Shown in pieces: positions 1 to 64,000 of a stretch of 64,000 bases of DNA (position 1 is its first letter; every line of letters starts with the position of its first letter). Below the pieces are notes generated by a model. That model worked only from the letters and a program-made list of their open reading frames with translations, ran no database searches and had not been told where the DNA came from. The stretch is taken from contig NZ_BIXZ01000002.1 in NCBI RefSeq assembly GCF_005406125.1, positions 434,001 to 498,000 of the forward strand, written 5' to 3'. The position numbers and the translations under genes are program-made. This stretch comes from Haloarcula mannanilytica (lineage in GTDB: Archaea; Halobacteriota; Halobacteria; Halobacteriales; Haloarculaceae).

Positions 1-108
1 ACGACAATCGCAGCGACTGCCCGGTCGCTTCTCCCGGTGTGGGTCCCGACCGTGTCCGTCACGGAATCCGAACACGGCGGATCGACACTCACTATCCGGT
101 TCCGATAG
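1..108 (+). CDS. C-terminal end of a probable histidine kinase (partial)
   Basis: An open frame enters from the left edge and stops at TAG 106-108, giving 35 residues. The tail contains SVTESEHGG followed by STLTIRFR. It resembles the ends of the two complete sensor kinases in this window (34446 and 51208), which close with a similar acidic turn, GG, and a beta-strand from the HATPase_c domain. The codons have high third-position GC like the neighbouring genes. The gene is convergent with thiD. The kinase assignment rests only on this tail; another protein ending in a beta-rich domain is possible. Confidence 0.5.
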   Translation, partial: TTIAATARSLLPVWVPTVSVTESEHGGSTLTIRFR

Positions 109-141
109 TTCGATGCCGCTCCAAGCGGGCTGTCTCAGCCG

Positions 142-1503
142 CTACCCGTCGTTTTTGACCGCTCCCTGGACACTCTCGACGCGCTGGATGAGGTCGGCAG
201 CATCCGCTGCGAACAGCAGCACACGCCCGTCGATACCCACACCTTCGCGGCCGACGACGGCGATGGGCGTCTCATCGCTGGTCTCCAACGCTCGGGTGAC
301 GCCCCACTGTGCCGTGTCGTCGTCGGACACCGAACCCGGCCGCTCGCTGGGGTCGTACACAGCGGCGGGGCCGTCCAGCGACGACAGCGCGCCCTCGATG
401 GCATTAGTTAGCCGGCAGTCGACTGCGAACCGGAGTTCCGGGGCGTGTTCTCGGGCGGCCAACAGGGCGCGCGCCACCGTCGTCGACACGCCGAATCGGA
501 CACCGCGGTTCGGCCGCACGCCGTCCATCGTGCGGTCGATACGGCCCTCGACGGCGGCGACCGCGTCCGGCGTCTCCGCGTAGGGCGTCGCGCTGGCGAC
601 GGTCATCCCTCGGTCGGGGACTAGCGGCGATACGTCCGCATCGACGAGCGCCGACACAACCCGCTCGACGGCCTCGCTTGTCGACCCTCGCGCGGCGTCG
701 TTGCGCGTCTGGACGAGGTGGTGGACCGCGCCGGGTCCCTCGCCAACATCGACGTTGTACCGGACCGCGCTCGCAAGCAGGTCGATACCGCTTCCGACCG
801 CCGTCGACAGGTCGTCGCCGTGGGCCAGCTGTGTCGCGATAGCCGAGGAGAGCGTACAGCCGGAGCCGTGGGTGGCCTCGGTGTCGATGCGGGCGTGGCG
901 GAACGTCGTCACGCCGTCGTCGGTCACGAGAGTGTCGACGACATCGTCGCCCGGGACGTGGCCGCCCTTGACGAGCGCGCTGTCGGCCCCCATCTCGACG
1001 AGGTCCTGTCCCGCTCGCTCCGCGGCCTCGGGGTCGTCGATATCGCGCCCGGTCAGGACGGCGGCCTCGTCGGCGTTGGGCGTGACGACCGACGCTTCGG
1101 CGATGAGGGACTTGTAGGCGTCCTCCGCTTCGGGGGCCAGCAGGCGGTCGCCCGATGCCGCTACCATTACCGGGTCGACGACGAGGTTCGGCAGGTCGGC
1201 CGCGTGGTCGACGACCAACTCGATGACCTCGCTCGTTGCGAGCATCCCCGTCTTGACCGCGGCCACGTCGAAGTCCTCGATGACCGCCTCGATCTGGGCT
1301 TCGATTTCCTCAACCGGAAGCAGGTGCTGACCCTGTACGCCCGTGGTGTTCTGTGCCGTGACGCTCGTGATCGCGCTGGTCCCGAAGCCGCCACAGGCCT
1401 CGATCGTCTTGAGATCGGCCTGGATGCCGGCCCCGCCGCCGGAGTCGCTGCCGGCGATGGTCAGCACGACTGGCGGCGTCACTGGGGCGTCCGCTCGTGT
1501 CAT
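142..1503 (-). CDS. thiD: Hydroxymethylpyrimidine/phosphomethylpyrimidine kinase fused to ThiN-type thiamine-phosphate synthase
   Basis: This is a bifunctional thiamine biosynthesis enzyme of 453 aa. The N-terminal ribokinase-fold ThiD domain (about residues 8-255) carries the substrate loop [19 protein letters not shown] near residue 14 and the catalytic anion-hole motif [12 protein letters not shown] near residue 210. It phosphorylates HMP and HMP-P. The C-terminal part (about 280-440, with [16 protein letters not shown]) matches ThiN, the archaeal replacement for ThiE that joins HMP-PP with thiazole phosphate. I chose ATG 1503 over an upstream TTG at 1530 because the family begins just before [18 protein letters not shown]-like TATATAATCC and a palindrome lie upstream (see 1537-1561), so control by thiamine status is plausible. 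Confidence 0.93.
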
Positions 1504-1536
1504 ACTCGATGGCTCTACCGGCGGCCACAAATCGGT

Positions 1537-1561
1537 GCTGATCTCTCAGCTGGATTATATT
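1537..1561 (-). promoter_or_regulatory. thiD promoter with palindromic candidate operator
   Basis: On the minus strand a TATA-like element (plus strand GGATTATATT, about 1552-1561) is followed by a perfect palindrome GCTGA-TCTC-TCAGC at 1537-1550. The palindrome lies between the TATA box and the expected start of transcription near 1531. That position suits a repressor. Euryarchaeal thiamine genes are known to be controlled by ThiR (an HTH-ThiN protein), but assigning this site to ThiR is inference. Confidence 0.45.
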
Positions 1562-1652
1562 GACCGGCAGAATCCTAGTATGCTAATAATACACTATATC
1601 ACATTTGAGAAACGCTTATGTATCGCTATGCCGGATGTGACCCCGTACCACA

Positions 1653-1817
1653 ATGGAACCAGCGTCGCGCGATACTACCGATTCCGACGAGCAGTACGGC
1701 AGCTTCACTACCGGCGGCGGCGATGTCGTCGTCTATGACACCGAGAACCCGACCGCGTGGCTCCAGTCGAGCTATGCGGTACAGGTGGGCTGCTCCTCGG
1801 AGCGAAATTCGGCCTGA
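1653..1817 (+). CDS. 54-aa acidic haloarchaeal protein (DUF7331-like)
   Basis: This short frame has ATG 1653 and TGA 1815-1817. It encodes an acidic protein with the core [21 protein letters not shown] followed by LQSSYAV. The strand-turn-strand pattern ending in NPTAWLQS resembles small conserved haloarchaeal proteins catalogued, as far as I recall, as DUF7331. The function is unknown. The gene is divergent from thiD and convergent with the EamA transporter, with only 4 nt between the two stop codons. An AT-rich stretch (1573-1610) upstream can hold its promoter. An in-frame extension to 1618 exists but adds a non-acidic, unlikely N-terminus. Confidence 0.68.
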
Positions 1818-1821
1818 TTTT

Positions 1822-2703
1822 TTATCCGACCGATATCATCGCGACTCCGACGATAGCGAGCCCGGCAGCGGCCAGGCGAGCGCGAAAATGTGCTTCATCG
1901 AGGATGACAGCGCCCAGAATGACAGCGACGATAGCCTGCCCGTTGACGATGGGCGAGACGATACTCGCCGGGAGCAACTGGAAGGACAACAGCACGATGT
2001 GGTTCGCGTAGGCGACGAACATCGCCGCGACGACGAACTTCGGGAGGTCCCCGCGCCACCCCGGCGGGACCTGGTACCGGAGTGCGAGCGGAGCCATCAA
2101 CGCGGCGATACCGACGGCCATCACCGGGATGTACGTCGTCGGTTCGATGGACAGCTCCTGCATCAGCACTCGCTTGCCCACGTCGACGAACCCGAACGCC
2201 GCGGCCGACAGCAGCGCCAGCTGGGCGGGCCGGGACTGCCATGCCCGTTTAAGCGGGGCCAGTAACGCCGTCCCCTGCCAATTGGCGACGTAGACGGCCG
2301 CGGTCGCGACGACGACGCCCCCGACCTGCAGCGGCGAGAGGTGCTGGCCCAGCAGGCCGACTTCCAGCGGCAACACGAACACGGGGACGATTTTGCTGAT
2401 GGGCGAGACGTAGGAGACCTCGCCGACCCGAATCGCCCGAAAGAGGGTGAGCAGCCCTATCGCTGTCACCCCCGTCACGGCGAGAACGGCTGCGAGGACG
2501 TTGATGCGATTCCCCGCCGGAAGGAAGGGTTCGCTGCTGAGGAAGACGATCGGGAAGTACACGACGGGAACCAGGCTGTATGTGAGCAACAGGAACACCG
2601 GCGACGGGTATTCGGTGAACCACCGCTTCATGACGAACAGGTACACCCCGAACACCAGCGCGGACAGGACGGCGTACGCGATTCCGACGTTCACGGTTGA
2701 CAA
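1822..2703 (-). CDS. EamA/DMT-superfamily transporter
   Basis: This 293-aa integral membrane protein has about ten hydrophobic helices arranged as two EamA repeats. The first helix is IAYAVLSALVFGVYLFVMKRW. Repeat one ends around AAVYVANWQGT, and repeat two begins with LALLSAAAFGFVDVGKR. The length is typical for drug/metabolite exporters of the DMT superfamily (usually 280-310 aa). The substrate cannot be inferred; members export amino acids, nucleosides or metabolites. The gene stands alone, convergent with the small gene at 1653 and followed upstream by the secreted HExxH protein on the same strand. Confidence 0.85.
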   Translation of the reverse strand: MSTVNVGIAYAVLSALVFGVYLFVMKRWFTEYPSPVFLLLTYSLVPVVYFPIVFLSSEPFLPAGNRINVLAAVLAVTGVTAIGLLTLFRAIRVGEVSYVSPISKIVPVFVLPLEVGLLGQHLSPLQVGGVVVATAAVYVANWQGTALLAPLKRAWQSRPAQLALLSAAAFGFVDVGKRVLMQELSIEPTTYIPVMAVGIAALMAPLALRYQVPPGWRGDLPKFVVAAMFVAYANHIVLLSFQLLPASIVSPIVNGQAIVAVILGAVILDEAHFRARLAAAGLAIVGVAMISVG

Positions 2704-2743
2704 CCGCTGGCCGACCCCAATAACTGTTCCTTTCGTCTTCGCA

Positions 2744-5038
2744 TCACTGTGTCCGCCGTCTGGCGACTAGGGCCGCAAGCAGTACTGCGAGGCTGGCCGC
2801 GAGGGCGGTGAAGCCGTCGCCCTCTCCGCCCGTGGTCCGTGTCCCCGCTGTCGTCTCTGTGGGCGTCGGGGTCGGCTCGGTCGAGACAGTCACGTCGGCC
2901 GTCGTCGCTGTCGTTCCGTCGCCCGCCGATAGCGACACCGGCCCGGGATCATCGAGGGTGACTGTCCGTGTGACCGTCGTTGTCGTCTGTGGCGGGAGAC
3001 GCACCTGCTCCTGGGCGAACACGACATCGTCGCGGCGGAACTCCACTGTCGTCGCTCCGGGGATGTCGTTGTCGTTGGCGACGGTGGCGGTCACGGCGAC
3101 CCTGCCTCCCTGTCTGAGCTCGCGCGGGCTGGCTTCGATGTCGGTCACCCTGGCCGCTGCCGGCTCCGATACGACCACAGTGACGGTGTCGCCGTCCACG
3201 CCGACCACGTACCGGCCGGGGTCGACGAACGTGTGCCCCAACGCGACATCGGTCCGTGCCCCCGCTTCGATCTGGCCCTGTTTCGCCGCGACGACGGTTC
3301 CGTTGACCGCGAGCGTCACGTTGTACGCCCCCGTTTCACCGCCGGCGTTCTCGACGACGGTGTCAATCGCGAGCGTCTCGTTGGTCGCCAGTCGAATCGG
3401 ACTGCTCCCACCGACCGATGCGTTCGACCGGTAGACGCTGTCCACGCGGTAGGCGTCGCTTCGCTCGATTGGCGGGAGGCTGTAGCCGATTCTGGCGGGG
3501 ATGGCGCCGAACAGCCGCCGGTGTCTGCTTTCGTTCCACATCGTCACTGTCGCGGTCGTTTCCGTCTCCGTTGTGGCCGTGTTTCGAACGGTCGCCCCGC
3601 CGGCGGCCTCGACTTCCGTGAGGAACTCCGCCTGCGTGACCGGCTCGCGATAGCCGTTCAGCGACTGGAACACGGTCTGGAGCGTCCGGTTGCGGTCGGT
3701 GGCCGCGCGGATGTGGATATCGGTTCGGCCGGCGACCAGTGCCCCTTTCCTGTAGTTCGCGGTGTTCGTCCAACTCGATGGATCCGCCAGCGCCACGCTG
3801 CTGTAGATCGGCTGTTCGCCCGCCGCGAGCTGGTTCTGGAACGCCTCGAATCCGATCCGGTCCTGCTCCAGCGTCAGGACGGCGGCGTAGTACGTCGCCA
3901 ACCCTTCGATCGTCCACCGCGTCTCCCGCGTCGCCTTGTAGCCCTGCCGGCTGTGGACGTACTCGTGGAGCCAGACGTTGTTGGCGTTGTCAAGTGTCTG
4001 CCGGGACTGGACCCACATGTCCGCGTCGCCGATCTGGTACCCCTCAACGCCCCAGTCGACGGCCCTGGACGGAGCTGCGACGACGAACACCTGCTCGTCA
4101 CGGTCGCCCACGCGGAGCGCGTTCGAGGCGTTCGTCATGGAGTCCAGGACCGCAATCGGCGAGGTCGTCATCGTCGCCCGCTCCGGGACGACCAGCGTGA
4201 ACGTCTGGTTGTGTGCCGTCTCCTCGAAGGTCGCTACCTCGCCGAGGTACACGACTTCCTCGCCTGCCGCTCCGGGTCCCGCAGTCTCGACCGTCCGGTT
4301 GAACCCGACTGCGTCCTGCCCAATGTAGCTCCAGCGTGTCGGCGTCTGTGACCGGGTGAGCAGTGCCCACTCGCCCGTATCGACGCTGATGTACCGGCCC
4401 TCAGCGCCCTCCGGCCCGCTCTTGTCGATCGTCCGGTTCGGGTTGATACGGTAGCGTATCGTCGCCGGGTCCGCTGTCTCGTCCCACTCGTAGACGGACG
4501 CGTTGACACGCTCGAACCCGTCTGTCCCGGTTACCGTCGCCTCTGCCGGGACGTGTGCTTCGAGATCGACGACCCGATCCGGGATCTCGTAGGCCAGTGT
4601 CACTGCCACCTCGCCCGGTTCCGCCGGCACGCGTTCGTAGGTCTGTGTCTGCCGAATGACATCGCCCTCGGCGGCTTGTGTCGCACCTGACGTGGCTGCC
4701 CTCCGCTCCATGCTAGCCGCTGGTACGGTGCCCGCACCGGACGTATCACCGCCCCGTTCCCGTGGCCGGCGTCGGTCTGTGTCGGCGCTTCCTGTCCGGA
4801 TAGCCGGATCGTCGGATGTGGCAGTCGCCGACTCTACTTGGTTCGCTTCGACTGTCGGTGGGCTCTCCCGCTGGGTCATCACGTCCGCCCGCGCGCAGTC
4901 CGTGCCGTCCGATCCGGTCGTTACCGCCTCGCCGCCACCTCCGTGGGGTGCTCCCGCCGCCACCGGGAATGTGAGTCCCCCACCGAGGAGAAGCGCCGCG
5001 AGTCCCACGGCCACCACCCACCGGGGTAAAACGGGCAT
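2744..5038 (-). CDS. Large secreted surface-anchored protein with HExxH metallopeptidase-like domain
   Basis: The 764-aa protein has a signal peptide (WVVAVGLAALLLGGGLTFPVAAGA), a low-complexity Thr/Ser/Arg segment (about 30-120), a beta-rich region (130-330) and a peptidase-like domain. That domain carries H358-E-Y-V-H362 and a downstream W-T-I-E378-G-L-A-T-Y-Y. HExxH plus a later glutamate in an EG..YY context is the gluzincin arrangement and most resembles family M61. Two beta-sandwich CARDB-like repeats follow (about 560-700). The C-terminus is a Thr-Pro-rich stalk, GDGFTALAAS..., a transmembrane helix and RRRTQ. It is built like a PGF-CTERM anchor but without the exact PGF. The protein is probably extracellular; its substrate is unknown. 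The 227 bp before the next gene holds only upstream sequence. Confidence 0.72.
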   Translation of the reverse strand: MPVLPRWVVAVGLAALLLGGGLTFPVAAGAPHGGGGEAVTTGSDGTDCARADVMTQRESPPTVEANQVESATATSDDPAIRTGSADTDRRRPRERGGDTSGAGTVPAASMERRAATSGATQAAEGDVIRQTQTYERVPAEPGEVAVTLAYEIPDRVVDLEAHVPAEATVTGTDGFERVNASVYEWDETADPATIRYRINPNRTIDKSGPEGAEGRYISVDTGEWALLTRSQTPTRWSYIGQDAVGFNRTVETAGPGAAGEEVVYLGEVATFEETAHNQTFTLVVPERATMTTSPIAVLDSMTNASNALRVGDRDEQVFVVAAPSRAVDWGVEGYQIGDADMWVQSRQTLDNANNVWLHEYVHSRQGYKATRETRWTIEGLATYYAAVLTLEQDRIGFEAFQNQLAAGEQPIYSSVALADPSSWTNTANYRKGALVAGRTDIHIRAATDRNRTLQTVFQSLNGYREPVTQAEFLTEVEAAGGATVRNTATTETETTATVTMWNESRHRRLFGAIPARIGYSLPPIERSDAYRVDSVYRSNASVGGSSPIRLATNETLAIDTVVENAGGETGAYNVTLAVNGTVVAAKQGQIEAGARTDVALGHTFVDPGRYVVGVDGDTVTVVVSEPAAARVTDIEASPRELRQGGRVAVTATVANDNDIPGATTVEFRRDDVVFAQEQVRLPPQTTTTVTRTVTLDDPGPVSLSAGDGTTATTADVTVSTEPTPTPTETTAGTRTTGGEGDGFTALAASLAVLLAALVARRRTQ

Positions 5039-5265
5039 TGCGAACAGTTACCGCCGCATGGTTGAAATAGTTGACCGCCAATCGTGATGGTTGCTACCAC
5101 GGAACAACACGAATCTCGGCCGGAGACACTCGGAATTTCTCACAACGGCAAAAACGCTGGTTTGGGATCGGGCAACGCGGGCTCTCTCGAAAGCGGCACG
5201 CAGCGAGCCGGACACAGCAGCCGCTTGCCACGCCGCTCTCACGAGAACCGTTGGCAGTCAGGAGT

Positions 5266-5583
<318 letters not shown>

Positions 5584-5603
5584 CTATTAAACACTGTCGG
5601 GGC

Positions 5604-7838
5604 CTACCGGTCGGAAACGATTCCGTCGGCGATTTCGACGGCCTCGTCGGCCATCGCCTCGTCGATTTCGCCCCCGTACCGGAGCCGTTCCCGCAGCGTT
5701 GCCAGACGGCAGACCCGGTTGTCGGCCCCGATATCGTCGAGATATGCCCGCACTGTCTCGCCGCTTTCGCGGCTCCGGTGTTCCGCCGAAAGAACGTACA
5801 TGGCCCGCTGAAACGCCCGCTCGACATCGGTTTCGGGGTCCACGCGGCGCTGATAGCGCAGCCACACCGCCCGGTAGGCCCGCTCGCTGACGCCCGAGCG
5901 GCGAGCGCCCGCCGCGATACCGAGCAGCGCCACGACCCCGAGCGCCAGCTCCTCGCGCGACGGGAGGTCCGGCAGTCCCGGGCCGATATCGCCACCCTCG
6001 CCCGTGCCCCGGCCCCCTGTTGTTCCGGTTGCTGTGTCGGTTTCGGTCGGCGTCGGTGTCGCCGTTGATTCGGTTTCGGTGCCGTTCTCGGTCAGCGGCG
6101 CGGGCGTCGGCGTCGGTGCCGGCGTGTACTGCTCCACCGGGACGCCGTCGCCGACGGTGGGGGCCGACCCGTCCGAACTCGCGTCCTCGATCCGCTGCTG
6201 TCTGATCTCCTCGCGTGGCCCGGACGGCGTCGGATCGAACTGGACCCAGCCATGGCCGGGGAAGTACACCTCGACCCAGGCGTGGGAGTTGAGCCCGCGA
6301 ACCACCCACCGGTTCTCCTCGATGCGCTGGCCGGACGTGTAGCCGACGGTCATCCGCGCCGGGATGTTCTGCGTCCGGAGCATCGTCACCATCGTCGTCG
6401 CGAAGTAGACGCAGTACCCCTCGTCCATCTCGAAGAGGAAGGCGTCAGCGACGTTGAAATCCGGTCGGTCGACCGAAAGCGAGTAGCCCTTGTTCTCCTG
6501 GAGCCACCGCTCGACGACCAGTGCCGTTTCGTAGGGGTTCTCCGCGTTCGCGGTGAGGATGGCCGTTCGCTCCGCGACGCGGTTCGGCGTGCTGTCGGGG
6601 AGCTGGGTGTACAGATCGACGGCCAGGTCGTCGTAGTCGGTGCCGGCCTCGCGCACCCCGTCCGGCGTCGCCACGAGCAGTTCGCTCCTAACCTCGTAAC
6701 TATCACCCGCCGATAGCGTCCCGTCCGGCTGGAATCCGCCCTCGCTGGCGACCGACACCGACGGGTCCCCCGAGTAGCGGACGGGTTTCCAGGCGGCCGG
6801 GACGGTGCCGATGGTCGATTCGGCCTGGAACGCCTGTCGGAGCGTCCGGGTTTCTCCCGGCGGGCTGTCGAGACGCCGGTTTTCGTACGGGCGGGGGTTG
6901 CCCGTCCGCACCCAGCCGTCGCCGGTGTAGCGGTCGTAGGAGGCGACCCGCCAGTAGCGCGGCTCCTCGCTTTCGACCGTGTAGCGTATCTCGGGGGTCA
7001 ACGAGATGCTCCCGAGCACTGAAATGGTCTCTCCGGCGTCGAAGAGGCTCCCCTCGACGGTCTGGCCGTCCGAGCCGTCGTCGTATGACAGCGAGCTGTC
7101 GCGGGTGAGCGGCACCTGTGACAGCGCCGCCGGGACGACGATTATCGCCGCCAGCTGTTCGAGGACGGCGCGCCGACCGGTGTCGATGCCCTCGCTGTCG
7201 TCGTCCGCTGGTCCCGCCTCGCCGCTGCCGGTCATCGCGTCGGGCCGTTTCGTCAGGTCCTCGGGCTCGTTCGCCGACAGCGTATCGAGCGTCCCGAAGC
7301 CGATGGTCGCCGCGATGCCGACCACCCCGAGCAGCGTCGTCACCACGCCGGAATCGGTCGTCAGGGCGAAAAACGACAGCGCTGTGCCGGCCGCCACCGT
7401 CGCCGTCACGTACCAGCGCCGCAGGGCGAAATACCAGGTCAGAAACACCGGGGCCGGCGCGAACGACAGCACCCACAGCCTGACTTGGGCGATCTGAAGC
7501 AGCGACCGCCCGGTCAGCAAGGCGGCCGTATCGGCCAGCAGGTCCGTTATCGCGGGGTTCGTCGAGAGGTTCAGTATGTACGCACCGAGCCCACCGGCAA
7601 ACAGCACTGCACCGACACCGACCGCGAGCGTCGGCCTGAGCACGCGGGCAAGCAGCGTCGCGCCGATGAAAGAGAGCGCGACGAGCACCAAGAACAGCGT
7701 CGGGTCGCCGACCACGTCGCTGAGATAGAACATCGTCCGCAGCGGCGCACCGATAGCCAGTGCCACCGCAAGCAGTGCCAGTACCCGGGACCCGCTCCAG
7801 GGGAACCGACCGCGGACCCGTTCGATAGCGGTACTCAT
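5604..7838 (-). CDS. TgpA-like membrane transglutaminase-domain protein (DUF3488/DUF4129 architecture)
   Basis: This 744-aa protein has about six N-terminal membrane helices (residues 15-200), an extracytoplasmic domain and a papain-like transglutaminase domain. The catalytic triad is visible: C476 in EGYCVYFA, H519 in SHAWVEVYFPGHGW and D535 in QFDPTP. A Thr/Pro-rich linker and a further helix (LALGVVALLGIAAGA) follow, then a cytoplasmic DUF4129-like helical tail. This is the standard TgpA layout. It is the last gene of a moxR-DUF58-tgpA operon and overlaps the DUF58 stop by 4 nt (ATGA). In bacteria such operons concern envelope protein processing; the archaeal substrate is unknown. Confidence 0.88.
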   Translation of the reverse strand: MSTAIERVRGRFPWSGSRVLALLAVALAIGAPLRTMFYLSDVVGDPTLFLVLVALSFIGATLLARVLRPTLAVGVGAVLFAGGLGAYILNLSTNPAITDLLADTAALLTGRSLLQIAQVRLWVLSFAPAPVFLTWYFALRRWYVTATVAAGTALSFFALTTDSGVVTTLLGVVGIAATIGFGTLDTLSANEPEDLTKRPDAMTGSGEAGPADDDSEGIDTGRRAVLEQLAAIIVVPAALSQVPLTRDSSLSYDDGSDGQTVEGSLFDAGETISVLGSISLTPEIRYTVESEEPRYWRVASYDRYTGDGWVRTGNPRPYENRRLDSPPGETRTLRQAFQAESTIGTVPAAWKPVRYSGDPSVSVASEGGFQPDGTLSAGDSYEVRSELLVATPDGVREAGTDYDDLAVDLYTQLPDSTPNRVAERTAILTANAENPYETALVVERWLQENKGYSLSVDRPDFNVADAFLFEMDEGYCVYFATTMVTMLRTQNIPARMTVGYTSGQRIEENRWVVRGLNSHAWVEVYFPGHGWVQFDPTPSGPREEIRQQRIEDASSDGSAPTVGDGVPVEQYTPAPTPTPAPLTENGTETESTATPTPTETDTATGTTGGRGTGEGGDIGPGLPDLPSREELALGVVALLGIAAGARRSGVSERAYRAVWLRYQRRVDPETDVERAFQRAMYVLSAEHRSRESGETVRAYLDDIGADNRVCRLATLRERLRYGGEIDEAMADEAVEIADGIVSDR

Positions 7839-8809
7839 CCGCTCACCTCGCCCGCGATGGGATTGTCCCGGCTGGCGGTCACGTCGGCGAAGGACTGGCG
7901 GCGACCGTCGACCGACACCGTGACGCCCTCGTTCGTGGCCGTGATGACGACATCGGCGTCATCCACACGGTCGGTCCGGCCCGCGTCGGCCCGGGCCAGC
8001 AGTTCGAGCAGCCGCGTTCGGTGAGTGTCGCCGTACCCCTGCTCGACCGCGCCGTTCGGGACGGCGAGTGCGACCGCGAGACCGTTCTCCAGCGCGGCCA
8101 TGGTGATCGTCGCCGCCGCCGCGGCCATCTCGTCGGCGTGACCTCGCTCGGCCTCCGCGGCGACGAGAAGCCTCCTGTCGCTCCGGTTGTCGGTGAACTC
8201 CTTGACCAGCAGGTCCTCACGCTTGGCGCTGGATTTCCAGTGGACATCCCGAAGTGAGTCGCCGCTGACGTACTCCCGCAACCGGTCGAAGGACTGCCGG
8301 TCCTCGCTCTCCGGCGTGAATGTCCGCGCGAACGCCTCTTGCCCACCAAGCCGGTAGACGGGTGGATACACCAGCACGTTGGTCTTGCTTACGATGGTGT
8401 AGCGCTCCTCGACAAGTCCCAGTGCGTCCGTCACCGCCACCTCGACGGGGCCAGCCTGTTGCTCGCCCCGGTGCGTGTAGGTGACCCGATAGGTCACCGT
8501 CGCGGGCAGGGATTTGGTGACGGTCGTCTCCCCCTCTAACCCCTCGGAGAGCCGGTCGGTGATCGTTGCGATGCCGCTCCCGTCGACGCGGAACTCTACG
8601 GGCTTCGTCTCGCCGGGAAAGCCGCGGCGGAGGCGACCCCGTTCGACGGTCGGCGCGCCGCTCCAGCGGATCTGGACGGCGGCGGCGAACACGCTGACGA
8701 ACAGCGGGCCAGCGACGGCGGTGAGTCCGGGCTGGCCGAACCTGGCACTGATAAGCAGGGCGACGACGGCGACGGCGAGAACGGCGAAACCGCGTCGTGT
8801 CGGTCTCAT
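7835..8809 (-). CDS. DUF58 domain protein (VWA-like, MoxR-associated)
   Basis: The 324-aa protein has two N-terminal membrane helices (AVLAVAVVALLISARFG and LTAVAGPLFVSVFAAAVQI). A beta-rich extracytoplasmic part follows, and then the DUF58 core with DRLREYVSGDSLRDVHWKSS and AKREDLLVKEF near residues 190-225. This tryptophan-containing box is diagnostic for DUF58. Such proteins are encoded next to MoxR ATPases and transglutaminases throughout bacteria and haloarchaea and are thought to form a membrane-linked chaperone/maturation complex. Its start overlaps the moxR stop by 4 nt and its stop overlaps the next start by 4 nt, indicating translational coupling. Confidence 0.9.
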   Translation of the reverse strand: MRPTRRGFAVLAVAVVALLISARFGQPGLTAVAGPLFVSVFAAAVQIRWSGAPTVERGRLRRGFPGETKPVEFRVDGSGIATITDRLSEGLEGETTVTKSLPATVTYRVTYTHRGEQQAGPVEVAVTDALGLVEERYTIVSKTNVLVYPPVYRLGGQEAFARTFTPESEDRQSFDRLREYVSGDSLRDVHWKSSAKREDLLVKEFTDNRSDRRLLVAAEAERGHADEMAAAAATITMAALENGLAVALAVPNGAVEQGYGDTHRTRLLELLARADAGRTDRVDDADVVITATNEGVTVSVDGRRQSFADVTASRDNPIAGEVSG

Positions 8810-9765
8810 TCGACGTAAACGGTATCGAGTGCCTCCGCGACGAGCGCCCGGGCGTCCTGCTCGCTGCTCTCGGTGCGGATGCGGTGTGGCAGGACGACCG
8901 GCGCTTCCGTCTGGATGTCGTCGGGGATAACGTAACTGCGGCCGTCGAGGACGGCGCGAGCCTGTGCCGCCCGCAGCAACGAGATGCTCCCTCGCGGGCT
9001 GACGCCAAGTTGCGCGTTCTCCCGCGTGTACCGCGCCAGCCGGGTCGCGTACGACCGTATCGGCTCCTCGACAGTCACGTCGGCCACCGTCTCCCGAGCG
9101 GCGGAGAGGGTTTCGAGCGTGGCGACTGACGTGAGTTCCTCGATGGGATGCTGTCCCACTACATCACCCAGCATCTCCGTCTCAGCCGCTTCGTTCGGAT
9201 AGCCGAGATGGAGCTTCGTCATGAACCGGTCGAGCTCGGCCATCGGCAGGTCGTAGGCCCGGTTCTGCTCGACTGTGTTCTGCGTGGCGATGACTGTAAA
9301 CGGCTGTGGCACGGGGTGTGTCGTCCCGTCGACGGACACCTGCTGTTCCTCCATCGCCTCAAGCAGCGCCGACTGGGTCTTCGGCGGGGCGCGGTTAATC
9401 TCGTCGCCGAGGACGACGTTGGCAAAGATCGGCCCGGGCCGGAACTCGAACTCCTGGGTCTTCTGGTTGTAGACGTTGACGCCGGTCACGTCGGTCGGCA
9501 GCAGGTCCGGCGTGAACTGGACGCGTTTGAACTCGCCGTCGAAGGAAGCCGCGACGGAGCGGGCCAGCATCGTCTTGCCGACGCCGGGAACGTCCTCAAG
9601 CAGGATGTGACCGCGGCCGAGCACCGCCGTCACGATGTGTTCGATGGCGTCGTGTTGCCCGACGATGACTTCCTCGACGTTCTCGATTACCTTGTTCGCG
9701 ACGCGTGTGGCGTCGCGGAGGGGGCTGTCCGACTGGTGACTGTGTGTTGTGTCAGTGTCTGTCAT
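8806..9765 (-). CDS. MoxR-family AAA+ ATPase
   Basis: This 319-aa AAA+ ATPase of the MoxR branch shows Walker A EDVPGVGKTMLARS, Walker B VVLGDEINRAPPKTQ, sensor 1 FTVIATQNTVEQ and an arginine-rich lid with SPRGSISLLRAAQA. MoxR proteins act as chaperones that assemble or activate partner VWA/DUF58 proteins, and the partner follows immediately. I chose ATG 9765 (MTDTDTTHSHQSD), which gives a typical hydrophilic lead. An upstream in-frame start at 9855 would add 30 unlikely residues. It is the first gene of the operon. The 194-bp upstream region shows no clear TATA box at the expected distance. Confidence 0.93.
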   Translation of the reverse strand: MTDTDTTHSHQSDSPLRDATRVANKVIENVEEVIVGQHDAIEHIVTAVLGRGHILLEDVPGVGKTMLARSVAASFDGEFKRVQFTPDLLPTDVTGVNVYNQKTQEFEFRPGPIFANVVLGDEINRAPPKTQSALLEAMEEQQVSVDGTTHPVPQPFTVIATQNTVEQNRAYDLPMAELDRFMTKLHLGYPNEAAETEMLGDVVGQHPIEELTSVATLETLSAARETVADVTVEEPIRSYATRLARYTRENAQLGVSPRGSISLLRAAQARAVLDGRSYVIPDDIQTEAPVVLPHRIRTESSEQDARALVAEALDTVYVE

Positions 9766-9959
9766 AGTCGTGCTCTCGTGGGACGACGCCTCGGAACGGG
9801 GGTTGGTGGGATAGTCTGCCCTGCCGACCAGTAAGTGTCTTGTGTGGGTCGCCACATGCTCCGGGCCGTTCGATTGTGGCCCCGTCTACGGCGTGAGCGT
9901 ATGTAACTCTGTGGATGGGTGAGGATCACACACATCCGTTCTACGGCCGGTAGCGCCGT

Positions 9960-10205
9960 TCACCAGCACTTGCAGGCCCCACAGACGAGGTCGCCGTCTT
10001 GCGTCCACCGGCGCTCGACGACCTCGCCACATTCGGCACAGGCCGCCCCCTCGGGCGACCACGCGTACGTCGTCACGGCGGGCTCGACGGTGTCAGAATC
10101 AGCGGGGTCATCCTCCGGTTTCGCGGTTCCGCCTTCTGAAGCACTACCCTCGTCCTCGCTATCACCGCCGTCGAGAAAGTCGTCCAGCGAGGCGTCTTCG
10201 GCCAT
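9960..10205 (-). CDS. 81-aa zinc-finger microprotein
   Basis: This is a small acidic haloarchaeal protein. The N-terminal box MAEDASLDDFLDGG and an acidic linker are followed by a C-terminal treble-clef-like zinc site: CAECGEVVERRW, then GDLVCGACKCW. Two CxxC pairs (C-A-E-C and C-G-A-C) spaced by 17 residues can bind one zinc ion. Proteins with this N-terminal box and terminal zinc knuckle are widespread in haloarchaea but functionally undefined. ATG 10205 puts the conserved box at the N-terminus; a longer frame from 10277 adds a non-conserved stretch. It sits between the methyltransferase gene and moxR, all on the minus strand. Confidence 0.8.
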   Translation of the reverse strand: MAEDASLDDFLDGGDSEDEGSASEGGTAKPEDDPADSDTVEPAVTTYAWSPEGAACAECGEVVERRWTQDGDLVCGACKCW

Positions 10206-10285
10206 ACGCGTTGGTTGCTCCCGCGGCCACAAATACCCTGCCGGTCGCACGACTCCTGTTCGTTCCGAGGGCGACACCCCGACCG

Positions 10286-10969
10286 CTATTCGGTGGCGAC
10301 GCCGACGGTCAGCAGCGTTCCCAGTTCGCGGTAGCGCTCGACCATCGCCTCGCGGGTCTCGAACTCGTCCGTGGGGAACGCATCCGCCGGCGGAATCTCG
10401 ACCTCGCGGTCGGGGATGGTGTCCTGGGCGGCCACGGCCAAGCCAGCCTCGCGGAACGCTTCGCGGTACTCCGGGGCGCTCCAGCGGGTCATCTCGATGT
10501 CGATGAACTCCTGCCAGTCGTGGGAGTGGACGTTCTCCTCGTAGTAGTTCACCGCGATGTGGGCGGTCCCGCCCGGTCGCAGCACCCGCGCGATTTCTTC
10601 AAGCGTGTGTGGCGGGTCGCTGGCGTAGTAGAACGCCTCCATCGAGAACACGTGATCGATGCTGTCGGTCGCAAGCGGCAGCGCGTCGAAGTCGCCACGC
10701 AGGAACCCGATGCCGTCGTCGTCCGTGTACTCGCGGGCGTTCCGAAGCATCTCCGGCGAGCCATCGAGCCCGTAGCATGGGCCGGCGTCGTTGGTGTCCC
10801 GAAGCGCACGGAGCGCGTAGCCCGAGCCCGTTCCGAGGTCAAGCACCGTCTCGCCCGGTTCGACCGGCATCCGGGCCAGGACGTGCTTTGCGGTGTGCCA
10901 GTGCCGGTCCTCCATTCCTCTGTCTTTGCCCTCGGCCGCCCACGCGTCGAACTCCTCGCGAACGCTCAT
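10286..10969 (-). CDS. Class I SAM-dependent methyltransferase
   Basis: This 227-aa Rossmann-fold methyltransferase has motif I VLDLGTGSGYALRAL (about residues 41-55), motif II YGLDGSPEMLRNAREY, an acidic residue before FLRGDFDALPL, and motif IV HVFSMEAFYYASDPPHTLEE. It belongs to the large UbiE/Methyltransf_11 group. The substrate is not evident. ATG 10969 (MSVREEFDAWAAEGKDRGM) is preferred over 10996. The start region faces the small membrane-protein gene at 11076, with 106 bp between the two start codons for divergent promoters. Confidence 0.88.
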   Translation of the reverse strand: MSVREEFDAWAAEGKDRGMEDRHWHTAKHVLARMPVEPGETVLDLGTGSGYALRALRDTNDAGPCYGLDGSPEMLRNAREYTDDDGIGFLRGDFDALPLATDSIDHVFSMEAFYYASDPPHTLEEIARVLRPGGTAHIAVNYYEENVHSHDWQEFIDIEMTRWSAPEYREAFREAGLAVAAQDTIPDREVEIPPADAFPTDEFETREAMVERYRELGTLLTVGVATE

Positions 10970-11075
10970 ATCCCGTCCCAGTGTCGGGAGGCCCAAAACA
11001 TCGCTGTTCGGCGCCAGTGGGACACCGTCCGCCGGGAACGCAAACCCAAAGTAGGGCCACGCTAACGTTCAGGTA

Positions 11076-11294
11076 ATGCAAGGACTCCTGTCGGAACTGC
11101 TCGGGAGCATCATCGACATGCCCGGCTGGTTCCTCGATGTCGCACTGAACGACCCGCTGGCGGCACTCATGCTCGCTGTCGGTGGGCTCATCACGACCGT
11201 CTCGGTCGCCTTCTTCGGGTACCTCTCGCTTGGGGCCGTGCTGTCGCTGTTCAGCGGCTCCGGCGGTCGAGGGCCGCCCCAAGCAAATCGATAG
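11076..11294 (+). CDS. 72-aa membrane microprotein
   Basis: The small protein has an amphipathic N-terminus (MQGLLSELLGSIIDMPGWF) and one or two hydrophobic helices (DPLAALMLAVGGLITTVSVAFFGYLSLGA split by a GYL turn). A Gly/Arg-rich tail follows. The pattern and codon bias look genuine, and the upstream sequence CACGCTAACGTTCAGGTAATG is compatible with a short leader. The last 44 nt overlap the 3' end of the mer gene on the opposite strand. The function is unknown. Confidence 0.65.
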   Translation: MQGLLSELLGSIIDMPGWFLDVALNDPLAALMLAVGGLITTVSVAFFGYLSLGAVLSLFSGSGGRGPPQANR

Positions 11295-12228
11295 CCGTCT
11301 CGATGTCCGGGCCGAGCGGCGACGCGAACACCACGCTGTCGGCGTGTTCCTCTAACGCCGCTGTCCGCTCGGCCACTGTTTCTGGCGTCCCGGCGATACA
11401 GAACGCGTCCAGCATCGCCTCTGTCACTCCCTCGAAGGCGGCCGAGAACTCGCCGGCGGAAATCGCCTGGCCGATGTCGTCGGCGGCGTCGTGGTCGATG
11501 CTGTGGCGGTCCAGCACCGGCGGCGGCGACCCCGCGGCGACGAACGCGACCGGCGGCCGGGCGGCCTCCCGCGCCTTGGCCGCGTCCTCGGCGACCGAGA
11601 CGCTGGCGTAGGCCGCGAGGTCGAACTCGCCGTACTCGGCAGGTCGCTCGTCGGCCATCTCCTCTACTTGCTCGCGTGCCCACGCGAGGTCTTTCGGATG
11701 CGCGCCGTTGTACAGCGCGCCGTCGGCGTGTTTCGCCGCCATTCGGGTCATGTGCGGTCCCTGTGCGCCGACGTACACCGGAATCTCGCCGACCTCGTAG
11801 TTCAGTCCGGCGTCGACCGCCTCGAATGTCCCGTCGTGGTCGACCCGTTCGCCGTCCCAGAGCTTTCGCGCGGTTTTGAACGTCTCCAGCACGCGGCGCA
11901 GTGCGTCGTCGTGGTCGAAGCCGAGGTTGCTGAGCGTCGATTTATCGCCCGGCCCGATGCCGAAGACGGCCCGGCCGTCGCTCAGTTCCGCCAGCGTCGC
12001 CACCCGCGAGGCCAGCGTCACGGGGTGTGTTTCGTAGGGGTTGGCGATGCCGGGGCCGAGCAAGATGTCGTCAGTCCGCTCGGCCATCGCTGCAAGCGCC
12101 ATGAACTGGTCGCGGTTGTTGTAGTGGTGGCTGGCGAAAACGGCATCGAGTCCGTTCGATTCGGCTTGTTCGGCAAACAAGGCGAGCTGGGCGACCGGGT
12201 GTTCCGGGGTGAGTTCAATCGCGTACAT
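11251..12228 (-). CDS. mer: F420-dependent 5,10-methylenetetrahydromethanopterin reductase homologue (luciferase-like)
   Basis: This 325-aa TIM-barrel protein of the luciferase-like monooxygenase superfamily has an Mer-type N-terminus (YAIELTPEHPVAQLALFAEQ). It also has the F420-binding features AVFASHHYNNRDQFMALAA and AVFGIGPGDKSTLSNLG, and ends with DAFCIAGTPETVAERT. Mer reduces methylene-H4MPT or, in halophiles, probably methylene-tetrahydrofolate, using reduced F420. The start ATG 12228 overlaps the 3' end of cofE by 14 nt, so synthesis of the cofactor tail and its user are coupled. A generic F420-dependent oxidoreductase is the alternative. Confidence 0.82.
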   Translation of the reverse strand: MYAIELTPEHPVAQLALFAEQAESNGLDAVFASHHYNNRDQFMALAAMAERTDDILLGPGIANPYETHPVTLASRVATLAELSDGRAVFGIGPGDKSTLSNLGFDHDDALRRVLETFKTARKLWDGERVDHDGTFEAVDAGLNYEVGEIPVYVGAQGPHMTRMAAKHADGALYNGAHPKDLAWAREQVEEMADERPAEYGEFDLAAYASVSVAEDAAKAREAARPPVAFVAAGSPPPVLDRHSIDHDAADDIGQAISAGEFSAAFEGVTEAMLDAFCIAGTPETVAERTAALEEHADSVVFASPLGPDIETAIDLLGAALDRRSR

Positions 12229-12988
12229 GTGACCACTCTCTGAGTGCTTGTCTGACAACGTCGTTCTCCGGGTCGCGGAACAGCTGTTCGCTGCCCGCGT
12301 GGTTGCCGAAGTCGAAATCGCGGATGACTGCGGCGGGCGTCCCGCCGTCGCCCTCGCCGGTGACGAGGTTGGCCGCGGCGGCGAGTTCGTCGACGACGGC
12401 CTGGACGGTGGCTTCGAGTTCGCGGCCGTCGCGGTCGTGTTCGCCGCGCCAGTCCCGCGAGGCGGGGAGGCCGGCCCAGCCAAGCGCGACGCCGCGCTGG
12501 CCGAGGCGGAACGGTCGGCCCGACGTGTCGGTGACGATGACGCTGACCTCGACGCCCGCCCGCTCGCGGATGCCATCGCGGATGGCCTCGGCGTCTGCGG
12601 TCGGGTCCTCGGGCAACAGGAGGAGGTCCGCGCCAGGGACGTTCGAGCGGTCGATGCCCGCGTTGACCGTGATGTGCCCGAACTCCGTCACGCCGAGGAT
12701 GAAGGGGGCTTCGACCAGCACCTCCTCGCACTCCTCTATAATCGCCTGGGCCATCCGCGGGTCCTTCTCCTCGCCGGCGATGTCCTCGATGGTCGCCGCG
12801 ATGCGCTCGGCACGCTCGCTGGGCTCGTAGGACGACAGCGCTCGCCCGCGTCCGTTGGCCTTGGAGACGATGGTGCTGGCGACACAGACCACGTCGCCGT
12901 CCCGGAGGGCCGCCTGGTCGACGAGCAGTTCGGCCACGTCGTCGCCGGGGCGGACCTCGGGCAGCCCCTCGACCGCGAAGACTTCCAT
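12215..12988 (-). CDS. cofE: Coenzyme F420-0:L-glutamate ligase
   Basis: This 257-aa enzyme adds gamma-linked glutamates to F420-0 in a GTP-dependent reaction. The sequence shows the CofE core: VCVASTIVSKANGRGR (about residues 34-49), GHITVNAGIDRSNVPG, then LLLPEDPTADAEAIR and VIVTDTSGRPFRLGQRGVA, which hold the metal and GTP contacts. The length matches archaeal CofE (about 250 aa) without the bacterial nitroreductase extension. The gene leads a two-gene unit with mer (14-nt overlap). The context supports F420-dependent one-carbon metabolism. Confidence 0.95.
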   Translation of the reverse strand: MEVFAVEGLPEVRPGDDVAELLVDQAALRDGDVVCVASTIVSKANGRGRALSSYEPSERAERIAATIEDIAGEEKDPRMAQAIIEECEEVLVEAPFILGVTEFGHITVNAGIDRSNVPGADLLLLPEDPTADAEAIRDGIRERAGVEVSVIVTDTSGRPFRLGQRGVALGWAGLPASRDWRGEHDRDGRELEATVQAVVDELAAAANLVTGEGDGGTPAAVIRDFDFGNHAGSEQLFRDPENDVVRQALREWSHVRD

Positions 12989-13106
12989 ACCGCTTCTGCG
13001 GTCTCTGCCGGAAAAAGACTCGCGTTCGCTGCAAAGCCGGCCAACAGTGGCAACAGCTGCCGGTACCCGGCCACAACAGCGCGGTGATCCCGCTCGCCGG
13101 ACTGCC

Positions 13107-13595
13107 CTACAGTTCGTGCTGAGTCACGTCGAGTTCCTCGTCCCCGACTGTCGCGGTCATCATGGTTGGGCGGTCGGCAGGCGATGCCCCTGTGACACTC
13201 CCGGGGTTTAACAGCCGCACGTCATCGTAGACGGTGTCCGTCAGTTCGTGGGTGTGGCCGGCGACGCCGACGGCGCTGCTGTCGGCTTCTTCCCGAACCG
13301 CTCTCGCGACGCGGTCGGCCCAGCCCCGTTTCGAGCCGGTGCCGTGTGTCACGACGAACGCGACGCCGCCGAGTTCGACCGTGGCCCGCGCAGGCAACCC
13401 GATCTCCGGGTCGATATTCCCCGAGACGGCGGTCAGTGCCGTCGCCATATGACGCATCTCGGCGAGCGCCCCTTTGCTGTCGAAGTCACCGGCGTGGATG
13501 ACGTGGTCGGCGACCTCGATGCGTTCCCGGAACGACGGCGGAATCTCGTGTTCCCGGGAGGGGATGTGCGAATCGCTGATGAGAGCGACATCCAT
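13107..13595 (-). CDS. Metallophosphoesterase, MJ0936/YfcE family
   Basis: This 162-aa calcineurin-like phosphodiesterase has all five metal-binding blocks: ISDSHIPSREH, VIHAGDFDS, VSGNIDPE (GN-D block), VVTHGTG and GVAGHTHELTD, ending in RLLNPGSVTGA. The short form is typical of the YfcE/MJ0936 family, which hydrolyses phosphodiesters in vitro with divalent metal. The physiological substrate is unknown. It is a single gene upstream of cofE-mer on the same strand, separated from cofE by 118 bp. Confidence 0.93.
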   Translation of the reverse strand: MDVALISDSHIPSREHEIPPSFRERIEVADHVIHAGDFDSKGALAEMRHMATALTAVSGNIDPEIGLPARATVELGGVAFVVTHGTGSKRGWADRVARAVREEADSSAVGVAGHTHELTDTVYDDVRLLNPGSVTGASPADRPTMMTATVGDEELDVTQHEL

Positions 13596-13669
13596 ACCAA
13601 TGCATTACGTCGGTGTTCGAAAAGGGTTACTGCCACGGAAACAGGTACCGACGACTCACTTTGGCGGCG

Positions 13670-13972
13670 CTACTCTGCGGACGAAAACACGTCCCGCAGC
13701 CCGTCCAGTTGCTCGACCAACCGGTCGAGACCGTCGTTGATCGCTGCCACCCGTGCTTCGATGTCGTCGGCCGGAACCGCGCCCTGTGGCGTCGGCTCGA
13801 CGAGCTCGTCGTCTTCCAGCATCCGTAGCGAGTACCGCACCTTGTGTTTCGGGACCCCTGTCTCCTCGGCGAGCCGGACGATACCGATCGGCCCGTTCTC
13901 GATAACGGCTTCGAGGATCACCAAGTCCCGCCCCTCCTTCTCGACCTGATCTTCCAGTCGGTCCATTCCCAT
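13670..13972 (-). CDS. 100-aa winged-helix protein, predicted transcriptional regulator
   Basis: The protein reads MGMDRLEDQVEKEGRDLVIL and then contains a winged-helix core: AVIENGPIGIVRLAEETGVP (helices 1-2), HKVRYSLRMLEDDELVEPT (recognition helix and wing). A C-terminal coiled-coil follows, RVAAINDGLDRLVEQLDGL. This is the layout of small archaeal wHTH regulators that dimerise through a C-terminal helix. No ligand-binding domain is present. The target is unknown. It lies between the unknown gene at 14093 and the phosphodiesterase, all on the minus strand, with separate intergenic gaps (about 75-120 bp). Confidence 0.75.
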   Translation of the reverse strand: MGMDRLEDQVEKEGRDLVILEAVIENGPIGIVRLAEETGVPKHKVRYSLRMLEDDELVEPTPQGAVPADDIEARVAAINDGLDRLVEQLDGLRDVFSSAE

Positions 13973-14092
13973 AGCAAATCGTATCTGTGGCTTCTGACCC
14001 GTGACACATAAACGCCCCAGGTACGGCGTCGTGTTCCATCTCTTTGTCCACTGGTTTCGAGAATTTGTTGTGTCTCTCCCGACCAGTGCCCG

Positions 14093-14746
14093 CTACTCGT
14101 CGGTGACTGGCGTTCGGCGAAGCTCATCGAGCTGGTCCCGGAGTTTGTTCAGCTCCGTCTCCAGTTCCTCGCGGCGGTCGATGAGCGCGCTCAGCTCTTC
14201 CGTGTTAACGGAGTAGTCGTTGTCCATCGCCACGTCCAGCGCGTCGGTCGTCGCGCCCGTGAGGTCGGACGCGACCCGCAACACCTCGCTCGGCGTTCCG
14301 CGGGACTCGTACAGTTCCTGTTCGCCCGACAGCGGACTGTAGGTCACCATCGGCGACTCGACGCCGCGGTGGTAGCTCACCGCGTAGCTCGTGTCCGTCA
14401 CCGGGTTCAGCCGGTCGTCTGCCCGCTCCGTACGGACGATGTTGAACGGCTCGGCCAGCGCGGGAAACGTGTCGGCGAGGTCCCGAAGCCGGTCCGCGGC
14501 GGTCACGTCCAGCTGGGCCTCCACGTCGCCGAAGAACTGCCGCGAGTTGGTGAGGCTAAAGGCCACCGTGTAAAACACCGACTCGTCGCTGTCGGCCAGA
14601 TTGCGAACGCGGTCGCGGACCTCCTCGTGGCGGCCCTCGATAGTGAGCTTCTCCAGTTCCTCAAGCAGCGCCCGGACGCCCTCCTCGCGTTCGAGGAACG
14701 CCTCGACGATTGCGCCGGGCATTTCCTCGCCATCCACGTCCTCCAT
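14093..14746 (-). CDS. Conserved hypothetical protein with C-terminal coiled coil
   Basis: This is a 217-aa acidic protein that I do not recognise. It has an alpha-helical N-terminal half (EAFLEREEGVRALLEELEKL and similar) and a central mixed region with SFTNSRQ-like and NPVTDTSYAVSYHRG segments. The C-terminal heptad stretch EELSALIDRREELETELNKL and RDQLDELRRT predicts a coiled coil. There is no signal peptide or membrane segment. ATG 14746 (MEDVDGEEMPG) is chosen because upstream in-frame residues to 14824 are basic and cysteine-rich, unlike haloarchaeal protein. The 120-bp gap downstream separates it from the wHTH gene. Confidence 0.7.
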   Translation of the reverse strand: MEDVDGEEMPGAIVEAFLEREEGVRALLEELEKLTIEGRHEEVRDRVRNLADSDESVFYTVAFSLTNSRQFFGDVEAQLDVTAADRLRDLADTFPALAEPFNIVRTERADDRLNPVTDTSYAVSYHRGVESPMVTYSPLSGEQELYESRGTPSEVLRVASDLTGATTDALDVAMDNDYSVNTEELSALIDRREELETELNKLRDQLDELRRTPVTDE

Positions 14747-15056
14747 GGCCCCTCTTTTGCGGGGCCTCCTAAACAGTTTGTCGCTGGGACCGACCAGTCG
14801 GCACCAACACAAAACATATGCCACCCCGCGTGAAGTGATAGCACGTCCGACCCCGGTGGACGGACACTATGACAGGTCGGGGGTCTTCCCCCGGACACCG
14901 CTGTTGTACTGCTCCTGTGGTATCAGTATGCGCCGTTTTCTCGGCTAGTAGACGGTGTTTACTACCTATCTGGTTGCTAAAACGTGATCGGGATGGCGAT
15001 ACAGAGCGATCACGACGCGATGAAACGCGCCGCTTGTCGAGTTGAATTCAGAGAAA
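14747..15056. other. Non-coding stretch before tRNA-Asp region
   Basis: I find no convincing gene here. It contains inverted repeats: CGTGATCG at 14983-14990 pairs with CGATCACG at 15007-15014 (16-nt loop), and TAGTAGAC-GGT-GTTTACTA (one mismatch) lies just upstream, at about 14947-14965. It leads into the truncated tRNA 3'-end copies, so it may be part of the same recombination-scarred segment. Confidence 0.5.
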
Positions 15057-15079
15057 CGCCCGGAGCGGGATTTTGAACC
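15057..15079 (-). repeat. Truncated copy of tRNA-Asp 3' end (copy 1)
   Basis: The 23 nt repeat the T-arm loop and acceptor 3' strand of the tRNA-Asp at 15307, on the same strand, with one inserted T. It is followed on the plus strand by a small hairpin (GAGAC...GTCTC) and an ATTCAAATCCC that is complementary to the tRNA-derived GGGATTTGAA. The whole unit is therefore a nested palindrome. No 5' half of a tRNA is present. Confidence 0.8.
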
Positions 15080-15195
15080 GTCTGGAGACTCGCTGCGCTC
15101 GTCTCCCGGGATTCAAATCCCTTTTCGACGTTTCCTCAAACTCGCCGTCGTTCGGCGACAAGACGCCTCGCTGGGGAGTTGTGTTAGAGAGAAAA

Positions 15196-15219
15196 CGCCC
15201 GGAGCGGGATTTGAACCCG
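15196..15219 (-). repeat. Truncated copy of tRNA-Asp 3' end (copy 2)
   Basis: These 24 nt are identical to the 3' end of the real tRNA-Asp (15307-15330). A hairpin AAACGCTCGC-TAT-GCTCGCGTTT and then ATTCAAATCC follow, repeating the nested-palindrome plan of copy 1. The spacing is 139 bp from copy 1 and 111 bp from the true gene. Confidence 0.85.
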
Positions 15220-15306
15220 GGCAAACGCTCGCTATGCTCGCGTTTGCGTAATTCAAATCCGCTCGTTACGGATTTGCGACTCACGGATTTGTTCGTCGCA
15301 AAAGTA

Positions 15307-15379
15307 CGCCCGGAGCGGGATTTGAACCCGCGTCACAACCGTGACAGGGTTGTATGATGGGCCACTACACCATCCGGGC
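15307..15379 (-). tRNA. tRNA-Asp(GTC)
   Basis: The 73-nt cloverleaf on the minus strand starts with GCCCGGA and ends with TCCGGGC plus discriminator G. The anticodon stem CAACC/GGTTG encloses the loop CTGTCAC with anticodon GTC (Asp). The T arm is GCGGGTTCAAATCCCGC. No CCA is encoded and there is no intron. A TATA-like CTTAATAC on the minus strand (15412-15419) lies about 36 nt upstream, giving a short 5' leader for RNase P. Confidence 0.97.
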
Positions 15380-15491
15380 ACCTTGCTGCACTTCTTCGTA
15401 TCCCGGTGTTGGTATTAAGACTTTCCAAAGAAAGCCGCCCCGGGATGAGTGCACATGACGGGACCCAAAGTTCTATGTCCGGTCTGATTCA

Positions 15492-15514
15492 TGTGATTGG
15501 TACGAGCAATCACA
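15492..15514. promoter_or_regulatory. Perfect 8-bp inverted repeat upstream of rpoH
   Basis: TGTGATTG and CAATCACA are separated by 7 nt. The element lies between the divergent tRNA-Asp and RNA polymerase operon promoters, about 60 bp upstream of the rpoH TATA box. It could be an operator or a hairpin; nothing in the sequence assigns a binding protein. Confidence 0.4.
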
Positions 15515-15573
15515 CCCGCAGTCCACGTGAGGGTGGTCGGGTCCGATAGCCACGGCAGAGCGACTTGGTAAGT

Positions 15574-15581
15574 GTTATATG
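15574..15581 (+). promoter_or_regulatory. TATA box of the rpo operon
   Basis: GTTATATG lies 78-85 nt before the rpoH start codon, which predicts transcription start near 15605 and a leader of about 55 nt ending in a CA-repeat tract just before ATG. It is the best TATA match upstream of the operon. Confidence 0.55.
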
Positions 15582-15658
15582 CGCCCCGACAGTATGGCCC
15601 TGTAGTATCTCGTGACAGCCACTTTCTCCAGCAGCAGGCCAAACGCACACGCACACAC

Positions 15659-15886
15659 ATGGTAGATGTAAGTCAACACGACCTCGTCCCAGACCACAGC
15701 GTCGTCGACGAGGACGACCTCGAAGCAGTACTCACGGAGTATGAAATCAAGAAGACGGACCTTCCGAAGATCAAGCGCACCGACAAGGCGCTGCCGGATG
15801 ACGCCGAAGTCGGTGACGTGGTTCGGATCGAACGCGACTCTCGGACAACCGACACCGCAGTTGTCTACCGACTGGTGGTAGAATAA
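15659..15886 (+). CDS. rpoH: RNA polymerase subunit H (Rpo5)
   Basis: The 75-aa archaeal Rpo5/H is the counterpart of the C-terminal domain of eukaryotic RPB5. It contains [39 protein letters not shown] and the terminal [13 protein letters not shown] with YRLVVE, all typical of this family. It joins the lower jaw of RNA polymerase. ATG 15659 is chosen because the family begins just before HDLVPDH. The stop TAA (15884-15886) shares one base with the ATG of rpoB2 (TAATG), so the two are translationally coupled. Confidence 0.97.
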
Positions 15887-17451
15887 TGGACACACAAGAC
15901 CGCCGCGCTATATCGCGTGAATATTTCGCCAAGGAACGGCTCGCCGAACACCACTTCCGCTCGTTCAACGCCTTCCTCGACAGAGGGATGCAGCAGGTCG
16001 TCGACGAGAAAGAGACCATCGAGACCGACATCGGTGACAAGGAAGGGCAGGAACCGGTGTGGGTCGAACTGGGCGACGTTCGCGTCGTCACCCCACGGGT
16101 TCGTGAGGCTGACGGCAGCGAGGAACTGCTGTATCCCCAGGAAGCCCGGCTGCGCAACATCACCTACTCCGCGCCGGTGTTCATGGAAATGGCCATCGTC
16201 CGCGGTGGCGAGGAGGAACCGGAGGAAGTCGTCGACCGAACCGAGACCAAGATCGGGCGGATGCCCATCATGGTCGGTTCGAACAAGTGTAACATCGCGG
16301 GCTTCAGCGACGAGGAGCTCATCGACATCGGCGAGGACCCCGCAGACCCCGGTGGCTACTTCTGTGTCAACGGCTCCGAGCGGGTGCTGATGACCAGCGA
16401 GGACCTCGCGCCGAACAAGATTCTGGCCGAGTACGACACCAAGTACGGCGACGAGGTGCAGGTCGCCAAGACGTTCTCCCAGCGCCGTGGCTACCGCGCG
16501 CTGGTGCTGTGTGAACGAACGCGGGACGGACTGCTGGAAGTCTCGTTCCCGTCCGTCTCGGGCAGTATCGACTTCGTGACGCTGGTCCGGGCGCTCGGGC
16601 TGGAGTCGGACGAGGAGATCGTCCACCGCGTCAGCGAGGACCCGGAGATCGTGAAGTTCATGCTGGAGAACTTAGAGGAGGCCGAGGTCCAGACGACCGA
16701 GGAAGCCATCGAGACGCTGGGTAAGCGTGTCGCCTCCGGGCAGGGCAAGAACTACCAGCTCAAACGGGCCAACTACGTTATCGACCGCTATCTCCTCCCG
16801 CACCTGCACGAGGAAGGCGTCGAGGAAGAGGAGGTCCGCATCAACAAGGCGTTCTACCTCTGCCGGATGGCCGAGGCGTGTTTCGAACTCGCACTCGAAC
16901 GCCGTGAAGCCGACGACAAGGACCACTACGCCAACAAGCGGCTGAAGGTCAGCGGCGACCTGATGACCGACCTGTTCCGGACGGCGCTGAACAAGCTCGC
17001 CCGGGACGTGAAATACCAGCTGGAACGGGCCAACATGCGGAACCGCCAGCTGTCCGTCTCGACGGTTGTTCGCTCGGACGTACTGACCGAGCGCCTCGAA
17101 CACCCGATAGCGACCGGAAACTGGGTCGGCGGCCGCTCCGGCGTGAGCCAGCTCGTCGACCGGACCGACTTCATGGGGGTGCTGTCACACCTCCGCCGAC
17201 TGCGCTCGCCGCTCAGTCGCTCCCAGCCCCACTTCGAGGCGCGGGACCTGCACGCGACCCAGTGGGGTCGCATCTGTCCCTCCGAGACGCCGGAGGGTCC
17301 GAACTGTGGGCTGGTAAAGAACTTCGCCCAGGCGATGGAGCTGTCACAGGACGTTGCGGACCCACAGGGCCTCAAACAGGAACTTGCAGAGATGGGGGTT
17401 CAGGGCATCCCCGGTATCGAATCGATCGAACAGCAGCCCGCGGACGATTAA
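15886..17451 (+). CDS. rpoB2: RNA polymerase subunit B'' (Rpo2N)
   Basis: This 521-aa protein is the N-terminal half of the split archaeal beta subunit, covering the protrusion, lobe and fork regions. Visible landmarks are [22 protein letters not shown] (split here as [12 protein letters not shown] and [10 protein letters not shown]), [15 protein letters not shown], and the fork-loop region [13 protein letters not shown] with [20 protein letters not shown]. The split falls shortly after that motif, as in other haloarchaea and methanogens. It is followed 1 nt later by rpoB1. Confidence 0.97.
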
Positions 17452-17452
17452 T

Positions 17453-19279
17453 ATGAGTCAGGGACGCGAAGCCAAAGTATACGTAAACGGTAGTCTGGTC
17501 GGCACACACCCCGACCCGGAACAGCTCGCAGAACAGGTACGACAGGCGCGACGACGGGGGGATGTCTCCCAGATGGTCAACGTCTCGGTGAAGAACCGGA
17601 CCGGAGAAGTCATCATCAACGCCGACGCCGGCCGTGCCCGACGCCCACTGTTGGTCGTCGAGGACGGCGAGCCGCTGATGACCGACGAGGAGGTCGAACA
17701 GGTCAAAGAGGGCGAACTCGAATTCGAGGAGCTCGTCGAACGCGGCCTCGTCGAGTTCATCGACGCCGAGGAGGAAGAGGACATCCTCGTCGGCGTCGAC
17801 GAGGACGAACTCACCGACAACCACACCCACCTCGAAGTCGACCCGCAGCTGATGTTCGGTATCGGTGCGGGGATGATTCCCTACCCCGAACACAACGCCT
17901 CGCCCCGGATTACGATGGGATCGGGGATGATCAAACAGTCGCTTGGCCTGCCGTCGGCGAACTACCGGATTCGACCGGACACGCGCCAGCACCTGCTGCA
18001 CTACCCGCAGCTGTCGATGGTCAAGACACAGACCACCGAACAGATCGGCTACGACGACCGCCCCGCGGCACAGAACTTCGTCGTCGCCGTCATGAGCTAC
18101 GAGGGGTTCAACATCGAGGACGCACTCGTGATGAACCAGGGGTCGGTCGACCGCGCGCTCGCCCGCTCACACTTCTTCCGGACCTACGAAGGCGAGGAAC
18201 GGCGCTACCCCGGCGGTCAGGAAGACCGCTTCGAGATCCCCGACGACGAGGTCCGCGGCGCTCGCGGTGAGGAAGCGTACACGCACCTCGACGACGACGG
18301 GCTCGTCAACCCCGAGACGAAGGTCGGCGAGAACGCCGTCCTGCTTGGCAAGACCAGCCCGCCCCGGTTCCTCGAAGAGCCGGACGACATGGGCGGCCTC
18401 TCGCCGCAGAAGCGCCGGGAGACGAGCGTGACGATGCGCTCGGGCGAATCCGGCGTCGTGGACACAGTCACGCTGATGGAGGGTGAGGACGGCTCGAAGC
18501 TCTCGAAGGTCTCTGTGCGTGACGAACGCATCCCCGAACTCGGGGACAAGTTCGCCAGCCGGCACGGCCAGAAGGGCGTCGTCGGCCACATCGCACCCCA
18601 GGAAGACATGCCCTTCACCGAGGAGGGCGTCGTCCCGGACCTCATCATCAATCCGCACGCGCTGCCGTCGCGGATGACCGTCGGCCACATCCTGGAGATG
18701 ATCGGTGGGAAAGTCGGCGCGCTCGAAGGCCGGCGCGTCGACGGCACCGCATTCACCGGCGAGGATGAAGAAGAACTCCGTGGCTCGCTCGAAGAGCACG
18801 GCTTCGACTCCTCGGGCAAGGAGACGATGTACTCCGGCGTCACCGGCGAGAAGATCGACGCCGAAATCTTCGTCGGCGACATTTTCTACCAGAAGCTGTA
18901 CCACATGGTCTCGAACAAGCTGCACGCCCGCTCGCGCGGGCCGGTGCAGGTGCTCACCCGCCAGCCCACCGAGGGGCGCGCCCGCGAGGGTGGCCTCCGT
19001 GTGGGTGAGATGGAACGGGACGTGCTCATCGGGCACGGCGCGGCGATGGCGCTCAAGGAGCGCTTGCTCGATGAGTCCGACCGCGAGTGGATCAACGTCT
19101 GCGGGCAGTGTGGGATGACTGCCGTCGAGAACGTCGAACAACGGCGCATCTACTGTCCGAACTGCGAGGAGGAGACTGACATCCACGAGGTCGAGATGTC
19201 CTACGCGTTCAAGCTCCTGCTTGATGAGATGAAGGCGCTCGGTATCGCGCCGCGGATCGAACTGGAGGACGCAGTATGA
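17453..19279 (+). CDS. rpoB1: RNA polymerase subunit B' (Rpo2C)
   Basis: This 608-aa protein is the C-terminal half of the split beta subunit and holds part of the catalytic centre. It starts at ATG 17453 with an acidic-basic lead ([17 protein letters not shown]). It contains [17 protein letters not shown], the hybrid-binding [13 protein letters not shown] block, and [17 protein letters not shown] (clamp region). A C-terminal zinc ribbon CGQCG...YCPNC lies near residues 545-567. A longer in-frame start at 17354 lies inside rpoB2 and is rejected. Its stop overlaps the rpoA1 start by 4 nt. Confidence 0.97.
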
Positions 19280-22185
19280 GCTCACAACAGACACCCCAGG
19301 AAATCGGTCAGCTCAGCTTCGGGCTGATGGACCCCGAGGAGTACCGCGAGATGTCGGCCACGAAGGTCATCACGGCCGACACGTACGACGACGACGGTTT
19401 CCCCATCGACATGGGGCTGATGGACCCGCGACTCGGGGTCATCGACCCCGGGTTGGAATGTAAGACCTGCGGGAAACACAGCGGGTCGTGTAACGGCCAC
19501 TTCGGCCACATCGAACTCGCTGCCCCCGTCATCCACGTCGGCTTTGCGAAGCTCATCCGCCGCCTCCTGCGCGGGACCTGCCGGGACTGCTCCCGGCTCT
19601 GTCTCGACGAGCACGAGCGCGAGGAGTTCGCGGACCGACTGACACGGACCCAGGACCTCGGTCGCGACCTCAACGACGTGACCAAGGCCGCAATCCGGCA
19701 GGCCCGAAAGAAGGACCGCTGTCCGTTCTGTGGCGAGAAGCAGTACGACATCAAACACGAGAAGCCGACCACTTACTACGAGGTCCAGGACGTGCTGGCC
19801 TCGGACTACCCCGAGCGGATCGCCGCCGCGATGGAGGAAGCCGAGGACCAAATCTCCCCCATCGATCTCTCCGAGGAGACCGGCATCGACAGCAGCCGCG
19901 TCCAGGAGATTCTCAGCGGCGAGTTCCGACCTCGCCAGGAAGACCGCCGCGCCCTGGAGAAGGCGCTGTCGGTTGACCTGACCGAGGAGGACATGAACAA
20001 GCTCATGCCCAGCGACATCCGGGACTGGTTCGAGGACATCCCGGACCAGGACATCGAAGTCCTGGGGATGAAGCCGGCCCGCTCCCGCCCGGAGTGGATG
20101 ATTCTGACGGTACTCCCGGTACCGCCGGTGACGGCCCGGCCGTCGATTACGCTTGACAACGGCCAGCGTTCCGAGGACGACCTCACCCACAAGCTCGTGG
20201 ACATCATCCGCATCAACCAGCGGTTCATGGAGAACCGCGAGGCGGGCGCGCCACAGCTGATTATCGAGGACCTCTGGGAACTGCTGCAGTACCACGTCAC
20301 CACCTTCATGGACAACGAGATCTCGGGGACGCCGCCGGCGCGACACCGCTCCGGCCGCCCGCTGAAGACCCTCTCCCAGCGCCTGAAAGGCAAGGAGGGT
20401 CGCTTCCGTGGCTCGCTGTCCGGGAAGCGTGTGAACTTCTCGGCTCGGACCGTCATCTCGCCGGACCCGACGCTCTCGCTGAACGAGGTCGGTGTGCCGG
20501 ACCGGGTCGCCAAGGAGATGACCCAGACGATGAACGTCACCGAGCGCAATCTTGAGGAAGCGCGACGGTACGTCTCCAACGGCCCCGAGGCCCACCCCGG
20601 CGCGAACTACGTCAAGCGACCCGACGGTCGCCGGCTGAAGGTGACCGAGAAGAACTGCGAGGAACTGGCCGAGAAGGTCGAACCGGAGTGGGAAGTGTCC
20701 CGCCACCTGGTCGACGGCGACATCATCATCTTCAACCGCCAGCCGTCGCTGCACCGGATGTCCATCATGGCCCACGAGGTCGTCGTGATGCCGTACAAGA
20801 CGTTCCGGCTGAACACGACGGTGTGTCCGCCGTATAACGCTGACTTCGACGGGGACGAGATGAACATGCACGCCCTCCAGAACGAGGAGGCCCGCGCGGA
20901 GGCGCGCGTCCTCATGCGCGTGCAGGAACAGATGCTCTCCCCGCGCTTCGGCGAGAACATCATCGGCGCGATTCAGGACCACATCAGCGGGACCTACCTG
21001 CTGACCCACACGAATCCGAAGTTCAACGAGACGCAGGCGCTTGACCTGCTTCGGGCGACGCGCATCGACGAACTGCCCGAGTCTGACGGCGTCGACGAGG
21101 ACGGCGAGGAGTACTGGACCGGGCGCTCGCTGTTCTCGGAACTGCTGCCCGACGACCTGAATCTCGAATTCACCTCCTCGGCCGGCGACACCGTCGTCGT
21201 CGAGGACGGCCAGATGACCAGCGGCACCATCGACGAGGACGCCGTCGGGGCCTTCGGTGGCGAAATCGTCGACACCATCGCCAAGGAGTACTCCCGGACC
21301 CGCGCCCGGATTCTCGTCAACGAGGTTTCGGCGCTGGCGATGCGGTCGATCATGCACTTCGGGTTCTCCATCAGCATCGACGACGAGTCCATCCCGCGGG
21401 AAGCCGAAGAGCAGATCAACGACGCCATCGACAGCGCGTACGACCGCGTCGAGGAACTCATCGAGACCTACGACCGCGGCGAACTCGAATCGCTGCCGGG
21501 TCGGACTGTCGACGAGACCCTGGAGATGAAGATCATGCAGACGCTGGGCAAGGCCCGTGACTCCGCCGGTGACATCGCCGAGGACCACTTCGGCGAGGAC
21601 AACCCGGCCGTCATCATGGCCGAGTCCGGCGCGCGTGGCTCGATGCTGAACCTGACCCAGATGGCCGGCTGTGTCGGCCAGCAGGCAGTCCGTGGTGAGC
21701 GGATCAACCGCGGGTACGAGAACCGCACGCTTAGCCACTTCGAGGAGAACGACCTTTCGGCTGACGCCCACGGCTTCGTGGAGGCCTCCTACCGCTCCGG
21801 GCTCGGCCCGAAGGAGTTCTTCTTCCACGCGATGGGTGGCCGCGAGGGGCTGGTCGATACGGCCGTCCGGACCTCGAAGTCCGGATACCTGCAGCGCCGG
21901 CTCATCAACGCCCTGTCCGAACTCGAAACGCAGTACGACGGCACCGTCCGGGACACAAGCGACACTATCGTCCAGTTCGAGTTCGGCGAGGACGGCACGT
22001 CGCCGGTCGATGTCTCCTCCAGCCAGGAGGGCGACGCCGTCGATGTCGAGCAGATCGCCGACAGCGTCCTCGACGAGGAGTTCGAGAGCGAGAAGCAAAA
22101 AGAGAGCTTCCTCGGCACGCGGACCGAGCGGACCAACCTCTCGGAGCACGCCGACGACTGGTGGATGGCCGAGGGTGACGACTAA
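19276..22185 (+). CDS. rpoA1: RNA polymerase subunit A' (Rpo1N)
   Basis: This 969-aa protein is the larger half of the split beta-prime homologue. The absolutely conserved active-site motif [12 protein letters not shown] is present, with the Mg-binding aspartates D523, D525 and D527. The clamp zinc site [17 protein letters not shown] lies near residues 62-78 and a second CRDC...CPFC site near 98-153. The funnel and trigger-loop region [16 protein letters not shown] is near residue 795. It lies in the rpoH-B2-B1-A1-A2-nusA operon with a 4-nt overlap to rpoB1 and a 2-nt gap to rpoA2. No intein is present. Confidence 0.98.
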
Positions 22186-22187
22186 CA

Positions 22188-23375
22188 ATGACAGCACACG
22201 ACGTATCAGCAGACATCGAGGCCGTCGTCGAGGACACTGAACTGCCGCGACGGCTGAAAGACGAAGTGTACAGCACCGTCGAGGAACGGGGCGTCGGCGT
22301 CGACGATGCCGACCGCATCGCCAAGGCCGTCGAGTCCCGCTACCTCGATACCCGTGTCGACCCGCTGGACCCGGTCGGGACCGTCTCGGCCCAGTCTATC
22401 GGCGAACCGGGAACGCAGATGACGATGAACACGTTCCACTACGCAGGGGTCGCCGAGATCGACGTGACCCAGGGCCTGCCACGGCTCATCGAGCTGGTGG
22501 ACGCCCGGAAGACGCCGGACACGCCGATGATGACGGTCCACCTCGACGAGGAGTACGCCGAGGACCGCGAGCGCGCACACGAGGTCGTCTGGAAGATCGA
22601 GGCGACGCGCATCCTCGCACTCGGTGACATCTCGACGAACGTCGCGGACATGCTCGTCGAGATCGACTTGAACGAGGACACGCTGCTGGAGCGGTGGCCG
22701 ACGGTCAACGACACGGACGCTATCGCCGAGGAAATCGCCGAGACCATCGAATCGAACCTCGGGGTTTCGGCTCGGCAGGCCGGCACCGTCATCGAGTTCG
22801 GGCCGGAGGAACCCAGCTACCGCGACCTGCTACAGCTGGTCGAGGAGCTGCGGGAGATTGTCTTCAAAGGTATCGAAGAGATCACCCGCGTCGTTATCCG
22901 CAAGGAAGAGACCGAAAACGGCGAGGAGTTCGTCCTCTACACCGAGGGCTCGGACTTCGGCGAAGTACTCGACATCGAGGGCGTCGACGCCTCCCGGACG
23001 ACGTGTAACAACATCCACGAGATTTACCGCGAACTCGGAGTCGAAGCCGCCCGCGAGACGCTCATCAACGAGACGATGAACACGCTCGAAGAGCAGGGGC
23101 TTGACGACGTGAACGTCCGGCATCTGATGCTCGTGGCCGATATCATGACTAACGAGGGGACCATCGAGTCCATCGGTCGCCACGGCATCTCAGGGTCGAA
23201 AGACTCCGTGCTCGCCCGTGCCGCCTTCGAGGTGACGGTCAATCACCTGCTCGACGCCGCCATCCACGGCGAGGTCGACGAACTCGACGGCGTCACGGAG
23301 AACGTCATCGTCGGGAAGCCGATCAAGCTCGGCACCGGCGATGTCAACCTCCGGATGGGTACGACCCAGGACTGA
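22188..23375 (+). CDS. rpoA2: RNA polymerase subunit A'' (Rpo1C)
   Basis: This 395-aa protein is the C-terminal half of the split A subunit. It carries the bridge to the jaw and cleft: [20 protein letters not shown] (about residues 66-85), then [17 protein letters not shown] central insertion domain follows, and then [20 protein letters not shown] with [19 protein letters not shown] at the end. The length and motif order are standard for haloarchaea, with no intein at the GEPGTQ site. The stop codon shares one base with the nusA start. Confidence 0.98.
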
Positions 23376-23800
23376 TGCGGGTCGAACTCTCGGACGAAGC
23401 GCGTCGACTGGTCGCCCTCTTCGAGGACGAGGCAGCCGTCACCGTCCGGGATTGCGTCGTCGACGAGGACCACGACCAGGTGGTGTATCTGGTCAAGCGC
23501 GGGGAGATGGCCGACGCCATCGGCCCCGGCGGCCAGACGGTCGAACGCGTCGAGGAACGTCTCGGCCGCGAGGTCAAACTGGTCGAGGCCGCCGAGACGG
23601 CCGAGGACTTCGTCGCGAACGCGCTCGCGCCGGCCGCGGTGTACAACGTCACTGTCTCGGAGAACGACGACACCGTCGCCTACGTGGAAGTGGCACAGGA
23701 AGACCGCGGGGCCGCTATCGGCCGTGAAGGCCGAAACATCGATGCCGCCCGGCAACTGGCGAAGCGACACTTCGAAATCGACGGCATCGAACTGACCTGA
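23375..23800 (+). CDS. nusA: NusA-like transcription factor (KH domains)
   Basis: The 141-aa archaeal NusA consists of two KH domains without the S1 and acidic domains of bacterial NusA. The motifs are the GXXG loops MADAIGPGGQTVERVEERLG (about residues 48-67) and AAIGREGRNIDAARQLAKRH (about 111-130). It is the last gene of the polymerase operon, overlapping rpoA2 by one base, as in most euryarchaea. It is thought to bind RNA and affect elongation or termination. The L30e gene found next to nusA in some archaea is absent here. Confidence 0.96.
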   Translation: MRVELSDEARRLVALFEDEAAVTVRDCVVDEDHDQVVYLVKRGEMADAIGPGGQTVERVEERLGREVKLVEAAETAEDFVANALAPAAVYNVTVSENDDTVAYVEVAQEDRGAAIGREGRNIDAARQLAKRHFEIDGIELT

Positions 23801-23898
23801 GCGGGACGATTCGAGCGGGTCCGCGGACTCGCTCACTCGGACAGTCAATGCGGTGGCTGGCAGAAACTGCTTTTTTCATCGGCTGTGACACTACCGCC

Positions 23899-24243
23899 AT
23901 GCCCTCTCTCCGGCGTCCAGACGGCGGCGACCTGCTGGCTCCGCTGACCATAGCAGGCATCTACGTGTATCACGCACACGTTCTGGGAAATCCGCTATCG
24001 GTGTTCGAAGGTACGTTCATGCTTGCTCTGTCCGTGTTAGTGTTGGCTGCGATTCTCGTCGAGGGACTGCTCGCATCACCGGCGTACCCGCTCATCGGCG
24101 GCGGACTAATCGCGCTCTTCTATCTCGTCCGGTTCAGCCAGCGACAGGATATCGGCTCCGCCCTCGGCGTTTGTGCCGGGGCTGTTTTCGGTAGCTATGG
24201 TCTCTACCAATGGATCACGTCGAGTGCCGAACCGAAACTGTAA
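23899..24243 (+). CDS. Small integral membrane protein, function unknown
   Basis: This 114-aa protein begins MPSLRRPDGGDLLAPLTIAG and has four predicted hydrophobic helices: around LLAPLTIAGIYVYHAHVLG, MLALSVLVLAAILVEGLLA, YPLIGGGLIALFYLVRF and LGVCAGAVFGSYGLYQWI. It has no recognisable family motif. ATG 23899 is preferred because residues upstream to 23848 are not hydrophilic-acidic as expected. It follows nusA by 98 bp on the same strand but need not be co-transcribed. It is convergent with the transducer gene at 24353. Confidence 0.62.
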   Translation: MPSLRRPDGGDLLAPLTIAGIYVYHAHVLGNPLSVFEGTFMLALSVLVLAAILVEGLLASPAYPLIGGGLIALFYLVRFSQRQDIGSALGVCAGAVFGSYGLYQWITSSAEPKL

Positions 24244-24271
24244 GTGGCAGGTGAACCAGGAGGCGACACTC

Positions 24272-24353
24272 ATAGTGATTATTGTAGATTATTTCCGGAT
24301 AGCGCCGCCCCTGGAGTCGGCGCGTACCGGTAAATCGCTCCAATAGTCACTAT
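24272..24353. terminator. Long interrupted inverted repeat between convergent genes
   Basis: ATAGTGATTATTG (24272-24284) pairs with CAATAGTCACTAT (24341-24353) with a single mismatch over 13 bp, enclosing 56 nt. The right arm ends on the stop codon of the transducer gene. Placed between two convergent genes it may act as a bidirectional terminator or mRNA 3'-end stabiliser. Inside it, a GTG-started 23-codon frame (24275-24346) preceded by GGAGG at 24259-24263 is possible but unsupported. Confidence 0.4.
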
Positions 24354-26764
24354 CAGTCGTCGCCAGTGGCCGGGTCGTCCGCGCCGTGTTCGTACACGTC
24401 GGTGTCGCTGTGGATCGTTCCGCTGTCGACATCGAACGTCTGCAGGAGTTCGCTGAGGTCGCCGGCCTGGTCCGAAAGGGATTCGATGCCGCCGGTGACT
24501 TCGTTGATCGTTGCGGTCTGTTCCTCCGCGGCCGCCGCGACATCCTCCGCCTGGCTGGCCGATTCCTCGCTGATCGTCCCGACCTCGTCGATCATGGCGA
24601 CAGTCTCCTCGGTCGAGGCGGCCTGCTCGTCGGTGGCGTCGCTGATGGACTGGATGCCGTCGTTGACCTCTTCGACGCGGTCGACGATCTGTTCGAGGGA
24701 TTCGATGGCGTCGTCGACAGTGTCGATACCGTCCGTGACGGAGTCGCCCATCTCCCTGATGTCGGTCACCGCGTCACCAGTGGTGTCCTGCACGTCTTCG
24801 ATAACCGCAGAGACTTCTTCAGTTGCTTCGGTCGTCTCCTGAGCGAGCCCCTTGATCTCGTCGGCGACGACGGCGAACCCTTCGCCGGCTTCACCGGCCC
24901 GAGCGGCCTCGATGGAGGCATTGAGCGCGAGCATGTTGGTCTGTTCGGCGATGTCGTCGATGAGGTCGACGATGTCGCCGATCTGTGCCATCTCCTCGTC
25001 GAGGGACTCGACGTGGTCGATGGTCTCCTCGGCCCGCGTCTCGATGTCGTTCATCACTTCGACGGCTTCCGTCGCGCGTTCGCTGCCGGTCTCGCCGATC
25101 TCGGCGGCCTCGTTCGACGTAGTTGCGACTTCGTCGGCCTGGGCCGCGACTTCTTCGATTGTCGCCGAGAGGCTCGACATTTCGTCGGAAGTCTCTTCGA
25201 TGTTCTCGTACTGCGTCTCCGCGCCGGTCGCAATCTCCTGGACAGACTCGCTGACTTCCTCGCTTGCGTCGCGGACCTCCGTGGCACTCGCGGTGATTTG
25301 GTCGGCGGAGTCGTCGACATCGTCGGCGAACTCGCGGATACGCATGACCGTCTGTCCGAGTTCGGCGAGCATGTCGTTGAAGGCGGCAGCGATGTCGGCC
25401 ATCGCGTCGTTGTCCGTGTCGGTGTCGAGTCGCTGTGTGAGGTCTCCCTCGGCCGCCGTCCGCATCACGGCCGAGAACTCCTCGGCCTGCTGTTCGAGCG
25501 AGTCGGCCAGCGCCTCGGCTTCCGCCTGTGCCGTCTCGGCGTCCCGTTTCGCGGTTTCGATCTCGTCGATGAACTGCTGGAGATCGTCCCGCATCGTGTC
25601 GAGTGACGCCCCTAACCGTCCCGGTACGTCTTCCTCGAGTACCGGGTCGTCGAACGCCTGTCTGGAGAGTGCATCCGCCTGTCCGGCCACGGTGCCGAGA
25701 TAGGACTGGATGTCGGTGAAGGCGTTCTGGACCTGTCCGATCTCGTCGAGTCGGTCCGTCTCCGTCGACTCGCCGTCGAGTTCACCGCGTGCAAGGGCCT
25801 CGGCGCGCTGGGCTACCCCCGTGAGCGACGTACGGATGTCACGCCCGACGAAGGCCCCGAACGCCAGGAAGCTGAGCAGTGCCAGCCCGAGGAGCGCGAA
25901 GATGTCCTGCTGGACGGTATCCCGGAGTGCGTAGGCGCTTTCCGCCGGTGCGCGCTTGACGACGACCCAGTTCATGTCGCCGACCTTGGCGTATCCCCAC
26001 ACTTCCCCATTGGCCTGGAGGGTGCCGGTCGTCCCGTTGGCCGCAGTCTTTGTCACCTGTTGTTCGGTCGCGCCGTCGTAGCGGTCGAAGATCCGCGACG
26101 TGTTGTCGGCGAAGATGACTTCGTTGCCCTCGTTGTCGTACTCGATGATGTGGGTTTCACCGCCGTCGATGGAGTTCTCGAAGCCCTGTGACCGCTCGCT
26201 GACGTTGTAGAACAGTACCGTCCGGTAGCTGGTCTGGGGCACGTTGCTGATAAACGCCATGTAGTGTGACCCGTCCCGCTCGAACACGCGTGACTGGGCC
26301 ACTGCGTCGTTACCGCTCAGGAGGAGGGTTCCGCTGGCGCTTCGCCACTGGATGTTCAGGTCGTCGAGTGTTGTCCCCTCGTACCGGCCAACCGTCGACT
26401 GTTCGATGGTATCCGTCGAACTGTCAACGAGCGCGATCCCGTGAATCGAGCCGCCGATCCGTCGCTGTGCGCTCTGGAACGTGGTGTTGGCCTGGGCTCC
26501 CGTCGTTCCGCTGATCTGGTTGTGATTCGACAGCAGTCGGGTTGTCCGGCGGGACTGTTCGATCCAGCCGGCCATGGTGTTTGCCTCCTGCTGTGTCGTC
26601 GTCTCTAGCTCGTTGTTTCGCTGCTCGGTCAGGTCGGCGGCGATTGCGTCCTGTGCGACCAGCCCCGCGCTGGTCACGACGAGCGCGATGACGACGACAG
26701 CGAGGCCGAACTTCCGGAGGTAGCTCTTCCGAATTGCCGCTGGGAGGACTGTATTAAGCTTCAT
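24353..26764 (-). CDS. Methyl-accepting chemotaxis transducer (Htr family)
   Basis: This 803-aa transducer has TM1 near residues 19-38 ([19 protein letters not shown]) and an extracellular sensor domain (about 40-280) with a Cache-like fold pattern. TM2 is [19 protein letters not shown]. Two HAMP segments follow ([15 protein letters not shown] and [13 protein letters not shown]), then a long coiled-coil signalling domain. Its hairpin tip, [20 protein letters not shown] followed by [10 protein letters not shown], contacts CheA/CheW. Glu/Gln-rich methylation helices flank it. The ligand is unknown. The gene is oriented against the polymerase and ribosomal genes and interrupts the otherwise conserved nusA-rps12 order. 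Confidence 0.95.
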
Positions 26765-26918
26765 GTGTCGCTTGAAAGGTCTTGCAGACCGCTTTCTTTA
26801 CCGCTGGTGTAAATCCATCCCCCAAATTATCAAAAGTAATTCTTTACCCACGTTTCGACCGTCTGTGGCACAGAACGCCACACACGCCGACGCTACCGCT
26901 TGGATACAAAAGAGGAGT

Positions 26919-26940
26919 CTTAAGTACCTCCGAAAGGTAC
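26919..26940 (+). promoter_or_regulatory. rps12 promoter: TATA-like element with palindrome
   Basis: CTTAAGTA (26919-26926) is centred 30 nt before the rps12 ATG, as expected for a leaderless or nearly leaderless haloarchaeal mRNA. It merges into a perfect inverted repeat GTACCT-N5-AGGTAC (26924-26940). Overlap of the palindrome with the TATA edge and start region suits a repressor site or a 5' hairpin. Confidence 0.45.
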
Positions 26941-26951
26941 CAGTGCCTACT

Positions 26952-27380
26952 ATGGCGAACGGCAAGTACGCCGCGCGCAAGCTCAAGAAGGACCGCCAGA
27001 AACACCGGTGGTCCGACACTGACTACGCGCGTCGCGAACGCGGCCTGGGCAAGAAGTCCGACCCGCTCGAGGGTGCGCCCCAGGGACGAGGTATCGTACT
27101 GGAGAAAGTCGGAATCGAGGCCAAGCAGCCTAACTCCGCGATCCGGAAATGTGTCCGCGTCCAGCTCATCAAGAACGGCAAGCAGGTCACCGCGTTCTGT
27201 CCCGGTGACGGCGCTATCTCTTTCATCGACGAGCACGACGAGGTCACGATTGCGGGTATCGGCGGGGCGAAGGGCCGCGCGATGGGCGACCTCTCCGGTG
27301 TCAACTACAAGGTCGAGAAAGTCAACGGCGTCTCTCTCATTGAACTCGTTCGCGGGAACGCGGAGAAACCGGTCCGATAA
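26952..27380 (+). CDS. rps12: 30S ribosomal protein uS12
   Basis: The 142-aa archaeal/eukaryotic-type S12 contains the decoding-centre loops: [20 protein letters not shown] (with the PNSA motif) and [20 protein letters not shown]. The N-terminus [20 protein letters not shown] is basic, as usual. ATG 26952 is chosen since the family starts here and the promoter lies 30 nt upstream; longer in-frame extension is not protein-like. rps7 follows after 2 nt. In most archaea this pair sits directly after nusA, but here the transducer intervenes. Confidence 0.97.
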
Positions 27381-27382
27381 CC

Positions 27383-28003
27383 ATGAGTGCCGAAGATACA
27401 CCTGACGCTGACGCTGATGCGGCTGAGGAAAGCGAGCCGGAGACGGCCCGCGCGAAGCTGTTCGGCAAGTGGGAGGTCACGGACATCGAGTACACCGACC
27501 CCTCGACCGAGCGCTACATCTCCGTTACGCCGATTGCCCACACGATGGGCCGGCACGCGGACAAGCAGTTCAAGAAAAGCGAGATCAGCATCGTCGAGCG
27601 GCTCATCAACCGCCTGATGCAGACCGACGAGAACACGGGCAAGAAGCAACTCGCCACCTCCATCGTCACGGAGGCGTTCGACATCGTTCACGAGCGCACC
27701 GACGAGAACCCGATTCAGGTGCTTGTCAGCGCTGTCGAGAACAGCGCTCCACGAGAGGAGACCGTCCGCCTGAAATACGGTGGTATCTCGGTCCCGAAAG
27801 CCGTCGACGTTGCGCCCCAGCGCCGCGTCGACCAGGCCCTGAAGTTCATCGCAGAGGGTGTCTACGGTGGCTCGTTCAAAACCACCACGAGCGCCGCCGA
27901 GGCACTCGCACAGCAGCTCATCGGCGCTGCTAACGACGATGTCCAGGCCTACGCGGTCAACCAGAAAGAAGAGAAAGAACGCGTCGCGGCTGCCGCTCGC
28001 TAA
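27383..28003 (+). CDS. rps7: 30S ribosomal protein uS7
   Basis: The 206-aa S7 binds the 16S rRNA 3' major domain and nucleates head assembly. An acidic haloarchaeal N-terminal extension (about 24 residues, rich in D/E/A) precedes [17 protein letters not shown]. The signature [18 protein letters not shown] and the conserved [20 protein letters not shown] and [20 protein letters not shown] follow. It is coupled to rps12. A T-rich run just after the stop (28019-28038) may terminate the transcript. Confidence 0.97.
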
Positions 28004-28052
28004 CCCGGCCGTCTCCGACATCTTTATTCTTCTTTACTCTGCAGTGAAATCT

Positions 28053-29450
28053 ATGCAAAAACCGTGCCGGGACAGCCGGTCCCGCCGCCAGTATCTTGCC
28101 GCGCTCGCCGCCGTCGGGGCGACCGGGCTGGCCGGCTGTCGTGGTGAGTCCGAAGACGCTGACGAGTCAACGGACCAGTCGATCACGGAAACGGCAACCG
28201 CGACAGCCACGTCGACGGCAGACCCCGCCCGGGTGCTGGAGCGCTACGACGTGTCTCTCAGCCACGAGCGCAGCCAGTCGCCCGACACCGACTGGACGGC
28301 CCCGACCACGTCGCCGGCTGCCACGCCGCTGACGACGGAGGCACTCATCGAGGACCTGGAAATCCCGTGGGATCTCTCGTTTGCCGCCGACGGGACGTTG
28401 TTTCTCACCGAACGAGTTGGTCGTGTCCTCTCGTTTACGGACGGCACCGTCCGGACGGTCACCGAGCCGGCCGCGGTCATCGACGCGGAATCGAGCGACG
28501 ACGGCTGGTGGGTGACCGGCGGCGAGGGCGGCACGCTCGGCGTCGCCGCACACCCGACTTACCCCGACCCGCCGGTGGTGTACGTCTACTATACGACGAT
28601 GACCGACGACGAGCGGTTCAATCGGGTCGTCGCCATGGACGTGTCGGCTGAGGACCCGGCCGCCACGGAGTCCGTCCTCGTCGACGGGATTCCGGGCAGC
28701 AAGATACACAACGGCGGCCGGCTCACGTTCGGCCCCGAGAACTACCTCTGGATCACGACCGGCGACGCCGGCAACGGCGAACTGTCAGCCGACACCGACT
28801 CGCTTGGCGGAAAGGTCCTTCGCGTGACGCCCGCGGGCGACCCCGCGCCCGACAATCCGGACCTGGGGGGAGACCCGCGGGTGTTCACCTACGGCCACCG
28901 GAACCCCCAGGGGCTGGCCTGGCTCCCCGACGGGACCGTCGTCGCGTCCGAACACGGCCCGACTGGCCGGGACGAACTCAACCGCCTCGAAGCCGGGGGC
29001 TACTACGGCTGGCCCGACACCCGCAAGCACGGGGAGTACCTCGACGCCGGCCCCGAGGTCCGCCGGCCGCTGGCAAACACGGGCAACACCGGCGGCTGGG
29101 CGCCCTCCGGCTCGCTGTTTTACACCGGCGACGCCGTGCCGTCGCTGCGGAACCGGCTGCTCACCGGCGGCCTGAAGGGCCAGAAGCTCCTCGCAACGAC
29201 GCTGACGCCGGCTGGCGAGGATCTGCCGCCGGGTGACGGGGCCGAGGTGTACGACGCCGACTGGACCGACGACGCCTACACCGCGACGACACATTCCCTG
29301 CTGGCTGACGAACTCGGCCGGATTCGCCACGTTGAGCAGGGGCCCGACGGCGGGCTGTATCTCGTCACGTCGAACCGCGATGGGCGCGCCGGCGACGGGT
29401 TCCCGCGGGACCGCGACGACGTGCTCGTTCGGGTCACGCCGACTGAGTGA
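28053..29450 (+). CDS. PQQ-type sugar dehydrogenase-like lipoprotein (GSDH family), Tat-exported
   Basis: This 465-aa protein has a twin-arginine lipoprotein signal: SRRQYLAALAAVGATGLAGC, with the lipobox cysteine followed by an acidic Ser/Thr-rich tether. The mature part is a beta-propeller of the glucose/sorbosone dehydrogenase family. It shows IPWDLSFAADGTLFLTERVG, then LGVAAHPTYPDPPVVYVYY, SKIHNGGRLTFGPENYLWIT and TYGHRNPQGLAWLPDG with SEHGPTGRDELNRL, which carry the catalytic His, Ca and PQQ-site residues of that family. It is probably anchored outside the cell and may oxidise aldoses with PQQ. PQQ biosynthesis genes are not in the window, so the cofactor is uncertain. Confidence 0.87.
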   Translation: MQKPCRDSRSRRQYLAALAAVGATGLAGCRGESEDADESTDQSITETATATATSTADPARVLERYDVSLSHERSQSPDTDWTAPTTSPAATPLTTEALIEDLEIPWDLSFAADGTLFLTERVGRVLSFTDGTVRTVTEPAAVIDAESSDDGWWVTGGEGGTLGVAAHPTYPDPPVVYVYYTTMTDDERFNRVVAMDVSAEDPAATESVLVDGIPGSKIHNGGRLTFGPENYLWITTGDAGNGELSADTDSLGGKVLRVTPAGDPAPDNPDLGGDPRVFTYGHRNPQGLAWLPDGTVVASEHGPTGRDELNRLEAGGYYGWPDTRKHGEYLDAGPEVRRPLANTGNTGGWAPSGSLFYTGDAVPSLRNRLLTGGLKGQKLLATTLTPAGEDLPPGDGAEVYDADWTDDAYTATTHSLLADELGRIRHVEQGPDGGLYLVTSNRDGRAGDGFPRDRDDVLVRVTPTE

Positions 29451-29592
29451 GCATTCTCAGTCGTTGTGAATACGGTTTATTTACTCACTTATATAGCTGA
29501 AACACCCGCTCAGTTTGCCTGCGTATTGATCACCAATCAGTCTCCCAGGAGAGTTTGCTGTTCACAAGAACATACAGAACAGTTCGAGAAGC
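29451..29592. other. AT-rich convergent intergenic region
   Basis: This 142-bp region lies between two convergent genes. It contains the short hairpin TCTCC-CA-GGAGA and ATTG-ATCAC-CAAT, plausible as 3'-end signals, and no gene. Base composition drops here and stays lower until about 31540. Confidence 0.4.
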
Positions 29593-30441
29593 CTACGTTC
29601 CAGTTCGGAACCGCACCTCGATCTCGTTGGGGCCTGTGACCGCGATGCCATCCGCCGTCTCAATTACCGGATACTGACTGTCTGTGAGTCGGGCTTGGAC
29701 TACGTTGAGCGCCTCTGGGTCAGGAAGGAGTACTTCGAACCAGGAGAGACCTCTGCCGCCGACTGGCCCGGACCGCTGATTCCACGTGTTCGCACCGATG
29801 TGGTGGTGGTAGCCCCCAGCAGACACGAATACTGCGCCTGGCTCGTCCACCTGTACCTCGAACCCGACGGTGTCCACGTAGAAATCACGGAACGTCTCCA
29901 GTGAGGACACCGCAAGGTGAACGTGCCCAATGTCCGTTCCAGCAGGGAGTCCTGAGTCACCAGCGGCAGCACCTTCTACCGCTTCAAGATCGAGGGGATA
30001 CGTTCCCATACGAATGCTCCCGTCATCGCTGCGAGGCCAGTCCTCACGCGGACGATCCCGGTAGATCTCGATGCCATTGTCCTCCGGGTCAGTCAGGTAC
30101 AGTGCCTCGCTGACACTGTGGTCGGATGCACCGCTAAGTTCCCAGTGCTCCCGAATGCGAGCTACCGCGTCACCCAGTGACTCACGCGAGGGGACCCGAA
30201 ACGCATTGTGAAAGAGCCCAGCACCTGACCTGTGTCGTTGGCGTCCATCTTCCACCCTCTCCAAGATGAGGAGAGGGGTGTCCTCGGCACCGAGAACGGA
30301 ACTTGTGTCGGAGCGATGGAGCACATCGAGCCCAACGACATTCCGGTAGAACCTAGTCATCTCTTCGAGGTCGCCGACGCGGAGTGCGGTCCGTCCGATA
30401 CGTGTTTGCTGAGGGAGTCTGTCTGTTGTCATTAAAGTCAT
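29593..30441 (-). CDS. VOC-family dioxygenase, CatE-like (catechol 2,3-dioxygenase family)
   Basis: This 282-aa protein has two vicinal-oxygen-chelate modules. Module 1 begins IGRTALRVGDLEEMTRFYRN. Module 2 begins DIGHVHLAVSSLETFRDFY and includes the characteristic GGYHHHIGANTW and LSWFEVLLPD. The C-terminal His, His and Glu of these three segments can form the iron/manganese site of type I extradiol dioxygenases; the N-terminal module lacks the first His. The layout matches Bacillus CatE/YfiE. The gene follows the DoxX gene by 21 bp on the same strand with a divergent HxlR regulator, as in the bacillary catDE system, so a role against catechols/quinones is inferred. Confidence 0.85.
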   Translation of the reverse strand: MTLMTTDRLPQQTRIGRTALRVGDLEEMTRFYRNVVGLDVLHRSDTSSVLGAEDTPLLILERVEDGRQRHRSGAGLFHNAFRVPSRESLGDAVARIREHWELSGASDHSVSEALYLTDPEDNGIEIYRDRPREDWPRSDDGSIRMGTYPLDLEAVEGAAAGDSGLPAGTDIGHVHLAVSSLETFRDFYVDTVGFEVQVDEPGAVFVSAGGYHHHIGANTWNQRSGPVGGRGLSWFEVLLPDPEALNVVQARLTDSQYPVIETADGIAVTGPNEIEVRFRTGT

Positions 30442-30462
30442 TATATTGGATATGAGCCCTGT

Positions 30463-30954
30463 TTATCCGTCTGTGGCCCTCGACTGAGACGAGCCACGGG
30501 TCCGGTCTTCTTGGCCTCCCAACGTCTGTTCAATCGAGAGCGCTCCAGGGCCACTCAAGACAACCGCTACTGCGATCAAGGCCAGCACGAGTGTCAATTC
30601 GATACCATTACTCGCGGCCGGATACCCGTTCGGAAGGTGGTACAGCACTGTAGCGACGAACATGTCGATGGCGAGTAACGCGCCCGTGAGTCGAACGGCC
30701 AAGCCGGCCAGTAGTAAGAGACCACCAACAAGTTCGAGGAGACCGACACCCCATGCCATAATCATCGGAAGCGGAACGCCGAGACTCGCCAAGAAGCCCG
30801 CGAAGCCCGAGATTCCCATCGGTTTCGGCCCGATTGCGAAGACTTTGCCGACGCCTGCGATAAGCATCGTAATCCCAAGGGCTAGTCGAATAAAAACCGG
30901 ACTCCACCGCGCAGCCGTCTCGGATGGACGTTCCATCGAGTGTAGCAGTTCCAT
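30463..30954 (-). CDS. DoxX-family membrane protein (CatD-like)
   Basis: This 163-aa membrane protein has four helices: PVFIRLALGITMLIAGVGKVF, MAWGVGLLELVGGLLLLAGL, LTGALLAIDMFVATVLYHL and LTLVLALIAVAVVLSGPGAL. The GxxKVF and GLLELVGGLLLL segments are typical of DoxX/DoxD. In Bacillus subtilis the homologue CatD is encoded with CatE. It is the first gene of a two-gene unit with the dioxygenase and is divergent from the HxlR gene across a 62-bp region. ATG 30954 is kept because the promoter fits a leaderless transcript; M7 (30936) is a possible alternative. Confidence 0.85.
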   Translation of the reverse strand: MELLHSMERPSETAARWSPVFIRLALGITMLIAGVGKVFAIGPKPMGISGFAGFLASLGVPLPMIMAWGVGLLELVGGLLLLAGLAVRLTGALLAIDMFVATVLYHLPNGYPAASNGIELTLVLALIAVAVVLSGPGALSIEQTLGGQEDRTRGSSQSRATDG

Positions 30955-30964
30955 TACAGAATGT

Positions 30965-30990
30965 GGTTGGGAGTCAAACCGTTTAATAAC
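30965..30990. promoter_or_regulatory. Symmetric divergent promoter of doxX and hxlR genes
   Basis: TTTAATAA (30982-30989) is nearly self-complementary. Its centre is 31.5 nt from the ATG of each flanking gene, so one TATA-like element could serve leaderless transcripts in both directions. GGTT-N8-AACC (30965-30980) lies between this element and the doxX start, a natural place for an operator of the adjacent HxlR protein. The operator assignment is inference. Confidence 0.5.
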
Positions 30991-31016
30991 TCAGGCAACA
31001 AGAACGTGACCAAGTA

Positions 31017-31373
31017 ATGGTGGCCCAACCACCCGACGCTGATACAGAGGAAAAGACCGACGCTGAACAGCAAAACTCAGACCTCTGCAACGTCGTTGGA
31101 GCAGTCGAAGAGATAGGAACGGAGTGGAAACTCATCACCCTCCATAATTTACGAGACGGAGAACAGCGGTTCAACGAACTCAAACGAGCAACAGGGGCGA
31201 GTTCCTACACACTGTCTCGTGTCCTCGAGGACTTGGAAGAGAAGGGATTCATCGAGAACCGCAAGGAGTTGGAGTCGCCAGTCGCCAGTTACTATACGCT
31301 GACCGAGAAGGGAGCCGACCTCTGTCCCGTGTTCGAAGCATTAGATGACTGGGGAGCTGAATGGCTTGAATAG
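31017..31373 (+). CDS. HxlR-family (DUF24) winged-helix regulator, possibly redox sensing
   Basis: This 118-aa HxlR-type wHTH has an acidic N-terminal tail, then SDLCNVVGAVEEIGTEWKLI. The recognition region is ELKRATGASSYTLSRVLEDL and the wing is SPVASYYTLTEKGADLCPVF. Cys24 sits just before helix 1, where the related Bacillus YodB and CatR carry their redox-active cysteine. Cys103 is in the C-terminal dimerisation helix. The divergent placement next to doxX and the CatE-like gene indicates that it controls them. Sensing of quinones or diamide-like electrophiles is inferred from the bacillary parallel. Confidence 0.87.
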   Translation: MVAQPPDADTEEKTDAEQQNSDLCNVVGAVEEIGTEWKLITLHNLRDGEQRFNELKRATGASSYTLSRVLEDLEEKGFIENRKELESPVASYYTLTEKGADLCPVFEALDDWGAEWLE

Positions 31374-31534
31374 ACCGACTGTCTAAGCCCCGAGTTGCTA
31401 ACTGTTTACTCTGTACTGACCAGCTGTCCGCTCCAATCTCATGACTAGCAGTACCGTATTCACAATGACTGTTATAGGCAACACGTGGAACCCTCTTCTG
31501 TGAACCCCTGGCTATATTTCGGTTGACGAGAGAG

Positions 31535-31542
31535 GGTGATCC
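31535..31542 (+). promoter_or_regulatory. Strong Shine-Dalgarno site of bioY
   Basis: GGTGATCC directly precedes the ATG and is an 8-nt match to the sequence expected from the archaeal 16S 3' end (GGATCACC). Most genes in this window lack such sites. A TATA-like GTTATAGG near 31470 would give a leader of about 45 nt that includes it. Confidence 0.55.
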
Positions 31543-32124
31543 ATGGCAACAGAGCAATCCGTCGACCTTGTGGACGACGAGACCGTCGGCTGGTTCACTA
31601 AGGCGGTACTGATCGCGGCGCTGACAGCGGCGCTCGCACAGATTTCTATCCCGCTCCCCGGGCCGCTTCCGCCGTTCTCGTTGCAGCCCTTCGGGATGTT
31701 CTTCGCCGGCCTGGTGCTGGGGCCGCTGTGGGGCGGCGTCGCCCTGCTGTTGTACCTGCTGGTCGGCATCGCCGGCGTTCCGGTGTTCTCGAACGGCAGC
31801 GCCGGCTTGGGCTATGTCATCGCCGGCGAAGGGACCGGTGGCTTCCTCATCGGCTTCCTCGTCGGCGCGGTCGTCGCGGGCGCGATCGCACACCGAAGCA
31901 CGACACCACGACCGGTCGCTGATCTCTCTGTGCCGGTCCAGGTCGCCGCGCTCGTCGCGTCGGTTGCCGTCGTCTACGCTATCGGCGTCCCGTGGCTGTC
32001 GATGGTGACCGGGCTGTCGCTCGTCCGCGCCGCGACCGTGAATGCCCCCTTCGTGCCGCTTGACCTCGTGAAGCTCGGGATCGCCATCGCCATCGTCGAG
32101 GGTGGCTACCTCTCCGGGCGATGA
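31543..32124 (+). CDS. bioY: Biotin ECF transporter substrate-binding component BioY
   Basis: This 193-aa membrane protein has about six helices. The BioY signature region is ALTAALAQISIPLPGPLPPF followed by SLQPFGMFFAGLVLGPLWGG and GVPVFSNGSAGLGYVIAGEGT with TGGFLIGFL. These residues bind biotin in the S component of the ECF transporter. The next two genes supply the ATPase and the coupling membrane protein, with overlapping ends (4 nt and 7 nt), giving a complete three-gene biotin importer. Regulation by biotin is expected, but I see no clear operator in the 168 bp upstream. Confidence 0.95.
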   Translation: MATEQSVDLVDDETVGWFTKAVLIAALTAALAQISIPLPGPLPPFSLQPFGMFFAGLVLGPLWGGVALLLYLLVGIAGVPVFSNGSAGLGYVIAGEGTGGFLIGFLVGAVVAGAIAHRSTTPRPVADLSVPVQVAALVASVAVVYAIGVPWLSMVTGLSLVRAATVNAPFVPLDLVKLGIAIAIVEGGYLSGR

Positions 32125-32825
32125 TCGAGATCCGAGACCTGGTGTACCGGTACGGCGACGCCGCCGCTCTCGACGGGCTCTCGCTGTCGATACCCGACGG
32201 TCAGTACTGTCTACTCGTCGGGCCGAACGGGAGCGGGAAGACGACACTCGTTCGCCATTTCAACGCGCTTCTGACGCCGGATTCCGGCACCGTCACCGTC
32301 GACGAGACCGACGTGACGGACGACCCCGTCGTCGCCCGGACGCAAATCGGGATGGTGTTCCAGCACCCCCGCGACCAGTTCGTGGCCGCGACCGTCGGCG
32401 CTGACGTGGCGTTCGGTCCGGAGAACCTCGGCCTCGACAGGAGCGAAATCGACCACCGGGTCGCGGCGGCGCTGGATGCCGTCGACCTCGACGGGGCCAG
32501 AGAGCGGCGCATCGACGCGCTCTCCGGCGGCGAGCAGGCCCGCGTCGCCATCGCCGGGGCGCTCGCCATGGAGCCGAGCTACCTCGTGCTCGACGAACCG
32601 CTCGTGGGCCTCGACTGGCCGGCCCGGGAGTCGGTGCTCGACCACCTCGACGCGCTGGCCGCCGACGGGACGGGCGTCATCGTCGTCACCCACGACCTCC
32701 GGGACCTCCACGAGCGGGCCGACCGCCTCGTCGCGCTGCACGAGGGCCAGGTCGTCCTCGACGAATCGCCGTCGGACGCGCTCGGTGCCCTGCCGGACCT
32801 CGGCGTCCGAGACCCGCGATGCTGA
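32121..32825 (+). CDS. bioM: ECF transporter ATPase (BioM)
   Basis: The 234-aa ABC ATPase has Walker A LVGPNGSGKTTLVRHFN (about residues 33-49), Q-loop MVFQHPRDQFVAATVGADV, signature LSGGEQARVAIAGALAM, Walker B YLVLDEPLVGLDW and H-switch VIVVTHDLRD. The Q-loop FQHPRDQ is typical of ECF-type (Cbio/EcfA) ATPases, which drive vitamin uptake. Its start overlaps the bioY stop by 4 nt and its end overlaps bioN by 7 nt. A single ATPase gene implies a homodimer, as in dedicated BioMNY systems. Confidence 0.94.
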   Translation: MIEIRDLVYRYGDAAALDGLSLSIPDGQYCLLVGPNGSGKTTLVRHFNALLTPDSGTVTVDETDVTDDPVVARTQIGMVFQHPRDQFVAATVGADVAFGPENLGLDRSEIDHRVAAALDAVDLDGARERRIDALSGGEQARVAIAGALAMEPSYLVLDEPLVGLDWPARESVLDHLDALAADGTGVIVVTHDLRDLHERADRLVALHEGQVVLDESPSDALGALPDLGVRDPRC

Positions 32826-33529
32826 GCTACCGGCCCGGGTCGACGTTTGCCCACCGGCTGGACCCGCGGTCGAAGCTGCTGGTCCAGTTCGGGCTCGCCA
32901 TCGCCGCAGTCGCCCACCCCACGCCGCTGTGGCTCGTCGGCACGACTGCGTTCGCGCTGGGCACGCTCGCGGCGGCCCGGCTCTCGCCGCTGGCGGTCCT
33001 TCGCTCCTATCGGGTCGTCCTCGCGGTGCTGGCGCTGGCCCCGCTGATTGCTGGCATCGCGCTCGGCCCGCCGTGGTTTCGGGTCGAACCGGCGCTTCGT
33101 TCGGCGCTGTACGTCGGGCGCATCCTCCCGGTGTTGTTCGTCAGCGCCGCCTACCTCACGTCGACTCCGGTCCGGGACACGCGGGCGGCAGTTCAGCGCT
33201 TGATTCCTGGCAAGCCCGGCCAGATTCTCGGTGTCGGGATGGCGCTGGTCGTTCGGCTGTTCCCGCTGGTGCTCGCAGACGTTCGGGAGGTACGCGACGC
33301 GATTCACGCTCGCGGGGGCGAGACCCGCCCGCTGTGGGAGCGGGCGAGACTGCTCGCCGTCCGGTCGCTGGAGCGCACACTCGACCGCTCGGACCGACTC
33401 TCGGTGGCCCTGCGAGCCCGCTGTTTCGCATGGAACCCGACGCTCCCGCCGCTTTCCTTCGAACGTCGTGACTATCCGGTGCTCGCTGTCGGCGTCGCAC
33501 TGGCGCTGTCACCGCTCATCCCGGTCTAA
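32819..33529 (+). CDS. bioN: ECF transporter transmembrane coupling protein (BioN)
   Basis: The 236-aa T component (EcfT/CbiQ family) starts SYRPGSTFAHRLDPRSKLLV and has several hydrophobic helices. The two Ala-Arg-Gly-type coupling motifs contact the ATPase: VRDAIHARGGETRPLWE (A-R-G) and LSVALRARCFAWNP (A-R-C). The second motif has Cys in place of Gly, a variation seen in some T components. It completes the bioYMN operon. The next gene is convergent. Confidence 0.9.
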   Translation: MLSYRPGSTFAHRLDPRSKLLVQFGLAIAAVAHPTPLWLVGTTAFALGTLAAARLSPLAVLRSYRVVLAVLALAPLIAGIALGPPWFRVEPALRSALYVGRILPVLFVSAAYLTSTPVRDTRAAVQRLIPGKPGQILGVGMALVVRLFPLVLADVREVRDAIHARGGETRPLWERARLLAVRSLERTLDRSDRLSVALRARCFAWNPTLPPLSFERRDYPVLAVGVALALSPLIPV

Positions 33530-33549
33530 TCGGCTCGTTCGGCGTTTGT

Positions 33550-34398
33550 TTAGGTCTCCTTGTGTTCCTGTTGGAGTGCCGTCTCCACCCACTCCGGACG
33601 CGTGACGGGGTCCGGGTCGGTGTCGAAACGAATAGTGCTTCCGGCGACGGCCGGCGTACCGTCTCGCGTCCCGGTGTAGCGAATCGACGCCCGCCTGAGC
33701 AGTCCGCGTCCGGTGACGACGGCCCGGATGCTACTCGTTTCGACCCGGTCCAGATTCGGATTCGTCGATAGGCTATCGCTCAGATTTCGGGCCAGGAGCG
33801 TGTACGTCGGCGGGTCGGCGTCGGTGTCGCTGGCGACCACGGCGGCGTCTTCGCTCGATAGCATCTCCCCAACGGAGTGTGCGGTCCGCCGGTAGGGATA
33901 CCGCTGAGGAGACGCTGTGACCACGTACCGCGTGGACTCGTTCGCATACTGGAATCGCATGACGCGGACAGACTCGTTGGACCATGCACGCCGGCTGACG
34001 ACGGTTCCACCGCCGGCCCGACTGTGTGCTGTTTCGGTCCGCCACGAGAGAATGACGCCGCCGTCCCCAACCGTCCGACCGCGTTCCAGTCGCCGCACCG
34101 TTGTCCCGTTGTCGAACCGGACAGTACGGACGACAGTGACGGCGTAGCTCTCGTTCGTGAGGCGCTGCTCGTGGGCGATGCCGAGCCGTTCGGGGTCCCT
34201 GACGCCGTCGGCGGTGACGCCCGGCGGGGGGCTTGGCTCCGCTGTGGGGACCGGCGCGGGTGTCACGGTTCCCTCGCCGGCGCTCGGCCCGGCCGTGCCA
34301 AAGGCACTACAGCCCGCAAAGCCGACGAGCGCCACCAGGGCGATTGCGACGCCGAGTGAGCGGGGCTGCACGAGCGGGCCTTCGAACTCCTTGTTCAA
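33550..34398 (-). CDS. Haloarchaeal lipoprotein (DUF7537-like)
   Basis: The 282-aa protein has a lipoprotein signal: LGVAIALVALVGFAGC followed by a Pro/Thr-rich tether (TPAPVPTAEPSPPPGV). The mature part is beta-strand rich with alternating charged strands (TVVRTVRFDNGTTVRRLERG; VMRFQYANESTRYVV) and resembles LolA/LppX-like folds proposed for abundant haloarchaeal lipoproteins of this type. It is probably anchored to the outer face of the membrane. The family label is from memory and the function is unknown. The gene is convergent with bioN and follows the large sensor kinase on the same strand. Confidence 0.72.
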   Translation of the reverse strand: MNKEFEGPLVQPRSLGVAIALVALVGFAGCSAFGTAGPSAGEGTVTPAPVPTAEPSPPPGVTADGVRDPERLGIAHEQRLTNESYAVTVVRTVRFDNGTTVRRLERGRTVGDGGVILSWRTETAHSRAGGGTVVSRRAWSNESVRVMRFQYANESTRYVVTASPQRYPYRRTAHSVGEMLSSEDAAVVASDTDADPPTYTLLARNLSDSLSTNPNLDRVETSSIRAVVTGRGLLRRASIRYTGTRDGTPAVAGSTIRFDTDPDPVTRPEWVETALQQEHKET

Positions 34399-34445
34399 TT
34401 TGGCTTCGAAGGAAGACCGCGGGCGGGATCACACGGATCGACGTA

Positions 34446-37400
34446 TCAGTCCACGATATCGACGCCGGTAATCTCGAACCGCGCGCCGCCGTCGCTGCCC
34501 TCGCCAACGGTCACCGTCCAGTCGTGGGAGTTGGCGATCTCCGAGACGATCCAGAGCCCGAACCCGGTCCCGTCGTCCGAGGTAGAGTAGCCGGTCTCGA
34601 ACACCTGCGACTGGTCGCCCTCGGGGATGCCGTCACCGTCGTCTTCGACGTAGAACCCGTTGTCCAGTTCGCCCACCGTGACCGTCACGTCGTCGCCGCC
34701 GTGTTCCACGGCGTTACTGAACAGGTTCTCAAGCAACTGTTCTAACCGGCTCTCGTCGGCCCGAACGACGGCGTCTGCCTCGGCACTGAGCGTCGCGTCA
34801 CGGGTCTCGACGTTGTGCCAGCACTGTTCGACCACGTCCGGGAGCGCCACCACGTCGGTGTCGATCTCCGAGCCCCCGCGTGCGGCCGCGAGGAGGTCGT
34901 CAATGAGCGTCCGCATCCGCGCGAGCGCATCGCTGGCGCTGTCGAGGTGCTCGCTGTTTCGCTCCTGTTGGGCCAGCTCGATACGACCCTCGACGACGGA
35001 GAGCGGGTTCCTGAGGTCGTGGCTGACGATGCTGGTGAACTCTTCGAGGCGCTCGTTCGTATCCTGGAGTTCTTGCTCGCGATGCTTGCGTTCGGTGATA
35101 TCGCGGTCGATGCCGATTGCCCGAACCGGCGTCCCGTCGTCGTCGGATTCGACGCGGCCTTTCGCTTCCATCCAGCGGACCTCGCCGTCGCGGATGATCC
35201 GGAACTCGGCATCGTACGTCCCGGTTTCGACCGCCGATTCGATCCGCGCTTCAACCGCTGACCGGTCTTCGGGATGAATGAGCGCCAAAAACCCATCCAG
35301 CGTCTCGATGCCAGTGCCATACAGCGTCTCGGCAGAGGGATAGTACGACAGCGTGCCGGACTCGAACTCGCGGTCCCAGACGAGCGTGTCGGTGGTCTCC
35401 AGGGCGATTTCCATCCGCTCGCGGGTCGCCTCTAGCTCGCGCTCGCGGAGCTTTCGCTCGGTGATGTCCTGGACGGAGCCCCGGAGTTTGACGACATCGC
35501 CGTTCTCAGTGACCGGTTCACATAGCGCACGTACCCAACGGCACTGGTCGTCGTCGCCGATGCGTACCTCCATGTCGTACCCGTCGGCCGTCGCTATCGC
35601 TCGCTGGAACTCCGTCCGGACGGTCTCCCTGTCATCGGGGTGGTACAGGTCGATGACGGATTCGACGTTCAGTTCGGCGTCCGCCCCCAGCCCGTGTAGC
35701 TGGTAGAACTCGCTTGTCACCGTCATCTCCGGCGGATCGGTCGTCACGTCTACCTCCCAGCCGCCGACGCTCGCGATCCGCTGGGCCTGGTCGAGGAGCT
35801 CCTTCGTTCGTGTCAGCTCCTGCTCGCGGCGCTTGCGCTCGGTTATGTCCCGACCGATGCCGGCCAGCATCGGGTTCCCGTCGGGGTCCTCGACGCGGGT
35901 CGCCGTGAACTCGTGTGGGATCTGCTCTTCCTCTTTCGTGATAAACGGCACTTCCACACGGGTGATGCCGTCCTCGAACACCGATTCGATAGCGGCAGTG
36001 ACGAGGTCCCGATGTTCCTCGGGGAAGAACTCGGTCCCGTGGGCCCCGGCCACCTCGGCGGCCGAGTAGCCGGTCACGTCGAGCAGGCTCTGGTTCCAGC
36101 GCCGGAACCGGCCGTCGCTGTCGAGGACGTAGAACACGTCGTCGATGGCGTCGAGCATGTCGTCGGTGTACTCCTTGTACCGTTCGAGGCGCTGCTCGCG
36201 TTGCTGGCGTTCGAGTTCGTAGCTCACCCACTGTGCGGCGAGATGGACGAACGTCTTCTCGTCCTCGGTGAAGGGGGTCTCACGGCCCGACCGGTCGACG
36301 AAACAGAGCGTCCCCGAATGCGCGTCACAGACACGGACCTCGCCGCTGATGTACGTCTCGTACCCCCACCGTTCGTACGCCGGGTCCGACGCCCACCCCT
36401 CTTCGGACGCTTCCGCGATTGCCGTGACGCCCTTGGAATCAATTATTTTCCGGCAGTACGACTCCGACAGCGGTGCGACAGTTCCCGGTGCGAGCCGCTC
36501 GTCGTCCCCGCTCGAATAGAGGATCGAGAACTCGTCGGTGTCGGTGTTGTTCGAGGACAGGAACGCGTCGGAAGTCCCCAGTCGCTCCCGCCCCAGATCC
36601 AGTACGGCCTGGATCTTCCCCTCTAGGGAGGCGTCGGGATCGGCGCTGATCTCGTAGAGCTCCCGGAGCGTCTGGTTGTGCTCCGCGAGCTGGTTCTTGG
36701 TGGCTTCGAGTTCTCGCTCCCGGTTCCGCCGCTCGGTGATGTCGCGGGCGAACCCGGCCACGCGAACCGTCTCCCCGTCGCCGTTGGTGATCGGCTCCCC
36801 CTGTATCCAGACCCAGCGCCGATACCCCTCCTCGGCGTTGACGCGGCACTCGACATCGGCTGACTCGCCGCTCATGAGACACTGCATCGCGTCTTTCATC
36901 GTGTCGCGGTCCTCGGGATGGATGCCGTTCAGGAAGTCATGCGGGTTCTCCTGGAGGTCGGCAACTGAGCGCCCCCAGATATCCTCGTAGGCGGAGTTGA
37001 TGACGAGCACCTCGCTCAGGTCGGCCGTGAACTCCCAGAGGATGTCGTTGGTCGCCTCGGTGAGCTCGCGGACGCGGCGCTCGGACTCGGCGGCCTGTCG
37101 CTTCGCGCGGTACTCGGAGACCGCGTTCTCGATGCGGTTGGCCAGCAGTTCGTACACCTCGACCCCGAAGGATTTCTGCAGGTAGTCAGTCACGCCCATC
37201 GAGATGGCCTCGCTGGCGACTTCCTCGCTGCCTTTGCCGGTGAACAGAATAAACGGCAGGTCCGGGTTCGTCTCCCGAATCGCATCGAGCAGTTCGATAC
37301 CGTTCATCTCCGGCATGTCGTAGTCGGAGACGACGGCGTCGAACCCGTCTTCGGCGAGCCGGTCGAGCCCACTTCGTGCGCTGGTCGCGGTTTCGACGGA

Positions 37401-37541
37401 GATACGGTCATCCGCGGCCTCCAGGGAATCCGCTGCGACAGCTACGAAGTCCGGGTCGTCGTCGACGTGTAATACACGAATCTGTTCGCCGACGACATCT
37501 GTCTCGCCGTTGTGATGGCGGCCACGAAGCGCCTCACTCAT
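34446..37541 (-). CDS. Hybrid sensor kinase: receiver, multiple PAS, GAF, HisKA and HATPase
   Basis: This soluble 1031-aa sensor kinase has a receiver first (RVLHVDDDPDFVAVAADSLE; phospho-acceptor Asp in VVSDYDMPEMNG; Lys in DYLQKS), then four PAS modules ending in repeated DITERK-type junctions. A GAF domain lies between the first and second PAS (about residues 305-455). HisKA has the phospho-His in SHDLRNPLSV, and the HATPase_c ends with DDGTGFGLWIVSEIANSHDW. There are no membrane helices. ATG 37541 is used; a GTG at 37556 is possible. A TATA (TATATAAC, minus strand) lies near 37583. No dedicated output partner is adjacent. Confidence 0.93.
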   Translation of the reverse strand: MSEALRGRHHNGETDVVGEQIRVLHVDDDPDFVAVAADSLEAADDRISVETATSARSGLDRLAEDGFDAVVSDYDMPEMNGIELLDAIRETNPDLPFILFTGKGSEEVASEAISMGVTDYLQKSFGVEVYELLANRIENAVSEYRAKRQAAESERRVRELTEATNDILWEFTADLSEVLVINSAYEDIWGRSVADLQENPHDFLNGIHPEDRDTMKDAMQCLMSGESADVECRVNAEEGYRRWVWIQGEPITNGDGETVRVAGFARDITERRNRERELEATKNQLAEHNQTLRELYEISADPDASLEGKIQAVLDLGRERLGTSDAFLSSNNTDTDEFSILYSSGDDERLAPGTVAPLSESYCRKIIDSKGVTAIAEASEEGWASDPAYERWGYETYISGEVRVCDAHSGTLCFVDRSGRETPFTEDEKTFVHLAAQWVSYELERQQREQRLERYKEYTDDMLDAIDDVFYVLDSDGRFRRWNQSLLDVTGYSAAEVAGAHGTEFFPEEHRDLVTAAIESVFEDGITRVEVPFITKEEEQIPHEFTATRVEDPDGNPMLAGIGRDITERKRREQELTRTKELLDQAQRIASVGGWEVDVTTDPPEMTVTSEFYQLHGLGADAELNVESVIDLYHPDDRETVRTEFQRAIATADGYDMEVRIGDDDQCRWVRALCEPVTENGDVVKLRGSVQDITERKLRERELEATRERMEIALETTDTLVWDREFESGTLSYYPSAETLYGTGIETLDGFLALIHPEDRSAVEARIESAVETGTYDAEFRIIRDGEVRWMEAKGRVESDDDGTPVRAIGIDRDITERKHREQELQDTNERLEEFTSIVSHDLRNPLSVVEGRIELAQQERNSEHLDSASDALARMRTLIDDLLAAARGGSEIDTDVVALPDVVEQCWHNVETRDATLSAEADAVVRADESRLEQLLENLFSNAVEHGGDDVTVTVGELDNGFYVEDDGDGIPEGDQSQVFETGYSTSDDGTGFGLWIVSEIANSHDWTVTVGEGSDGGARFEITGVDIVD

Positions 37542-37569
37542 AGTCAACGAGTTCACAAGTCCGCGTCAA

Positions 37570-37587
37570 AACAGTTCTGTTATATAG
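37570..37587 (-). promoter_or_regulatory. Sensor-kinase promoter with short palindrome
   Basis: On the minus strand CTATATAAC (about 37579-37587) is followed by the palindrome AACAG-AA-CTGTT (plus strand 37570-37581). The predicted transcription start is near 37557, so the palindrome lies between TATA and start. Its function is inferred only from position. Confidence 0.4.
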
Positions 37588-37616
37588 GTGACATCTATCG
37601 GACTTCGGGAACCGAC

Positions 37617-38414
37617 TCAGTCCGCGGCACGACCGCTTTCGCTGATAGCGTACGCCCGCGTGATGTCGACGAGTGCCTTGCGGAACTCCGATTCGTCGGG
37701 GTCGGGTGACAGCGACGCGAAATGCTGTTTGAACTCCCGGAGGCTCACGTCCGGGGCATCCTGTGCTGCCGCGTGTGCGAGGTCGTACAGCCTGTCGCCG
37801 TCGTCGACGAGATCGTGGCGTTCACACAGAGCCAGCGCAAAGGCCGCGTTGACGGCCGTGATGTCGGGGTCCGCGGCGGGCGTCAACCGCGCGGCCGGTT
37901 CCCCGGGGCGGCGCGTCCGAGTCGGCGTTCCCGCCTGCTGGAGGGATGGCGGGTCGCCTGGTCGGTCCGCGACGGCAGCCGCGAGGCTGGCCTCCAGAAA
38001 CGGCACCAGCTTGTCGCCGGGCACGACCGGCATCCAGATGTCGTCGGCGTAGACATCTTTCATGTGGTTGGCGATCTGGTAGCAGTGGGTGAGCTTCCGC
38101 TGCTCGACCGACTGACCCGCCAGTGCGAGATAGATCGCTTCTTTTGTCGACTGCGTGTGTGAGGGATGGTCCTGCTCGTGATGGTGCATATGCGCGTACT
38201 CGTGTAACGCTAGCTCGCGGGCCATCGCGCTCGTGGCGGCCTGGCGGGAGATCGTCAGCCGGTGGGCGTCGTCGCTGTGACTGACACGCGTCCGCTCGTC
38301 CGGATCCTGGCGGATACGGACGGTGACCGGGCGGTTCAGGTCGTGTTCCGTCGAGAAGAGGTCCCGTGCCCCCAGGAACGGTTCGGCAGGCCCACCCTGA
38401 ACGTGCACATCCAT
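37617..38414 (-). CDS. DUF5781 protein with HExxH motif
   Basis: This 265-aa acidic soluble protein is of a haloarchaeal family I recall as DUF5781. It starts MDVHVQGGPAEPFLGARDLF. It carries H71-E-Y-A-H75 in a helix (MARELALHEYAHMHHHEQDH), followed by EAIYLALAGQSVEQRKLTHC, where a downstream Glu could be the third zinc ligand. The rest is helical. It may be a zincin-type peptidase, but activity is unproven. ATG 38414 is supported by a minus-strand TATA (GGATTAATAGC near 38442) 28 nt upstream, giving a leaderless mRNA. It is divergent from EF-2. Confidence 0.8.
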   Translation of the reverse strand: MDVHVQGGPAEPFLGARDLFSTEHDLNRPVTVRIRQDPDERTRVSHSDDAHRLTISRQAATSAMARELALHEYAHMHHHEQDHPSHTQSTKEAIYLALAGQSVEQRKLTHCYQIANHMKDVYADDIWMPVVPGDKLVPFLEASLAAAVADRPGDPPSLQQAGTPTRTRRPGEPAARLTPAADPDITAVNAAFALALCERHDLVDDGDRLYDLAHAAAQDAPDVSLREFKQHFASLSPDPDESEFRKALVDITRAYAISESGRAAD

Positions 38415-38611
38415 GTGTAACCTTCTCATGGGCTACACAGCTATTAATCCACTGTTCGTGACAGTGTTCGCTCTGACAGCGAGCTATCGGCGCTTGTCTC
38501 TGCCTGACTGCGGATTGCGAGACTATCCCACGCGAACCGGCGGATTTCAGGCGGTCGCGGCCGTAGTGAAACACTATCCTTTTGACCCTGCTGTTGATAG
38601 AAGGCTGTATA

Positions 38612-40798
38612 ATGGGCCGACGTAAGAAAATCGTCCAAGAATGTGAGACACTGATGGACGATCCGGAGCACATCCGGAATATCGCCATCGCTGCTCACGT
38701 CGATCACGGAAAGACGACACTGACGGACAATCTGCTGGCCGGTGCCGGCATGATTTCCGACGACACCGCCGGCGAACAGCTGGCGATGGACACGGAAGAA
38801 GACGAACAGGAACGTGGGATCACCATCGACGCGGCCAACGTTTCGATGACCCACGAGTACGAGGACCAGAACCACCTCATCAACCTCATCGACACGCCCG
38901 GCCACGTCGACTTCGGCGGCGACGTGACCCGTGCGATGCGTGCCGTCGACGGCGCGCTCGTCGTGGTTGACGCCGTCGAGGGCGCGATGCCCCAGACCGA
39001 GACAGTGCTCCGGCAGGCCCTGCGCGAGGGTGTCAAGCCGACGCTGTTCATCAACAAGGTCGACCGCCTCATCTCCGAGCTTCAGGAAGGCCCCGAAGAG
39101 ATGCAGGAGCGCCTGCTCGCGGTCATCCAGGATGTCAACGAGCTCATCCGCGGCATGACCGAGGAGATGGACGACATCGAGGACTGGACGGTCTCCGTCG
39201 AGGAAGGGACCGTCGGCTTCGGCTCCGCGCTGTACAAGTGGGGCGTCTCGATGCCGTCGATGCAGCGCACCGGCATGGACTTCGGCGAAATCATGGAGCT
39301 TGAGCGCAACGACAAGCGCCAGGAACTCCACGAGCGCACGCCGCTGTCCGACGTGGTGCTGGACATGGTGTGTGAGCACTTCCCGAACCCGGTCGACGCC
39401 CAGCCGATGCGCGTCCCGCGTATCTGGCGTGGCGACGCCGAATCCGAACTCGCGGAGGACATGCGACTGGTCAACGAGGACGGCGAAGTCGTCCTGATGG
39501 TCACCGACATCGGTGTCGACCCCCACGCCGGCGAAATCGCCGCCGGCCGTGTCTTCTCCGGCACGCTGGAGAAGGGTCAGGAGCTGTACGTCTCCGGGAC
39601 CGCGGGCAAGAACCGCATCCAGAGCGTCGGCATCTACATGGGTGGCGAACGCGAGGAAGTCGACCGCGTCCCCGCCGGCAACATCGCCGCCGTCACGGGC
39701 CTCAAGGATGCCATCGCCGGCTCCACCGTCTCCAGCGCCGAGATGACACCGTTCGAGTCCATCGAGCACATCTCGGAGCCGGTCATCACGAAGTCCGTCG
39801 AGGCACAGAACATGGACGACCTGCCGAAGCTCATCGAGACGCTCCAGCAGGTCGCCAAGGAAGACCCGACCATCCAGGTCGAAATTAACGAGGACACCGG
39901 CGAGCACCTCATCTCCGGTCAGGGTGAGCTGCACCTGGAAGTCATCGGCCAGCGTATCGAGCGCAACCAGGGCATTCCGATCAACACCGGTGAGCCGATT
40001 GTCGTCTACCGCGAGGCCCCACAGCAGGAGTCCCGCGAAGTCGAAGGCATCTCGCCGAATCGCCACAACCGCTTCTACATCTCCGTCCACCCGCTCGACG
40101 ACGACATCGTCGAGACCATCAAGATGGGCGAGGCATCCATGGACATGCCCGAACTGGAGCGCCGTGAAGCGCTGCAGGAGGCCGGCATGGACAAGGAGGA
40201 CTCCCAGAACATTGAGCACATCCACGGGACCAACATCCTGCTCGACGAGACGAAGGGGATTCAGCACCTCAACGAGACGATGGAGCTCGTCATCGAGGGC
40301 CTCGAAGAAGCCCTCGACGACGGTCCGCTCGCGTCCGAACCGGTTCAGGGCTCCCTGCTCCGTCTCCACGACGCTCGCCTCCACGAGGACGCCATCCACC
40401 GCGGTCCGGCCCAGGTCATCCCTGCGGTGCGTGAGGCCGTCCACAACGCCCTCCTCGACGCCCAGATCAAGCTCCTGGAGCCGATCCAGGAAGTCCGCAT
40501 CGACGTGCCCAACGACCACATGGGCGCTGCGAGCGGCGAGATCCAGGGCCGCCGTGGCCGCGTCGACGACATGTACCAGGAAGGCGACCTGATGGTCGTC
40601 GAAGGCGTCGCGCCCGTCGACGAGATGATCGGCTTCTCCTCGGACATCCGCTCGGCCACCGAGGGCCGTGCCTCCTGGAACACCGAGAACGCCGGCTTCC
40701 AGGTCCTTGCCGACAACCTCCAGCCGGACAAGATCAGCGAGATCCGCGAGCGCAAGGGCATGAAGCAGGAACTCAACCCGGCTATCGACTACTTCTAG
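38612..40798 (+). CDS. fusA: Translation elongation factor 2
   Basis: This 728-aa aEF-2 catalyses ribosomal translocation. The G domain has [15 protein letters not shown] (P-loop), [12 protein letters not shown] (switch), [17 protein letters not shown] (G3) and FINKVDR (G4). Domain IV near the C-terminus includes [20 protein letters not shown] and the diphthamide loop [22 protein letters not shown] 38612 ([14 protein letters not shown]) is chosen as the family start; a frame opening at 38582 adds non-conserved residues. Ancestrally the gene lies directly after rps7, but here about 10 kb of other genes intervene. Confidence 0.98.
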
Positions 40799-40920
40799 AC
40801 CACCTTTTTCCACGGGGGGTTCGGGCGCTACGCGCCCTCAACCCGCGCGCAAAAACGTGGGCGAAAAAGGCGCGAATCGCTCCACGATTCGCGGGAAACC
40901 GCGCGCCGTCGGCGCGCGGT
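40799..40920 (+). terminator. Terminator-like cluster of three hairpins after EF-2
   Basis: A T5 run (40804-40809) directly follows the stop codon. Three perfect hairpins follow: GGGCGC-TAC-GCGCCC (40823-40837), CGCGAATCG-N5-CGATTCGCG (40871-40893) and CCGCGCGCC-GTC-GGCGCGCGG (40899-40919). They lie between convergent EF-2 and the M48-like gene. The U-tract fits archaeal intrinsic termination; the hairpins may protect mRNA ends or stop opposing transcription. Confidence 0.6.
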
Positions 40921-40966
40921 ATGCTTGTCTGCTGTTCTCTTGTCTTCGCTTCGCTGTGGGACCGCC

Positions 40967-42061
40967 TCATTCACTTGCTTGTGCCCGCAGTCGGTCGATT
41001 CGGTTCCCCAGCGGCGGCGATTGCGAGAGCGGGTTCGGCACGCGTCGACGGGATGGGTCCATATCGTGGACAGCGGCATACCGTTCGAGGGCGTCCGCAA
41101 CGGCGTCCGGGCCGACCCGTTCGGCCGCGTAGTCGTCGGCCGCTCGGACGCCGCGGCGGGTGGCCCACAGGCTCACGACGACAACTCCGAGGCTCACGCC
41201 GACGAGCGGCCACAGCGGGCCGATATCGGCCAGTGCCGCAAACAGTGGGACAAGTGTGAGGAGCAGTCCGCCGACGACCCTGGCAAGCACTCGGGCCTGC
41301 TGGCGGCCGGCCTGGACCGTGAGGAGCGCCGTCGCTGTCTCGTCGTCGAACACATCGAGGAACGTGCTCGTCACGAAGAGCCGACGATACCCGGGCGGTC
41401 CGCGGACGGTCACGTTCGCGGTCCCCTCCTGTTCGGTGTCGAGAATCCGTACGTCACGGACCGTCAGGCCCGCGCGTTGCTGGAGGCGGTCCAGCGTCTC
41501 CATCGTCGACTCGTCCGGCTTATCGGCTGACCGCACGAGCGGGATGAGCCAGGGAGCCATGACCTGAACGGCGACGATGAGGACGGCAACGAGGGACAGC
41601 AGTGCGAGCGGCGACAGGCCGGTCTCAAGCGGGACGGTGATGACCGCCGCGAAAACGGAGAGTCCGAGCACGTACCGTCCCATCCGGATGACCGCCCGCC
41701 CCGTCGAGAGTTCGATGTCACGGACGCTGCGGACGCCCGGAACCGTCGGCGTGTAGGCGGTCAGCCCGACGACGCCGGCGGCGAGCAGTTCGGTGAACGT
41801 CGCCAGCACTGCTCCGACTATTCCGGCTTGCCCACCGACCACCGCGTAGCCGAGTCCGAGCAGTCGAAAAACGACGTACGACAGCAGCGCGAACGGGAGT
41901 ATGACACCGAGGTATAGCTGCCGATACCTGGCGACGGGGTTCGAGAGCCGTCGCGCGACCGCGTTCCCGACTGCGCCGAGGATTATGCCAACGACGGCGA
42001 GGGTTCCGAAGGCGAGCAACGCCGCGCCTATCGATACCGGGGCTGACTGGAGGGCGTACAC
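40967..42061 (-). CDS. M48-like membrane protein with degenerate active site
   Basis: This 364-aa protein has N-terminal and central membrane helices. Its domain resembles the HtpX/M48 peptidase fold: the strand before the active-site helix is RRLFVTSTFLDVFDDETATA. At the place where M48 enzymes have HExxH, residues 249-253 read V-Q-A-G-R, so both His and the catalytic Glu are lost. The later third-ligand segment, usually ExxxAD, reads RAADDYAAERVG. It is therefore probably a non-catalytic relative, perhaps a membrane scaffold or regulator. The weak sequence similarity leaves room for an unrelated membrane protein. Confidence 0.7.
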   Translation of the reverse strand: MYALQSAPVSIGAALLAFGTLAVVGIILGAVGNAVARRLSNPVARYRQLYLGVILPFALLSYVVFRLLGLGYAVVGGQAGIVGAVLATFTELLAAGVVGLTAYTPTVPGVRSVRDIELSTGRAVIRMGRYVLGLSVFAAVITVPLETGLSPLALLSLVAVLIVAVQVMAPWLIPLVRSADKPDESTMETLDRLQQRAGLTVRDVRILDTEQEGTANVTVRGPPGYRRLFVTSTFLDVFDDETATALLTVQAGRQQARVLARVVGGLLLTLVPLFAALADIGPLWPLVGVSLGVVVVSLWATRRGVRAADDYAAERVGPDAVADALERYAAVHDMDPSRRRVPNPLSQSPPLGNRIDRLRAQASE

Positions 42062-42130
42062 ATACGAGACGCTTCGCCGTCACACAAAAAACGTAGCGTT
42101 CCCCTGCCACCGACTGTCACGACTGGGGAT

Positions 42131-42306
42131 GCCCCGTATTTAGGTTTCCTGACACCGAACCGCATTGGCGTTTCAGCCTGCCGACGGGGCCGCATTGACA
42201 TTCGCGGGGATGGACTCCTTCTCGTGGAATCTGTGGGGCGCGATTCGCGGCGAGCAGTACACGAATGGATCGACGACCTGTACGACCGCTTTCTGCCGTA
42301 GCGCGT
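42131..42306 (+). pseudogene. Possible gene remnant or unannotated small coding frame
   Basis: In one plus-strand frame this stretch reads as protein-like, acidic sequence ending VHEWIDDLYDRFLP at TAG 42304-42306, preceded by NRIGVSACRRGRIDIRGDG. No in-frame ATG is found; only GTG codons at about 42229 and 42238 could start a 25- or 22-residue peptide. It may be the 3' remnant of a lost gene or a real short protein with an unusual start. The remaining sequence from 42062 to 42356 shows no other gene. Confidence 0.3.
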
Positions 42307-42326
42307 GACGACCAAACGGACGGTTT

Positions 42327-42392
42327 CTTATACGTGCCCCTGCTGAGTCTCCCACAATGAGCCGAGATACTCAGGAGGTGAGCGGGCGATGA
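42327..42392 (+). promoter_or_regulatory. Promoter and leaderless 11-codon ORF before the ACT gene
   Basis: TCTTATAC (42327-42334) is centred about 26 nt before ATG 42357, predicting a transcript that begins at that ATG. The frame encodes MSRDTQEVSGR and its TGA (42390-42392) overlaps the start of the ACT gene (ATG 42389). GGAGGTG within it (42374-42380) is a good Shine-Dalgarno for the ACT gene. Translation of the mini-ORF could couple to or modulate the operon. Confidence 0.5.
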
Positions 42393-42922
42393 GCGACTCG
42401 ACCGACGAGGTACGGTCCTACACAGTTCGGCTGGAACTGGTCGACGAACCGGGCGAACTGCTGCGGGCGCTTGAGCCCATCGCCAACAACGGCGGGAACC
42501 TCCTCTCTATCTTCCACGAGCGGGGGAACGTGACCCCGCGGGGCCACATCCCCGTGGAGGTCGATCTGGAGGCGACCCCCGAGCGGTTCGACGACATCGT
42601 CGACGCACTCCGGGACGCGGGCATCAACGTCATCCAGGCCGGGGCCGAGCAATACAGCGAGGCGCTGACGATTATCCTCACCGGCCACCTGGTCAACACA
42701 GACCTCTCTGATACGCTCTCGCGGATTCACGAGTCGACTGATGCGACCGTTACCGATCTCTCGCTGTCGGCACCGGAGGGGACCGATGACGCCTCCAGCG
42801 CGCGCATTCGACTGGCGACCGAAGAAGGGGCAGTCACCGAGACGATGTCCGCGATCCGCACTGTCGCAGGCGACAAGGACCTCCGCGTGATTGAACCGCT
42901 CGCCGCGGGAGGTGAGGCATGA
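42389..42922 (+). CDS. ACT-domain amino-acid-binding regulatory protein
   Basis: This 177-aa protein has an N-terminal ACT domain (SYTVRLELVDEPGELLRALE, then PIANNGGNLLSIFHERG with PRGHIPVEVDLEAT) and a second regulatory-type half (LTIILTGHLVNTDLSDTLSR and similar). It probably senses threonine or a related amino acid. It overlaps homoserine dehydrogenase by 4 nt, suggesting that the two form a regulatory-catalytic pair, since the dehydrogenase itself lacks an ACT domain. It is preceded by a Shine-Dalgarno site and an overlapping 11-codon ORF. Confidence 0.85.
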   Translation: MSDSTDEVRSYTVRLELVDEPGELLRALEPIANNGGNLLSIFHERGNVTPRGHIPVEVDLEATPERFDDIVDALRDAGINVIQAGAEQYSEALTIILTGHLVNTDLSDTLSRIHESTDATVTDLSLSAPEGTDDASSARIRLATEEGAVTETMSAIRTVAGDKDLRVIEPLAAGGEA

Positions 42923-43863
42923 GACTCGCCGTCATCGGTGCCGGCGCGGTCGGGTCCAGCGTCGTCGAATTGGCGAGCGACCACGGTCACTCTGTCACTG
43001 CGTTTGCCGACTCTAGCAGCGCCGTCATCGACAGCGCCGGTATCGACGCCGCCGAGGCGCTCGACCGCAAGCGAATCGATGGTGTCGTCGGAAGCGGTAC
43101 ACCGGAGGACGCGCTTTCGGCCGAGTACGATGTGCTTGTCGAGGCAACGCCGACGACGCTCGGCGACGCCGAGCCGGGCTTCAGTCACGTCCAGGCCGCA
43201 CTCGAACGGGACCGCCACGCCGTGCTGGCGAACAAAGGGCCGGTCGCCGAGCGCTACGCCGACGTTCGCGCGCTCGAACGCGAGAGCGAGGGGAGCGTGC
43301 TGTTCGAGGCGACTGTCGGCGGTGCGATGCCGATCCTCTCGACCATCGACGACTTCGACCCGAGCCACATCACCGCTGTCCGCGGCGTGCTCAACGGCAC
43401 GGCGAACTTCATCCTCTCGCGGATGGCCACCGAAGGCCTCGATTACGAGCACGTTCTCGCGGAAGCACAGGACCTCGGTGTCGCCGAGGCTGACCCGACC
43501 TTCGACGTGGACGGCACCGACGCGGCGCTGAAAGGCGTCATCATCGCAAACGTCCTATCCGATGACGGGACGGAGTACACGCTTGAGGACGCCGAGGTCG
43601 AGGGGATTCAGGAGATTTCCGGCAGCGCGCTCGAACTCGCGCGGGCGGACGGCCGGACCGTTCGGCTCATCGCCGAGGTCGTTGAGGGATCTGTCCGCGT
43701 CGGCCCGCGACTCGTCCCGGACAACGCGCCGCTTGCCGTTTCCGGGACGCGGAACATCGCGCAACTGGAGACCGAACACGCCGGCCAGCTCAACATCTCC
43801 GGTCGCGGTGCCGGCGGTCCGGAGACGGCAAGCGCTGTGCTTGCTGACATCGGCCGACTGTAG
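42919..43863 (+). CDS. hom: Homoserine dehydrogenase
   Basis: The 314-aa enzyme reduces aspartate semialdehyde to homoserine for threonine and methionine synthesis. The N-terminal Rossmann motif is LAVIGAGAVGSSVVELA. The active-site region contains VLANKGPVAERYADV (conserved Lys), EATVGGAMPIL, GVLNGTANFILSRM and LGVAEADPTFDVDGTDAALK. The short form has no C-terminal ACT domain, which the upstream partner supplies. The start overlaps the ACT gene by 4 nt. Confidence 0.95.
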   Translation: MRLAVIGAGAVGSSVVELASDHGHSVTAFADSSSAVIDSAGIDAAEALDRKRIDGVVGSGTPEDALSAEYDVLVEATPTTLGDAEPGFSHVQAALERDRHAVLANKGPVAERYADVRALERESEGSVLFEATVGGAMPILSTIDDFDPSHITAVRGVLNGTANFILSRMATEGLDYEHVLAEAQDLGVAEADPTFDVDGTDAALKGVIIANVLSDDGTEYTLEDAEVEGIQEISGSALELARADGRTVRLIAEVVEGSVRVGPRLVPDNAPLAVSGTRNIAQLETEHAGQLNISGRGAGGPETASAVLADIGRL

Positions 43864-43986
43864 CGCTCTATCGCCTTTTGACGGACTGTGTCGTCTGCTA
43901 CGGTCACAGTTCCTCCTATGCCTATTTAAATCATAGATAATTTCTTGATAGAAGGTATTATTACATGCTATTTTGTAGTTATTTCT

Positions 43987-44376
43987 ATGTCAACACAATC
44001 GATGTCTGCGAGTACAGGTGCGGAAGACGACGATGTCGTGTTCGGTCTCTCGGCAAACGTCGCCGCGGCAGTCGCCTACCTGTTGCCTCTCGGTGTCATT
44101 TTCCTGCTCGTCGAGGACGACAACGAGTTCGTGCGGTTCAACGCGGCCCAGAGTGTGGCCTACACGCTCGGGCTGTACCTGTTCCGGTATGCAATCAGCT
44201 TCGTCCTCGGACTGCTGCCCGGCTTCGTCTCCCTGCTCGTCGCGCCGTTCCTGATGCTATTCAACCTCGCGATTCTCGTCGGCCTCGTGTACATGGCCTA
44301 CCAGGCCTTCTCCGGCGAACTGTTCGAGGCTCCAGTGTTCGGTGACATGGCTCACTCGCTGGAAGAATCAGTTTAA
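43987..44376 (+). CDS. DUF4870 small membrane protein
   Basis: This 129-aa protein has a polar N-terminus (STQSMSASTGAEDDDVVFGL), then AVAYLLPLGVIFLLVEDDNEFVRFN split by a loop, and two further hydrophobic segments (YAISFVLGLLPGFVSLLVAP and LMLFNLAILVGLVYMAYQAF). The V-E-D-x-N-x-F-V-R-F-N-A-A-Q-S box is diagnostic for DUF4870/Tic20-like proteins. The function is unknown. ATG 43987 is chosen because upstream residues are hydrophobic and out of character. An AT-rich region (43915-43985) provides the promoter. Confidence 0.85.
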   Translation: MSTQSMSASTGAEDDDVVFGLSANVAAAVAYLLPLGVIFLLVEDDNEFVRFNAAQSVAYTLGLYLFRYAISFVLGLLPGFVSLLVAPFLMLFNLAILVGLVYMAYQAFSGELFEAPVFGDMAHSLEESV

Positions 44377-44471
44377 CGCGCGGTCTGTTTTCTCGAATCT
44401 GTGGAATCAGTGTGCACATAGACACACCTACTTGTTAGGACCCGCTCGGCCGGTCGTCGGACGCCCCTAGC

Positions 44472-44484
44472 TAGGTGACACCTA
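44472..44484. promoter_or_regulatory. Palindrome TAGGTG-A-CACCTA upstream of tuf
   Basis: This perfect 13-nt odd palindrome lies about 66 nt upstream of the tuf TATA box (TTTTATGA, 44550-44557). It could be a binding site; no family can be named from sequence. Confidence 0.35.
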
Positions 44485-44549
44485 CCCATGACATGGCGTG
44501 CCGAATCGCAAGAAAGCGACGGCCTGACGCTTACACGCTTTCGAAATCG

Positions 44550-44557
44550 TTTTATGA
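44550..44557 (+). promoter_or_regulatory. TATA box of EF-1alpha
   Basis: TTTTATGA lies 51-58 nt before the ATG, predicting a start near 44580 and a leader of about 28 nt. It is preceded by a TCGAAATC purine-rich segment that can serve as BRE. Confidence 0.55.
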
Positions 44558-44607
44558 ACCACCAGCTAATAAACCCGATACAGCGCCTCTGCGCGTGAGA
44601 GATAACA

Positions 44608-45873
44608 ATGAGCGACGAACAACACCAGAACCTGGCCATTATCGGCCACGTCGACCACGGGAAGAGCACGCTCGTCGGCCGACTCCTGTACGAGACAGGA
44701 TCGGTACCGGAGCACGTCATCGAACAGCACAAGGAAGAGGCCGAGGAGAAAGGCAAGGGCGGCTTCGAGTTCGCCTACGTCATGGACAACCTCGCCGAAG
44801 AGCGTGAGCGCGGTGTCACCATCGACATCGCCCACCAGGAGTTCAGCACCGACGCCTACGATTTCACCATCGTGGACTGTCCTGGTCACCGCGACTTCGT
44901 GAAGAACATGATTACCGGCGCGAGCCAGGCCGACAACGCCGTCCTGGTCGTCGCCGCCGACGACGGCGTCCAGCCGCAGACTCAGGAACACGTGTTCCTG
45001 GCCCGCACCCTGGGCATCGGCGAACTCATCGTCGGTGTCAACAAGATGGACCTCGTCGACTACGGCGAGTCCGAGTACAAGCAGGTCGTCGAAGAGGTCA
45101 AGGACCTCCTCACCCAGGTCCGCTTCGACTCCGAGAACGCCAAGTTCATCCCGCTCTCGGCGTTCGAGGGCGACAACGTCGCCAGCGAGTCCGAGCACAC
45201 GGACTGGTACGACGGCGAAATCCTGCTGGAAGCACTCAACAACCTGCCGGCCCCGGAGCCGCCGACGGACGCGCCGCTCCGACTGCCGATTCAGGACGTG
45301 TACACCATCTCCGGCATCGGTACGGTCCCGGTCGGCCGTGTCGAGACGGGTATCCTGAACACGGGCGACAACGTCAGCTTCCAGCCGTCTGATGTCTCCG
45401 GTGAAGTGAAGACCGTCGAGATGCACCACGAGGAAGTCCCGAAGGCCGAGCCCGGTGACAACGTCGGGTTCAACGTCCGCGGCGTCGGCAAGGACGACAT
45501 CCGACGCGGTGACGTTTGTGGTCCGGCCGATGACCCGCCATCGGTCGCCGAGACCTTCCAGGCCCAGATCGTCGTGATGCAGCACCCCTCGGTCATCACC
45601 GAAGGGTACACGCCGGTCTTCCACGCCCACACGGCACAGGTCGCCTGTACTGTCGAATCCATCGACAAGAAGATCGACCCGTCCTCCGGCGAGGTCGCCG
45701 AGGAGAACCCCGACTTCATCCAGAACGGGGACGCTGCCGTCGTGACGGTCCGCCCACAGAAGCCACTCAGCATCGAGCCGTCCTCCGAGATTCCGGAACT
45801 GGGCTCGTTCGCCATCCGCGACATGGGTCAGACCATCGCCGCCGGCAAAGTCCTCAGCGTCAACGAGCGATAA
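44608..45873 (+). CDS. tuf: Translation elongation factor 1-alpha
   Basis: The 421-aa aEF-1A delivers aminoacyl-tRNA. The G motifs are [17 protein letters not shown] (P-loop), [35 protein letters not shown] (G3), [10 protein letters not shown] (G4) and [11 protein letters not shown] (G5). Domains 2 and 3 follow with [15 protein letters not shown] and [16 protein letters not shown]. rps10 follows after 3 nt, the conserved archaeal order. The gene has its own promoter. Confidence 0.98.
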
Positions 45874-45876
45874 CGT

Positions 45877-46188
45877 ATGTCCCAGCAGGCACGCGTTCGG
45901 CTCGCGGGCACAAGCCCCGAGGACCTCGACGACATCTGCGCCGACGTGCGGGAGATCGCGAACAAGACCGGTGTCGAACTCTCCGGTCCGGTTCCGCTCC
46001 CCACCAAGACGCTTGAGGTTCCCACCCGCAAGTCCCCCGACGGCGAGGGGACTGCAACGTGGGAACACTGGGAGATGCGCGTCCACAAGCGGCTCATCGA
46101 TATCGACGCCGACGAACGGGCACTGCGCCAGCTGATGCGCATCCAGGTTCCCAACGACGTCTCCATCGAAATCGTCCTCGAGGACTGA
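45877..46188 (+). CDS. rps10: 30S ribosomal protein uS10
   Basis: This 103-aa S10 of the 30S head contains [20 protein letters not shown], the signature [20 protein letters not shown] and [20 protein letters not shown] with the terminal [13 protein letters not shown]. It is co-transcribed with tuf (3-nt gap). A perfect hairpin follows the stop codon. Confidence 0.97.
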
Positions 46189-46197
46189 GCCTCGGGG

Positions 46198-46216
46198 GCT
46201 GTCGCTTCGCGACAGC
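46198..46216 (+). terminator. Perfect hairpin after rps10
   Basis: GCTGTCGC-TTC-GCGACAGC begins 10 nt after the rps10 stop. There is no U-tract, so it may stabilise the mRNA end or act with other signals before the tRNA promoter. Confidence 0.5.
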
Positions 46217-46325
46217 GTCGTTGCGTAGCCCGTCCGAACCGCTGGCCGGGACAGTGTGAATCGCTATCGAAGCCGCTCTCACGCGCAGGGTTTTTACAAC
46301 TCCGCGTTCGAGTGGCAGACCACGC

Positions 46326-46397
46326 GGGCTCGTAGATCAGTGGCAGATCGCTTCCTTCGCAAGGAAGAGGCCCCGGGTTCAAATCCCGGCGAGTCCA
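46326..46397 (+). tRNA. tRNA-Ala(CGC)
   Basis: The 72-nt cloverleaf has acceptor GGGCTCG/CGAGTCC, including the G3:U70 pair that identifies alanine tRNAs, and discriminator A. The anticodon stem CTTCC/GGAAG encloses TTCGCAA, so the anticodon is CGC (alanine GCG codons). The T arm is CCGGGTTCAAATCCCGG. No CCA and no intron. A TATA-like TTTTTACAA near 46290 lies upstream. The 170 bp after it, up to the engB 3' end, shows no gene. Confidence 0.97.
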
Positions 46398-46567
46398 TCC
46401 CGTTTCTTCGGTGTTCCGAATGAGGCCCTGAGCCACGGCTCGAAACTGCTGCAAGACCGACCACAATCCCAGGAACCGTTACACAGAGCGGTTACAGCCT
46501 GCGGGCGGTCCCTGCAACCACACCGACGTTCTGTTGGGTGGCGCAGTTGGCTCAGTTGTCGGCTGCG

Positions 46568-47185
46568 TCAGAAAAACTGGAACAGATCGTCGCGCTGGGC
46601 CTCGTGGAGGTGGTGCCGGACGGCCTCGTTCAGTGGTTCGATTGAGCCACGTTTCGCGCTGATCGGTGCGATAGTCTCCTGCCACTGCTGCCACGGTGGG
46701 TGGAGGCCGAGACGGTCACAGAGTTCGTTCAGCCGCTCCTCTTCGTTCTCGACCTTGTCCATCTTGTTGACGGCGACAACCGGCTCGACGCCGACCTCCC
46801 GGAGGAAGTGAAACATCTCCACGTCGTGGGGGATTTCGTCGGGGCCGGAGTGGCGGTCGATGATGTCGATGACCGATTTGCCGTCGACGACGAGGATACC
46901 GACGAGGATCTTCTCGGCGTTCCGCTCGACGTACCGGACTACGTCGGTCTTGATCTCCTCCCGGACTTCCTCGGGCACGCCTTTCATGTAGCCGAAGCCA
47001 GGGAGGTCACTGATGACGAAGTCGGCGCTGGCCCAGTCGAAGTGGTTGGGCGAGCGCGTGACCCCGGGGCGCTGGCCCGTATCGAACGTATGGCCCGTGA
47101 TCTCTCGCATCAACGTCGATTTCCCGACGTTGGACCGGCCGACGAGTACTATCTCGGCGTCCCGGTCGGGTCGTGATTCGAACAT
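46568..47185 (-). CDS. engB: Ribosome-biogenesis GTPase EngB (YihA family)
   Basis: The 205-aa TRAFAC GTPase has G1 [17 protein letters not shown]2 [12 protein letters not shown]3 [13 protein letters not shown]4 [11 protein letters not shown] and G5 ISAKRG. These match the EngB family, involved in large-subunit assembly in bacteria; archaeal members are common in halophiles. ATG 47185 ([18 protein letters not shown]) is chosen because the frame to 47284 is basic and protein-unlike. It is divergent from the DUF389 gene with 107 bp between. Confidence 0.93.
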
Positions 47186-47292
47186 ATCCCCTGTACTCCG
47201 CCGGCGGGGAAAAGCGCGTCCGTTTCGGAGGCAGTGTCTCGCGGGCCTTGTGACTAGCCGCCTTTTTCCCGTCGGCGCTCTCACCGGAAGCC

Positions 47293-48573
47293 GTGCGGCT
47301 GGTACAGCTACTGATTCCGACGGGCAAGCGCGACGCCGTTCTGGGCGTGCTGGCCGATGAGGGCATCGACTACGTGCTCACCGACGAGACGAGCGGCCGG
47401 GAGTTTACCGCTGTGGTTACCTTCCCGGTCCCGACGAACGCGCTCGAACCGGTCCTCGAAGAGTTGCGGAACGTCGGCATCAACGATGGCGGCTATACGG
47501 TCGTGATGGATGCAAACACCGTCATCTCCAGCCAGTTCGACGAGCTAGAGGAGAAATACGCCGAGGAGGAAGACGAAGACCGCATCGCCCGGGAGGAACT
47601 CACCTCGAAGGCGAAGGACCTCGCCCCCTCGCTGTCGAACTACGCGCTCATGACCGTCATCAGCGCGATTATCGCGACAGCGGGGTTGTTGCTCGACTCG
47701 CCGGCCGTCGTCGTCGGGTCGATGGTCATCGCGCCGCTCATCGGCCCGGCGATGACCGCCAACGTCGGCACCGTCGTCGACGACCACGAGATGTTCGTCC
47801 GTGGCGTCAAACTCCAGGCTATCGGGCTCGGACTCGCCGTGGCAAGCGCAACCGTATTTGCTCTGCTCGTCCGGTACGCCAACGTCATTCCGCCGCTTGC
47901 CGACGTGACCTCAGTCGGTCAGATCCGCGAGCGGGTCGCCCCCGACTTCCTCTCGCTGATCGTCGCCCTCGGCGCTGGCGCGGCCGGCGTCGTCAGCCTC
48001 ACCAGCGGCGTCTCGACGGCGCTCGTCGGCGTCATGATCGCTGTCGCACTCATCCCACCGGCGGCGACGGTCGGTATTGGCATCGCCTGGGGCCAACCGC
48101 TCGTCAGTCTCGGCTCTACCGTCCTCCTGCTAGTGAACGTCCTCTCCATCAACCTCGCGGTGCTCGTCGGGCTCTGGTACCAGGGCTACCGCCCGGAACA
48201 CTGGTTCCGGGAGAGCGACGCCCGGTCGGCGACTATCAAGCGGATCGGCGTCCTCGCCCTGTCGATACTCGTCCTGTCGGCGTTTCTCGGCGGTGTCACC
48301 TTCGACTCCTACCAACAGGCGACGACAGAGTCGGACATCCGCGAGGGCATCGAAGGGAGCGTCGACCCGCCGGCCCGCGTGCTGTCGGTCGAGGTCGAAT
48401 CCACCAATACCGCGATTTTCCAGCAGCCCCGCCGAGTCGTCGTCACCGTCGGCCTACCGCCGGACGCAGAGCGACCGACGCTCGTCGACCAACTCGATGC
48501 CGTGGCCGATGACGCGGCTGGCAGAGACGTTGCGACGGAAATCCACTACGTCACCATCGAACGGAGCAGCTGA
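47293..48573 (+). CDS. DUF389 / TIGR00341 membrane protein
   Basis: This 426-aa protein starts with GTG. The soluble N-terminal domain ([20 protein letters not shown] with a leading V/M) has an ACT-like pattern. A multi-helix DUF389 core follows: [40 protein letters not shown] and [22 protein letters not shown]-terminal extracytoplasmic beta-domain comes last. The double motif [11 protein letters not shown] / AVALIPPAA is diagnostic of this family. Transport has been suggested, but the substrate is unknown. Confidence 0.9.
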
Positions 48574-48634
48574 CGCTCAAAACCGAGTTTGAACGTACGA
48601 TGACATAAATACCACCGGGTGTGTTGCAGTGCAT

Positions 48635-49345
48635 ATGGTTTCACGACCACTCGCAATTGCTGGCGTACTGGTACTGTTCGTTGCTGGCGGCGTCGGGTTC
48701 GCACTCGCGGATACCGGGGCTGTCGCGCCGTCAACTAACTCGACCGTGAGCGTCAACGCCGACGCGACCGTCGAACGCGCGCCCGACCGCGCAACCGTCA
48801 CCGTGGCTGCGGTCGGCCGCGGCGAGACGGCCGAAGCGGCACGCAACAACCTCACCGGCGACGCCGACGCCATCACGTCGGCGCTGGAAGACGAGGGTGC
48901 GAACGTGACCTCCTCGCGGTTCCAGATCCGTCCGGAGTACGAGGAGACCCGAGAGGGCCGCGAACAGGTCGGCTACGTGGCGATTCACACCGTCGAAGCC
49001 GAAACGAGTGACGTTGAAGCCGCCGGGACGCTCATCGACGCCGCGGTCGACGCCGGCGCGGACCGCGTCGAGGGCGTGCGCTACTCGCTGAGCGAGGAGA
49101 CCCGACAGGAGGCCCGCGAGGAAGCGCTGACGACCGCGATGGACAACGCTCGGACGGACGCTGAAGTCGTCGCCGCTGCGGAGGACCGGTCCATCGGTGA
49201 CGCCGTCACGATTCAGACCAGCAACCACGGACGCCCCGTCGTGTACGCGGAAGCGATGGCCGCCGACGCCGGCGGGCGGACGACCATCCAACCCGGACAG
49301 GTCACCGTTGATGCCTCCGTGAGCGTCACGTACGAACTAGAGTAA
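48635..49345 (+). CDS. SIMPL-domain (DUF541) exported protein
   Basis: The 236-aa protein has a signal sequence PLAIAGVLVLFVAGGVGFAL (anchor or cleavable). It is followed by the SIMPL/DUF541 fold: VSVNADATVERAPDRATVTV, a helical pair, and the C-terminal strands VTIQTSNHGRPVVYAEA and TTIQPGQVTVDASVSVTYEL, typical of this family. It is probably anchored on the outside of the membrane; the function is poorly defined. ATG 48635 is used; the GTG two codons upstream is possible. CATAAATACC just upstream (48604-48613) is a good TATA candidate, and a T6 run at 49384-49389 may end the transcript. Confidence 0.88.
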   Translation: MVSRPLAIAGVLVLFVAGGVGFALADTGAVAPSTNSTVSVNADATVERAPDRATVTVAAVGRGETAEAARNNLTGDADAITSALEDEGANVTSSRFQIRPEYEETREGREQVGYVAIHTVEAETSDVEAAGTLIDAAVDAGADRVEGVRYSLSEETRQEAREEALTTAMDNARTDAEVVAAAEDRSIGDAVTIQTSNHGRPVVYAEAMAADAGGRTTIQPGQVTVDASVSVTYELE

Positions 49346-49410
49346 GGCGGTCGTACTCCGGAGACGTATCGGTCGCGTTCGGGTTTTTTGCTGCAGTGAT
49401 TCGTGACTGC

Positions 49411-49497
49411 AGTCTTCGAGACGCCTCCCGGTGGTAACCGCAATCCTCGCGGGTCGCTGTGCTCCCCGCTCGGAGTCTTCGAGACGCCTCCCGATGG
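49411..49497. repeat. Pair of 24-bp direct repeats
   Basis: AGTCTTCGAGACGCCTCCCG plus four bases occurs at 49411-49434 and again at 49474-49497 with one mismatch (63-bp period). The pair lies between the SIMPL gene and the 3' end of the NOG1-like GTPase gene. It resembles recombination or integration footprints, or a duplicated terminator-proximal signal. Confidence 0.7.
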
Positions 49498-49518
49498 TCG
49501 GCGTCTCGCTATGTCTCG

Positions 49519-50517
49519 CTATTCTTCGTCAAACGGCAGTTCAATCTCGTAACCCACTGCGTCAATAGCGGCCTGTAACACGCCGTCGACGTTGTCGTTC
49601 TCGGTGACGCTCATGTAGTAGTCGGCCTCCACGTCCGTCGAGAGGTCGCTCTTGTTTGCGATTGTCAACACCGGCACGTCAAAGCGGGCTTCGATGTCGT
49701 TGCGCAGTTCCAGTTGGTCCGCGAGCGGATAGCCACATTCGCCGCTGGGATCGATGAACACGAGGACGGCGTCGGCGAGGTGTTCGAGCGCGCTCACCGC
49801 CTGTGACTCGATTTCGTTGCGGTCCTCCGGCGGGCGGTCGAGCAGGCCGGGGGTGTCGACGAGCTGGTAGCGGATGCGCTGGTCCTCGAAGTGGCCGACG
49901 CGGATCTGTGTCGTCGTGAACGGATACGATGCGATCTCGTTGTCAGCGCGGGTGACGCGGTTGACAAAGGACGACTTGCCGACGTTGGGGTAGCCGGCGA
50001 CCACAATCGCTGGCTCGTCCGGTCGGATGTCGGGGATGTCTTTGAGGGCGTTGTGCGCCGTCGAAATGGCAGCAAGATTGTCTTCGACCTCCTCGACAAC
50101 GTCGGCGATACGGGCAAAGGCCTGCTTGCGGAGTTTCCGGGCGGTGTCGATGTCGCCGCGGGCGACGCGGCTCTCGTACTCCTGGCGGATCTCGACGACC
50201 TTGTCGGCGGCCCACGAAACCTCTGCGAGGTGCTGTTTCAGCGCGTCGATACCGGGGTCGTCGTCTGCGGGATAGGCCTCGCCGATGACCGCATCGGCGA
50301 GTTCGATATAGAAGGGGTCCAGGTCGTCGATCGTCGGCCACGCCGTCACCACGTTCTCCATGTTGTCGGAGGCGATGTTCGAGGCCGTCATCAGCATCGA
50401 CTGCTGGGCTTCGTTCCCGTCCTTGGCCCCGCCGGCGCGCGACGCCCGCGAGAAGGCTTTGTCCACGAGCTCCTCGGCGGTAGGCGTCGTCGGCAGACCC
50501 TCGAAGGGATGACTCAT
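49519..50517 (-). CDS. NOG1-family GTPase (archaeal ribosome biogenesis)
   Basis: The 332-aa protein has an N-terminal helical domain (about 1-160) of the NOG1 type followed by an OBG-like G domain: GYPNVGKSSFVNRVTRAD (G1), ASYPFTTTQIRVGHF (G2), QLVDTPGLLDRPPEDRN (G3) and TIANKSDLSTD (G4). Eukaryotic NOG1 acts in late 60S assembly; the archaeal homologue is assumed to act in large-subunit maturation. It is divergent from the ASCH gene across 97 bp. Confidence 0.93.
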   Translation of the reverse strand: MSHPFEGLPTTPTAEELVDKAFSRASRAGGAKDGNEAQQSMLMTASNIASDNMENVVTAWPTIDDLDPFYIELADAVIGEAYPADDDPGIDALKQHLAEVSWAADKVVEIRQEYESRVARGDIDTARKLRKQAFARIADVVEEVEDNLAAISTAHNALKDIPDIRPDEPAIVVAGYPNVGKSSFVNRVTRADNEIASYPFTTTQIRVGHFEDQRIRYQLVDTPGLLDRPPEDRNEIESQAVSALEHLADAVLVFIDPSGECGYPLADQLELRNDIEARFDVPVLTIANKSDLSTDVEADYYMSVTENDNVDGVLQAAIDAVGYEIELPFDEE

Positions 50518-50614
50518 TACGCCACTGTAGACGGCCGGAGCGTAAAAGCGCGTTCAATCGTCCCCCCAAACTGTTGCGAGACACGTTTTTGGGCGTCCCG
50601 GCCACAGAACCGGT

Positions 50615-50932
50615 ATGGCTCACATCGACGCCGGCGAGATTCTCCCCAACGACCACGTCCAGCAAATGGCCGCCGAGGGCCGCGTCACGCAGATGCACCG
50701 GGGCCACCAGTACGCCGACGAGGGCGATACCTTCGAAATCGACGGCACCGAGTTCGAGGTGACGGATGTGACCCACCGGACGCTTGGCGACATGACCGAC
50801 GAGGACGCACAGCGTGAGGGGTCAGCGGACCTCGACGCGTACAAGGAACGCATGGAGAAAGTCCACGGCAGCTTCGAGTGGGACGACGACAGCGAGGTCG
50901 TCCGCCACCGGTTCGAGCCGGTCGAGGAATAA
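50615..50932 (+). CDS. ASCH-domain protein
   Basis: This 105-aa acidic protein has an ASCH/PUA-like beta-barrel pattern: QMHRGHQYADEGDTFEIDGT, FEVTDVTHRTLGDMTDEDAQ, then GSADLDAYKERMEKVHGSFE, and the last strand DSEVVRHRFEPVEE. ASCH domains bind nucleic acid or modified bases. It stands alone; the target is unknown. Confidence 0.75.
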   Translation: MAHIDAGEILPNDHVQQMAAEGRVTQMHRGHQYADEGDTFEIDGTEFEVTDVTHRTLGDMTDEDAQREGSADLDAYKERMEKVHGSFEWDDDSEVVRHRFEPVEE

Positions 50933-51040
50933 CCGCGGCCACCCCGTCAGGGCGCGACCGAAGTTTCACGTCGTTACAGTATTCCACTGCATCAACGACT
51001 AACTCCCGCCGAGTCGCCTGTCACCGCGTCTCAGACAACC

Positions 51041-51070
51041 CTTATGAGAGATAGTAACCAATAGTAACTA
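51041..51070 (+). promoter_or_regulatory. Promoter with tandem 10-bp repeats
   Basis: A TATA-like CTTATGAG (51041-51048) is followed at once by ATAGTAACCA and ATAGTAACTA (51051-51060 and 51061-51070), one helical turn apart. The ATG of the small gene is at 51072. The repeats cover the expected start of transcription, a typical repressor position. Confidence 0.45.
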
Positions 51071-51071
51071 C

Positions 51072-51203
51072 ATGACTGAGACGATGACAACGTCGAAAGC
51101 GGACGATCCGGAGCGAGAACACCTCTCGGATGTCGACGACGGCTGTGGCTGTACCGAGATCTGGGAACACATGAGCGACGCCCGCGACGCGGACGGCGAG
51201 TAA
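51072..51203 (+). CDS. 43-aa cysteine-containing microprotein
   Basis: The short frame reads MTETMTTSKADDPEREHLSD, then VDDGCGCTEIWEHMSDARDA and DGE. The C-G-C box followed by TEIWEHMSD looks conserved among tiny haloarchaeal proteins and may bind metal, possibly as a dimer. Codon bias and a well-placed TATA box (26-30 nt upstream, leaderless) support translation. It is convergent with the sensor kinase (stop codons 4 nt apart). The function is unknown. Confidence 0.68.
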   Translation: MTETMTTSKADDPEREHLSDVDDGCGCTEIWEHMSDARDADGE

Positions 51204-51207
51204 GGCC

Positions 51208-53145
51208 CTATTCTTCCGACACCACGTCGACGCCGGTGAATTCGAAGCGTGCGCCGCCGCTGTCGCTTTCGGTGAGTGTGACCGTCCACCCGTGAGCGCT
51301 CGCTATCTGTGAGACGATTGAGAGGCCGAACCCGGTGCCGTCACCGGCCGTCGAGTAGCCGCTTTCGAACACCGTCTCCCGGTCGGCCTCGGGGATCCCC
51401 GGGCCGTCGTCTGAGACGGCGAACCCGCCCGGAATATCGCTCACCGTTATTGTCACGCCCGGACTGCCGTTTTCTACGGCATCGCCGGACAGCGCCCGAC
51501 TGCCCGTGGAACTGTGTTCCACGGCGTTTCGGAGCAGGTTCTCCAGCAACTGCTTGAGTCGCGTCATGTCGGCCTGTAGCCTTCGGTCGGTATCGACTAC
51601 CAGCGCTGCGTCGCCGGTATCGACGACCTCCCAGCAGTCCCTGACAGCCGTCGCCAGTGACACCGTTTCTGTCTCCGCGATGGTGTCGCCGGTCCGGGCC
51701 AGCAACAGGAGGTCGTCTATCAGCGCCTGCATCCGGTCGAGTGCCTGCTCTATCGCAGCGATGCTGTCGTCGTCATGGCGTTGTTTCAGCGCTTCCAGTC
51801 GACCGATAGCGACGTTCAGCGGGTTGCGGAGGTCGTGGCTGACGACCGTCGCGAACTGTTCCAGCCGGTCGTTTTGCGTCGACAGCTCCTGTTCACGGTC
51901 TCGGAGCTGTTCGTCGCGCTCGACAGCAGCGAGGGCGGCTTCCATGTTTGCCGCCAGAATCCGCCCGGCGACGATATCTGTCTCGGTAAAGGCGTCGACG
52001 GTCGTCGATGCGGCGATGAGGATGCCGTACTCCCCGAGTGGGAGGTACAGCTCGCTACGTATCGGCGTCTCGCGGTTCTGTACGTCGTCGTCCCCTCGCA
52101 CGTCGGGAACTGCGGTCGCCTCGCCGCTCTCGTACACTCGCCAGGCGATGCTGTCGCCCGGCCCGAGCGTTGGGAGGTCACCGACGAGTGTCCGGATCGA
52201 CGCGGTCGCGGCGACGGGTTCCAGACGCCCGTCGTCGTCGATAAGGTGAACGGCGTTCGCGTCGAGTCCGATGATTTCGGCGGCGGCGTTGACGCCGATG
52301 CCGGCGACCTTGTTGGGGACTTCCGCGGCCATCAACTGTCGCGTGGCCTCGTGCAACGCTTCTAGACGCCGCTCGCGTTCGTTGGTCCCGTCGCGGCTGC
52401 TGATGACCGACACCGTGCCGTCCGCGCCGTTCCACGTCACGTCACACGCGGTGACGCTGGCCTGCACCCTGTTGTCAGCGAGCGTTCGTATCGTCCGGTC
52501 GACCTGGGCAGCGGTTCGCTCCCCTTCGAGAACGGCCTGGACGGGGTCGGTCCCGCTCTCGGCCGGTCCCTCGATGAGGTCGGCCAGTGGCCGGTCACAG
52601 AGATCGGCGCTGTCTGCTGCGCCGAAAAACGCCACCGCCGCCGGATTCGCGTACGCGACGGTGCCGGTCACGCTGATGAGAACCGCATCGCTTGCTGCAC
52701 TGAGAATCCGCTTCGTCTGGCTCTGTGCGTCGTCAGCCGCCGCTTTCGCTCGCACTCGTTCGACCGCGTTCCGGGCCCGTCGTGCGAGCACGGCGTACTG
52801 CTGGGTTCCGCGCGTCTTCTGGATGTAGTCGGTGACACCGGCCGCGATTGCTTCGCTTGCGACCTCCTCGCTTCCCTGGCTGGTGAAAAGCAGGAAGGGC
52901 AGGTCCGGGTCTCTGGCGCGGACCGTCTCCAGAAACGCTATCCCGTCGATGTCCGGCATGTGGTAGTCGCTGATGACACAGTCCACGTCGTGGTCGTCCA
53001 GATACGCTAGTCCCTCTGTGGCGCTCGTGACGCCGGTGGCCGCAATCGCCTCCTCGTTGCGTTCGAGATGTGTCGCGATCAGGTCGGCAAATGACGGTTC
53101 GTCATCGACACAGAGAACACTAATACCCGACACACCGGTGCCCAT
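51208..53145 (-). CDS. Sensor kinase: receiver, PAS, GAF, HisKA, HATPase
   Basis: This soluble 645-aa kinase has a receiver (SVLCVDDEPSFADLIATHLE; Asp in VISDYHMPDIDG; Lys in DYIQKTRG), a PAS domain (about 145-250), a bacterio-opsin-activator-like GAF (about 260-395), HisKA with SHDLRNPLNVAIGRLEALKQ and an HATPase_c ending AGDGTGFGLSIVSQIASAHG. It has the same plan as the larger kinase at 34446 but only one PAS. ATG 53145 is followed closely by the receiver. No cognate regulator is adjacent. Confidence 0.92.
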   Translation of the reverse strand: MGTGVSGISVLCVDDEPSFADLIATHLERNEEAIAATGVTSATEGLAYLDDHDVDCVISDYHMPDIDGIAFLETVRARDPDLPFLLFTSQGSEEVASEAIAAGVTDYIQKTRGTQQYAVLARRARNAVERVRAKAAADDAQSQTKRILSAASDAVLISVTGTVAYANPAAVAFFGAADSADLCDRPLADLIEGPAESGTDPVQAVLEGERTAAQVDRTIRTLADNRVQASVTACDVTWNGADGTVSVISSRDGTNERERRLEALHEATRQLMAAEVPNKVAGIGVNAAAEIIGLDANAVHLIDDDGRLEPVAATASIRTLVGDLPTLGPGDSIAWRVYESGEATAVPDVRGDDDVQNRETPIRSELYLPLGEYGILIAASTTVDAFTETDIVAGRILAANMEAALAAVERDEQLRDREQELSTQNDRLEQFATVVSHDLRNPLNVAIGRLEALKQRHDDDSIAAIEQALDRMQALIDDLLLLARTGDTIAETETVSLATAVRDCWEVVDTGDAALVVDTDRRLQADMTRLKQLLENLLRNAVEHSSTGSRALSGDAVENGSPGVTITVSDIPGGFAVSDDGPGIPEADRETVFESGYSTAGDGTGFGLSIVSQIASAHGWTVTLTESDSGGARFEFTGVDVVSEE

Positions 53146-53195
53146 ACCATCGCTCAGAACTGAAGGGGTGTATAATTACCGCAGGCGGAGCGTCC

Positions 53196-53492
53196 CTATC
53201 GCCGTTCGGCCAGTTCGTCCCGCAAATCCGCCACGTCCATGTCCTTCATCGACAGCAGGACCAGCAGGTGATAGACGATGTCGGCCGACTCGTGGGCCAG
53301 TTCCTCGGTGTCGTCGTCCTTGGCCGCAAGAATCAGCTCCGTCGTCTCCTCGCCGAGTTTCTCCAGCACGGCGTTTTCGCCCTTCTCGTGGGTGAACAGC
53401 GACGCCGTGTAGGAGTCCTCGGGGAGGTTCGCCTTGCGGTCCTCGATGACAGCGAACAGTTCGTCGATCACGTCGCCGGTGTCGTCGCTCAT
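53196..53492 (-). CDS. hisE: Phosphoribosyl-ATP pyrophosphatase
   Basis: The 98-aa MazG-like all-alpha enzyme catalyses the second step of histidine biosynthesis, PR-ATP to PR-AMP. Motifs are DELFAVIEDRKANLPEDSYT, KLGEETTELILAAKDDDTEE (metal-binding EExxE) and ELAHESADIVYHLLVLLSMK (ExxD). The stand-alone form (not fused with HisI) is normal for haloarchaea. It lies 36 bp downstream of pdxT on the same strand. Confidence 0.95.
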   Translation of the reverse strand: MSDDTGDVIDELFAVIEDRKANLPEDSYTASLFTHEKGENAVLEKLGEETTELILAAKDDDTEELAHESADIVYHLLVLLSMKDMDVADLRDELAERR

Positions 53493-53528
53493 AGCCGCCG
53501 TTCGGTGAGCGGGGCCTTCAGGCCGTCG

Positions 53529-54122
53529 CTACGACTCCACCGAGTCGAAAAACGCCAGGTCGTGGATGCGCGGGTCCTCGGTCAGTTCGGGGTGAAACGA
53601 CGTGCCGACGACCGGGCCATCCCGGACCGCGACCGGGCGGTCGTCCCACGTCGCCAGTACCTCCACGTCCGGGCCGACGTAGTCGATGACCGGTGCGCGG
53701 ATGAACACGGCCGGGAACGGGTCGTCGAGGCCTTCCACGTCCAGTGGGGCCTCGAAGCTGTCTTTCTGTCGCCCGAAGGCGTTGCGCTCGACCGAGACAT
53801 CAATGACGTTCAGCGTGTCGACGCGGTCGTCCTGTGCGTCGGTTGCACTGACGATAAGGCCGGCACACGTCGCCAGCACCGGCTTGCCGGCCTCGACGTG
53901 GGCCTCGATTTCGTCGGCGATCCCCTCCCGGTGGATGAGCCGCGAGATAGTGGTGGATTCTCCGCCCGGGAGCAACAGCACGTCGCAGTCGGGGACCAGC
54001 CCGGACTCGCGTATCTCGACGACCTCTGCGGTCTGGTCGTGGGCCGCTGCCGCCCGCTCTATCGCCGCCCCGTGTTCAGAGACATCGCCCTGAACCGCGA
54101 GTACACCCGCGCGTAGTGTCAT
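53529..54122 (-). CDS. pdxT: Pyridoxal 5'-phosphate synthase glutaminase subunit PdxT
   Basis: The 197-aa class I glutamine amidotransferase feeds ammonia to PdxS. It shows AGVLAVQGDVSEHGAAIERA, the oxyanion site LLLPGGESTTISRLI, the catalytic Cys in PVLATCAGLIVSA, and the His/Glu pair in VGTSFHPELTEDPRIHD. The start is typical of the family (leader sequence short). PdxS is not in the window. It is transcribed with hisE. Confidence 0.95.
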   Translation of the reverse strand: MTLRAGVLAVQGDVSEHGAAIERAAAAHDQTAEVVEIRESGLVPDCDVLLLPGGESTTISRLIHREGIADEIEAHVEAGKPVLATCAGLIVSATDAQDDRVDTLNVIDVSVERNAFGRQKDSFEAPLDVEGLDDPFPAVFIRAPVIDYVGPDVEVLATWDDRPVAVRDGPVVGTSFHPELTEDPRIHDLAFFDSVES

Positions 54123-54236
54123 ACCATCCCGTTAGTGAGCCGGTGCGAAAAGCCTCTCGTCTCCTGCAAGTGTCCGATGCGTGCTCGGATGCAGTCGAAC
54201 CAAACGGTTAGGTGAGACGCGATGCAGACGTGCGGT

Positions 54237-55271
54237 ATGGGAAAGCGACGGCAGGACCCCGTCGAAGTGAACGCGGACGGGTCGGCGGACCTCTACGAGA
54301 TATCGGACTGGGAGACTAGGTCGACGCTGGACCGGTTCGCCCACTGGCTCTACCACATCGGGATACGCACGCTGCGGTATCTAGTCGTCGTCGTGGCCAT
54401 TTTGATCCTCGTCGCACAGCTCCTTTTCGGGAGCCTCGGCGCGCTCGGCAACCAACCCCTGTTTGCCGGGATGGCGATCCTCTCGGCCATCCCGGCGCTC
54501 GGTCTCGCGGCCTACATCTACTACGCCGACGTGACCACGCAGGAACCGCTGACGCTGCTTGTCGGGACGTTCCTGCTGGGCGTGCTGTTTGCCGGCTTTG
54601 CTGGCATTCTCAATGGGCTCTTTGGCGCACCGATCCAGGCTATCGGCTCTGGGTTCGGCCTGGTCCCGTTTCTCGGCCAGGTATTCTTCTTCTTCCTCAT
54701 CGTCGGTCCCGTCGAGGAAACGGTCAAGCTGCTGGCGGTGCGCCTGTACGCCTTCCGCGACAACCGCTTCGACGCCGTCGTCGACGGCGCGGTGTACGGG
54801 GCCGTCGCCGGCCTGGGCTTTGCGACCATCGAGAACGCGCTGTACATCACCCAGAACACCGAGATGGTCGGCGGGACGGTACAGTTGCTCGCCGCGAGCA
54901 GCGACATCACCGCAGTCCGGGCGCTCGCGGGGCCGGGCCACGTCATCTACTCGGCTTTCGCCGGCTACTACCTCGGGCTGGCGAAGTTCAATCCCGAGGA
55001 CGCCGGCCCCATTGTCCTGAAAGGGCTACTCATCGCCTCGCTCATCCACGCCGTCTACAACACGCTGTCCAGCCCGGTGACGGCTATCCTGGCTGGCATC
55101 TACAACGTCGACTTCCTCGTCGCCTTCTTCGGGTTCGTCATCGTGTACGACTCCATCTTCGGCCTGTTGCTGCTAAAGAAAATCGACGCCTACCGGCAGG
55201 CGTATCACCGCGCCCACGAGGACCAGGACGAGACCAGAATCCACTCGGAACAGACAGAATTCGACCCTTAG
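54237..55271 (+). CDS. PrsW-family intramembrane protease
   Basis: The 344-aa membrane protein of the PrsW/CPBP-like glutamic intramembrane protease clan has about eight helices. The active-site motifs are visible: GPVEETVKLLAVRLYAF (E-E-x-x-K), GLGFATIENALYI (F-x-x-x-E-N), GPGHVIYSAFAGYYLG (H) and IASLIHAVYNTL (H-x-x-x-N). It probably cleaves membrane proteins such as regulators; the target is unknown. ATG 54237 (MGKRRQDPVEVNADG) is preferred over 54222. It is convergent with ribE (4-nt overlap). Confidence 0.92.
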   Translation: MGKRRQDPVEVNADGSADLYEISDWETRSTLDRFAHWLYHIGIRTLRYLVVVVAILILVAQLLFGSLGALGNQPLFAGMAILSAIPALGLAAYIYYADVTTQEPLTLLVGTFLLGVLFAGFAGILNGLFGAPIQAIGSGFGLVPFLGQVFFFFLIVGPVEETVKLLAVRLYAFRDNRFDAVVDGAVYGAVAGLGFATIENALYITQNTEMVGGTVQLLAASSDITAVRALAGPGHVIYSAFAGYYLGLAKFNPEDAGPIVLKGLLIASLIHAVYNTLSSPVTAILAGIYNVDFLVAFFGFVIVYDSIFGLLLLKKIDAYRQAYHRAHEDQDETRIHSEQTEFDP

Positions 55272-55846
55272 ACCAACTGCTCGACGTATTTTGCGACCAC
55301 GTCGACCTCCAGATGCACCGGGTCGCCGACCGACTTCTCCGACAGCGTCGTCTCGGCGTACGTCGTCGGGATGATCGCCACGTCGAAGGCGTCCTCACGA
55401 CGGTCGGCGACGGTCAGACTGATGCCGTCGACCGTTATCGACCCCTTCCCAACGAGGTAGTCCCGGTGCGCTTCGGGCAGCGAGAACGTGAACGTCCAGT
55501 CGTCTCCTTCCTGTTCGATACCGACGATTTCGGCCGTCGTGTCGACGTGGCCCTGGACGATGTGGCCGTCGAACCGCCCGTCGGCGGGCATCGCCCGCTC
55601 TAGGTTCACCTGGTCACCGCCGTCAAGGTCCCCTAGGAACGTCCGAGCGAGGGTCTCCTGGGCCAGAAACACCTCGAACCACTCCCCGTCGGCCGCGTTC
55701 TCGACGGTGAGACAGACGCCGCTGACGCTGATCGACTGGCCGTGGTCGAGTCCCTCGAACGGCGCGCCGATGCGCATCCGACGCCCGCCCTCGTCGTCAA
55801 TAACCGCTTGCACCTCGCCGGTCGTCTCGACGATTCCGGTGAACAT
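55268..55846 (-). CDS. ribE: Riboflavin synthase, alpha (trimeric lumazine-binding) type
   Basis: The 192-aa enzyme has two lumazine-binding repeats, which dismutate 6,7-dimethyl-8-ribityllumazine to riboflavin. It begins MFTGIVETTGEVQAVIDDEG. Repeat one contains SISVSGVCLTVENAADGEWF, and repeat two HIVQGHVDTTAEIVGIEQEG with ITVDGISLTVADRREDAF. This is the bacterial-type synthase used by haloarchaea rather than the methanogen RibC type. ATG 55846 is set by the invariant MFTGIV start. A candidate operator lies upstream. Confidence 0.96.
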   Translation of the reverse strand: MFTGIVETTGEVQAVIDDEGGRRMRIGAPFEGLDHGQSISVSGVCLTVENAADGEWFEVFLAQETLARTFLGDLDGGDQVNLERAMPADGRFDGHIVQGHVDTTAEIVGIEQEGDDWTFTFSLPEAHRDYLVGKGSITVDGISLTVADRREDAFDVAIIPTTYAETTLSEKSVGDPVHLEVDVVAKYVEQLV

Positions 55847-55894
55847 ATCCCGGATACGGCGCGGCCCGCGGAAAGCGCTTTGCTTCCCGACAGC

Positions 55895-55919
55895 GGTATT
55901 ATGTACTCGCAACCGAGTA
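55895..55919 (-). promoter_or_regulatory. ribE promoter with palindromic candidate operator
   Basis: The minus-strand TATA-like ATAATACC (plus 55895-55902) lies about 50 nt before the ribE ATG. Directly upstream of it is the perfect palindrome TACTCG-CAAC-CGAGTA (55904-55919). Archaeal riboflavin genes are commonly controlled by RbkR (HTH-riboflavin kinase); linking this site to RbkR is inference. The same region also precedes the divergent 47-aa gene. Confidence 0.45.
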
Positions 55920-55976
55920 ATTAATTTCCATACACTATTCGGAAGGAATTTACACCTGCCGCCGGTATCCCGGTGT

Positions 55977-56120
55977 ATGGCAGTCACGCCCGACGCAGAC
56001 CACGACTGGGCCACACGTCATGCACGAACGGACCCAGCCGAAACCGGCCGAATCGTCGAGGTGTCCGACGAACGCACGGACTGGGACGTGCGACACGCCG
56101 AAACGAAAGGCCGCAGTTAG
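55977..56120 (+). CDS. 47-aa acidic/histidine-rich microprotein
   Basis: The short frame has ATG 55977 and TAG 56118-56120. It reads MAVTPDADHDWATRHARTDP, then AETGRIVEVSDERTDWDVRH and AETKGRS. The charged halophilic composition and strand placement (divergent from ribE, 4-nt overlap with pgk 3' end) suggest a genuine gene. It has two W-(A/D)-(T/V)-R-H repeats (DWATRH and DWDVRH), perhaps a duplicated motif. The function is unknown. Confidence 0.58.
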   Translation: MAVTPDADHDWATRHARTDPAETGRIVEVSDERTDWDVRHAETKGRS

Positions 56121-57322
56121 CGCTGGAGGACTTCGACGCCGACCAGTTGTGCGCCGGTCAGCGCCCGGATGTAGGCCCCGCCCGCGATAGAGACGTGGCC
56201 GAACTCGTCTTCTTCCATCCCATACATCTCGATAGCCCGCGAGGTGTCGCCGCCGCCGACGACGGAGAAACAGTCGGTGTCGGCGATGGCTTCGAGTACG
56301 CCAGCAGTCCCGACCGAGAAGCGTTCGTCTTCGAACATCCCCAGCGCCCCCTTCACGAAGACGGCCTCGGAATCGCGGATAATCGGGGAGTACTCCATGA
56401 CTGTCTCGCTCCCAACGTCGAGGTAGGAGACGGTCTTCTCCTCGATGTCGTCGACAGCCTGCTCGGCACGGTCGCCGTCGTCGTCCTCGTAGGCCAGGTC
56501 GACCGCGAGCGTGATCTGGTCGCGGTGGTCTTCGAGCATGGACTCGATCTTTTCGCTGTTTTGCTCCCACTGTTCGTCGTAGAGGTTTGCGTCGTCGATG
56601 TCGTAGCCGACCGGGTAGCCCGCGGCCCGCAGGAACAACTCCCCAGCGATACCGCCCAGCAGGAAGTCGTCGACCTTCTCGTCGAGATGGGTCATCACGT
56701 CGATGACATCGGTGGCTTTCGTCCCGCCGACGACCATCGTCACCTGCCCGTCGAACTCCTTCTCGGCGATGGCGGTGTTGGCCTCGTACTCGGTTTCCAT
56801 CACGCGGCCGGCGTAGGCGTCCATCACCAGCGGGAAGCCGACAAGCGAGGCGTGTGAGCGGTGGGCCGCGGAGTAGGCGTCGTTGATGTAGGCGTCGAAC
56901 TCGTCTTTGAGGGTCTGGACGAACTCCGTCTGTGATTTGACCTCCGGGTCTTCTTCGGGGAGTTCGTCGTCACACATCCGCGTGTTCTCCAGGACGAGCA
57001 CGTCGCCGCTGTCGAGGTCGGCGATGTCGTGAATCGCCTGTGGCCCGTAGGTCTCGTCGACGAAGTCCACGTCGTGGTCGATGTGCTCGGCGAGGATGTC
57101 CGCGTGCTGGGACAGCGAGACGAAATCATTGCGGCCCGGGCGACCCTGGTGGGCCAGTACCGCAATCTCGAACCCGCGGTCAACGAGTTCGCTGATCGTT
57201 TCGGCGTGGCGGTCGAACCGTCGGTTGTCCTGTACCGTGCCGTCCTCTACCGGTGAGTTGAGGTCGAGCCGGACGAGGACGCGCTGTCCGTCGTCGAGGT
57301 CATCAAGCGTCTGGAAAGTCAT
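56117..57322 (-). CDS. pgk: Phosphoglycerate kinase
   Basis: The 401-aa monomeric glycolytic and gluconeogenic kinase interconverts 1,3-bisphosphoglycerate and 3-phosphoglycerate. Motifs: VLVRLDLNSPVEDGTVQDNR (N-lobe Arg/Asp substrate site), LAHQGRPGR, AINDAYSAAHRSHAS-type segment (YINDAYSAAHRSHAS), MVVGGTKATD, and nucleotide loop FVKGALGMFEDERF with CFSVVGGGDTSRA. ATG 57322 is used; the preceding GTG (57325) is possible. A TATA-like GTTAAG near 57351 gives a leaderless mRNA, separate from the upstream RNA signal. Confidence 0.96.
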   Translation of the reverse strand: MTFQTLDDLDDGQRVLVRLDLNSPVEDGTVQDNRRFDRHAETISELVDRGFEIAVLAHQGRPGRNDFVSLSQHADILAEHIDHDVDFVDETYGPQAIHDIADLDSGDVLVLENTRMCDDELPEEDPEVKSQTEFVQTLKDEFDAYINDAYSAAHRSHASLVGFPLVMDAYAGRVMETEYEANTAIAEKEFDGQVTMVVGGTKATDVIDVMTHLDEKVDDFLLGGIAGELFLRAAGYPVGYDIDDANLYDEQWEQNSEKIESMLEDHRDQITLAVDLAYEDDDGDRAEQAVDDIEEKTVSYLDVGSETVMEYSPIIRDSEAVFVKGALGMFEDERFSVGTAGVLEAIADTDCFSVVGGGDTSRAIEMYGMEEDEFGHVSIAGGAYIRALTGAQLVGVEVLQR

Positions 57323-57424
57323 CACTCGGGAGGATACCTGCCGGCCGCTTAACGGTTTCCGAGTCCGAACAGCGGGCGGTTCCGCCGGCCCGTCGCATCG
57401 CTATACGGCTGTCTCCTGACCGCA

Positions 57425-57597
57425 CATTCAGAGAGAGGGAGAGAAGGGATGGGGTGGGAGTGGTGTGGGGGTGGGGATACCTCGTCCGCTGTGTGCAACC
57501 GTCACCGGGTCACGGGATGACGGCTGCGGATACGGCTGACTGCGCCGACACACAGAGCCAGCCCCGTGTGGGGGTGGTTCGCACTCTGTGTGTACTA
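57425..57597 (-). ncRNA. Predicted structured RNA between gap and pgk
   Basis: The minus strand has GTTTATAATGG (plus 57614-57624), a near-consensus haloarchaeal TATA box, centred about 26 nt before 57594. The predicted RNA begins with a perfect 10-bp stem (ACACACAGAG/CTCTGTGTGT, 57548-57557 with 57584-57593). A nested stem CCAGCCCC/GGGGGTGG lies inside it. A second stem (GCA-A-CCGTCA with TGACGG-C-TGC, 57495-57527) follows, then a polypyrimidine tract (57429-57452). No convincing ORF is present. It could also be part of a long pgk leader, but pgk has its own TATA. This covers the 346-bp gap between the genes. Confidence 0.5.
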
Positions 57598-57671
57598 CAC
57601 AATCCGTTAACAACCATTATAAACTTTTCTGGCGTTGCCAGCAGTTTCCCGGCGAAACGGCCGAACGGCGC

Positions 57672-58676
57672 TTACTCGGTGATGTACTCGGCCACGTCGA
57701 GCATCCGGTTCGAGAAGCCGTACTCGTTGTCGTACCAGGTGAGGATCTTCGTCTGCCCGTTGACGACGTTTGTCGAGGCGAGGTCGACCTGCGTGGAGTA
57801 CGGGTCACCGAGGATATCGGAGGAGACGAGCTCATCGTTCGTGACGCCGAGCACGCCTTCGAGTTCGCCGTTTGCGGCCGCTTCGAAGGCGGCGTTGACA
57901 TCGCTCTCTGTCACGTCTTCGTCGAGGTCGACGACGAACTCCGTGATCGAGCCGTTCGGGACCGGCACACGGATCGCCATCCCGTCGAGCTTGCCCTCTA
58001 GCTGGGGCAGGACCTCGGTGGTCGCCTGCGCAGCACCGGTCGAGGTCGGGATGATGTTCTCGGCGGCCGCGCGGCGACGGCGGGGCTTGCCGTTCGGGCC
58101 GTCCATCAGGTTCTGGGAGCCGGTGTAGGCGTGGACGGTCGTCAGCTGGCCGACGTTGATGCCGAACTCCTCATCGAGGACCTTTGCGACCGGCGTGATG
58201 GAGTTGGTCGTACAGGAGGCGTTCGAGACGACCTTCTCGCCGTCGTACTCGTCGTGGTTGACGCCGTAGACGATCTGCTTGACCGGCTCGTCGCCCTTCG
58301 GCGGCGCGGAGATGAGGACCTTGTCAGCGCCCGCATCGAGGTGCTGGCTCGCGTCCTCTTTCGTGCGGAAGATGCCGGTCGCCTCGAAGGCTACGTCCAC
58401 GTCGAGGTCGTCCCACGGGAGCTGTGTCGGGTCGGTCTCGTGGAAGATGCCCGCCTCGAAGTCGGTGCCCTCGACCGTGAGGACGCCGTCGTCGACGCTT
58501 GCGCCTTCGAGTTCGCCCATGACGGTGTCGTACTGGGCGAAGTAGTCGATCTCCGAATCGTCCATCACGTCGTTGATGCCGACGATTTCAACGTTGTCGT
58601 TTTCTAACGATGCGCGGAACACGTTCCGGCCGATACGGCCGAAGCCGTTGAGGCCGACACGAACTGGCTCACTCAT
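57672..58676 (-). CDS. gap: Glyceraldehyde-3-phosphate dehydrogenase, type I
   Basis: The 334-aa NAD(P)-dependent GAPDH is of the bacterial/eukaryotic class, not the archaeal class II. The Rossmann motif is RVGLNGFGRIGRNVFRASLE. The catalytic Cys155 is in SNASCTTNSITPVAKVL, His in TVHAYTGSQNLMDGP, and the phosphate-binding RRRRAAAENIIPTSTGAA loop follows. Haloarchaea carry such bacterial-type GAPDH for glycolysis or gluconeogenesis. A minus-strand TATA-like CACTTTACAC is about 29 nt upstream. It is transcribed in the same direction as pgk, separated by the predicted RNA. Confidence 0.97.
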   Translation of the reverse strand: MSEPVRVGLNGFGRIGRNVFRASLENDNVEIVGINDVMDDSEIDYFAQYDTVMGELEGASVDDGVLTVEGTDFEAGIFHETDPTQLPWDDLDVDVAFEATGIFRTKEDASQHLDAGADKVLISAPPKGDEPVKQIVYGVNHDEYDGEKVVSNASCTTNSITPVAKVLDEEFGINVGQLTTVHAYTGSQNLMDGPNGKPRRRRAAAENIIPTSTGAAQATTEVLPQLEGKLDGMAIRVPVPNGSITEFVVDLDEDVTESDVNAAFEAAANGELEGVLGVTNDELVSSDILGDPYSTQVDLASTNVVNGQTKILTWYDNEYGFSNRMLDVAEYITE

Positions 58677-58866
58677 TGGTGTCTAGAGAGGCAGTCGGTC
58701 AGTGTAAAGTGTTTTCGGATTTGTTGTAAATTTGTGTTTGTTTATGCGTGTTCGAGCACGAATGATTATTGGTGATAGTGACTGCGCGCCCTTGCTGGCA
58801 CCGACGGGGCAGGTACTGAGTTGGTCCGAAGGCTTTTGAAACGGACGACCGTACCCACCGGTAGGA

Positions 58867-59253
58867 ATGAGACGCGATGACAGTGACGACCCGTTCGACG
58901 AGTTCTTCCGGGAAATAGAGCGGATGATGGACGAGATGATGGGGGCCGAGGGCGATGTCCACATCGACCGGGACACCGGTGGCGGTGGGGCCGACCTCCA
59001 CGTCGATGTCCACGAAACCGACGAGGAGATCCGAGTCGTCGCCGACGTACCGGGCGTCGACAAGGACGCAATCGACCTCAAATGTGACGGCACTGTCCTC
59101 ACAATCAACGCCGAGAGCCCGGAGCGAGAGTACCACGAACGACTGACGCTGCCGACCCGCGTCGACGAACATTCCGCCGCCGCGACGTACAACAACGGCA
59201 TCCTCGAAGTCACCTTCGACCCCGAAGAGGACTCCGCCGACATCGAACTGTAA
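58867..59253 (+). CDS. Hsp20 / alpha-crystallin small heat-shock protein
   Basis: The 128-aa small chaperone has an N-terminal amphipathic helix (DPFDEFFREIERMMDEMMGA) followed by the alpha-crystallin domain: LHVDVHETDEEIRVVADVPG, DAIDLKCDGTVLTINAESPE, HERLTLPTRVDEHSAAATYN and the conserved NNGILEVTFD. It lacks the usual C-terminal IxI extension. It holds unfolding proteins. The 190 bp upstream contains AT-rich sequence and CTTTTGAAAC about 35 nt before the ATG. Confidence 0.92.
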   Translation: MRRDDSDDPFDEFFREIERMMDEMMGAEGDVHIDRDTGGGGADLHVDVHETDEEIRVVADVPGVDKDAIDLKCDGTVLTINAESPEREYHERLTLPTRVDEHSAAATYNNGILEVTFDPEEDSADIEL

Positions 59254-59285
59254 GCGGCCCACTGGTCCCCGTTTCCGCCCTCCCC

Positions 59286-60161
59286 ATGCCATCTCGTCCG
59301 GCCGACGACCGTCTCAGCTGGCAGTTTGACCCGCTTGAGCCGCGACCACTCAGGTACTGTGTCTACGTGACATTTGCGCCGTTGCTCGGGGCCGTGCTCG
59401 GTGCACTCATCTTGCTTGTCAGTCTCGTTCCAGCGCTGTTTGACAACCCCGCCCTGCTCGCACTCGTCGCGTTGCTTGCGCTCGTCGGCGGGCCGATGTC
59501 GCTGCTGTATCTCTGGCCGATACTCACGGACCCCGACCAGCGGGCCGGAATAGGCCCGCCGACGTTTCTTATGGCCCTGCACCCCGTTGGGCTCGGGGTG
59601 GCTGCAGTCGGCGGTCTGGCCCTCCATCTGCTTGTCTCCCTGGCCGTCGGCTACGGTCCCTGGCTGGTGCTCGGCGTCAGTCTCGGGGTGGGACTCCCGG
59701 CCCTCTCGCTGCTGTCGGGAGCCGGGTCCATCGACCCCGACACGCTCGAACTCACGCAGCGTCGGGGGCGTGACCGCCCGTTTACTGGCACCCGGACAGT
59801 CGACATGACGACCTGGGCCGGACTTCGCCAGTATCAGCTTGGCTCGTTCACACTGTTGTGGCCGTCGTATGCACAGGGTGCCGCGACGAGAGGCCCCCGG
59901 GTAATTCTGCTGCCGAAATCGGTTGCCGCCGCCGCTGCCGACGCGTTCGACCGCGCCGTCGCCGCACCCGACCCGGAGCGGACCCGTCCAGCGAACCCGC
60001 TCGTGGCAGCGATACTCGGACTCTTCGGCGGTGGCTGTCTCGTGACCGGCGTCGCACTCCCGCGGCTCGTCGCGCTCCCGCGGGGCACCGACATCTGGAT
60101 ACTGAGCGTCTGTGCCGTGTTCGGGCTCCTGTTTCTCTCGCTTGCATGGCGCGAACGCTGA
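59286..60161 (+). CDS. Haloarchaeal membrane protein, function unknown
   Basis: This 291-aa protein has about seven hydrophobic helices (for example APLLGAVLGALILLVSLVPA, LLALVALLALVGGPMSLLYL, GVAAVGGLALHLLVSLAVGY and LVAAILGLFGGGCLVTGVAL) and a soluble insert around residues 155-225. It shows no family motif that I recognise. It starts 32 bp after hsp20 on the same strand and is convergent with the ATP-grasp gene. Confidence 0.72.
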   Translation: MPSRPADDRLSWQFDPLEPRPLRYCVYVTFAPLLGAVLGALILLVSLVPALFDNPALLALVALLALVGGPMSLLYLWPILTDPDQRAGIGPPTFLMALHPVGLGVAAVGGLALHLLVSLAVGYGPWLVLGVSLGVGLPALSLLSGAGSIDPDTLELTQRRGRDRPFTGTRTVDMTTWAGLRQYQLGSFTLLWPSYAQGAATRGPRVILLPKSVAAAAADAFDRAVAAPDPERTRPANPLVAAILGLFGGGCLVTGVALPRLVALPRGTDIWILSVCAVFGLLFLSLAWRER

Positions 60162-60165
60162 AGTG

Positions 60166-61029
60166 TTACTGCTCCGCCGTTTGCCGTATCAGCGCCGCAA
60201 GGTCGTCCCAGAAGCCGTCCTCGTACTTCGTCGCCGAGTCGATGGTCGGGCGGGCGTTCGTCTCGTTGACGACAGCGCGGTCCTCGGTCACCAGCAGGTC
60301 CACGCCCAGGTACGGAATGTCCAGTTCGTCAGCCGCGTCCTCGGCCAGTTTGCGCAACTCTGTCGGCAGTTCTTGCCCCTCGGCCTCGGCCCCGCGGTGG
60401 ACGTTGTGCTTCCAGCGCCCTCGCTCGCGGCTCGATTCGGGGAGGCGGCGCTCGACCGCGCCGACGTACTCGCCGTCGACGACCATCACGCGGTAGTCGG
60501 CGGCGTCGGGGAGGTACTCCTGAACGAGAAACGACCGGTCGCCGACCGCGCGGTAGTCGTGGACCAGGTCCAGATAATCGACGATGCCGAGAAACGAATC
60601 CAGGTCATGGGCCGTCGTCACGCCGACGCCGCGGGTCGTCGAGTTCGGCTTCACGACCACCGGCGGGTCGAACCGCTCGAAGGCCGCCGTCAGTTCGGCC
60701 TCACTCGCCGGGTTCGACACGACGACGGTTTCGGGGACCGGAATGTCCGCACGCCCGAGGTGCGCGAGCACATCAGCCTTGTTCCGCGAGCGGAGGATAG
60801 CCTCGCGGTCGTTGACCCACGGCACGTCCAGCATGGCGTCGGCGACCGCTCCCTCCATGATTCGGGAGGGATAGACGAAGCCCACGTCGTACTCGTCGAA
60901 GGGACTCTCCGCAAGCGGCAGCGTCCGCTCGTCTGTTTCGACGTGGCCCACCTCGATGTCCCGGGCCGCCAGTGGGGCCTGCATCCGCTCGTAGGTCTCG
61001 GCGTTCGTGGCGACGGCCAGCCTGTGCAT
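60166..61029 (-). CDS. RimK-type ATP-grasp ligase
   Basis: The 287-aa ATP-grasp protein has an N-terminal segment (MHRLAVATNAETYERMQAPL). The ATP-grasp core follows with PPVVVKPNSTTRGVGVTTAH (ATP lysine), FLVQEYLPDAADYRVMVVDG and the metal-binding GVDLLVTEDRAVVNETNARP. The RimK branch adds glutamate or other amino acids to proteins or small molecules (for example lysine carrier protein systems or coenzyme tails). The substrate is unknown. ATG 61029 is supported by TTTTATCGC near 61053 on the minus strand. Confidence 0.86.
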   Translation of the reverse strand: MHRLAVATNAETYERMQAPLAARDIEVGHVETDERTLPLAESPFDEYDVGFVYPSRIMEGAVADAMLDVPWVNDREAILRSRNKADVLAHLGRADIPVPETVVVSNPASEAELTAAFERFDPPVVVKPNSTTRGVGVTTAHDLDSFLGIVDYLDLVHDYRAVGDRSFLVQEYLPDAADYRVMVVDGEYVGAVERRLPESSRERGRWKHNVHRGAEAEGQELPTELRKLAEDAADELDIPYLGVDLLVTEDRAVVNETNARPTIDSATKYEDGFWDDLAALIRQTAEQ

Positions 61030-61211
61030 AGCTTGCAGTTGTCTTGGAGCGATAAAACACGCTCGCAGCCGCCCCGTGATGGTCGAACAGCTGCTGTACG
61101 CGGACTTACTACAGTCCCATCCACAAAATAGGGGTATTATATGAATATTTGAGCAAGAATTACGAATAATACTGGACAAATACTAAGTATACTGCGGAAA
61201 ACAGACAATGT

Positions 61212-61646
61212 GTGTACGACAACATCCTCTTCCCGACGGACGGAAGCGACGGCGCAAACGAGGCACTCGAACACGCGCTCGAACTGGCGGAGACGCACGA
61301 CTCGACGATTCACGTGCTCTCCGTCGTCGATTCGACGTATCTCGGGAGCGCGGCAGCGGAGGCGACGACCATCGAATCGCTGCAAGAACAGACCGAAGCG
61401 GTCGTCGACGAGACGGTCGACGACATCACTGATCACGGCGCGGATGTCGTCGCCGAGCGCCGAATGGGCGACCCATACGAGGAAATCATCGACTACGCCG
61501 AGACTGAAGGGATCGATATGATCGTAATGGGGACCCACGGCCGGAGCGGTCTGGACCGGTATCTGCTCGGGAGCGTCACCGAAAAGGTCGTTCGAACGGC
61601 GGACATGCCCGTTCTGACAGTGCGACTCTCGGAGGCCGAGTCGTAG
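61212..61646 (+). CDS. Universal stress protein UspA family
   Basis: The 144-aa alpha/beta UspA fold protein begins GTG 61212 (MYDNILFPTDGSDGANEALE) and contains the ATP-binding signature GTHGRSGLDRYLLGSVTEKV with the terminal VLTV. The upstream region (61130-61200) is strongly AT-rich. GTATAC at 61187-61192 is about 23 nt before the start, so the mRNA is probably leaderless. An ATG four bases upstream (61208) opens a different frame and is not used. Confidence 0.92.
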   Translation: MYDNILFPTDGSDGANEALEHALELAETHDSTIHVLSVVDSTYLGSAAAEATTIESLQEQTEAVVDETVDDITDHGADVVAERRMGDPYEEIIDYAETEGIDMIVMGTHGRSGLDRYLLGSVTEKVVRTADMPVLTVRLSEAES

Positions 61647-61693
61647 TCGGTGCCGCCGCTCCGGACTCTCGAACGACGGAAAAACTGAGGAGC

Positions 61694-61784
61694 CTACGCG
61701 ATCAGCAGTTCCTCTCTCCGCTCTGCGAACGGCGAGAGGATGTTTCTGACTGACTTACGCGATCAGCAGTTCCTCTCCCCGTTC
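61694..61784 (-). repeat. Duplicated 3' end of the L10e gene
   Basis: The 29 nt at 61756-61784 (last codons of L10e) recur at 61695-61723 with two mismatches, in the same orientation. The downstream copy would encode ERREELLIA followed by TAG, against ERGEELLIA followed by TAA in the gene. The duplicated block stops abruptly on both sides. This suggests a duplication, integration footprint or gene-conversion remnant at the 3' end. Confidence 0.85.
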
Positions 61785-62288
61785 GACCTTGATACGGCAA
61801 GAGGGCGTGATCTTGTTGTAGGCACGGCGGAACGCTTCCTTGACGTGCTCTGCGTCTTCGACGTTGCAGTAGGCGGTGAACAGCTGCTCGCCGGCCTGGA
61901 TGCGGGCGGCGGTGCCGACGATCTTCCCGAAGGCGGCGCGCATCCCGTCGGAGACACGGTCGGCCCCGGCACCGGTTGCCTGCTTGTTCTCACGCAGGAC
62001 CTGGTGGGGGAACTTCCGCAGCGTCATCTTGTAGTCGCCCTCTTCGCCGAGTTCCTTGATCATGTGGCGGTTGGCCGACAGGCGGGAGGCCTCCAGCGAG
62101 CCGTGCCGGAGCTGGACGGTCTCCTCGACGATGAGGCTGATCTGGACGGGGTAGTCGTCGGCGTCCTTCTGCTTGCGGCCCATCTTGTGCTGTGCGATCT
62201 TCGAGCCGGGAATGCCCGTAATGTATTCGCGTCGGGTGTACGCGGGCTTGTCGATATCCCGGTACATTGAGGCTGGTTTGTCCGACAT
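61755..62288 (-). CDS. rpl10e: 50S ribosomal protein uL16 (L10e)
   Basis: This 177-aa archaeal L10e/L16 protein contacts the tRNA sites of the large subunit. It begins [20 protein letters not shown]. It contains [20 protein letters not shown], the conserved basic [19 protein letters not shown] and [20 protein letters not shown], and [23 protein letters not shown] 62288 fits the family; CCCTTATTGG on the minus strand near 62323 is a TATA candidate. Its 3' end is duplicated downstream. Confidence 0.97.
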
Positions 62289-62518
62289 AGGTACTCTTGG
62301 AGAATACGTCGCCGAGCGGCCCAATAAGGGCTTCGAACCCGCCCGGCGGCGTGCCGGAGTGTCGCATGCGGCTGTGGCACGGCAGTAGAGCGGTCACCTA
62401 ACGGGCTTGAGACGCTGTTGAATGGGCAAGCAGCAGGCCGCGGGACGACAATCCCCGCTCTCCGGTGACGTTGCCGTCACCACGCTCTTTTACCCCTTGC
62501 GCGCATACGTGTGACCCC

Positions 62519-63517
62519 ATGAACATGCTCGTCGACGGCGAGTGGCGGACCGACGCGTACGAAACAACGAACGAGGACGGGGCCTTCGACCGGCAGGACA
62601 CAACTTTCCGCGACCGGGTCGAGGACGACCCCGACGCGCGGTTCCAGCCCGAGGCCGGCCGGTATCACATCTACGCCTGCCGTGCCTGTCCGTGGGCCCA
62701 CCGGGTTCTGGTCGCCCGGAAGCTACTGGGACTCGAAGACGCCATCACCGTCGACTACGTCGACCCGTTCCGCGCCGAGGACGGCTGGCAGTTCACGCCC
62801 GAGAAGGAGGGGTGTACGCCGGATACGGTCAACGGATCGGACTACCTCCGCGAGGTCTACGTCGCGGCCGACCCCGACGCGACCTGTCGCGTGACGGTCC
62901 CGGTGCTGTGGGACAAGCAGGAAGACACCATCGTCAACAACGAGTCCAAGGAGATTCTCCGGATGCTCGACACGGAGTTTGACGACGTGTCGACCAACGA
63001 CGTTGACCTCTACCCCGAAGGCTACCAGGACGAGGTCGACCGAATCATCGACGACATCTACGAGCCCATCAACAACGGCGTTTATCGGTGTGGCTTCGCC
63101 AACAGCCAGTCGGCCTACGACGAGGCCGTTGAGGAGCTGTTCGACGCCCTTGACCACTGGGACAGCGTGCTCGAAGACCAGCGGTTCCTCGCCGGCGACC
63201 GCCTGACCGAGGCGGACATCTGCATGTTCACGACGCTCGTGCGCTTCGACGAAGTGTATCACACCCACTTCATGTGCAACCACAAGCTCATCCGCGAGTA
63301 CGACAACCTCTGGCCGTACCTGCGTGACCTGTACCAGCTCCCCGGCGTCGCCGAGACGGTCAATATGGACCACATCACGGAGCACTACTACACCACCCAC
63401 CCCGACGTGAGCCCGAAGCGCATCGTTCCGATGGGTCCCGACCCTGACTTCGAGGCCGACCACGACCGCGACGCGCTGCCGGGTGCCCTCCCCGAGACGC
63501 TGCTCCCGACGGCCTAA
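62519..63517 (+). CDS. Glutathionyl-hydroquinone reductase-like protein (GST omega family, ECM4/YqjG)
   Basis: The 332-aa protein has a thioredoxin-fold N-terminal domain with the catalytic motif YACRACPWAHRVLVARKLLG (C-P-W). A C-terminal helical GST domain contains DDIYEPINNGVYRCGFANSQ, AYDEAVEELFDALDHW and GDRLTEADICMFTTLVRFDE. This matches glutathionyl-hydroquinone reductases. Haloarchaea use gamma-glutamylcysteine instead of glutathione, so that thiol is the likely cofactor. The likely role is reductive release of thiol-quinone adducts. ATG 62519 is preceded by CTTTTACCCC at about 62490. Confidence 0.9.
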   Translation: MNMLVDGEWRTDAYETTNEDGAFDRQDTTFRDRVEDDPDARFQPEAGRYHIYACRACPWAHRVLVARKLLGLEDAITVDYVDPFRAEDGWQFTPEKEGCTPDTVNGSDYLREVYVAADPDATCRVTVPVLWDKQEDTIVNNESKEILRMLDTEFDDVSTNDVDLYPEGYQDEVDRIIDDIYEPINNGVYRCGFANSQSAYDEAVEELFDALDHWDSVLEDQRFLAGDRLTEADICMFTTLVRFDEVYHTHFMCNHKLIREYDNLWPYLRDLYQLPGVAETVNMDHITEHYYTTHPDVSPKRIVPMGPDPDFEADHDRDALPGALPETLLPTA

Positions 63518-63594
63518 CCGGACGGTGCCGCGGTCGGATATCGAGCACTGAGTCGACGCTGTGCCTTTTCTATACCCGGTTCCCAGTGTGGACA

Positions 63595-64000
63595 ATGAGT
63601 CGGGTGTGGGAGCGAACTCGGGGTGTCAGCCCAGTCATCGGTGTCGTCATTCTGGTCGGAATCGTCGCGATTCTCGCCGCCACCATCGGCGTGTTTGCGC
63701 TCGGTTTCAGCGAGCAACAGCCCACGCAGGCCCCGCAGGTCGCTATCGTGGCCGACTACAGCGAGCGAACCACCGGCAACGGGGAGTATCTGAATCTCAG
63801 CTTCAGCAGCGGCGAGACCGTTTATAAGGACACCCTCTCCGTCGTCATGGCCGATGTGAAACGCTCCGACGGCAGCGACGTGACGCTGGACGCCGATCCG
63901 ATACAGACACAGGCGTCGACGCGGATTACGTCGGGAACCCGGATCACGATCCATCAGGACCATTTTACCGGGGCCGAGAGCGAGCATCTGGACCTGAGCG
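63595..64000 (+). CDS. Archaeal type IV pilin-like protein (partial)
   Basis: The open frame runs off the right edge (at least 135 residues). The N-terminus SRVWERTRGVSPVIGVVILV is a class III signal: a basic stretch with GVSPVIG followed by a hydrophobic helix (VVILVGIVAILAATIGVFAL). This is typical of Pilin_N (DUF1628) proteins processed by PibD. The mature part is beta-rich (VAIVADYSERTTGNGEYLNL; TLSVVMADVKRSDGSDV). It probably forms an adhesion pilus subunit or pseudopilin. Confidence 0.87.
   Translation, partial: MSRVWERTRGVSPVIGVVILVGIVAILAATIGVFALGFSEQQPTQAPQVAIVADYSERTTGNGEYLNLSFSSGETVYKDTLSVVMADVKRSDGSDVTLDADPIQTQASTRITSGTRITIHQDHFTGAESEHLDLS

Follow-up and report, generated by a model that had tools for sequence, protein, structure and literature searches.

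The 349-nt interval separating the gapI and pgk genes of Haloarcula mannanilytica, both of which lie on the minus strand, contains a two-hairpin element shared by 15 core Haloarcula genomes (referred to below as the carriers), and this element is a candidate for an independently transcribed regulatory small RNA (sRNA), which is the reading that its sequence context makes probable. The existence of a selected RNA structure at this site is almost certain, and much surer than the mode of action of the RNA. The window, i.e. the whole stretch of 64,000 nucleotides analyzed, carries the following features in and around the interval:

57672..58676, minus strand: gapI, type I (bacterial-type) glyceraldehyde-3-phosphate dehydrogenase (TIGR01534, 411 bits, cut-off 367.2)
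57614..57624, minus strand: predicted TATA box for transcription of the candidate RNA, GTTTATAATGG, centred ~26 nt upstream of 57594, with A-rich BRE-like bases directly upstream
57430..57593, minus strand: candidate non-coding RNA of ~165 nt; the TATA spacing, the structure and the tail would place its 5' end near 57593-57596 and its 3' end around 57430, within the pyrimidine tract
57548..57593, minus strand: hairpin 1, consisting of a basal 10-bp stem, ACACACAGAG/CTCTGTGTGT, and a nested CCA/TGG and CCCC/GGGG stem
57495..57527, minus strand: hairpin 2, GCAGCCGTCA/TGACGGTTGC plus CCG/CGG, with the pentaloop UGACC at 57512-57508
57430..57478, minus strand: pyrimidine tract, single-stranded; judging from its sequence, it may be a terminator, a C-rich region for pairing, or both
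57345..57364, minus strand: pgk's own promoter, ACTCGGAAACCGTTAAGCGG, ~23-42 nt before the pgk ATG, conserved in the carriers and in nearly all the non-carriers
56117..57322, minus strand: pgk, phosphoglycerate kinase (NF010569, 243 bits; below the cut-off of 883 because this model was built for the bifunctional pgk/tpi)

Conservation of the RNA structure

The stems and the polypyrimidine tract described in the sequence-only reading are all present. Hairpin 1 has at its base a perfect 10-bp stem (arms 57593-57584 and 57557-57548) enclosing the nested GC stem, and the second stem, which had been given as 9 bp with one mismatch, is in fact slightly better, since it comprises 10 bp including one G-U pair, followed by 3 bp beyond a 2-nt bulge. 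The window has 10 inverted repeats of 10 bp, and ten windows randomized by Markov shuffling had 1-11 each; a 197-nt segment folded as a single sequence gave a z of -1.57. As both the 10-bp stem and the fold energy are near chance, single-sequence significance was rejected as evidence, and the finding depends on the comparison between genomes.

When the alignment was folded with RNAalifold, an energy of -26.2 was obtained, as against -7.0 +/- 2.7 after shuffling of the columns (0/500; z -7.2), and the same two hairpins were recovered without the structure being given. Covariation was tested on a 14-sequence alignment and a 37-pair structure, using shuffles that leave the kinship among the sequences in place: the cells showing double changes numbered 20 versus 9.4 +/- 2.6 in the shuffles (0/500), the covariation score was 0.198 versus 0.146 +/- 0.010, and 8 pairs had a double change, a figure that 102 of the 500 shuffles also reached. 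Paired cells amounted to 89.6%, versus 25-44% after sliding the partner strands, a control which is biased toward the structure because the latter was hand-drawn from the same sequences.

Compensatory changes, on which the earlier reading had proposed to check its stems, are present in the nested stem of hairpin 1 (double changes at pairs 20-39 and 26-33) and in hairpin 2, where the column pair 80-98 occurs as A-U, G-C, U-A, C-G, and G-U and the pair 82-96 as A-U and G-C. The loop of hairpin 2 is conserved across the carriers as UG(A/U)CC. This hairpin is lost in genome G010 and altered in G007 and G014, and is therefore dispensable. In hairpin 1, the basal stem hardly varies and therefore shows little covariation, as might be expected if the inverted repeats were protein-binding sites acting at the DNA level, or the relic of a mobile element, rather than RNA. 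The compensatory changes in the other two stems argue against a non-RNA element of this kind, as does the fact that it occurs in single copy, with no dispersed copies and no match in plasmids or phages, and we consider it highly improbable.

Among the carriers, the segment identities were 0.72 in hairpin 1, 0.62 in the linker and hairpin 2, 0.55 in the spacer before pgk, and 0.46-0.47 in the stretch following gapI and in the pyrimidine tail. No ORF with a conserved start or frame was detected among the 15 homologues, the alignment of which has 1- and 2-nt indels; a coding reading was rejected since no ORF is common to the homologues, in agreement with the earlier view that no ORF here is credible. 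As regards known RNA classes, an H/ACA guide RNA was rejected because the ACA after hairpin 1 is not conserved (GCA in G000, G007, and G014) and the internal loop is one-sided, with no two-sided pocket, and a K-turn RNA was rejected because inspection of the alignment showed that the motif is absent.

Promoter, ends, and transcriptional independence

Along the minus strand, the gapI stop is followed by a weak T run, the TATA element, hairpin 1, hairpin 2, the pyrimidine tract, the spacer, and the pgk promoter. Because a terminator-like T run, a promoter, a structured RNA, a pyrimidine/T end and the promoter of the next gene succeed each other in this order, the element probably constitutes an independent small transcription unit. 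The TATA box stands at the right distance from position 57594, as had been noted. Its TTTATAATTATT-type element has remained well conserved in 12 of the 15 carriers and has drifted in G007, G014, and G026 (in G007, the alignment gives TTTATC at position 48 of the intergenic region, ~28 nt upstream of hairpin 1). Between the first base of the TATA match and that of hairpin 1, the distance is 25-28 nt in 14 carriers, and the identity of the TATA segment is 0.74 as against 0.47 in the adjoining upstream stretch. A scan for promoters and terminators of the bacterial type, which is unsuited to archaea, found nothing.

The TATA that the sequence-only reading attributed to pgk itself was also found; it shows an identity of 0.91 in the carrier alignment and is kept in nearly all the species without the RNA. 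As nearly all species have a separate pgk promoter, the RNA is probably a separate transcript of ~165 nt, predicted to run from 57593 to ~57430 on the minus strand; the earlier proposal of a structured RNA separate from pgk is supported by this promoter together with the covariation, the spacing between TATA and stem, and the synteny in 15 species.

The main rival to the sRNA reading is that the structure is a cis-acting leader of pgk, crossed by transcription coming from the TATA or from gapI, the flow to pgk being set by a metabolite, a protein, or termination at the pyrimidine/T tract. The element does lie on the same strand as pgk, directly upstream of it in every carrier, with a T run between the structure and the gene. 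The strongly conserved promoter just before the pgk start codon, present even where the RNA is missing, argues against a leader, as do the variable distance from the core to pgk (122-163 nt), the poor conservation of the spacer, and the fact that no alternative terminator/antiterminator pairing was seen in the element. A leader seems to us rather unlikely. Still less likely is an intercistronic element in the 3'-UTR of gapI that would give the two parts of a gapI-pgk mRNA different stabilities, possibly with release of a processed RNA. Its position between the cistrons, with hairpins beginning shortly past gapI, would fit this role, which however leaves the conserved TATA and its 25-28 nt spacing unexplained; moreover, the short T runs found 12-23 nt past the gapI stop in most genomes of both the carrier and the non-carrier groups suggest that gapI ends before the hairpins. 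Co-transcription of gapI and pgk has been reported in Har. hispanica (PMC10817205), which speaks for both the leader and the processing element and keeps these two readings alive.

In the non-carriers G015, G028, G022, G034, G032, and G027, two T runs occur ~17-21 and 48-52 nt past the gapI stop, a pattern suggesting that gapI terminates separately from pgk in these genomes.

At the other end of the candidate RNA, runs of T3-T6 are present 109-166 nt past the start of the core in 14 of the 15 homologues; the tail in the window genome has short CT runs only, without any T run. In Haloferax, the intergenic terminator motif is a T stretch (PMC7237163).

To return to the independent sRNA, the interval would contain a complete unit, in which a TATA promoter would drive a two-hairpin RNA beginning with the lower stem of hairpin 1 and finishing at a pyrimidine/T-rich end. 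Once independently transcribed, the RNA would most likely act in trans as a regulator: the hairpins would confer stability, and exposed conserved parts, namely the UG[A/U]CCC loop of hairpin 2, the linker and the C-rich tail, would pair with mRNAs. From the features set out above we infer the transcription, both RNA ends and the action in trans, and the hairpin 2 loop and the C-rich tail are presumed pairing sites. The points against this sRNA reading are the reported co-transcription of gapI and pgk (PMC10817205), the tail without a T run in the window genome, the dispensable hairpin 2, and a search for targets that gave no signal (see below).

Distribution and origin

A DNA search over 146 genomes of the family yielded related intervals in congeners only. 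About 200 extra bases are present between gapI and pgk in the 15 core Haloarcula genomes, in which the gap measures 290-349 nt, so that the element is conserved in close relatives, as the sequence-only reading would have it; the carriers include Har. vallismortis, amylolytica, argentinensis, sebkhae, and salina, and presumably Har. hispanica, which we take to be carrier G013. In 15 other congeners the element is absent, the gap being 109-161 nt in 13 of them and holding longer, unrelated sequence in G012 (241 nt) and G020 (492 nt). By reading, the G020 gap appears to contain an ORF on the opposite strand whose product would resemble a translation factor of the SUI1/eIF1 type. In haloarchaea at large, most gapI-pgk gaps measure 3-190 nt and do not contain the element.

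The pgk gene was found in 31 of 32 congeners, and in the pgk tree the carriers form one clade with a support of 99/96; the row of G028, apparently mistranslated, has a very long branch and falls outside this clade. Since the carriers are a single clade, the simplest scenario is one gain of the element, at the root of core Haloarcula. A covariance model found one copy per carrier genome, always at the gapI-pgk site, including the G010 copy, which had been excluded from training (E = 0.029). With strict filters, which can lose weak matches, no convincing match was obtained in some 500 other genomes of the family and order; weak lone matches in G112 (E 0.02) and G155 were taken as chance. In viral contigs, 15 pattern matches were obtained, fewer than the ~35 roughly estimated for chance. 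No family of Rfam 15 matches the element, the only match being a chance one to PyrR208 elsewhere (56240-56313, E 0.91), and a covariance model now exists for this RNA family absent from Rfam.

The putative sRNA shows a single gain on a known branch, an unchanging genomic position, covarying stems, and signals for both promoter and end; in our judgement, few archaeal sRNA candidates have so clean an evolutionary record. Because the carriers include the culturable Har. amylolytica, argentinensis, and vallismortis, together with the presumed carrier Har. hispanica, which is genetically tractable, its transcription and its effect on carbon metabolism are testable.

Known analogues and the link with glycolysis

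The candidate RNA appears to be undescribed, as no paper reporting an RNA in the gapI-pgk interval was found in a literature search, and it resembles known archaeal small RNAs. Its nearest analogue by design is sRNA132 of Haloferax volcanii (PMC6560208), which is experimentally proven, functional, and acts in phosphate starvation. Both are intergenic, with their own BRE/TATA promoter, two stems, a pyrimidine-rich single-stranded segment and a similar length (138 nt in sRNA132), and both are restricted to one genus, at a fixed genomic place beside a neighbour with its own promoter. Some features of the sRNA132 type of haloarchaeal intergenic sRNA recur here at the sequence level, in that the secondary structure is conserved, the sequence is non-coding, and a predicted archaeal promoter lies at the proper distance from the predicted 5' end. 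The two RNAs differ in genus and locus, no sequence relation has been shown between them, and the pyrimidine tract separates the stems in sRNA132, whereas it comes after them in the Haloarcula candidate. Haloarchaeal intergenic sRNAs, in Haloferax and among the itsRNAs of halite communities (PMC7002113, PMC3956466), likewise measure 50-200 nt and have archaeal promoter elements and conserved stem-loops.

The sequence-only reading proposed an sRNA tied to switching between glycolysis and gluconeogenesis. Since the exact TrmB box is absent from the RNA promoter, it is by its location only that the element would point to such a role; the nearest match to the box, 57582-57597, was rejected, as its 2 mismatches are at chance level. 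Duplex tests with the translation-start segments of gapII, ppsA, and pyk, based on a simple shuffle and ignoring accessibility, showed no pairing signal (mean z values of 0.28, -0.47, and 0.20, respectively), a result that counts neither for nor against these targets. It might be imagined that an RNA specific to Haloarcula and born once in the gapI-pgk block senses or relays the glycolytic state, either as an sRNA acting on the mRNAs of carbon flow or as a leader that binds a metabolite or a protein and of which a short form is released independently, and we regard this as unlikely; if true, such an RNA would add an RNA layer above TrmB control.

In Har. hispanica, a TrmB-induced, unannotated transcript of ~200 nt has been reported near ChIP peak 3, and the legend places it at HAH_2649 (PMC10817205). 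It is like the candidate RNA in genus, size, and unannotated status, but its locus differs, being an estimated 140 kb from gapI-pgk (by interpolation, and taking G013 to be Har. hispanica). The ribC gene adjoining pgk matches HAH_2806, which would put the gapI-pgk locus at about HAH_2803-2804, and a link between the two RNAs was rejected on the gene order.

The sole exact TrmB box of the window, TACTCGCAACCGAGTA (55904-55919), lies between ribC (riboflavin synthase, minus strand) and a 47-aa ORF (55978-56118, plus strand) that converges on the 3' end of pgk. This ORF is matched in 15 of the 15 carriers, more weakly in G026, and the box is present with 0-1 mismatch in 14. They correspond to ChIP peak 11 of Har. 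hispanica, at HAH_2805/HAH_2806, where the small gene is activated by TrmB and has an extended 3' UTR (PMC10817205); in the arrangement observed here, an extended 3' UTR of the 47-aa gene would run antisense into pgk.
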